Positions 1 through 28,998 of a DNA stretch of 28,998 nt are shown here, piece by piece. Made by a program: the position numbers and the translations under genes. The notes beneath the pieces are model-generated. The model saw nothing but the letters and a program-made list of their open reading frames with translations. It was not told the origin of the DNA and ran no database searches. This stretch comes from a virus. How positions within the stretch are numbered: the stretch's first letter is position 1; each line of letters opens with the position of its first letter. The stretch spans positions 1 through 28,998 of the IMG/VR virus record IMGVR_UViG_3300008116_000189. The stretch is one strand, 5' to 3'.

Positions 1-1
1 C

Positions 2-376
2 CATGCTCGTACTGCTCGTGGCATTAATCTCGATATCGAGGTCGTCAAGACGCTCGATGTTGACGGTGAATGCATTTCGGAAGACGATCACAAGGATCCT
101 CGCTACTTCACCATCCGTTTGAAGCGCGCTCCGATCGAAGACATGATCAAGGTCCTCGGTCATGAGATGGTTCATGTCAAGCAGTACGCTAAGAACGAGC
201 TCGGCAAGGAGCTGGCTCTGGCTCGCGGTGGTAAGGGTCTTCGGATCGTTACTCGCTGGCAGGGTGAGCTGTGGTCGCCGAAGTCCAAGGAAGACGGCTA
301 CTGGGATGCTCCCTGGGAGATCGAGGCTTATGGTCGTGAAGTCGGTCTGTACCATAAGTGGTTTCATCGCAATTAA
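2..376 (+). CDS. Zinc-metallopeptidase-like protein (HExxH), 5' end outside window
   Basis: The reading frame is open from the left edge, so only the C-terminal 124 residues are present. A TTG at 119 is in frame, but coding sequence clearly continues upstream of it. The motif HEMVH inside LGHEMVHVKQY is the zinc-binding and catalytic helix of gluzincin or SprT-like metalloproteins. About 50 residues later, PWEIEAYGRE supplies an acidic residue in the place expected for the third zinc ligand. Similar small HExxH proteins are common in large phages, usually without a known substrate. A protease role is inferred from the motif only. The TAA stop (374-376) directly abuts a promoter cassette for the next gene. 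Confidence 0.75.
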   Translation, partial: HARTARGINLDIEVVKTLDVDGECISEDDHKDPRYFTIRLKRAPIEDMIKVLGHEMVHVKQYAKNELGKELALARGGKGLRIVTRWQGELWSPKSKEDGYWDAPWEIEAYGREVGLYHKWFHRN

Positions 377-379
377 CAG

Positions 380-408
380 TTGCACTTATTCTCATAAGAG
401 CTTATAAG
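380..408 (+). promoter_or_regulatory. Sigma70-like phage promoter cassette, copy 1
   Basis: TTGCAC (380-385), a 17-nt spacer and TATAAG (403-408), preceded by the conserved flank TTAACAG that contains the stop codon of the upstream gene. The spacer holds a short hairpin, CTTAT-TCTC-ATAAG. The predicted transcription start falls at or next to the ATG at 414. Confidence 0.75.
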
Positions 409-413
409 AAGAT

Positions 414-554
414 ATGAAACAGAGAAAGACCCTTAAGACTCGTAACCCGATCGCTCGCTGCTGTCGGGTTAACGTCCCTAAGATCGTCCCTGCCAAGAAG
501 GGTAAGGGCGCTGTGTATAAGCGTGAGAAGAAGGTAGAAGCATATGTCGACTGA
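414..554 (+). CDS. Small basic phage protein with KTRNPIAR motif (46 aa)
   Basis: The 46-residue product is strongly basic and carries KTRNPIARCCR near the start and KIVPAKKGKG in the middle. It resembles a family of tiny phage proteins with a KxRNP(I/V)A motif, which I recall as DUF7230; the family name is from memory and the function is unknown. The ATG lies only 5 nt after the -10 box of the promoter at 380-408 and has no Shine-Dalgarno, so the mRNA may be leaderless. No alternative in-frame ATG follows nearby. The end overlaps the next gene by 11 nt in another frame. Confidence 0.7.
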   Translation: MKQRKTLKTRNPIARCCRVNVPKIVPAKKGKGAVYKREKKVEAYVD

Positions 555-753
555 ACTGAAAGGCACTGAATCTATCAACGGTCAGGTTATGCTGACTCGT
601 TACTTCGGTGGTACAGAGCGCGGAGCATGTCTGCAGGTAACTCCTCCTGGTGGCACTCGCACCCCCTACCTGTCTCTGACGAAAGAGCAAGCGCTGGATC
701 TGGCTGTTGCTCTGGTTGAATTCGCTAATGGAAAGCGTGAAGAAAATGACTAA
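544..753 (+). CDS. Hypothetical protein (69 aa)
   Basis: I do not recognise this protein. It is a compact alpha/beta-looking sequence whose C-terminal part (LSLTKEQALDLAVALVEFA) looks like one amphipathic helix. The purine-rich stretch GAGAAGAAGG lies upstream of the ATG at 544. It overlaps the small basic gene before it and the phosphoesterase after it, which supports translation within one operon driven from the promoter at 380. Confidence 0.65.
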   Translation: MSTELKGTESINGQVMLTRYFGGTERGACLQVTPPGGTRTPYLSLTKEQALDLAVALVEFANGKREEND

Positions 754-1372
754 GTTTGTAAATCGTTTCGTTATCTCCGATACTCATTTCGGGCATACGA
801 ACTCGTGGGAAAAGTTTAAGCAGGCTGACGGTAGTCCGCTGCGTCCGTTCACCTCTACGGAGGAGATGGATGAGACTATGATCGAGCGCTGGAACGCCAA
901 GGTCAAGCCACAGGATACTGTGTACCATCTTGGTGACGTTGTTATCAACAAGAAGTATCTCAATCTGGTTAAGCGTCTGAACGGTCGTAAGATCCTGATT
1001 CGTGGCAACCACGATATCTTCAACGATGATGACTACCGTGAGGTTGGCTTCGAGCAGATCCATGGTGTTCGTGTGTTTGTGGATAAGTTCATCCTGAGCC
1101 ATATCCCACTGCACCCTGACTGTGTGACAGAACGTTTCAAGGTGAACGTTCATGGTCACCTGCATGCGAATGAGATCATGGGCTGGTGGAAGCATGGATA
1201 TGCCGAGGATACAGAGATGCCTGATCCCCGTTATCTGTGTGTTTCTGTCGAGCACACTAACTATGAGCCTCTGCATTTCGATGAAGTTCAAGCTCGTATC
1301 GATAAGCGTTGGGAAGAGACTGGATATACCAATCCTGTCCGCGCTTGGGGTAATGGGTCTGGCCCTGGTTAA
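746..1372 (+). CDS. Calcineurin-like metallophosphoesterase (208 aa)
   Basis: The sequence has the ordered metal-binding motifs of the calcineurin-like phosphoesterase superfamily: DTHFGH near the N terminus (D-x-H), GDV, then GNHD and finally HGHLH. This superfamily uses two metal ions to hydrolyse phosphomonoesters or phosphodiesters such as nucleotides, cyclic dinucleotides or DNA; the phage substrate cannot be read from the sequence. In-frame ATGs also occur upstream (for example 728), but 746 puts the conserved VISDTHFGH segment at residue 9 and gives the 8-nt overlap with the preceding gene that is typical here. It is probably cotranscribed with the small genes before it. Confidence 0.85.
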   Translation: MTKFVNRFVISDTHFGHTNSWEKFKQADGSPLRPFTSTEEMDETMIERWNAKVKPQDTVYHLGDVVINKKYLNLVKRLNGRKILIRGNHDIFNDDDYREVGFEQIHGVRVFVDKFILSHIPLHPDCVTERFKVNVHGHLHANEIMGWWKHGYAEDTEMPDPRYLCVSVEHTNYEPLHFDEVQARIDKRWEETGYTNPVRAWGNGSGPG

Positions 1373-1410
1373 TATTAAGACTCAAACTAAAATTGAAAAG
1401 GAAATTGATT

Positions 1411-1596
1411 ATGGCAATGTTTGATGTTAATGCACTCGAATCTGAAGTCCAGGCTGAACTCGCTGCTGAGCGTGCAGAAGCTGCTAAGGGTCTTCTCAAG
1501 GCTAAGCTGGCGCAGATCGCTAAGGCTGAAAAGGTCGTCCAGACCCTGAAGATGGAATACAAGGAACTGCTGACCGATATCGCACTGGAAGCGTAA
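1411..1596 (+). CDS. Small coiled-coil protein (61 aa)
   Basis: The product is alanine-, glutamate- and lysine-rich, with heptad-like spacing across most of its length (ESEVQAELAAERAEAAKG and then LLKAKLAQIAKAEKVV), so a single long helix or coiled coil is likely. I do not recognise a family. The ATG at 1411 is preceded by AAAAGGA at 7-8 nt. A TTG further upstream (1393) is less likely because the Shine-Dalgarno would then lie inside the gene. Its TAA overlaps the ATG of the next gene (TAATG), so the two are probably translationally coupled. Confidence 0.7.
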   Translation: MAMFDVNALESEVQAELAAERAEAAKGLLKAKLAQIAKAEKVVQTLKMEYKELLTDIALEA

Positions 1597-2174
1597 TGGC
1601 GGGCTGGGGCGATTTCGATCGCTACGGTGATAGGTATCTAGCCTCCCGTCCAATGCGATTACATTTCGCTGGATGGGAGACAGATACGTATCGACTGCAG
1701 CAGAATGGCTGGCAGCTGTCAGCTATTCAAGATCCTTATTACGATGCTATTCAGATTGCTTTTCAGCATCAGGAATATCGTATGCGAGGTATTACTCATA
1801 AGATTCGTCGTGATTATGATATGATGATGCAGAATCATATGATCGAAGCACCGTGTCATCTCGCAACTGATTTTATCTCTCATACTGCGTCAATTGCACC
1901 GTTCGAAAAGTTTCGACCGATCGACGCCGAGCCTCAGTTTATGGAAACTAGGCAGCGTATGTCTGAGAATCTGGTCTTTGCTCCTAACCTGGCACGCACT
2001 CAAGAGATCATCGTACCAGAGCAATCGGTAGATGATCTGCTTGATATGATGTTAAAGAAGCAAGCTACTAACCGTGCAGAGCTTATTCGTAAGCGTGTTC
2101 GTGAGCAGGGTGAGTTAATTGACTTCCAGCAACGTACCAACGTTCATGCGCAGATTGTTTCCATTGCCGCTTGA
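1596..2174 (+). CDS. Hypothetical protein (192 aa)
   Basis: I do not recognise this protein. The N-terminal half is rich in Tyr, Trp, Met and His (HFAGWETDTYRLQQNGWQLS), which suggests a small folded alpha/beta domain. The C-terminal 60 residues (DDLLDMMLKKQATNRAELI and on) look helical. It starts on the TAATG overlap with the coiled-coil gene. Its TGA stop (2172-2174) lies inside the -35 box of the next promoter. There is no signal peptide or membrane segment. Confidence 0.65.
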   Translation: MAGWGDFDRYGDRYLASRPMRLHFAGWETDTYRLQQNGWQLSAIQDPYYDAIQIAFQHQEYRMRGITHKIRRDYDMMMQNHMIEAPCHLATDFISHTASIAPFEKFRPIDAEPQFMETRQRMSENLVFAPNLARTQEIIVPEQSVDDLLDMMLKKQATNRAELIRKRVREQGELIDFQQRTNVHAQIVSIAA

Positions 2175-2210
2175 TCTTTTATTGAATATATCCTATATAG
2201 AATTATAGGA
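2171..2210 (+). promoter_or_regulatory. Promoter with palindrome over the -10 box
   Basis: TTGATC (2171-2176), a 17-nt spacer and TATATA (2194-2199) give a good sigma70-type promoter whose -35 box includes the TGA stop of the previous gene. A perfect inverted repeat, TCCTATA (2191-2197) and TATAGGA (2204-2210), covers the -10 and the expected start site, so it could be an operator. The second arm also supplies part of the purine-rich leader before the ATG at 2222. Confidence 0.55.
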
Positions 2211-2221
2211 AAGGATTTGTT

Positions 2222-2614
2222 ATGATCGTTCAGAATGCTGTAATCTGCAATAAGTGCGATGACTTTATCGTCTCGAAGCACCGTCATGACTTTGTGACGT
2301 GTAAGTGCGGTGCTATCTCCGTTGATGGTGGCCAGGCCTATTTGCGTCGTATAGGTGATTTATCCGCTGGTATCGATATGTCGTGGGAACTGCCTGACGA
2401 GCTTTACACAGCATGTGGTCAGGCTGTTCTCGATGCAAAGAGCACCAACCGCACCAATATTGGTATCGCCAATGCTGTAATGCGTACGCTGCGTGAAGCG
2501 GGTCGCATTATTGCAGATGGTGAGTATCGTGTGATGGCTAACTATCAGGATGAACTGATGGTTGAAGAGCCAGATGGTACGGTTAATCGTTATAAGAAGG
2601 TTGTTGTAGAATGA
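2222..2614 (+). CDS. Zinc-ribbon phage protein, DUF7695-like (130 aa)
   Basis: The first 35 residues form a treble-clef or zinc-ribbon-like unit: CNKC, then SKHRHDFVTCKCG, then AISVDGG. This arrangement matches a small phage family I recall as DUF7695; the family name is from memory and its function is unknown. The remainder (TNIGIANAVMRTLREAGRII) looks like a helical domain. The ATG at 2222 is preceded by GGAAAGGA and by its own predicted promoter at 2171-2199. The TGA overlaps the ATG of the following gene (ATGA). Confidence 0.75.
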   Translation: MIVQNAVICNKCDDFIVSKHRHDFVTCKCGAISVDGGQAYLRRIGDLSAGIDMSWELPDELYTACGQAVLDAKSTNRTNIGIANAVMRTLREAGRIIADGEYRVMANYQDELMVEEPDGTVNRYKKVVVE

Positions 2615-2847
2615 ACCTTGAAGTAGAAGCATACGAAGGTGAGCTGCGTAAGCTCCGTAAGCTGCATGAGATGGTTAAGCATATCGATCTAGCTGAGAAG
2701 CTCGGTGGCATTTACTTCATTTGCGGTGAAGGTGGAGAGAAGGATCAAAATAACCTCCCTAAGCAGATTCATGTATGCCCTGCTTATGGAGTGGATTGGT
2801 TTCAAATCTATGAGAGAACTGATAAAACATTTGGACCTGAATGGTGA
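2611..2847 (+). CDS. Hypothetical protein (78 aa)
   Basis: Not recognised. It begins with a charged helical segment (EAYEGELRKLRKLHEMVKH) followed by a beta-rich tail with two cysteines (FICGEGG and HVCPAYG). The start overlaps the preceding stop as ATGA and the end overlaps a GTG start as GTGA, so it sits in a tightly coupled string of small genes. Confidence 0.65.
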   Translation: MNLEVEAYEGELRKLRKLHEMVKHIDLAEKLGGIYFICGEGGEKDQNNLPKQIHVCPAYGVDWFQIYERTDKTFGPEW

Positions 2848-3014
2848 CTGATTACGAAATTCAAAAAGACGCTATAGAAAACTCTATCAAGCTAGTCCAA
2901 GGCCTGCGTAATTTTGGCGCGTATTCAGATGAAATCAAATGGGAGCTCGATTCGATCGAGAAGTTCTATAAGATTAAGCTGTATGCTTTAAAGCGATCCT
3001 CTAATGATACTTAA
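2844..3014 (+). CDS. Hypothetical protein, GTG start (56 aa)
   Basis: A 56-codon frame fills the space between two neighbours that would otherwise leave about 156 nt uncovered. It starts with GTG at 2844, overlapping the previous TGA as GTGA, and ends with TAA at 3012-3014, 11 nt into the next gene. The product (beginning TDYEIQKDAIENSIKLV) is mostly helical and charged, with no recognised family. The end-to-end overlaps, and codon use like its neighbours, support it as real. Confidence 0.6.
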   Translation: MTDYEIQKDAIENSIKLVQGLRNFGAYSDEIKWELDSIEKFYKIKLYALKRSSNDT

Positions 3015-3219
3015 TGCTTATCGTCTATTCATTTGTACCGTAATGGCTTTCCATGGCCATGCGTGGTTCAATTATATGTCTAACGACATTCCCATTCCTA
3101 TGTCCACCGCAGCGTGGGCCACGGCATTAACCGTCTTGTTTTTATTCGAGAGATTGTATATAACGATAAGAATGGAATATGCAGTGAGGCAAAATGATGC
3201 TGGAATGGATAAAAATTAG
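3004..3219 (+). CDS. Small membrane protein with two predicted segments (71 aa)
   Basis: Two hydrophobic stretches are visible, roughly residues 8-24 (FICTVMAFHGHAWF) and 35-57 (TAAWATALTVLFLFERLYIT), separated by a short polar loop. The C terminus is charged (RMEYAVRQNDAGMDKN). This suggests a small inner-membrane protein. The family is not recognised. It overlaps the GTG-start gene at its 5' end and the next gene by 26 nt at its 3' end. Confidence 0.6.
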   Translation: MILNAYRLFICTVMAFHGHAWFNYMSNDIPIPMSTAAWATALTVLFLFERLYITIRMEYAVRQNDAGMDKN

Positions 3220-3415
3220 AGACGAAGTTACATGTGAGGTATATCATCAGCTCTGGGATCATAATCTCTCGAAGCATGTTATACAGATCAACGAGGTTGA
3301 TAAAAGATATCGCGTTCAGATTCTCGACCACCAGCCGTTTCATGCTAAGCGCCTGAAGGTTGCTAAAGAAGCTAGTCAACATATCTATGAACAGATTGGA
3401 TCTATGAATGGCTGA
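3194..3415 (+). CDS. Hypothetical protein (73 aa)
   Basis: Not recognised. The N-terminal two thirds look beta-rich (DEVTCEVYHQLWDHNLSKH), followed by a helix (AKRLKVAKEASQHIYEQIG). The ATG at 3194 has GAGG about 6 nt upstream, inside the membrane-protein gene. Its stop overlaps the dCMP deaminase start by 8 nt, placing it in the same transcript. Confidence 0.6.
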   Translation: MMLEWIKIRDEVTCEVYHQLWDHNLSKHVIQINEVDKRYRVQILDHQPFHAKRLKVAKEASQHIYEQIGSMNG

Positions 3416-3848
3416 TTGGGATAAGCGTTTTCTAGATCTTGCTGATCATATTGCTCAATGGTCAAAAGATCCACGCACTAAAGTAGGGGCTGTGATTGTA
3501 GATGAAAAAAAGAGAGTGGTTTCTGTTGGCTATAATGGCTTCCCTAGGGGTGTGGCTGATCTTGAGTCTCGATATGATGATCGACCAACAAAGCACCTAT
3601 TCGTGGCTCACGCTGAGCGCAATGCCCTAGACAACGCACCATTGCAGGTGGATGGCTGTACGCTTTACGTGCCTCTCATCCCATGTAATGAATGTGCAAA
3701 GTCTATTATTCAAAGCGGTATTCATCGTGTTGTTTCCTATGTGCCTAATCGTGACGGGGAAGGCTTTAACTGGGATATTACAATAGCTATGTTTATTGAA
3801 GCTGGTGTAGAACTTTTTTTGATGGAACGCCTTGCAAATCAAGATTAA
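3408..3848 (+). CDS. dCMP deaminase (146 aa)
   Basis: The zinc and catalytic signature of the cytidine/deoxycytidylate deaminase family is complete: HAE at residues 68-70 and PCNEC at 92-96, with the substrate-loop motif GYNGFPRGV near residue 41. Length and motif spacing match the phage and bacterial dCMP deaminase group, which converts dCMP to dUMP and so feeds dTMP synthesis during phage DNA replication. T4 encodes an equivalent enzyme. The gene overlaps the preceding small gene by 8 nt and is followed by a separate promoter for the heat-shock gene. Confidence 0.92.
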   Translation: MADWDKRFLDLADHIAQWSKDPRTKVGAVIVDEKKRVVSVGYNGFPRGVADLESRYDDRPTKHLFVAHAERNALDNAPLQVDGCTLYVPLIPCNECAKSIIQSGIHRVVSYVPNRDGEGFNWDITIAMFIEAGVELFLMERLANQD

Positions 3849-3859
3849 GGCATTATATA
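3832..3859 (+). promoter_or_regulatory. Promoter for the small heat-shock gene
   Basis: TTGCAA (3832-3837), 16 nt, then TATATA (3854-3859). A second TATATA register at 3856-3861 gives an 18-nt spacer. The -35 lies inside the end of the dCMP deaminase gene. The start would be near 3865-3868, giving a leader of about 50 nt. Confidence 0.55.
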
Positions 3860-3864
3860 TACTC

Positions 3865-3908
3865 TGTCACGCCTACTGGGTGACAAATTTAAACTCGCTG
3901 AAAAGGAG
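3865..3908 (+). promoter_or_regulatory. Candidate RNA thermometer (ROSE-like) in the Hsp20 leader
   Basis: Two hairpins fill the leader. The first pairs TGTCAC-(G)-CC (3865-3873) with GGGTGACA (3878-3885) around a TACT loop, with G3871 bulged. The second pairs CTC-(G)-CT (3894-3899) with the Shine-Dalgarno AGGAG (3904-3908) around a GAAA tetraloop, with G3897 bulged. A bulged-G hairpin masking the ribosome site of a small heat-shock gene is the hallmark of ROSE-type thermometers. Function is inferred. Confidence 0.55.
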
Positions 3909-3916
3909 AATTATCT

Positions 3917-4435
3917 ATGTGGAATCATAACCACTCATTTAAGGACTTTGATCGTTTCTTTGTTGGATTCGATAAGGTCGCGGAAAAGATGGCTTCTGTT
4001 GCTGATCAAGCACAGGCTTTAGCCGCAAAATATCCCCCATACAATCTCAAGAAGATTGACGAAAACAAGTATACGATTGAACTCGCTGTTGCTGGTTTTG
4101 CTAAGCAAGACCTTGAGATTGAAATCGTAGACGATAAGCTCATTATCAAGGGCAATACTCACTCCGGTGAACCTGCTGAGCAGGACTCAGCTGGCGAATG
4201 GACCTGGCCTCAGGTACTTCATCAAGGGCTCGCAATGCGCCCATTCACACGCACTTTCACTCTCTCGGATAACGTAGAGATTCGTGGTGCATCTCTTCTG
4301 AATGGTATTCTTAAGATTGTTCTGGAAGCTATTATTCCTGAACATAAGAAGCCAAAGAAGATCGATATTAATGACGAGGAAGAAACATCTGCACCTTCGA
4401 CTGCAGAGTATCTCGCAGAACGTAAGGAAAAGTAA
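3917..4435 (+). CDS. Small heat-shock protein, Hsp20/alpha-crystallin family (172 aa)
   Basis: The central region, roughly residues 40-135, has the alpha-crystallin domain pattern: NLKKIDENKYTIELAVAGF, DLEIEIVDDKLIIKG, and then FTRTFTLSDNVEIRGASLLNG followed by ILKIVLE. The C-terminal tail carries an I-x-I type motif (KKIDIN), which in this family docks neighbouring dimers in the oligomer. It resembles IbpA-type chaperones that hold unfolding proteins. T4-like cyanophages also carry such genes. The ATG has AGGAG 8 nt upstream. The leader can fold so that this site is paired, suggesting heat control. The gene has its own promoter. Confidence 0.92.
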   Translation: MWNHNHSFKDFDRFFVGFDKVAEKMASVADQAQALAAKYPPYNLKKIDENKYTIELAVAGFAKQDLEIEIVDDKLIIKGNTHSGEPAEQDSAGEWTWPQVLHQGLAMRPFTRTFTLSDNVEIRGASLLNGILKIVLEAIIPEHKKPKKIDINDEEETSAPSTAEYLAERKEK

Positions 4436-4436
4436 G

Positions 4437-4535
4437 ATGTTCAAGGAAGACTTGACGGTGCCTGTTTCTCGGGCAGCGGCGTGGTCGGTTGTGGCATTGA
4501 CACTAATGTGTCTTTACTCACTGGTTACAATATAA
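4437..4535 (+). CDS. Very small membrane protein (32 aa)
   Basis: A short frame follows the heat-shock gene by one nucleotide, with AAGGAAAAG upstream of the ATG. The product is a brief polar start (MFKEDLTVPVSRAA) and one hydrophobic helix (WSVVALTLMCLYSLVTI) ending at the C terminus. The LTVPV motif just before the helix recurs in the 49-residue membrane protein at 10224. The TAA overlaps the A-run of the terminator. A coding call for such a short frame is moderate, but the ribosome site and the recurrent motif support it. Confidence 0.5.
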   Translation: MFKEDLTVPVSRAAAWSVVALTLMCLYSLVTI

Positions 4536-4567
4536 AAAAAGAGGGAGGTTTGGCCTCCCTCTTTTTT
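4534..4567. terminator. Bidirectional rho-independent terminator
   Basis: A run of A, the perfect 8-bp stem GAGGGAGG / CCTCCCTC (4541-4548 and 4554-4561) with loop TTTGG, then a run of T. The A-run and T-run make it work on both strands, which fits the convergent genes ending on either side. Confidence 0.9.
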
Positions 4568-4568
4568 A

Positions 4569-5768
4569 TTATCCCCAAGCTGCAAATTGCTTAGTCTTCT
4601 TAAGTCTATCATCTAGACCATGTGTACCGCCATTAACACGCTTTGTTATCTGCGTGATAACTGCATCGGTAACACCCTTGTCAGCAATTGCGAACAGACC
4701 ATTCTTCTGGAAGAAGAACAGAGCTGATTCGAATGCTAGCTCACCTGCAACGATATCAGGATTGGTCATGACGTCTGGTCTACCAATATGATCAGCAAAT
4801 GCTTGGTAGTTTGATCTACCGGTTAGCTGAATTGGACCACGACCACGGTACTTCCAGCCATCGCCCGAAGCTTCGTTACCGTTACCCATACGATTGGAGT
4901 AAACAACGTTTGCAATTTTCTCTGGCTTACGAGCGTAGAGAGCAGCATTACGGCCAGCCTTTACGAAGTACTTAGGGAAGATCTTATTCAGACCATCAGC
5001 TGAGTAATTCAGGTTCTCAGAGAAGACCTTGAAGTTACCCGACTCATGGGCGCACTGTCCGAAGAAGTGTGCTGCCTGATTGTTTGTCAGCTTGAAGTAA
5101 TTACGAGCTGCCTTATAAGTACCAGGTCCCCATTTACCATCTGCGGTAACACCGCACTTAGCTTGGAGAGCTGCCAATGGACCCAGACCAGTTTGAGTTA
5201 CCTTTTGACCGGAAGACTGAGGCTGAGCAGGCGCTGGACGACCTGCTGGAGCAGACGTTACAGGAGCTCCTGCCGCCTTCGTCGTGGCTGGATCAAAATC
5301 AGCCACAGGTGTGTACACAGTACCCCCGCTCTTGGACTTCGTTGCTATCAGACGCTGACGGCGGTTAGCACCGCTACGCTTGATAGAAGCGTGAACCCAA
5401 CCAGAGTTAGCTCCATCCTTAGCAGAATAGAACTCAAGGATGACCTGATCGAACTCTAGGTTATCAGCTACCCAGTCAGCTACTACTTTGTTAGAGATGC
5501 CTGGGACTTCGAAGTCAACAGCTTCACCATTAGAGTGCTGGGAAGTTGGTGAACCACCTACAGCCTTATTAACAGCTGGAGAGCGATAAGAAGAGTTAAC
5601 CTGAACAGGCTTACCGAAGTGAGCGCGAACAGGCTCTAGAATCTTCTCACAAACATACTTCATATTTTCAATATGAGCAGCGGTTGGTGTGTTAGGTAGG
5701 CCTAGTCTTTTTGCTGTAGGAGAGACTGTAAGCTCAGCTAGTGTAAAATGTGGTGTTAGTTGAGTCAT
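4569..5768 (-). CDS. Two-domain endolysin: M15 peptidase + GH19 glycosidase (399 aa)
   Basis: The N-terminal domain (about 1-145) matches M15 peptidases: SSYRSPAVN, then SQHSNGEAVDF with H78 and D85 as zinc ligands, and GWVHAS with H126. A proline/alanine/glutamine-rich linker spans roughly 155-190. The C-terminal domain (about 195-399) is a GH19 chitinase/lysozyme-type fold with AHESGNF (E242 the likely catalytic acid) and the hallmark YRGRGPIQLTGRSNY. A short GVTADGKWGPGTY stretch at the junction resembles a peptidoglycan-binding turn. The enzyme should cut both the peptide stem and the glycan chain. There is no signal peptide, so release depends on a holin. The revcomp leader has GAGGAG 7 nt before the ATG. 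Confidence 0.92.
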   Translation of the reverse strand: MTQLTPHFTLAELTVSPTAKRLGLPNTPTAAHIENMKYVCEKILEPVRAHFGKPVQVNSSYRSPAVNKAVGGSPTSQHSNGEAVDFEVPGISNKVVADWVADNLEFDQVILEFYSAKDGANSGWVHASIKRSGANRRQRLIATKSKSGGTVYTPVADFDPATTKAAGAPVTSAPAGRPAPAQPQSSGQKVTQTGLGPLAALQAKCGVTADGKWGPGTYKAARNYFKLTNNQAAHFFGQCAHESGNFKVFSENLNYSADGLNKIFPKYFVKAGRNAALYARKPEKIANVVYSNRMGNGNEASGDGWKYRGRGPIQLTGRSNYQAFADHIGRPDVMTNPDIVAGELAFESALFFFQKNGLFAIADKGVTDAVITQITKRVNGGTHGLDDRLKKTKQFAAWG

Positions 5769-5779
5769 AATTTATCTCC

Positions 5780-6211
5780 TCAGAATGGACCGAAGTCATC
5801 GTCGCTATCCTTATACTTCTGAATAGCTTCCATGTACTTAATTTCGTTATCGATGTGAATTGAGTCGGCTTCTGCGATATGCTTGTAATCGGTTTTGCCT
5901 AGTTCCTGAACCTTAACGTTAGGATCGAAATCAGCTGTCTTCATTCCCATCATGGTAGCGAATGCACCAACAAACGCGCCAACGATCATGGAGAACGCTG
6001 GACCGATAATCTTAAAGATTTCGTTGTTATCGACAACGCTATTAGGTAGGAAAAGACCTACAAGCATTACGAACACAACAGTAAACATAATCGATGCAAG
6101 CGTAACAGCAGCCATCTTCATGACCATTAGCTGAGTACGCCCCTTCTCGATTTCTAATTCATGCAACGTGTCAATTTCCTTATTGACACTAAAAAAACTT
6201 AATAACTTCAT
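5780..6211 (-). CDS. Probable holin (two-TM membrane protein, 143 aa)
   Basis: Two hydrophobic helices are clear, roughly residues 33-55 (MAAVTLASIMFTVVFVMLVG) and 66-90 (FKIIGPAFSMIVGAFVGAF), flanked by a charged N terminus and a long acidic C-terminal tail (KYKDSDDDFGPF). The gene lies 11 nt upstream of the endolysin on the same strand, and its TGA touches the endolysin Shine-Dalgarno. That position and topology fit a class II-like holin. I do not recognise the exact family, so the role is inferred. AAAGGAAG precedes the ATG. Confidence 0.65.
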   Translation of the reverse strand: MKLLSFFSVNKEIDTLHELEIEKGRTQLMVMKMAAVTLASIMFTVVFVMLVGLFLPNSVVDNNEIFKIIGPAFSMIVGAFVGAFATMMGMKTADFDPNVKVQELGKTDYKHIAEADSIHIDNEIKYMEAIQKYKDSDDDFGPF

Positions 6212-6234
6212 CTCGCTTCCTTTTTATTTTCTAG

Positions 6235-6263
6235 TTGATTTTTGAAGCCTGTTAGTATATAAC
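6235..6263 (+). promoter_or_regulatory. Sigma70-like promoter for DNA polymerase
   Basis: TTGATT (6235-6240), a 17-nt spacer and TATAAC (6258-6263), giving a start near 6270 and a short leader with CGGAG before the polymerase ATG. It stands in the divergent gap between the lysis cassette and the replication genes. Confidence 0.7.
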
Positions 6264-6284
6264 TAGGTTTATTACTACGGAGTC

Positions 6285-8846
6285 ATGATGTCTAAATTTT
6301 ACACTTACGTTGCCCTCTCCAAGAACGATATCCTACTTCGTGGTTACGAAGATGGGAAGCGTATTCAAGAGCAAATTCCTTACAAGCCGTATCTCTTTGT
6401 TCCAACACCAAAAGAAACAAAATATAGAACGCTTGACGGGAAAGGTGTGGGTCGTGTTGACTTCGACTCTATCCGAGAGGCGCGTAGCTTCATTCAAGAA
6501 AACAAAGAGGTAGCAAACCGTACTGTTTACGGTTTGAATAACTTTGTCTATACTTTTATTTATGATTATTACCGCGGCGAGATCGAATACGATCCTTCGC
6601 TCGTATCTGTGTGTTCGATCGATATCGAAGTTGACATCTCTAACGATAAGGGCTTCCCTGACATCCAAGCTGCTGATAATGAGATCACTCTCATTACGAT
6701 GTCACGTAGGGGTAAGAAGGTTGTCTTTGGCTGCGGTGAGTATCATAATACTAACCCTGACGTGACATACTACAAGTGTGTGGACGAACCGGCTCTGCTT
6801 CGTTCGTTCATTGATACTTGGAACTCTGTTGAGTACTCGCCTGACATCGTGACCGGCTGGAACGTTGAGTTCTTCGATATTCCCTACATCGTTAACCGTA
6901 TCATTCGGGTGCTGGGCATGGGCGCCGCTCGTAAGCTCTCGCCTTGGAACTTCCTGAACGAACGTCAGGTTCCTCGTCTGGGTGGCCGTGAGGGTGAGTT
7001 CAATCAGGTATGGGAACCGGTCGGCATCACCGTGCTTGACTATATGCAGCTCTATAAGAAGTTTGGTTACTCGATTCAAGAGTCCTACTCCCTCGATCAT
7101 ATCGCTTTCGTTGAGCTGGGTGAGCGTAAGCTAGACTATGCTGAGTACGGCTCGCTGGCTGGTCTGCAGACCGGTAACTGGCAGATGTATGTTGACTACA
7201 ATATTCGAGACGTTGAGCTGGTCGACCGTCTGGACGATAAGCTGAAGCTGATTGAGCTGGTCTACGCTATGGCTTACGATGCTAAGGTTAACTACCAGGA
7301 TACGTTTACGACTGTGCGCGCCTGGGACGTTATCATCCATAACTATCTGCTTGAGCGTAACATCGTTGTGCATCAGATCTCTGTACCTGAGCATGATCGA
7401 GGCATCCTGGGTGGGTACGTCAAGGACCCTCAGGTGGGTATGCATAAGTGGGTTGTGTCACTCGACTTGAACTCTCTATACCCTCACATCATTATGCAGT
7501 ATAATATCTCTCCTGAGACGTTTGCAGGCTGGCTACCTGGCAATGAACCTTGCCATGAGAAGGAAGAAGCTGAACGTCGCGTTGGCCGTATTCTGGATGG
7601 CTACCTTGACGCTCATAAGGAAGATATTCAAGAGCGTGACGTAGCGGTGGCAGCTAATCTGACTACTTTCCGTCGCGATAAGATGGGCTTCCTCCCTACG
7701 CTGATGCAGAAGTACTACGATGAGCGAGTCATCTATAAGGGTAAGATGATTGAGGCTAAGAAGGCCTATGAGACTGCTACTGACGAGGAGAAGGTACAGC
7801 TCTCTAAAGATGCTGCCAAGTTCAATAACCTCCAGATGGCTAAGAAGATTCAGTTGAACTCAGCTTATGGCGCACTTGGTAACAAGTTCTTCCGTTGGTA
7901 TCGTAACGAGTTTGCTGAGGCGATTACGGCTTCGGGTCAGTTGACTACTCGTTGGATTGAAGGTAAGCTTAACGTCTTTCTGAATAAGACCTTCAAGACC
8001 GAAGACGTCGACTATGTGATTGCTTGCGATACTGACTCGGTCTATATCAAGGCTGATAAGTTCATGGAACTGGCTGGTAAGGAGATGACCAAGGAGCAGG
8101 AAGTCGATTACCTCGATAAGGTCTGTACGAAGGTGCTTGAACCTTACATCGCTAAGTGCTACGAGGAGCTTCGCTCTTACGTTAACGGTTATGACCAGAA
8201 GATGGTCATGAAGCGTGAGTGTATCGCTGACAAGGGCATCTGGACTGCTAAGAAGCGCTACATCCTAAACGTGTATAACCAGGAGGGCGTGGCTTACGCT
8301 AAGCCTAAGCTCAAGATGATGGGCATCGAAGCTATTCGTACTTCGACACCTCAGGTCTGCCGTGATGCGATTAAGAACGCTCTTGAAGTGATCATGAATA
8401 GCACCGAGAAGGACCTCCAGAAGTATATTCAAGACTTCCGAGATGAATTCTCAACCCTGTCCTTCGAGCAAGTTGCTTCACCTCGTTCCGTTAAGGATCT
8501 GGATAAGTATGTTGATCGTAGCTCTATCTTCCAGAAGGGGACTCCGATCAACGTGAAGGGTGCTCTGATCTACAACCACTACCTGCAGCAGTATAAGCTC
8601 GATAAGAAGTACGAGGCGATTAACTCGGGTCAGAAGATCAAGTATGCATACTGCATTACGCCTAACCCGTTGCATTGCTCTGTGATTGCTTGTCCGTCTG
8701 AACTACCTAAGGAGTTTGGCATGGACCGTTATATTGACCGTAACATGCAGTTCGACAAGGCATTCCTCGAGCCGATTAAGACTATTACTGGCGCTATTGG
8801 CTGGGAAGTTGAGCATAAAGCTACTCTTATGGACTTTTTTAACTAG
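6285..8846 (+). CDS. 43: Family B DNA polymerase, T4 gp43-like (853 aa)
   Basis: This is the replicative polymerase with a proofreading exonuclease. Exonuclease motifs are intact: DIE (D113, E115), NVEFFD (D198) and YNIRD (Y305, D309). Polymerase motifs are intact: motif A SLDLNSLYP (D394), motif B KKIQLNSAYGALGNK (about 520-534) and motif C ACDTDSVY (D582, D584). The N-terminal domain and the thumb segment (KLKMMGIEAIRTSTPQ) also match T4-type enzymes, and length is close to T4 gp43. It probably works with the UvsX and gp41-like genes that follow. ATG codons at 6285 and 6288 are both possible. CGGAG lies just upstream. Confidence 0.97.
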   Translation: MMSKFYTYVALSKNDILLRGYEDGKRIQEQIPYKPYLFVPTPKETKYRTLDGKGVGRVDFDSIREARSFIQENKEVANRTVYGLNNFVYTFIYDYYRGEIEYDPSLVSVCSIDIEVDISNDKGFPDIQAADNEITLITMSRRGKKVVFGCGEYHNTNPDVTYYKCVDEPALLRSFIDTWNSVEYSPDIVTGWNVEFFDIPYIVNRIIRVLGMGAARKLSPWNFLNERQVPRLGGREGEFNQVWEPVGITVLDYMQLYKKFGYSIQESYSLDHIAFVELGERKLDYAEYGSLAGLQTGNWQMYVDYNIRDVELVDRLDDKLKLIELVYAMAYDAKVNYQDTFTTVRAWDVIIHNYLLERNIVVHQISVPEHDRGILGGYVKDPQVGMHKWVVSLDLNSLYPHIIMQYNISPETFAGWLPGNEPCHEKEEAERRVGRILDGYLDAHKEDIQERDVAVAANLTTFRRDKMGFLPTLMQKYYDERVIYKGKMIEAKKAYETATDEEKVQLSKDAAKFNNLQMAKKIQLNSAYGALGNKFFRWYRNEFAEAITASGQLTTRWIEGKLNVFLNKTFKTEDVDYVIACDTDSVYIKADKFMELAGKEMTKEQEVDYLDKVCTKVLEPYIAKCYEELRSYVNGYDQKMVMKRECIADKGIWTAKKRYILNVYNQEGVAYAKPKLKMMGIEAIRTSTPQVCRDAIKNALEVIMNSTEKDLQKYIQDFRDEFSTLSFEQVASPRSVKDLDKYVDRSSIFQKGTPINVKGALIYNHYLQQYKLDKKYEAINSGQKIKYAYCITPNPLHCSVIACPSELPKEFGMDRYIDRNMQFDKAFLEPIKTITGAIGWEVEHKATLMDFFN

Positions 8847-8854
8847 GAACTACT

Positions 8855-9100
8855 ATGGCAGATTTTGAACTAGACGAAGATTTCGACTTCGGTTTTACAA
8901 CTCACTCTGATGACGAGTTTGCACCAGCAGAAGAAGTTACTACGGCGCAAGACAAAGCACAAGCAATGTACAGAGCCATCATTCCGCTGCTAAATAATCT
9001 CGCTAAAGATGCTGATAAGAATGAAATTATCAAATGGCCGAATCGAGCTGAAAAGATTGCTCAGTTCAAAAAGCGTCTTGAGCAGATACTAAACAGTTGA
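8855..9100 (+). CDS. Small acidic phage protein with WPNRAEKI motif (81 aa)
   Basis: The first 35 residues are very acidic (DFELDEDFDFGF), followed by a helical domain (AMYRAIIPLLNNLAKDADK) and the conserved-looking EIIKWPNRAEKIAQFKKRLEQIL. I recall a similar WPNR-containing C terminus in small proteins near replication genes of T4-like phages, but with no known function. It starts 8 nt after the polymerase stop, with AGGA overlapping that stop. Its own TGA falls in the next promoter. A replication accessory role is a guess from position. Confidence 0.7.
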   Translation: MADFELDEDFDFGFTTHSDDEFAPAEEVTTAQDKAQAMYRAIIPLLNNLAKDADKNEIIKWPNRAEKIAQFKKRLEQILNS

Positions 9101-9124
9101 TTTTATACGAAAACACACTACAAG
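9097..9124 (+). promoter_or_regulatory. Degenerate copy of the repeated promoter cassette, before uvsX
   Basis: AACAG-TTGATT (9097-9102), a 16-nt spacer and TACAAG (9119-9124), followed by TAAGTAT exactly as in the copy at 14530-14558. The TGA stop of the preceding gene lies inside the -35 box. Confidence 0.5.
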
Positions 9125-9160
9125 TAAGTATTGGCTTGCGGGCCATACAAAGGAGATTCT

Positions 9161-10237
9161 ATGTCACTACTCGATAAACTAAAGAAGAATTCTACTATTA
9201 AGGATTCTGCTGTACTCTCTGAATCGAAGTTCTTCACTAAGAAGGATATGATTCCCACCTCTGTACCAGCTCTGAACATCGCCCTCTCGGGTCGTCTTGA
9301 TGGCGGTCTGACTCCTGGCTTTACTATGTTCGCTGGTCCTTCCAAGCACTTTAAGACAGCCTTCTCGCTGATGCTCGCTAAGGCATACCTCGACAAGTAT
9401 AGTGATGCTGTGCTGCTCTTTTACGATTCTGAATTCGGTACTCCTCAGTCGTACTTTGAGTCGTTCGGTATCGATATGACTCGCGTGCTTCATACTCCTA
9501 TCACAGACGTTGAACAGCTCAAGCTTGACTCGATGCAGCAGCTCAGCCAGATTGAACGCGGTGATCATATCATCATTATCATCGACTCGATCGGTAACCT
9601 CGCTTCCAAGAAGGAAGTCGATGACGCTCTCGATGGTAAGTCGGTGGCTGATATGTCGCGTGCTAAGCAGCTTAAGTCGCTGTTCCGTATGATTACACCT
9701 CACCTGACGATCAAGGATATTCCTCTGATCGCGATCAACCATACCTATAAGGAAATCTCGCTCTTCCCGAAGGACATCGTTGGCGGTGGTACAGGTTCTT
9801 ACTACTCGGCTGATAACATCTTCATCATCGGACGTCAGCAGGAAAAGGATGGTAAGGATACTGTTGGTTATAACTTTATCATCAATGTTGAAAAGTCTCG
9901 TTATGTCAAAGAAAAGTCTAAGATCCCGATTGAAGTTACTTACGAAGGCGGTATTTCTAAATGGTCTGGTCTTCTTGATATTGCTATGGATACAGGCCAC
10001 GTCATCAAGCCATCCAATGGATGGTATTCGCGAGTGGATGGTGACACTGGCGAAATAGAAGATAAGAAGTTCCGCTATACTGATACCGAGAATAAGGACT
10101 TCTGGCTTAAGATTCTTCTTGACAAGACCTTCCAAAAGGCTGTAGAAAAGAAGTATGCAGTTGCTCATGGTAAGATCATGAAGGAAGAAGATGACGTCAG
10201 TGAAGTACTGGAATCGATTGACGATGGAGAAGAGTAA
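9161..10237 (+). CDS. uvsX: UvsX/RecA-like recombinase (358 aa)
   Basis: This is the T4-type strand-exchange ATPase, which coats single-stranded DNA and drives recombination-dependent replication. Walker A is GPSKHFKT (residues 59-66), close to the T4 UvsX form. Walker B is the hydrophobic run IIIIIDS (137-143). The C terminus is strongly acidic (KEEDDVSEVLESIDDGEE), as in UvsX and RecA. The start at 9161 has AAAGGAG 6 nt upstream; a TTG at 9131 would put that site inside the gene. The gene sits between the polymerase and helicase as in T4. A long open frame on the opposite strand is only a shadow. Confidence 0.95.
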   Translation: MSLLDKLKKNSTIKDSAVLSESKFFTKKDMIPTSVPALNIALSGRLDGGLTPGFTMFAGPSKHFKTAFSLMLAKAYLDKYSDAVLLFYDSEFGTPQSYFESFGIDMTRVLHTPITDVEQLKLDSMQQLSQIERGDHIIIIIDSIGNLASKKEVDDALDGKSVADMSRAKQLKSLFRMITPHLTIKDIPLIAINHTYKEISLFPKDIVGGGTGSYYSADNIFIIGRQQEKDGKDTVGYNFIINVEKSRYVKEKSKIPIEVTYEGGISKWSGLLDIAMDTGHVIKPSNGWYSRVDGDTGEIEDKKFRYTDTENKDFWLKILLDKTFQKAVEKKYAVAHGKIMKEEDDVSEVLESIDDGEE

Positions 10238-10373
10238 TCTTACAGTACCTGTGGTGTTATTTTACAACATCACTATTATAGCTATGATGCTGGGCGCTTT
10301 CTGGTTCTTCGGAAACGCCTGGCCAGCTCTTATGGTTTTTCTTCTAGCGGATTTTAGAACACATGCAAATTGA
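10224..10373 (+). CDS. Small membrane protein between uvsX and helicase (49 aa)
   Basis: A 49-residue frame starts inside the uvsX end (14-nt overlap) and ends 11 nt inside the helicase gene. After MEKSNLTVPV come two hydrophobic stretches (LFYNITIIAMMLGAFWFFG and PALMVFLLADF), enough for one or two membrane segments. T4 gene 40, also a small membrane protein, occupies the same position between uvsX and gene 41, but I see no sequence similarity that proves homology. LTVPV also occurs in the 32-residue protein at 4437. Confidence 0.6.
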   Translation: MEKSNLTVPVVLFYNITIIAMMLGAFWFFGNAWPALMVFLLADFRTHAN

Positions 10374-11742
10374 GCGTGCCATTTTTAATAACCTTCTCAA
10401 TAATGAGATGTACGCTCGTAAAACAATTCCATTTCTCAAGCCGGAATATTTTCATAACCGCAACGATAAGGTTGTTTTCGAGCTAATCGATTCTTACATT
10501 GCCAAGTATAATGCTACTCCTACCAAGGAAGCGATGCTTGTTGATCTGAACAACCGTGATAATATCTCGGAAGATCAGTTCAAAGAATGTAAAGAGATCA
10601 TCGAAGAGATCCCTGATCAATCTGATCAACTGTCTAGTGTTGACTGGCTGGTTGACCAGACCGAGAAGTTCTGTCAAGATAAAGCCATCTACAATGCCAT
10701 CATGCAATCGATCCAGATCATGGACGATAAGACTGGTAAAATGGCTAAGGGATCTATTCCCCAGCTTCTATCAGATGCATTAGCTGTATCGTTTGATACT
10801 TCTATCGGCCACGACTTCATCGAAGATGCTGAATCTCGTTTCGAGTTCTATCATCGTAAGGAAGAACGTCTTCCATTCGATATTGACTTCTTGAACAAGA
10901 TCACTCGTGGTGGTCTCCCTCGTAAGACTCTGAACATCCTTCTGGCTGGTACTGGCGTCGGTAAGACGCTGGCGATGTGTCACTTTGCTGCATCGTATAT
11001 GGCTGCCGGTAAGAACGTTTTGTACATTACGATGGAAATGGCAGAAGAGAAGATCGCTGAGCGTATCGATGCTAATCTGCTGAACGTTCCTCTCGATGAA
11101 CTAGGAATGCTTCCTAAGGATTCGTATGATAAGAAGATGGCACGTCTCAAAGAGAAGACTGTCGGGCGTCTTATCGTTAAGGAGTATCCAACCTCTACAG
11201 CTGGTTCGGCTAACTTCCGCCATCTTATCAATGAGCTGAAGATCAAGAAGAACTTTATCCCTGACGTCATCTTTATTGACTATCTCAATATCTGTATGTC
11301 GTCTCGTTTGAAGCAGGGCGCTAACGTTAACTCGTATACCTATATCAAGGCCATTGCTGAAGAGCTGCGCGGCCTGGCTGTTGAGTTCAACGTTCCGATT
11401 ATCTCAGCTACTCAGACGACTCGTTCCGGGTATGATAGTTCTGACGTTGGTCTGACTGATACCTCTGAATCGTTTGGTCTGCCTGCTACGGCTGACTTTA
11501 TGATTGCTCTGATTGCGACAGACGAGCTTAAGGCTCTGAATCAGATCATGGTCAAGCAGCTCAAGAATCGTTACAGCGATCCTGAGATGTATAAGCGCTT
11601 TGTGGTTGGTGTTGATAGACCTCGTATGCGTCTCTATGATGCTGAGCAGTCAGCTCAAGATGATATTGTTGATGATAGTCCTGTGTACGACAATACCCCT
11701 TCGGGTAAGTTCGACAAGGACAAGTTTCAAGGGTTTAAGTGA
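10363..11742 (+). CDS. 41: Replicative DNA helicase, T4 gp41/DnaB-like (459 aa)
   Basis: This is a RecA-fold hexameric helicase that unwinds the replication fork. The N-terminal domain (about 1-150) is helical. The ATPase domain begins near 170, with Walker A AGTGVGKT (195-202), the H1a-like segment YITMEM, and Walker B VIFIDYLNI (D306). Motif SATQTTRSGY and the DTSESFGLPATAD segment match the gp41/DnaB family. The tail FDKDKFQGFK resembles the conserved end of phage gp41 proteins. The ATG at 10363 overlaps the membrane-protein gene. It is the last gene of the replication block. Confidence 0.95.
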   Translation: MQIERAIFNNLLNNEMYARKTIPFLKPEYFHNRNDKVVFELIDSYIAKYNATPTKEAMLVDLNNRDNISEDQFKECKEIIEEIPDQSDQLSSVDWLVDQTEKFCQDKAIYNAIMQSIQIMDDKTGKMAKGSIPQLLSDALAVSFDTSIGHDFIEDAESRFEFYHRKEERLPFDIDFLNKITRGGLPRKTLNILLAGTGVGKTLAMCHFAASYMAAGKNVLYITMEMAEEKIAERIDANLLNVPLDELGMLPKDSYDKKMARLKEKTVGRLIVKEYPTSTAGSANFRHLINELKIKKNFIPDVIFIDYLNICMSSRLKQGANVNSYTYIKAIAEELRGLAVEFNVPIISATQTTRSGYDSSDVGLTDTSESFGLPATADFMIALIATDELKALNQIMVKQLKNRYSDPEMYKRFVVGVDRPRMRLYDAEQSAQDDIVDDSPVYDNTPSGKFDKDKFQGFK

Positions 11743-11784
11743 CAAAAGTGTGGCATTCCTTCTTTAAAGGGAGTATATTAAGTT

Positions 11785-12129
11785 ATGTTTGAAGTGATTA
11801 ATCGTTCTGAAGAGTCTTGGGGTCCGCTGGCTAAGGTGGATCAGAAGGTATTTGATAAGCTCCTCAATAAGCCAAATGCTCGTGATGAAGTTAAGAGCTT
11901 TCTTAAGAAGCAGAAGAAGCTCAAGACCTATAAGGTCACATTCAATAAAGAATGGCACACAGATCAGTTTGAACTTCAAGCCGAGAATGACTGGGAAATC
12001 GCTGCTGTAGCCCGCGAGTACTTTAAACAGAATATAGATAAGATTGGCTTCAAGGAAAGGTCACGTGGTAAGTGGGCTACTGACTATAAAGGCTATGATA
12101 CAATTAGCTATGTGAAGGTTCGTTCATGA
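11785..12129 (+). CDS. Hypothetical protein (114 aa)
   Basis: Not recognised. It is a basic, mixed alpha/beta sequence with many lysines (DEVKSFLKKQKKLKTYKV) and aromatic residues in the second half (WATDYKGYDTISYVKV). The nearest Shine-Dalgarno, AAGGGAG, is about 11 nt before the ATG and could be partly paired with CCTT a few nucleotides upstream. I see no convincing promoter in the 42-nt gap after the helicase, so it may be read through. ATGA overlap with the next gene. Confidence 0.65.
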   Translation: MFEVINRSEESWGPLAKVDQKVFDKLLNKPNARDEVKSFLKKQKKLKTYKVTFNKEWHTDQFELQAENDWEIAAVAREYFKQNIDKIGFKERSRGKWATDYKGYDTISYVKVRS

Positions 12130-12296
12130 GGAAGGACGAAGTAGATAGAGGGGTGCTCTTAGTCTACAAGACACGTAATACCGGTTACTTTAACTTTCGG
12201 CAGACAACTTTTGAATTGAAAGATATGCCTGTAGAAGCCCGAAAAGAATATGCACATCTCTTGCGTATTCTAGCAGATGATATAGATGTCAAGTAA
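12126..12296 (+). CDS. Hypothetical protein (56 aa)
   Basis: A 56-codon frame starts on an ATGA overlap with the preceding gene and ends at TAA 12294-12296. The product (MRKDEVDRGVLLVYKTRNTG then YFNFRQTTFELKDMP) looks beta-rich with a C-terminal helix (ARKEYAHLLRILADDI). There is no recognised family. The overlap, and its fill of a space of about 230 nt before the next gene, support it. Confidence 0.6.
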   Translation: MRKDEVDRGVLLVYKTRNTGYFNFRQTTFELKDMPVEARKEYAHLLRILADDIDVK

Positions 12297-12335
12297 AATA
12301 ATTCGTGTTTAATAGGTCAAACATTGATAAAGTAA

Positions 12336-12343
12336 TATAAATA
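12336..12343 (+). promoter_or_regulatory. T4-type late promoter box TATAAATA
   Basis: An exact TATAAATA, 20 nt upstream of the homing endonuclease ATG and just before its AAAGGAG site. T4 late promoters consist of this -10 box alone. The start would be near 12350. Confidence 0.6.
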
Positions 12344-12363
12344 CTTCTGCAAAGGAGTATTGT

Positions 12364-13038
12364 ATGTCACATATCTATAAAACGACAAACACTGTCAATG
12401 GTAAGGTCTACATCGGTAAAGAAAAGCACAACGATAAGAACTATATTGGCTCAGGTAGAATACTTAACAACGCTATAAAAAAGTATGGTAAAGAAGTCTT
12501 CGTAAAAGAGATTTTAGAAGATTGTAGTCTTGATATAATTGATGAACGCGAATGCTACTGGATCGATCACTACGATTCAACTAACTGGGATATAGGCTAC
12601 AATATTACAAAGGGTGGAACCGGCGGTGACACCACATCTTTACATCCTAATAAAGAAGCTGTTATACAAAAAAGAAGTAATGGTATTAAACAATGGCACG
12701 CTGAAATGTCGTCAGAGCAAAAAGAACAATGGATTGAGAGCATCCGAGCCAAACGTAAAGGTAACTCTAAAAAGGGTACGAAACAATCACCTGAGACAAT
12801 TGCAAAACGGGTTGCATCGTTTAAATCTAAGCCGAGAAGTGAAAAGGCGACTAATAGTCATAAAGAAGCGATGGCTGAAAGACGTGGTAAACCTTTCCCT
12901 GGAAAATATAAAAAGGTATTGATTGATAATGTCGAATATGATAGTATTAAACATGCTTGTGAGGCTTTAGGTTTTAAACATGGTAATTCAATATATCAAA
13001 AAGTTAAAAGAGGTAATATGACGATGGTGTATCTATGA
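12364..13038 (+). CDS. GIY-YIG homing endonuclease (224 aa)
   Basis: The N terminus has the GIY-YIG nuclease pattern HIYKTTNTVNGKVYIG (here with HIY), a second NYIGSG, and the acidic motif ERECYWIDHY, followed by GYNITKGGTGG. The middle (residues about 105-165) is basic with the KGTKQSPETIAKRVAS pattern of NUMOD3-type DNA-binding repeats. The end (VEYDSIKHACEALGFKHGNS) looks like a NUMOD1-type helix-turn-helix. It is a free-standing mobile-element nuclease like T4 Seg proteins, with no intron or intein visible. Codon use is more AT-rich than its neighbours, which fits transfer. GGAG lies 6 nt before the ATG. Confidence 0.9.
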   Translation: MSHIYKTTNTVNGKVYIGKEKHNDKNYIGSGRILNNAIKKYGKEVFVKEILEDCSLDIIDERECYWIDHYDSTNWDIGYNITKGGTGGDTTSLHPNKEAVIQKRSNGIKQWHAEMSSEQKEQWIESIRAKRKGNSKKGTKQSPETIAKRVASFKSKPRSEKATNSHKEAMAERRGKPFPGKYKKVLIDNVEYDSIKHACEALGFKHGNSIYQKVKRGNMTMVYL

Positions 13039-13442
13039 TTGTAGGTGTGGTGTTCAGTAGTTTCGATCTCCTCCACGCAGGCCACATTATGATGCTCGAA
13101 GAAGCCAAGACGCAATGCGATTGGCTCGTTGTAGCGCTTCAGTCTGATCCTACTGTGGATCGTCCAGAGAAGAACAAACCCATCCAGACGATGTACGAGC
13201 GATATATTCAGCTTAAGGGCTGCAAGTATGTCGATGAGATCGTCCCTTATACGACCGAAGAGGAAGTCAGACTCATTCTAGAGTCGCGCCACTTCGATGT
13301 CAGAATTATCGGTGAAGACTATAAGAATAAGGACTTCACTGGTAAGGATATATGCGATGAACGTGGTATTCGCGTATATTATAACTCCAGACAGCACCAC
13401 CTGTCTTCTTCTGAACTTCGTAAAAGGATTAAAGATAAATGA
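13035..13442 (+). CDS. Cytidylyltransferase-like nucleotidyltransferase (135 aa)
   Basis: The protein has the short nucleotidyltransferase fold of TagD (glycerol-3-phosphate cytidylyltransferase) and the HldE C-terminal domain: FDLLHAGH with the HxGH motif at residues 14-17, the core VVALQSDPTVDRPEKNKP, IIGEDYKNKDFTGK, and the C-terminal SSSELRKRI. It joins an NTP to a phosphorylated sugar or polyol, releasing pyrophosphate. Which substrate is used cannot be told. A CDP-glycerol or ADP/CDP-sugar product would fit the sugar operon 3 kb downstream. It overlaps the homing endonuclease by ATGA, so the endonuclease may have inserted just before it. Confidence 0.85.
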   Translation: MIVGVVFSSFDLLHAGHIMMLEEAKTQCDWLVVALQSDPTVDRPEKNKPIQTMYERYIQLKGCKYVDEIVPYTTEEEVRLILESRHFDVRIIGEDYKNKDFTGKDICDERGIRVYYNSRQHHLSSSELRKRIKDK

Positions 13443-13702
13443 TGAACTATGCCGTACAGAATACCAATCGCTGGAATATGGACCATCCACTGGACAAACC
13501 GGTTAACTGGGCACAGTCAAATCCGGTCAGTGGCCATTACCTACACGAAGTTGTTGAGACAGGTACCCGTCAGGTGATTAAGTCTGATATGACCAAGAAC
13601 GATGCTAAGTCGCTTGCTCGTCACCTAAACATGGGCGGCGGGTTCGATGGTTTTACTCCTTCGTTCTTTCTTGCGCGCATCCCTATCAAGGAAAACAGCT
13701 AA
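13439..13702 (+). CDS. Hypothetical protein (87 aa)
   Basis: Not recognised. It starts on an ATGATG overlapping the preceding stop. The middle has VVETGTRQVIKSDMTKNDA and then KSLARHLNMGGGFDGF, a beta-turn-helix arrangement often seen in small phage proteins. No membrane segment. It is followed after 1 nt by a small membrane protein gene. Confidence 0.6.
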   Translation: MMNYAVQNTNRWNMDHPLDKPVNWAQSNPVSGHYLHEVVETGTRQVIKSDMTKNDAKSLARHLNMGGGFDGFTPSFFLARIPIKENS

Positions 13703-13703
13703 T

Positions 13704-13841
13704 ATGCCCTGGCTTCTTATCTTAGTACTATTGATAATCGCAGGTACGGTTTACATGATCTTGACCGCACCAGAAGGTTATCAAGACGAAGACGGCTTCC
13801 ATTATGGCCGTCCTGACGAGCACGATAAAGACTTTTTCTGA
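13704..13841 (+). CDS. Small single-TM protein (45 aa)
   Basis: The 45-residue product is one N-terminal hydrophobic helix (PWLLILVLLIIAGTVYMILT) followed by an acidic, aromatic tail (PEGYQDEDGFHYGRPDEHDK). A lipid-anchored or inner-membrane position is expected. No lipobox cysteine is present. AAGGAAAACAGC is upstream of the ATG. In-frame codons before 13704 (to 13647) overlap the previous gene and are not needed. Function unknown. Confidence 0.55.
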   Translation: MPWLLILVLLIIAGTVYMILTAPEGYQDEDGFHYGRPDEHDKDFF

Positions 13842-13850
13842 AAATAACAG

Positions 13851-13879
13851 TTGCATTATTCTCCATTTTAGCCTATAAG
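13851..13879 (+). promoter_or_regulatory. Promoter cassette, copy 2
   Basis: TAACAG flank, TTGCAT (13851-13856), 17-nt spacer, TATAAG (13874-13879), then AAGGTATAAGG. Confidence 0.75.
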
Positions 13880-13903
13880 AAGGTATAAGGAATGGAGATA
13901 AAG

Positions 13904-14113
13904 ATGCAAGTAGTTGTTAACCTCAGCGGTGGTGCTTTCGAACTCGAGACCGGTTGGCCTTGGTCTGCCGGTCTCTCGCCGTTCCGTCATAAGGAAGAGT
14001 TCAACCTCCGTCATGAAGATGGCCGTTGGCACTTCGATATGAACGGTAAGTCGTACTCTGCTAAGCAGGTTTCACCTTACCTCAAGGACATTCGTTCTAC
14101 TCGGGAATATTAA
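13904..14113 (+). CDS. Hypothetical protein (69 aa)
   Basis: Not recognised; the sequence is beta-rich (VVVNLSGGAFELETGWPW and GRWHFDMNGKSYSAKQVSPY). I prefer the ATG at 13904 because GGAG lies 6 nt upstream. The in-frame ATG at 13892 would add only four residues (MEIK) and sits about 12 nt after the -10 box. It is the single gene after promoter copy 2, and its TAA opens promoter copy 3. Confidence 0.6.
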   Translation: MQVVVNLSGGAFELETGWPWSAGLSPFRHKEEFNLRHEDGRWHFDMNGKSYSAKQVSPYLKDIRSTREY

Positions 14114-14116
14114 CAG

Positions 14117-14145
14117 TTGCCTTTTTATCAAAAAGAGGCTAATGT
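14117..14145 (+). promoter_or_regulatory. Promoter cassette, copy 3, with internal hairpin
   Basis: TTGCCT (14117-14122), 17-nt spacer, TAATGT (14140-14145). GCCTTTTT and AAAAAGAGGC between the two boxes form an 8-bp stem (one G-T pair). The TTAACAG flank contains the upstream stop codon. Confidence 0.7.
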
Positions 14146-14176
14146 AAGATATAAGATGAAGAGAAGGAAGATTGAG

Positions 14177-14521
14177 ATGCAGAAGATCAGCTTTGAACAG
14201 GTTCGTAAGACTTACAACGGTCGTTCTGGTTGCGCTTGCGGTTGCAATGGTACCTACACTCTGCCGAGCCACGTTTCGGTCGAAGAAGGCAACAAGGAAG
14301 TTGGTTGGAATGCCTACGACGAAAAGTCGGTTTCTGATCGTCGTGCTAAGATCGCTCTGACCAAGATCAACAAGGCGATCGATGAATATGGCCAGCTGGC
14401 CAAGGACAACGGTCATGGTGCTTTCGAATATTACTCATGCGCTCAAGACGTATGGTTCTGCTACGCTGATTCGTTCGTTGGTATCGATATCAACGGTCGC
14501 GCTACGACTGTTTATTTCTAA
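14177..14521 (+). CDS. Cysteine-motif phage protein (114 aa)
   Basis: Near the N terminus lies YNGRSGCACGCNGTY, a C-x-C-x-C cluster that I recall from unnamed small phage proteins; it could bind metal. The rest is an alpha/beta sequence with a helical middle (RRAKIALTKINKAIDEYGQL) and a C-terminal beta part containing two more cysteines (YYSCAQDVWFCYADSF). The start at 14177 has AAGGAAG 6 nt upstream. An in-frame ATG at 14156 (MKRRKIE extension) lies right after the promoter and cannot be excluded. Confidence 0.65.
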   Translation: MQKISFEQVRKTYNGRSGCACGCNGTYTLPSHVSVEEGNKEVGWNAYDEKSVSDRRAKIALTKINKAIDEYGQLAKDNGHGAFEYYSCAQDVWFCYADSFVGIDINGRATTVYF

Positions 14522-14529
14522 AATAACAG

Positions 14530-14558
14530 TTGCCTTATTTTCAAAATGAGCCTATAAG
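14530..14558 (+). promoter_or_regulatory. Promoter cassette, copy 4, with internal hairpin
   Basis: TTGCCT (14530-14535), 17-nt spacer, TATAAG (14553-14558). The spacer contains CTTATTT / AAATGAG, which can pair. It is followed by a leader nearly identical to that of copy 3 (ATGAAGAGAAGGAAGA). Confidence 0.75.
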
Positions 14559-14589
14559 TAAGTATAGGATGAAGAGAAGGAAGAACGAA

Positions 14590-14862
14590 ATGACTGCTCC
14601 TAAGACTGTTCTCGTTGGTGATCGCGTTCGCTACGAATCTGCTGCTGGTACGATTCGCGGTGTAGTCGTTAAGATCATGAAGGACTATAACGCTAATAAT
14701 GATCTGATTGACTGGATCTACGTTGAGTATTACAACGAAAAGTCGCCGTCGAAGTACTCGATCGTTCGTCTGGCTGATACAGCTCTTGCGATGATGAAGT
14801 TCGTTGTTACCTTCCGTGACATCGATATTCAGATTGCTCGTGGAGAAAAGGAAGTTGCATAA
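14590..14862 (+). CDS. Hypothetical small beta-barrel protein (90 aa)
   Basis: The start, VLVGDRVRYESAAGTIRGVV, followed by a strand-turn-strand pattern (WIYVEYYNEKSPSKYSIVRL), is what SH3- or KOW-like small barrels look like; this is a fold guess, not a family match. The ATG at 14590 has AAGGAAG 6 nt upstream. An in-frame ATG at 14569 would add MKRRKNE. TAATG couples it to the next gene. Confidence 0.6.
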   Translation: MTAPKTVLVGDRVRYESAAGTIRGVVVKIMKDYNANNDLIDWIYVEYYNEKSPSKYSIVRLADTALAMMKFVVTFRDIDIQIARGEKEVA

Positions 14863-15005
14863 TGAAGCGTTATCGTGGATTCACTATCCGTAAGATGGAT
14901 GATGGTCGTTTTGATATCTTCGACCGCGACGGTCTTTATGATGAAGACTATCAGACAATTGCGATGGCTATGTGCGCTATCGATGAATATCTGGAGTATG
15001 CGTAA
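14862..15005 (+). CDS. Hypothetical protein (47 aa)
   Basis: A 47-codon frame bridges two genes exactly, with TAATG overlaps at both ends and AAAAGGAAG upstream. The product (KRYRGFTIRKMDDGRFDIFD) begins with a beta hairpin-like repeat of aromatic and charged residues and ends in a helix (TIAMAMCAIDEYLEYA). Similar short phage proteins with the pattern YRGFxI are familiar, but no function is known to me. Confidence 0.6.
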   Translation: MKRYRGFTIRKMDDGRFDIFDRDGLYDEDYQTIAMAMCAIDEYLEYA

Positions 15006-15214
15006 TGCCTTTCTCACCTCTCGCTTCTATCGTTCATTCTCACATGTACAAGAGCTGGATTCGTGAAAATCCCGAACTAGCACTGGAGCGTGTTGAAGCG
15101 TTCTGTCGCGAAGCTAAAGAGCGTGGTATGATGCTTCGCTATTTTGAGGATGAGCACTACGTTGATATCGTAGCTGCGTTTAAGGAATCTGATCTAGATA
15201 AGAGGTATGCATAA
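15005..15214 (+). CDS. Hypothetical protein (69 aa)
   Basis: Not recognised. Mostly helical (NPELALERVEAFCREAKERG), ending in the charged ESDLDKRYA. TAATG overlaps at both ends place it in one operon with the genes from 14590 to 15417. Confidence 0.6.
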   Translation: MPFSPLASIVHSHMYKSWIRENPELALERVEAFCREAKERGMMLRYFEDEHYVDIVAAFKESDLDKRYA

Positions 15215-15417
15215 TGTCAATTCAGATTGGGTTTCCGGCGCGAGTTGGTAATTTTAAACAGGGCGCCGTAGTTCGTCACACAGACACAGGCGACTTCGGT
15301 CATGTTGTCGGGTTTGATCGTGTTTACTGGGATGCCGGCCATGAAATTATTATCAAGGTTCTCTGGGACGACGGGGTGGTCCGCTCGATTCATCCCACAA
15401 ATATTTCTCTACTTTAA
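15214..15417 (+). CDS. Hypothetical SH3-like protein (67 aa)
   Basis: Nearly all beta strand by eye: KQGAVVRHTDTGDFGHVVGF, then HEIIIKVLWDDGVVRSIHP. This is the usual appearance of a single SH3-like barrel (compare KOW or CAP-Gly-like small domains). There is no catalytic motif. It overlaps the preceding gene as TAATG. Confidence 0.55.
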   Translation: MSIQIGFPARVGNFKQGAVVRHTDTGDFGHVVGFDRVYWDAGHEIIIKVLWDDGVVRSIHPTNISLL

Positions 15418-15427
15418 AGGATAAAAT

Positions 15428-15718
15428 ATGCTTATTGAAACACCCGCAAAGCTTAATGATGTAGTCACTGTAAAGATGGTTGGTGGTGACGAAGTTCTCG
15501 GTCGCCTCCATGATGAGCGTACAGATGACTATATCGAGCTTAATAAGCCGCTGCTGGTTATGATGGCGCAGCAGGGATTTGGTCTAGTACCGTATATGCT
15601 GACAGCTGGACCTGAGGCCATTATCAAGATCGATCGTAAGCACGTTGTTGCTTTCACTAAGACGTTTGAAGATGTTGCTAAGGCATATATCAAACAAACC
15701 ACTAGCCTTATTACCTAA
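15428..15718 (+). CDS. Sm-like (LSm fold) phage protein, predicted (96 aa)
   Basis: The N-terminal 50 residues follow the Sm pattern: V-T-V-K-M-V-G-G-D-E-V-L-G-R-L, a bent strand with a conserved Gly-Asp turn, then a second strand (DDYIELNKPLLVMMAQQG). The C-terminal half (EAIIKIDRKHVVAFTKTFED, then AKAYIKQTTSLI) resembles a conserved protein I recall in T4-like cyanophages. RNA binding is possible for this fold but unproven. AAAGGAT precedes the ATG. Confidence 0.6.
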   Translation: MLIETPAKLNDVVTVKMVGGDEVLGRLHDERTDDYIELNKPLLVMMAQQGFGLVPYMLTAGPEAIIKIDRKHVVAFTKTFEDVAKAYIKQTTSLIT

Positions 15719-15756
15719 AAGAGTATATACATTAAGTCTAGATAAGGAGATATATT

Positions 15757-15972
15757 ATGACTACGATTTCTGCAAAGCGCCCTCAGCTCTCGGACGGTAC
15801 TAACGTTAATCTTCGTACTGTAACTAACTATGCTCAGCAGGCTGTTGTAGCGTTGAAGGAAGCCGGCGAAGAAGATGCTGCGCACTACTTCGAAATGTTC
15901 CATGAGTATCTTGTTAAGGATGTTGCTAACGGCAAGCCGTTTGGTTTTACCTATAAGTCGCTGGGGCTGTAA
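15757..15972 (+). CDS. Hypothetical protein (71 aa)
   Basis: Not recognised. A helical middle (NYAQQAVVALKEAGEEDAAH) and a short C-terminal segment (GKPFGFTYKSLGL). AAGGAG lies 9 nt before the ATG in an AT-rich 38-nt gap that lacks a convincing promoter. TAATG overlap with the next gene. Confidence 0.6.
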   Translation: MTTISAKRPQLSDGTNVNLRTVTNYAQQAVVALKEAGEEDAAHYFEMFHEYLVKDVANGKPFGFTYKSLGL

Positions 15973-16184
15973 TGCCTCTTCATATCGACTTTACTAGAAA
16001 CGGCCGCACTGAATATACTTTTATCGACCGCCATACGAGCGAAGAGATCGCGTACGGATCTTATAACAATGAAGGGGACTTTGAGCTACTAAGTCTCCGT
16101 GAAGGCGTCCTAGATAAGTATGTGAGTGCGGCCGTTGCTTTTACTACGTTGCAGCGCCGACTTGAAATGCAATATGGCTATTGA
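15972..16184 (+). CDS. Hypothetical protein (70 aa)
   Basis: Not recognised. A beta-rich start (IDFTRNGRTEYTFIDRHTSE) and a helical end (VSAAVAFTTLQRRLEMQYGY). It is translationally coupled to the previous gene by TAATG and lies 10 nt before the sugar operon. Confidence 0.6.
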   Translation: MPLHIDFTRNGRTEYTFIDRHTSEEIAYGSYNNEGDFELLSLREGVLDKYVSAAVAFTTLQRRLEMQYGY

Positions 16185-16194
16185 GGTATAAACT

Positions 16195-17064
16195 ATGAAA
16201 GATCTAGTAATAGGCGCTATTACTGGGTATAACTTTGACGCTATCGAGCCTTGGGTTAACTCGCTAGAGAAATCCGGGTACGATGGCGAAAAAGCTATGC
16301 TCTGTTATAATATCAGCTATGAAGTTGCCAACGAGCTCTCTGGACGTGGATTTAGAGTGTTCGGGTTTGAGCAGAACGAGGAACTGCGCCGTCTCGAATA
16401 TACCAAACCTAACTTCAACGTTGTCGTTGAACGCTTTCTTCATATGGCGTTCGTTCTACGTGATCTGGGAACGAAGTATCGCTATATTATATCCACGGAC
16501 GTCAAGGATGTCATCTTCCAGCGCAATCCTTCTGAGTGGCTTGAGAAGAACATCGAGACAGATTCTCCTTTTAAGGTTGTAGCTGCATCCGAATCAATTC
16601 AATACGATCAGGAAGACTGGGGTAACTTTAACCTCTTCCGCTCGTTTGGCCCTCAGGTCTATCAGACATTCCGCGATAAGATTGTCTCAAACGCCGGCGT
16701 TATGGCTGGTGAATTTGAGCATATGCTCGACTTGTATATGCAGATTAAATTGCTATGTGACGGTGCTCCTGCGCACTTTATCGAAGGCGGAGGCGGGCCC
16801 GATCAGGCTGCATATAATATTCTGATTAATTCTAAGCCGTGGAATAAAATTACACTCTTTGCTAAATCAGAAGATGGCTGGGCGGCGCAGCTAGGTACTA
16901 CTGGTCCTCAGATTCAAGATCGCTATGGTAAGTTCGTAACTGAGTCTCTACCTATTCTTAAGGACGGTTTGGTTTGTACTTCAACCGGTGAGCCATTCTA
17001 TATCGTACATCAGTATGATCGTGTGCCTCAGTGGAAGAACGAAATCTTGGCGAGGTATAAATGA
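16195..17064 (+). CDS. Glycosyltransferase-like protein (289 aa)
   Basis: The N-terminal 110 residues look like a GT-A nucleotide-sugar-binding domain: strand IGAITGYN, helix, then KYRYIISTDVKDVIFQRNP with TDVKD (101-105) in the place of a DxD metal motif. GGGGPDQAAYN near residue 196 and YIVHQYDRVPQWK near the end resemble acceptor-side segments of family GT-A enzymes. The donor and acceptor are unknown. It heads a four-gene operon with a DUF707-like protein, a methyltransferase and UDP-galactopyranose mutase, which makes UDP-galactofuranose one possible donor. It overlaps the next gene by ATGA. Confidence 0.75.
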   Translation: MKDLVIGAITGYNFDAIEPWVNSLEKSGYDGEKAMLCYNISYEVANELSGRGFRVFGFEQNEELRRLEYTKPNFNVVVERFLHMAFVLRDLGTKYRYIISTDVKDVIFQRNPSEWLEKNIETDSPFKVVAASESIQYDQEDWGNFNLFRSFGPQVYQTFRDKIVSNAGVMAGEFEHMLDLYMQIKLLCDGAPAHFIEGGGGPDQAAYNILINSKPWNKITLFAKSEDGWAAQLGTTGPQIQDRYGKFVTESLPILKDGLVCTSTGEPFYIVHQYDRVPQWKNEILARYK

Positions 17065-17816
17065 GAAAGTCTCTAATCTTTTGCTCAGTAGGTCAAGCAC
17101 TTCCTACTGAAGGCCCATATGCAGAGAACCATTGGCGACGAACCGATCGTGGCAGTCGCGAATATCTAACGTCTATTGTTAATTATAACTACGAATCAGG
17201 TTTCCAACCAGAAGAATATTCGTATGATGTTAAGAGTGATAAGAAGGGCTTTAAATGGCCTCTAGCTCATGAATATATTCGTGAGAATCGCGATATGCTC
17301 ATGAACGATTATGAGTACATTGGTATTTGGGATGACGATATCCAGGTTGATATCGAATCACTAAACCATTCTCTTATCATGGCATATAATTGCGGTGCTA
17401 AGATGTTCCAGATGTCACTATCAGAAGATTCTGATGAGTGGTTCGATATTCTTAAGCATAAGCCTGACTATATTTTCTCATGGACAAACTTCGTAGAGAT
17501 CATGTGCCCTGTTTATCATACATCTCTTATTCCGATGATGATTGAGTTCTGGGACTTGTATCCATTTAAGACGGGGTGGGGCTTTGATAAAGTAGCGTGT
17601 GAGTTAGCTGAAGCGCCTGCTATGGTTATTCACTGCCGCCAGATGTATCATCCCCGTAGAGCTGAATCAACATACGATAAAGCAGCAGCGTTTGAAGAGA
17701 TGCGTATCTGTATGCAAGAAGCTTATCCGGTATATTGCAAGAAACATTTCGATATTGATAACGCTAGGGTGCGTGATCATCAGTTCGAATATCAAGCAAT
17801 AAAAAGGATTCTTTAA
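17061..17816 (+). CDS. DUF707-like putative glycosyltransferase (251 aa)
   Basis: The core YEYIGIWDDDIQVDIESLN contains DDD (residues 91-93), typical of the DUF707 group of GT-A-like proteins, in which the acidic triplet binds a metal and sugar nucleotide. FVEIMCPVYHTSLIP and then WGFDKVACELAEAP, HCRQMYHPRR further support the family. The biochemical activity of DUF707 proteins is poorly defined, so a glycosyltransferase role is an inference. It is coupled by ATGA to the gene before and TAATG to the gene after, so the products probably act together. Confidence 0.7.
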   Translation: MRKSLIFCSVGQALPTEGPYAENHWRRTDRGSREYLTSIVNYNYESGFQPEEYSYDVKSDKKGFKWPLAHEYIRENRDMLMNDYEYIGIWDDDIQVDIESLNHSLIMAYNCGAKMFQMSLSEDSDEWFDILKHKPDYIFSWTNFVEIMCPVYHTSLIPMMIEFWDLYPFKTGWGFDKVACELAEAPAMVIHCRQMYHPRRAESTYDKAAAFEEMRICMQEAYPVYCKKHFDIDNARVRDHQFEYQAIKRIL

Positions 17817-18409
17817 TGGCAAACGTATTTCTAGATCTAGGTACCCATTTCGGGCAGGGTCTTAAGATGTTTATGGATCGTTTTAAGATGGATGAGTCTT
17901 GGACTATTCATACGTTTGAAGCTAATCCAACTACACATAAGATCTTCTTGGACGGCTTTCATAAAGAAGTGCCATGGGTAAAATCACACAATCAAGCAGT
18001 AGCCGATTATAACGGAACTATTACTATTAACGTTGAAACGCCCCCCGGTGAAGGAGATACAGGTCAAGGCACATCTATTATCGATCTTGATAAGTGGTCG
18101 CCTTGGAATGGTACATTGCGTGACAACTTCCAACGTCAAGTAGATGTTGAGTGCATTGACTTTGCTCAGTTTATCAAAGATAACTTTTCACCTGAGGATA
18201 CTATTATCATAAAGATGGATATCGAAGGTGCGGAGTATCGCGTACTAGATAAAATGATTGAGACAGACGTACTCAAAGATTACATTAATTTTATCACAGT
18301 CGAATGGCATTCGCGCTTCTTTACGAATGCAGATGAGATGCGCGTTCAAGAGAATAAGATTAGATATTACGCCAACATCAACAACATTATAATGGAATCT
18401 TGGCAATGA
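17816..18409 (+). CDS. FkbM-family methyltransferase (197 aa)
   Basis: The SAM-binding motif I is VFLDLGTHFGQG at the N terminus, followed by TFEANP (acidic residue for the SAM ribose), and IIIKMDIEGAEYRVLDKM (about 131-147), the hallmark of FkbM-type enzymes. This family O-methylates sugars or other natural-product hydroxyls. In this operon a methyl cap on a transferred sugar is the simplest reading. It is a little shorter than many bacterial FkbM proteins but has all key motifs. Confidence 0.88.
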   Translation: MANVFLDLGTHFGQGLKMFMDRFKMDESWTIHTFEANPTTHKIFLDGFHKEVPWVKSHNQAVADYNGTITINVETPPGEGDTGQGTSIIDLDKWSPWNGTLRDNFQRQVDVECIDFAQFIKDNFSPEDTIIIKMDIEGAEYRVLDKMIETDVLKDYINFITVEWHSRFFTNADEMRVQENKIRYYANINNIIMESWQ

Positions 18410-18450
18410 ATTTTCCTGACTTTCCTTTGAGCGCTAGGGAGAAGTACTAA
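18406..18450 (+). CDS. Possible 14-codon ORF between fkbM-like gene and glf
   Basis: An ATG overlapping the previous TGA opens a frame of 14 codons (MNFPDFPLSAREKY) that ends immediately before the glf GTG. It contains the glf Shine-Dalgarno AGGGAG. It could couple translation of glf to the upstream gene. It may also be chance. Confidence 0.25.
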   Translation: MNFPDFPLSAREKY

Positions 18451-19554
18451 GTGGTATATGATTATTTGATTGTTGGTTCGGGCTTATTTGGCTCGACTTT
18501 TGCGCGGTTGGCTCATGATGCCGGTAAGTCTTGTCTTATTATCGAGCAGCGCGATCACGTTGGAGGCAATGTCTTCTCAGAAGATCAAGAAGGTATTCAA
18601 GTACACGTTTACGGACCACATGTCTTCCATTGCAATGATGAAAAGATCTGGCAATATGTAAATCGCTTCGCCGAGTTTAATAACTTCGTAGCGATGCCTA
18701 AAGCTCAGTACGAGGGTAAGCTTTATTCGCTGCCCTTCAATATGAATACGTTCTACGAGATGTGGGGTGTTACTACACCTCAAGAAGCTATGGCAAAGAT
18801 CGAAAGCCAGAAGCCGCGTATCAATCATGATCCTGAAAATCTTGAAGAGCAGGCAATTGCTCTCGTTGGACCAGATATCTACGAGAAGCTTGTTAAGCAT
18901 TATACCAAGAAGCAATGGCAGCGTGATCCAAAGGATCTTCCAGCGTTTATCATTAAGCGTCTGCCTGTGCGCTTCACATACGATAATAACTATTTCAACG
19001 ATCGCTACCAGGGCATTCCGATTGGAGGCTATGGTAAGATGATGGAGAATATGGTCAAGGGTATCGACGTTCGTCTTAATACAGACTACTTTATGGATCA
19101 AGATCTTTGGAATGTATGTGCTCGTAAGATTGTTTATACAGGTAAGATCGACCAGTACTTTGATTACAAGTTTGGTGAACTAGAGTACCGTACACTTCGT
19201 TTTGAGAATGAATGGCACGAAACAGATAACTACCAGGGTATCGCGGTCATTAATGATACCGGGCCGAACAATCCCTGGACGCGTACGATTGAACATAAGC
19301 ACTTCGATCCTTCTCAAAAGACCGATCGCACAATTGTAACGCGTGAGATTCCTGATACCTGGGACAGAACTAAGATTCCTTATTATCCGATCAACGATGA
19401 GAAGAATCAGGCCATCTATAACAAGTATCGTGACCTAGCTAAGCAGGAAAAAAATGTAATTTTCGGTGGCCGTTTATCAGAATATCGTTATTATGATATG
19501 CATCAGGTCATTGGAAGTGCCATGGCCGCTTGGCGTAGGGAGACGGAAGATTAA
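18451..19554 (+). CDS. glf: UDP-galactopyranose mutase (367 aa)
   Basis: This flavoenzyme converts UDP-galactopyranose to UDP-galactofuranose. The FAD-binding start is YLIVGSGLFGST, followed by HVGGNV and VYGPHVFHCND. KHYTKKQW and the very typical YTGKIDQYFDYKFGELEYRT match the UGM family, and GGRLSEYRYYDMHQVI near the end is the second FAD-contact region. Length matches bacterial enzymes. The start codon is GTG with AGGGAG upstream; no better ATG exists. As the last gene of the sugar operon it probably supplies the activated furanose for the transferases at 16195 or 17061. Confidence 0.96.
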   Translation: MVYDYLIVGSGLFGSTFARLAHDAGKSCLIIEQRDHVGGNVFSEDQEGIQVHVYGPHVFHCNDEKIWQYVNRFAEFNNFVAMPKAQYEGKLYSLPFNMNTFYEMWGVTTPQEAMAKIESQKPRINHDPENLEEQAIALVGPDIYEKLVKHYTKKQWQRDPKDLPAFIIKRLPVRFTYDNNYFNDRYQGIPIGGYGKMMENMVKGIDVRLNTDYFMDQDLWNVCARKIVYTGKIDQYFDYKFGELEYRTLRFENEWHETDNYQGIAVINDTGPNNPWTRTIEHKHFDPSQKTDRTIVTREIPDTWDRTKIPYYPINDEKNQAIYNKYRDLAKQEKNVIFGGRLSEYRYYDMHQVIGSAMAAWRRETED

Positions 19555-20101
19555 TATATTCTATCTAGATGAAGATCCCAGGCAGTGCGCTGAATGGATG
19601 GTAGACAGGCATGTCGTTAAGATGATTGTCGAGACGGCGCAGCTGCTATCAACCGCTCATCGTATTATCGACGGTGAAGAAGTGATTGTGCATTTACAGC
19701 ACAAAGAGACTGGAAAGGTCAAAAAGAAAAATGTGTGGATCCTGCCCGACGACCGCAATGACACTCTATACGCTTGCACACACCGGAACCATCCCAGTGC
19801 TGTCTGGTGTCGCGAGTCAGTCGAAAATTACAACTGGGCTGTCGACCATCTTTACGCCCTTGGTCAAGAATATACCTTTAGATATGGAAAAAGACATGCA
19901 ACGATTGAGAAATGCTTTTATCAACTCCAATCCCCTCCTCATGGGCTCCGCGCTTGGGATTGGACTAAGCCTCCTTCTGCAATGGATGAACGTTACATAA
20001 TCTCTGACGACCCGGTGGTTAATTACCGTAATTATTATAAATATGGTAAGAGTAAATTACATGCGTGGAAGAATAGAGAAGCGCCAGTTTGGATATTATA
20101 A
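19550..20101 (+). CDS. Conserved phage protein (NIFYLD...RHVVKM), apparent ATT start (183 aa)
   Basis: The N terminus reads NIFYLDEDPRQCAEWMVDRH followed by VVKMIVETAQLLSTAH. I recall a family of T4-like phage proteins that begins MNIFYLD or similar with the same HVVKM and ETAQLLSTAH block; its function is unknown. Other conserved-looking parts are NHPSAVWCRES, RYGKRHATIEKC and DDPVVNYRNYY, and NREAPVWIL at the end. No ATG, GTG or TTG exists at the conserved start; ATT at 19550 places Met exactly where the family expects it, with GGAG 7 nt upstream and overlap with the glf stop. GTG at 19517 or ATG at 19493 are the alternatives. Confidence 0.75.
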   Translation: MNIFYLDEDPRQCAEWMVDRHVVKMIVETAQLLSTAHRIIDGEEVIVHLQHKETGKVKKKNVWILPDDRNDTLYACTHRNHPSAVWCRESVENYNWAVDHLYALGQEYTFRYGKRHATIEKCFYQLQSPPHGLRAWDWTKPPSAMDERYIISDDPVVNYRNYYKYGKSKLHAWKNREAPVWIL

Positions 20102-20104
20102 ATA
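20097..20104 (+). promoter_or_regulatory. T4-type late promoter box TATAAATA
   Basis: Exact TATAAATA overlapping the stop of the preceding gene and 39 nt before the ATG at 20143. A second exact box lies 61 nt upstream at 20036-20043 inside the coding region. Confidence 0.6.
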
Positions 20105-20142
20105 GATCAGAATACATCTCGTATATCCTAGGGAGTCAATTA

Positions 20143-20529
20143 ATGTCAAATATCGATAAGTATACATCTTTTATTTCGGAGCAAAGCCGAACATCGCCTA
20201 TGCAGTTAACGGAAGCCACTGAAAAGACTGCTGTGAAGCACGAGCTTAAAAATCTAAACCAGCATCTAGGTGGTAGTGTTGCTGATGCACAGCGTACAGG
20301 TCGTGGTACACAGATGACATCTCCGAGCGTTAATGTGTCTCACCATAAGAGTTCAGATGAAACTCACAAAGCCTTAACAGCCGCGGGGTATAAACATATC
20401 AAAAAGCCTTCGCCGTTCTATAGCGATGATCACAAATTTTACCAAAAAACAGATAGCCATGGGTTTACGCATACTTTAGCGCATTCTGGATCTGCAGTTC
20501 ATCATATTGGAGCTAGTAAGAGTAGCTAA
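20143..20529 (+). CDS. Late His/Lys/Ser-rich protein with T4 IP-like N terminus (128 aa)
   Basis: No enzyme motif is visible. The N terminus, SNIDKYTSFISEQSR, resembles the capsid-targeting propeptide of T4 internal proteins (pattern K-[TY]-x-x-F-[IL]-x-E). The rest is polar and rich in His, Lys, Ser and Gly (SHHKSSDETHKALTAAGY, HTLAHSGSAVHHIG). The start at 20143 has GGGAG 7 nt upstream and a late promoter before it. A strong terminator follows 22 nt after the stop. It may be an internal, DNA-associated virion protein; that is an inference from the propeptide-like start and late control. Confidence 0.65.
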   Translation: MSNIDKYTSFISEQSRTSPMQLTEATEKTAVKHELKNLNQHLGGSVADAQRTGRGTQMTSPSVNVSHHKSSDETHKALTAAGYKHIKKPSPFYSDDHKFYQKTDSHGFTHTLAHSGSAVHHIGASKSS

Positions 20530-20551
20530 AAATAATTTAAAATTATGATAA

Positions 20552-20577
20552 AGACCCCGCTTCGGCGGGGTTTTTTG
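20552..20577 (+). terminator. Rho-independent terminator
   Basis: Stem CCCCGC / GCGGGG (20555-20560, 20565-20570) with a TTCG tetraloop, followed by six T. It closes the transcript of the gene at 20143. Confidence 0.92.
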
Positions 20578-20583
20578 TTTGTG

Positions 20584-20591
20584 TATAAATA
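20584..20591 (+). promoter_or_regulatory. T4-type late promoter box TATAAATA
   Basis: Exact TATAAATA 7 nt after the T-run of the terminator and 35 nt before the ATG at 20627. Confidence 0.6.
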
Positions 20592-20626
20592 CCTTATTAT
20601 TAAACGTTTAGGGGTATGTATTAAGT

Positions 20627-21433
20627 ATGGCGAGCGATAAAGCGTTTAGAGACGAAGAAGCAGCGTATAATGCTTTAAAAAAGAAATTGGGATCCACCGC
20701 TGTAACTTTTCAAGAGCCTGCAGGCGCGGATGCTGGGTTTCCTGACTTCGGTTTCACACTTTCCCTCCCAATGGGTAAAGTAGATCTTCATATTGAGTAT
20801 AAAAATAGTTCAACGGCGCAGATGGGTAGTATGCGTGATTGGATTTTTAATGGTGATTCTTTCTCCACAAATGATAAAAATAATGAGGAAAAAGCAGATT
20901 TGATCCACATTATGAATAATACTCAAACTGCTATAACGAATGGTAAACGTCTACTAAAAGATCTTCAAACATATGCTACTAAAGATATAAAGACTATAAG
21001 TTCAGGGTCTATGACTGTGATCAAAGATCAAGCTCTTCGCCGGGCAGCGCTAGTTTCTTTTGCAAACAATACTAAGAACTATCAAATTGCGAATATTACT
21101 GATTCATCGCTCGGAGACGGTATCTTAACCCATTACAAGAAAAAGTTTAATAAGTCAAAAAGAACTACACGCGCCAAAGGGCATGTGTTGATTATGATGA
21201 TTAAGGATGAGATTTGGTATGTGGATAAGTCGGGTGTAGATGATGCTACAATGAAACAGATCTCGAGTATACTTGGTGTAAGGACTATTAATAAGCTATC
21301 AGGGTTAACAGCCAATCTTGAAGTTAGAATTCAGCCTAGAGGTTTGAGCAGCTCTAATAAACCGGTTTCAATAGATGTTATGGCGAGCTTCCGTCTCAAA
21401 GGAAAACCGACAGGCGGCATAACAGTAATTTAA
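20627..21433 (+). CDS. Putative PD-(D/E)XK nuclease-like protein (268 aa)
   Basis: The first 60 residues fit the core of this nuclease fold: a helix (FRDEEAAYNALKKKLG), then GADAGFPDFGFTL with PD at 39-40, then KVDLHIEYKNSS with E57-x-K59. That is the D...ExK signature seen in restriction enzymes and resolvases. The remaining 200 residues are unrecognised. The start at 20627 has AGGGG 12 nt upstream, a long spacing. It has its own late promoter, so a packaging, repair or virion-delivered role is possible. Assignment rests on a short motif and could be wrong. Confidence 0.6.
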   Translation: MASDKAFRDEEAAYNALKKKLGSTAVTFQEPAGADAGFPDFGFTLSLPMGKVDLHIEYKNSSTAQMGSMRDWIFNGDSFSTNDKNNEEKADLIHIMNNTQTAITNGKRLLKDLQTYATKDIKTISSGSMTVIKDQALRRAALVSFANNTKNYQIANITDSSLGDGILTHYKKKFNKSKRTTRAKGHVLIMMIKDEIWYVDKSGVDDATMKQISSILGVRTINKLSGLTANLEVRIQPRGLSSSNKPVSIDVMASFRLKGKPTGGITVI

Positions 21434-21436
21434 CAG

Positions 21437-21465
21437 TTGCCTTTTTTCTCATAATAAGATATAAG
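21437..21465 (+). promoter_or_regulatory. Promoter cassette, copy 5
   Basis: TTTAACAG flank including the upstream stop codon, TTGCCT (21437-21442), 17-nt spacer, TATAAG (21460-21465). The following ATG begins 5 nt later, as at copy 1. Confidence 0.75.
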
Positions 21466-21470
21466 AAGAT

Positions 21471-22073
21471 ATGGAAAGAAAACGCTTTAAAGAATTTATA
21501 GGTTCAGGTACGCTCACGATCTTTGATATCGATGAGACGCTCTTTCATACTAAGGCTAAGGTAGCCGTTATGAAAGGCGATAAGGTTGTTCGGATGCTGG
21601 ATAATCAGGAGTTTAATACCTACAAGCTGAAGAAGGGCGAGTCGTTTGACTTCCGTGAATTCCGCTCTGCAGAAGTATTTCGTCGTACTTCCACACCCAT
21701 AGTACGCATGGTTGAAAAAGCCAAGGCGATTGTTAAGGCTAAGAATAATGCAGCTAGTCGTGCTATTATCGTTACTGCTCGTGCTGACTTCGATGACAAG
21801 GAAATGTTTCTTCAGACATTTAGGGATCACGGTATTCCAATTGATCAGATGCACGTTGAGCGCTCCGGTAACCTCGGCCTGGGGTCGCCTGCAGAAGCAA
21901 AGAAAGTCGTGTTTAGAAAATACCTAAATACTAAGAACTATATTAAAACACGCCTATATGATGATGCTATGTCAAACCTCAAAGCGTTTCTCGAACTGCA
22001 AAGTGAGTATCCAGGCGTTACTTTTGAAGCGTGGTTTGTAAAGCCGGATGGTTCTGTACAGAGGATTAAATGA
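21471..22073 (+). CDS. HAD-superfamily phosphatase (200 aa)
   Basis: All four HAD motifs are present: FDIDET (D19 nucleophile, D21), VTARADFDD (T102), a lysine in the KKVVFRKYL segment, and YDDAMSNLKAF (D164, D165). The layout resembles the 3'-phosphatase domain of T4 polynucleotide kinase and related acid phosphatases, but no kinase domain is attached. The substrate is unknown. The ATG at 21471 lies 5 nt after the promoter -10 box, with no Shine-Dalgarno, so the message may be leaderless; no other ATG precedes motif I. It is coupled by ATGA to the KxDG gene. Confidence 0.88.
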   Translation: MERKRFKEFIGSGTLTIFDIDETLFHTKAKVAVMKGDKVVRMLDNQEFNTYKLKKGESFDFREFRSAEVFRRTSTPIVRMVEKAKAIVKAKNNAASRAIIVTARADFDDKEMFLQTFRDHGIPIDQMHVERSGNLGLGSPAEAKKVVFRKYLNTKNYIKTRLYDDAMSNLKAFLELQSEYPGVTFEAWFVKPDGSVQRIK

Positions 22074-23260
22074 AGAAGTTTACTAGTTTCCTGAGAGAGA
22101 TGACTGAGGCAGATGAGAAGAAACTCAAACATCTTGAGCACCTAGAAGATCATCCAATCAACGCTGGTAAAGAAGGCGTTGATCATGCCATGAATAATCT
22201 GCTTGACGTTCATCGTAAGCTTCGTGGACGTGAAAACGATACTAAGATTACTATGAAGTATGATGGTTCACCTTCGGTTGTTTTTGGCCATCATCCACAG
22301 ACAGGTAAGTTCTTTGTAGCTTCCAAGTCCGTATTTAATAAGAATCCTAAGCTCAATTATACTGATGAAGATATCGAGAAGAACCATGGGCATGCCCCTG
22401 GTCTTGTTGAGAAGCTGAAGCATGCATTGAAACATCTTCCTAAGGTAGTACCACCGCGTGGTGTGTACCAGGGTGATATCATGCATACAGCTGGTGATGT
22501 TCAAGAACATGGCCATAAGGTATCGTTCACTCCAAACACAATCACATACTCAGCTAAGAAGTCTTCCCCTCAGGGTAAGGCTGCTTTGGCGTCTAAGATT
22601 GGTGTAGCTGTTCATACAGCCTACAAGGGTGATAATCTCGAAGATATGGAAGCGCAATACGCTCCAGATCTTTCGCATTTCGGTAATCATAAAGACGTAC
22701 ATCTGATCTCTACAGAGCATGATCTATCTCAGATTGATTACAAGAAAGAGAATCAAGAAAATTTTAATAAGCATATTAAAGAAGCACAGCGAGTCGCTCG
22801 TCAGATTCCAGCTGAAGGCCATGATGCTATCAGTGCTCATAGAATTCCACTTAAGACTTATATCAACTCAACTGTACGCACTGGTACCTCACCAGACGTA
22901 GAGGGCTTTATGGCTCACTATAAGAACGCTCATCAGAAGGGCATTGATAAGGTTAAAACACCTAAAGCAAAGGAAGCTAAGACTGTTGAGATGCAGCGCG
23001 CACTTCAGCATGTACTGGATAACAAGCATCACTTCCATAATATTCTACAGCTGCATAGTCATATGCAGAAAGCTAAGGATGCACTAACACATGCATTGTC
23101 TTCTAATGCTGAGTTTGACCATCATATTGCTGGTAAAAAAGCTAAGCCGGAAGGATTCGTAGTAGTCCGTAATAACAGACCGACCAAGTTTGTTGACCGT
23201 GCTGAGTTCTCAGCTGCTAACTTTAATAGACCAGCTCCTGGAGCAGAAAAAGATGGCTAA
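22070..23260 (+). CDS. DUF6267-type protein with KxDG nucleotidyltransferase motif (396 aa)
   Basis: ITMKYDGSPSVVFG (K63, D65, G66) is like motif I of ATP-dependent ligases and capping enzymes, in which the Lys takes AMP or GMP. FFVASKSVFNKNPK, GVYQGDIMH near residue 131 (motif III-like) and KPEGFVVVRN near 360 (motif IV-like) follow in the expected order. I recall this as the DUF6267 family of T4-like phages, with no established activity; the family name is from memory. The N terminus KKFTSFLREMTEAD resembles a T4 capsid-targeting propeptide. The middle is rich in His and Lys. The gene overlaps the HAD gene by ATGA and the NMNAT-like gene by 8 nt. Confidence 0.8.
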   Translation: MKKFTSFLREMTEADEKKLKHLEHLEDHPINAGKEGVDHAMNNLLDVHRKLRGRENDTKITMKYDGSPSVVFGHHPQTGKFFVASKSVFNKNPKLNYTDEDIEKNHGHAPGLVEKLKHALKHLPKVVPPRGVYQGDIMHTAGDVQEHGHKVSFTPNTITYSAKKSSPQGKAALASKIGVAVHTAYKGDNLEDMEAQYAPDLSHFGNHKDVHLISTEHDLSQIDYKKENQENFNKHIKEAQRVARQIPAEGHDAISAHRIPLKTYINSTVRTGTSPDVEGFMAHYKNAHQKGIDKVKTPKAKEAKTVEMQRALQHVLDNKHHFHNILQLHSHMQKAKDALTHALSSNAEFDHHIAGKKAKPEGFVVVRNNRPTKFVDRAEFSAANFNRPAPGAEKDG

Positions 23261-23873
23261 AGATAAAAAGATTGTAACTGCTTTCGGTAGAATGAACCCT
23301 CCTACAACAGGTCACCAGAAGCTGATTGATGCTGTTCTGAATAAGGCTAAGGCTGAAGACGCTGATCACGACATTCGTCTTTCGCATTCACAGGACGCTA
23401 AGAAGAATCCTCTTTCTCAAGAGCAGAAGCTTCATCATGCTCGTAAGATGTTTCCGGGAGTAAACTTCTCTGGTTCATCAAAGGAACAGCCATCGTTTAT
23501 TCATCATCTCAAGGACCTTCACTCTAAGGGCTATACGCACGTAACGATGATTGCAGGTTCGGATCGCGTACCTGAATATCAGAAAATTGCTGATAAGTAT
23601 AATAAGGATCCTAAAGAGGGTGGTGAGTTTCACTTTAAGTCTATCAATATTCATTCAGCGGGGCATAGAGATCCTGACGCAGAAGGTACCGAGGGTATGT
23701 CTGCCTCTAAGATGAGAGGCCATGCTCAAGAAGGTAATTATCACTCTTTTAAGTCTGGACTTCCTTCGCATGTATCTCATGAGCATGCTAAGGAACTTTA
23801 CGATCATGTACGCCAGGGTATGGGTCTCAAGGAATCATATATAAGAAAATTCAGATCTTGGCTAATGGGATAA
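23253..23873 (+). CDS. NMNAT-like nucleotidyltransferase (206 aa)
   Basis: FGRMNPPTTGHQKLIDAV carries the T/HxGH motif (H21) of nicotinamide-nucleotide and related adenylyltransferases; IRLSHSQDAKKNPLS, MIAGSDRVPEYQKI and GMSASKMRGHA (an SSTxxR-like end motif) complete the family. The same protein is widespread in T4-like phages beside the KxDG gene, in my recollection. It may make a dinucleotide or an activated sugar; the natural substrate is not clear. The start at 23253 overlaps the preceding stop; codons before it (from 23190) lie in the upstream gene. Confidence 0.85.
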   Translation: MAKDKKIVTAFGRMNPPTTGHQKLIDAVLNKAKAEDADHDIRLSHSQDAKKNPLSQEQKLHHARKMFPGVNFSGSSKEQPSFIHHLKDLHSKGYTHVTMIAGSDRVPEYQKIADKYNKDPKEGGEFHFKSINIHSAGHRDPDAEGTEGMSASKMRGHAQEGNYHSFKSGLPSHVSHEHAKELYDHVRQGMGLKESYIRKFRSWLMG

Positions 23874-23876
23874 AAT

Positions 23877-25196
23877 ATGGCACAGTGGCGCACTGACAGT
23901 TACGAATTTAAACAGCCGCATAACGTTCATCTATATGAAATAGGTATGACTGCCGATATCTACGGCAACCCTGTCGACGGATCTAATCCTACAGGGATGG
24001 CTGTTGATGCGTTCGGTAGAGCCAGATCTTCTCAGCCACTCACACTATTTGATTCATTCCACAAATACAGAGATAACGGTAGAATCAATCAATCTAATTC
24101 TGCTACTGGCGCTGCTTCGACACATAACGCTAATGCTGGTTTAATTGAGTGTACTCTTAATACTACAGCAAACTCTTTCCTGTATAGAGAATCTTCGCGC
24201 GTATTTGCTTATCAGCCAGGTAAGTCATTACAGATTCTTCAAACCTATGTCATGGCTCCACACAAGACCAATCTCAGACAGAGATATGGTTACTTTAGCA
24301 CTACCAATGGAATCTTCTTGGAGCAAGATGATAATGGAATTTGCTGGGTAGAAAGAAGTACTTCAGGTGGTAATGGAGTTCAAGAAACTAGAGTTTACCA
24401 ACAGAATTGGTCGCAGGATAGATTAGATGGTACAGGACCATCTAGAAAAACTCTCGATCTTTCGAAAGCTCAAATTCAATTCCTTGATATTGAATGGCTC
24501 GGCCTTGGTACTGTTAGATGTGGATTTGTTATTGATGGTAAGCTAATTCACTGCCATTCATTCCACCACGCGAATCTTATTACATCCACATATATGGCCA
24601 CAGCGTGTTTACCGGTAAGAGCTGAGATTCAGAATGTCGGTACTACAGCCAGCAACTCTACTCTCAAGATTGTATGCTCTACTGTTATTTCAGAAGGTGG
24701 TTATGAATTAAGAGGAAGATCCAGATCTATCGGTATACCGATTACAACGCCAAAGGATCTTCCGACTGCTGGTACCTTTGTTCCCATTATCTCAATTCGT
24801 GTAAGAGACGCATACTCTGACGCTATTGTTATTCCAACAGACGTGGAATTCTTTGGCGTATCTAACAATACGCGATATAGATATAAGATCGTTGCTGGTG
24901 GTACATTAACAGGTGCCAGCTGGCAGGATGTTAATACAGCTGAGTCTTCTGTAGAATATGATATTACTGCTACCTCTATTTCAGGTGGTAGAGACTTACA
25001 GATGGGCTATGTTAATATCGCAGCCGGTGCTGGGGGCACTACAATCAATCTTTCAGGCGAAGGATTGTTTGCTTATCAATTGGAGAGAAATTCATTTTTA
25101 GCTAGCGATAGAGGGGTAGTATTTTCGTTAGTAGCTACCGGCGCAGCTAACGGTGATGATGCACTTGGTTCAATTACCTTTCAAGAGATAACATAA
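23877..25196 (+). CDS. Virion structural protein, T4-like cyanophage type (439 aa)
   Basis: The sequence is beta-rich and closely resembles a virion protein I recall from cyanophages and related T4-like phages: PGKSLQILQTYVMAPHKTN, RQRYGYFSTTNGIFLEQD, KTLDLSKAQIQFLDIEWLGL and VRCGFVIDGKLIHCHSFHHAN. It is probably part of the tail or baseplate/fibre region, since collagen-like fibre genes follow. The exact place in the virion is not known to me. It lies 3 nt after the nucleotidyltransferase gene. There is no signal peptide. Confidence 0.8.
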   Translation: MAQWRTDSYEFKQPHNVHLYEIGMTADIYGNPVDGSNPTGMAVDAFGRARSSQPLTLFDSFHKYRDNGRINQSNSATGAASTHNANAGLIECTLNTTANSFLYRESSRVFAYQPGKSLQILQTYVMAPHKTNLRQRYGYFSTTNGIFLEQDDNGICWVERSTSGGNGVQETRVYQQNWSQDRLDGTGPSRKTLDLSKAQIQFLDIEWLGLGTVRCGFVIDGKLIHCHSFHHANLITSTYMATACLPVRAEIQNVGTTASNSTLKIVCSTVISEGGYELRGRSRSIGIPITTPKDLPTAGTFVPIISIRVRDAYSDAIVIPTDVEFFGVSNNTRYRYKIVAGGTLTGASWQDVNTAESSVEYDITATSISGGRDLQMGYVNIAAGAGGTTINLSGEGLFAYQLERNSFLASDRGVVFSLVATGAANGDDALGSITFQEIT

Positions 25197-25199
25197 ATA
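25192..25199 (+). promoter_or_regulatory. Late-promoter-like box CATAAATA
   Basis: One mismatch from TATAAATA, overlapping the upstream stop codon, 28 nt before the ATG at 25228. It is the likely start of the fibre transcript. Confidence 0.4.
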
Positions 25200-25227
25200 A
25201 TAAAAATAATAAACCTAGGGAATAACC

Positions 25228-25572
25228 ATGTCTGCCGCTACTACAGTTAATCTTGTTGTCAATCAGAAAGCCAGCTTCGAAGTAACATTCAATGTGCTCA
25301 ATAGTAATAGTGCGCCGCTAAACCTGACCGGTTATTACGCGAACGCTAAGTTCAAAGCAGATATCACAGCGCCTGATTCTACAGCTGTAGCTTTCCAAAC
25401 ATCTTTTGCTAATGCAAGTAACGGATCAGTTACTATTGCTCTTACACCTGATCAGACAGCTGATATGCAGGTTGGTCGCTACGTATATGACGTAGCTATA
25501 ACAAATTCTGCTACAAACTTCAAAACCAGAATCGTTGAAGGTAAGGTTATCGTGAGCGGGGGCGTTGCTTAA
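25228..25572 (+). CDS. Beta-sandwich virion accessory protein (114 aa)
   Basis: An all-beta sequence with the pattern [53 protein letters not shown] and [13 protein letters not shown]. It resembles the Ig-like/BppU N-terminal domain seen in phage baseplate and fibre proteins. TAATG overlap with the collagen-like gene suggests that it forms the adaptor or base of the fibre. CTAGGGA lies about 8 nt upstream of the ATG. Confidence 0.7.
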
Positions 25573-28500
25573 TGTCCGATTTCGAGACTGTAACGCTTTC
25601 CGATGGCGAATCCATCACTATCGGGTCCGTTACAAGTAGAACAGAAATTACAGTCGGCGTTGCAACGGAAGGCGATGTAGCTGAGGTTTCCGCCTCTAGT
25701 GGTGTGGAAGGTCCTCGCGGTTATGCTGGTTCACGCGGCGATACCGGCTATGACGGTTCGCGCGGCTCTCTCGGCTATACAGGCTCTATCGGTCCAATTG
25801 GGTACTCAGGTTCGCGTGGCGCGCAAGGCGCTCAGGGTGTTCAGGGGACGCAAGGTGTCCAAGGTGCACCAGGTTATACAGGCTCTCAAGGACAACAGGG
25901 CGCTCAAGGTGTACAGGGTATCATCGGTCCTCAAGGTCCTCAAGGCGTAACCGGTTTTACTGGATCAAGAGGCGATACAGGTTACGCTGGTTCACGCGGC
26001 GATACAGGTTATGATGGCTCAAAAGGCGATTCAGGTTACGCAGGCTCACGCGGGGATATAGGGTACAGTGGCTCCATAGGGGATATAGGTTATACCGGTT
26101 CGCAAGGCGAACTAGGGTATACCGGTTCTAAAGGCGATACAGGCTATGATGGGTCTAGAGGCGATACAGGCTACGATGGTTCTAAGGGTGATCTAGGGTA
26201 TACAGGCTCTAAAGGTGAGCGTGGTGACTTCGGCGGCGCTTCTTTCTATTATAAGTTTGATACAGAACTAGATCCTGAATTAGTAGCTAACGGGTTCGTA
26301 TTATTCAACAATACGAGCTTGAACTTAGCTAATACCATGAGTATAAGCATTTTTGATAAAAATGCAACGGATATTTCATCGTTTATTCAAACAATCGATG
26401 ACTCTACATCAGATATTAAAGGTACAATCAAGGTAACAAGTGAAGCAAATACACTTGTTTATACTATCTTTAATATTACAAGTTCTCATACTAATCACGG
26501 CAACCACTATGATGTTCCTGTTGCCTATGTTACTGGTGTCACAACGCCGCTAGATGACAATAGCAATACTATTATTTCATTCCTAGTTACAGGTGATCGC
26601 GGTGATACCGGTTATGTAGGTTCAACCGGCTACATCGGCTCAAAGGGCGATACCGGTTATGACGGCTCTAAGGGTGAAACCGGCTATGACGGTTCAAAGG
26701 GTGACACAGGGTATGCTGGGTCAAAGGGTGATACCGGGTATGATGGTTCACGCGGCGATCTAGGGTATACCGGTTCAGCAGGCTATCTCGGATCATTTGG
26801 ATATACCGGCTCAACAGGCTATGTAGGTTCAACAGGTACAGTTACACCAAGCAATACAGCCCCGGTTTCTTCATACGATGGTATGATCTGGTATGACAGT
26901 GAGACTGGTAAATCATACTTCCAATACAACGATGGTACATCCACACAGTGGGTTCTATTCGCTGATCCTACAGTTACAGACGGTAAAGATGGTTATGTAG
27001 GCTCTGTAGGTTATGCAGGGTCTACTGGTGCTGTAGGATATGCTGGATCGCGCGGATTCACAGGCTATGTTGGATCTCAAGGATTTGTTGGCTCGTCAGG
27101 CGCGTTCGGTTATACTGGCTCGATCGGTATAGGTTATGCTGGCTCTCAGGGACCTCAAGGTGCGCAAGGAGCAGCTGGTTATACCGGCTCACAGGGCGCT
27201 CAAGGGCAGCAAGGTGCTCAAGGTCGTCAAGGCGCCACAGGTCCTCAAGGTGTACAAGGACCTATTGGATATACCGGATCACAAGGGCTGCAGGGAGCGC
27301 AAGGCGCTCAGGGTGTTCAGGGTGCGCAAGGCGCTCAGGGTGTTCAGGGTGCTACAGGTTACACGGGCTCGCAAGGTGCGCAGGGTCAACAGGGTGCGCA
27401 AGGTACAATAGGCGCTCAAGGATCTATTGGTGCTACAGGATACACTGGTTCGCAAGGCGCCCAAGGTGCGCAAGGCGTTCAGGGTGTAGTAGGTGCACAA
27501 GGTGCGCAAGGTGCTCTCGGCCCTACCGGCCCTCAGGGTGTTCAAGGCGCAATTGGTTACACCGGCTCACAAGGGCTTCAAGGCGCTCAGGGCGTACAAG
27601 GTGCACAAGGTGCCCAAGGCGCGCAAGGTGCTATCGGTCTAACTGGTTACGATGGATCGCAGGGGCTCCAAGGCGCTCAAGGCGCTCAAGGTGTTGTTGG
27701 TGCGCAAGGCGCTCAAGGTGCAACCGGTTACGTTGGTTCACAAGGGCTTCAAGGCGCTCAAGGGACTCAAGGTGTGCAGGGTGCTACCGGTTATACCGGT
27801 TCGCAGGGTCTACAGGGGCAGCAAGGCGCGCTAGGCTATACCGGTTCGCAGGGGCTTCAAGGTCAGCAGGGCGCTCTAGGCTATACTGGCTCCCAGGGTC
27901 TACAGGGACAACAAGGCGCTCTAGGATATACCGGCTCACAGGGGCTTCAGGGAGCGCAAGGCGCAACCGGTTATACTGGATCCCAAGGTCTACAAGGACA
28001 GCAAGGCGCCCAAGGCGTTCAAGGTGCGCAGGGTGCGCAAGGCGTTCAGGGTGCAACTGGATATACAGGCTCGCAAGGTCTGCAGGGTGTACAAGGTTCT
28101 ATCGGTCCTACAGGATATGTCGGTTCGCAAGGGCTTCAGGGCGCTCAGGGTGTACAAGGTGCTACAGGCGCTGCTGGTACATCTGTCAATATTGAAGGCT
28201 CTGTTTCAACATTTACAAACCTACCAGGCTATCCCAGCTCTTATACCGGTGAAATCGGTGATGGTTACATCACTCAGGATACCGGGCATCTATGGGTATG
28301 GGATGGTGATTCCTGGAACGATGTAGGTCTCATTGTAGGCTATACCGGCTCGACAGGTGCTCAAGGTCCGCAGGGTATTCAAGGGGCAGCAGGAGCTCAG
28401 GGTGTTCAAGGCGCGGTAGGCGCACAGGGCGTTCAGGGTGCAACAGGCTATGTTGGTTCCCAAGGTCTGCAGGGAGCCCAGGGTACACAAGGCGTTCAGG

Positions 28501-28998
28501 GTGCAACTGGTTATGTCGGTTCGCAGGGGCTTCAAGGCGCACAGGGTGTACAAGGTGCTGTAGGTGCGCAGGGCTCTATCGGCGCGCAAGGCCCTATCGG
28601 GTATACAGGTTCACAAGGGCTACAAGGTGCCCAGGGCGTTCAAGGCGCTGTTGGTGCTCAGGGCGTTCAAGGTGCTCAGGGCGCATTAGGTTATACCGGC
28701 TCGCAGGGGCTACAAGGAGCCCAGGGTGTCCAAGGCGCACAGGGCGCACAGGGAGCACAAGGTGCTGTCGGCGCTCAGGGAGCACAAGGAGCCCAAGGTG
28801 CTATTGGATACACTGGATCGCAAGGGCTACAAGGAGCTCAAGGACAGCAGGGTGCAATCGGTTACACCGGATCACAGGGCCTGCAAGGTGCACAAGGTAC
28901 GCAAGGGGTACAAGGCGCCCTAGGCTATACCGGTTCGCAAGGTCTGCAGGGTGCGCAAGGTTTAATTGGCTATACTGGATCGCAAGGACTGCAGGGTG
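25572..28998 (+). CDS. Giant collagen-like tail fibre, 3' end outside window (>=1142 aa)
   Basis: The frame is open from ATG 25572 to the right edge. A short N-terminal domain (about 1-45) is followed by Gly-X-Y repeats. The first block is charged ([10 protein letters not shown] and GSRGDTGY types). Later blocks are dominated by GAQGVQG and [10 protein letters not shown]. Proline is rare, unlike in animal collagen. Three non-collagen inserts interrupt the repeat: about 221-339 (26230-26590), about 423-473 with [19 protein letters not shown], and about 870-921 with [20 protein letters not shown]; the last two look like small W-rich carbohydrate-binding or spacer modules. Trimeric fibre function is inferred. 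The Thr/Ser content makes glycosylation conceivable. Confidence 0.92.
27789..28013 (+). repeat. Five tandem 45-nt units in the collagen-like gene
   Basis: Units at 27789, 27834, 27879, 27924 and 27969 each encode the 15-residue [10 protein letters not shown]-xQGAx. Units 1-3 are identical in protein but differ at many third codon positions; units 4-5 vary at the last residues. It is part of the wider Gly-X-Y repeat array. Confidence 0.85.

Follow-up and report, generated by a model that had tools for sequence, protein, structure and literature searches.

A short two-hairpin ROSE-like element, likely an RNA thermometer, in the leader of phage small heat-shock genes

Does the short leader in front of a phage small heat-shock gene act as an RNA thermometer of the ROSE type? 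The question is raised by the stretch of DNA read here on one strand over its full length (hereafter the window), i.e., the 28,998-nt IMG/VR virus record IMGVR_UViG_3300008116_000189 (positions 1-28,998). On its plus strand, 68 nt separate a dCMP-deaminase-like gene, ending at 3848, from hsp20 (3917-4435), whose 172-aa product is a small heat-shock protein, as originally predicted and as established by its matches to Pfam HSP20 (3.5e-16) and PHROG 432 (Hsp20, 2e-37). Two hairpins are found in this leader, on the same strand. Hairpin 1 (3865-3885) pairs TGTCAC (3865-3870) and CC (3872-3873), separated by the bulged G3871, with GG (3878-3879) and GTGACA (3880-3885) around a TACT loop; what had been described as an 8-bp hairpin with one bulged G consists precisely of 6+2 pairs flanking the bulge. 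Hairpin 2 (3894-3908), the ROSE core, pairs CTC (3894-3896) and CT (3898-3899), i.e., 3+2 pairs flanking the bulged G3897, across a GAAA loop (3900-3903) with AGGAG (3904-3908), which from the sequence is the Shine-Dalgarno (SD), located 8 nt upstream of the ATG at 3917 and masked by this hairpin. The minimum free energy structure computed with ViennaRNA for 3865-3908 corresponds exactly to these two hairpins at all temperatures tried between 10 and 42 C, in agreement with the pairing first proposed, with energies at 37 C of -9.8 kcal/mol for hairpin 1 and -2.0 kcal/mol for hairpin 2. Elsewhere in the window, a strong GC hairpin with A and T runs on either side (4536-4567), likely a two-way terminator, separates hsp20 from an endolysin-like gene in convergent orientation, and a very long gene of collagen-like G-x-y repeats, probably encoding a tail fibre, runs off the contig (25572-28997).

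The ROSE class has been described as including non-canonical pairing and an SD hairpin in which U(U/C)GCU faces the SD with one bulged G (PMC11182007). In the window, the element precedes a small heat-shock gene (3917-4435) as part of its 5' leader, its 3'-most hairpin pairs the SD as CUC[G]CU/AGGAG with a single bulged G, and its two covarying hairpins fall within the two to four hairpins of the class. The strand facing the SD being CUCGCU, four consecutive U as in fourU thermometers were not found there. Among 4227 Rfam families compared with the 221 bases around the leader, ROSE_3 (RF02523) gave the best full-length match (19.6 bits, E 0.052), with a bulged G in both hairpins and ACUCGCU...AGGAG fitting the consensus core; the differences are a score well under the gathering cut-off of 43 bits, a shorter loop in hairpin 2 and an AT-rich spacer. 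The best ROSE_3 matches are located exactly at the hsp20 start in the Methylophilales phage Melnitz-3 (E 1.6e-6), in C48C1 (1.3e-4) and in L001, the twin contig of the window (3.3e-4), as well as in S-RIM2 and S-H25, within a search of 21 phage records, none of which rose above the cut-off of RF00435, RF01832 or RF02523. RF00435 matched neither the phage records nor the control genomes and is thus uninformative, while RF01832 gave a single weak match, overlying the element found by our own phage model R1 (see below) at 57075-57150 of phage record G007. Likewise, a gathering-level Rfam scan covering the window together with 20 phage and 20 bacterial loci returned zero ROSE calls. We do not take this as disproof, since the scan also misses bacterial leaders that carry the full ROSE signature. 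In a related phage (L008, 492-663), a manA RNA motif (RF01745) was detected barely above its cut-off.

The element is widespread among related phages. A protein search in IMG/VR provided 80 phage hsp20 loci, whose leaders keep AACUCGCUUAAUAGGAG or CUUGCU..AGGAG ahead of the start codon, following a hairpin whose apex is GCC-loop-GG. R1, a covariance model that we built on 34 of these leaders, delimits the whole element of the window at 3862-3918 on the plus strand (61.1 bits, E 6e-13, the window itself being part of the training set). In a first search, all 76 loci with upstream sequence had an R1 match upstream of hsp20 (the 34 training leaders being among them), and in a second set this was the case for 86 of 88 sources (E no higher than 0.05 in 83 of these). 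This second set covers the Synechococcus phages S-H25, S-RIM2, S-PM2 and ACG-2014f, Prochlorococcus phage P-HM1, Methylophilales phage Melnitz-3, Pelagibacter phage HTVC008M, C48C1 and the Pseudomonas jumbo phage MIJ3; scores are weak for HTVC008M, S-PM2, C48C1 and MIJ3, yet the matches end right at the hsp20 start codon. When 20 whole phage records were searched at E up to 0.1, 18 gave exactly one R1 match, HTVC008M gave two and C48C1 gave none. Wherever coordinates could be compared these matches precede hsp20, ending at its start in the annotated records, with the exception of MIJ3, whose genome-wide match falls elsewhere and whose hsp20 leader does not reach the 0.1 threshold. In P-HM1 (NC_015280; L087, 535-592), the annotated GTG start of hsp20 falls inside hairpin 1, and the true start is probably an ATG near 590.

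A reverse scan, blind to the gene, gave the same picture. An exact IMG/VR search for ACTCGCTTAN{1,6}AGGAG retrieved at least 80 loci and, for the matches listed with at least 500 nt downstream, Hsp20 is encoded within 1500 nt in 66 of 73 and by the immediately following gene in 61. Among the matches listed, the exceptions include three small genes that look phasin-like and one that looks peroxiredoxin-like, all named by eye; ROSE-like SD hairpins lacking a typical hairpin 1 precede such phasin-like or peroxiredoxin-like genes in L272, L299, L294 and L258.

An apparent absence of the element at some loci was considered and rejected, the element being located there ahead of an inserted small gene. 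Such a gene lies between element and hsp20 in L171 (1235-1483) and also in L002, L014-L017, L024-L026 and L044. In L171 it encodes an EF-hand protein (Pfam 6e-7) with a signal-like N-terminus and comes first after the element, which would therefore control a first cistron other than hsp20. A different gene, helical and phasin-looking (69-98 aa), for which no Pfam or PHROG match was found, occupies this position in L217 (1221-1445), L239, L203, L199, L228 and about 15 more loci. Finally, L250 has ROSE elements in tandem, one (1249-1304) before a rubredoxin-like gene and the other (1413-1473) before hsp20.

Compensatory changes in the hsp20 leaders of relatives, which the original prediction had named as a check, were found, and the stems are conserved. 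Across 85 aligned phage leaders, in an alignment fitted to the structure, 92.3% of the cells are paired versus 75.6% in shuffles, 182 double changes are observed versus 43, and the covariation score is 0.443 versus 0.145, none of 500 shuffles reaching the observed values (counts which kinship among the leaders prevents from being probabilities), while slid registers attain at most 0.100. An anchor-based test, using fixed offsets from conserved motifs and not fitted to the structure, led to the same result. Most of this signal comes from hairpin 1, where 99.5% of the cells are paired and six of the eight pairs have both-sided changes, a single pair taking as many as six types. Double changes in hairpin 2 are confined to the outermost pair (C-G, U-A and A-U being seen), the inner pairs being invariant or varying on one side; such nearly fixed core pairs are expected because one of the strands is the SD. 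Its bulged G is present in all parsed phage leaders, one parser requiring this base and a separate alignment not requiring it. A candidate compensation linking the U-G core to an additional outer pair (Fisher 2.5e-6) was downgraded, since about five core changes on the Hsp20 tree leave too few independent pairs. Some folding-energy averages that included misaligned or unpairable rows were set aside.

The element is not restricted to viruses. Despite its phage-only training, R1 detects it in 21 of 80 bacterial loci (E < 0.005), just where hsp20 starts, in SAR11, SAR86, Woeseiaceae, the PS1 clade and other, mostly marine, proteobacteria. These bacterial leaders have the same two hairpins and bulged Gs; they differ by their CUUGCU core, with the bulged G in 19 of 19 parsed leaders, and by loops of 5-9 nt. 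Phages therefore have the element in common with proteobacterial hsp20 and did not invent it. In an Hsp20 tree, which is partly weak, the window lies inside a supported phage clade of 31, and the phage Hsp20s need four label changes.

Covarying stems, the bulged G, a U(U/C)GCU strand facing AGGA, the position before hsp20, the ROSE_3 best match and the marine bacterial homologues all speak for the ROSE-like reading originally advanced, and we consider it likely, with good though not full confidence, that this leader is a short two-hairpin RNA thermometer of ROSE type in the 5' leader of the phage hsp20 mRNA. At low temperature, hairpin 2 would pair CUC-[G]-CU with the SD AGGAG and block 30S binding; upon warming, this marginally stable hairpin would open and Hsp20 would be translated, while hairpin 1 would stay closed near the predicted 5' end of the late transcript, where it probably shields the mRNA and favours the folding of hairpin 2. 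The closest precedent is the ibpA leader of Pseudomonas, an experimentally proven thermometer with a two-hairpin ROSE-like element, in which hairpin II melts with temperature while hairpin I does not and removal of the unpaired G locks the switch (PMC3669281). Both leaders have only two hairpins within about 60 nt, a stable hairpin 1 and a small heat-shock gene downstream, and in both the SD-masking hairpin 2 contains a single unpaired G (G39 in Pseudomonas, whose removal shuts the switch). This same anatomy argues for the same action in the phage leader, and these phages probably make more chaperone in warmth. It also corrects the earlier view of a motif shortened to a minimal form in a phage, elements of this size being known from experiment in Pseudomonas (PMC3669281). 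The window differs in that its gene is a phage gene, the loop has 4 nt, CUC replaces CUU, many relatives have a late-promoter motif in front, and the evidence comes from sequence.

Temperature-dependent melting, and a benefit to the phage, are inferred. Folding at several temperatures, the other check initially suggested, left both hairpins in place from 10 to 42 C; the predicted exposure of the SD in the window rises only shallowly, from 0.03 at 20 C to 0.07 at 37 C and 0.18 at 50 C, and the energy of the isolated hairpin 2 crosses zero near 55 C. Several relatives are predicted to fold otherwise and the bacterial homologues perform equally poorly in the same calculation. Such accessibility curves do not separate thermometers from non-thermometers. 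The non-canonical pairs of ROSE are not captured by nearest-neighbour energies, and for this reason the shallow predicted opening neither supports nor refutes the reading.

The main rival of the thermometer reading, or possibly its partner, is autorepression. The leader could mainly be a target of Hsp20 itself, which would bind its own 5' UTR and hold back translation until the chaperone is titrated by aggregated or nascent proteins, as in the case of E. coli IbpA; the signal would then be the protein-folding load of the infection and not temperature, even though both controls could act together. IbpA has been demonstrated to repress its own translation through binding to the 5' UTR, Arg93 being essential (PMC10474464). 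At the corresponding column, within the alpha-crystallin domain, an Arg is found in the window Hsp20 and in seven other aligned phage Hsp20s, whereas IbpB, which lacks the activity, has a Gln; this aligned Arg (R108) is invariant in 15 phage Hsp20s. In addition, the apex of hairpin 1 is of the type ACGCC(UAAU)GGGU, and this hairpin resembles the hairpin CGCCUGAUGGGUG contained in the E. coli ibpA leader. The phage model matches both the ibpA and ibpB leaders of E. coli weakly (6.9 and 13.3 bits); their elements are longer. However, binding of phage Hsp20 to the leader is putative, the Arg may be kept for structural reasons, and the most rigidly conserved part of the leader is the SD-masking ROSE core, which suffices for temperature control in Pseudomonas. 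As the main function of the leader, autorepression is in our view improbable.

The sequence immediately upstream bears on a further explanation. The T4 late promoter motif NATAAATA is present in 58 of 121 phage leaders, from 40 nt upstream of the model start to 8 nt inside it, and 39 of these 58 motifs share one starting position, 9-10 nt ahead of the model start; with a background of 0.016 per 48 nt, about two would be expected, and the bacterial leaders, unlike those of phages, are nearly devoid of it (1 of 21). In the window, TATATATA (3854-3861, plus strand), with one mismatch to the T4-type late promoter TATAAATA of relatives, starts at the equivalent position, 8 nt ahead of the model start. 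T4 spacing would put transcript starts at the foot of hairpin 1, and in the window the 5' end of the late transcript may accordingly be placed just at this hairpin. Together with the high stability of hairpin 1, directly behind the late promoter motif, this arrangement would suit a constitutive structured leader that senses nothing, its hairpins setting the level of translation and protecting the 5' end of the late mRNA, and stabilization of mRNAs by 5' hairpins has been discussed (PMC3669281). Such a leader fails to explain the conserved unpaired G, the near-invariant U(C/U)GCU strand and why the element occurs essentially only before hsp20, and we judge it rather less probable still than autorepression. 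As for chance, a single 15-nt hairpin across the SD is easily found in any genome, but covariation and conservation in phages and bacteria refute this explanation, whose probability is negligible.

The thermometer reading has few precedents among viruses. The cIII switch of phage lambda is of a different structural kind. It is one of three phage thermometers known according to a 2024 paper, along with SPbeta blyA and a sigma70 gene of a gut phage (PMC11182007); like the element proposed here these are RNA thermometers in phage genes, but none is described as ROSE, SPbeta blyA being of fourU type (PMC10586365), and none controls a chaperone. Across the full-text literature open to search without subscription, we found neither a ROSE element in any virus nor a thermometer in a cyanophage hsp20 leader. 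The new parts are the breadth of the element across T4-like phages, its coupling to a late promoter and its link to the leaders of marine bacteria.

One comparison of 16 T4-like cyanophages places hsp20 among the core genes present in every one of them, and a role in the maturation of the capsid has been suggested (PMC3037559). A broader proposal, which in our estimation stands evenly between right and wrong, is that hsp20 routinely comes with ROSE in marine and freshwater T4-like phages. A late promoter would set the timing and ROSE, possibly read also by Hsp20, would respond to temperature or folding load; in some lineages its control would extend to a first gene inserted ahead of hsp20, of EF-hand, phasin-like or rubredoxin-like type. 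If such hybrid control is true, chaperone output of the phage, and perhaps burst size, would track the temperature of the water without depending on the heat-shock response of the host. Should the leader act as a thermometer, direct temperature sensing by RNA occurs in a very common group of ocean viruses, and changing a single base would allow a test of how warming affects infection.
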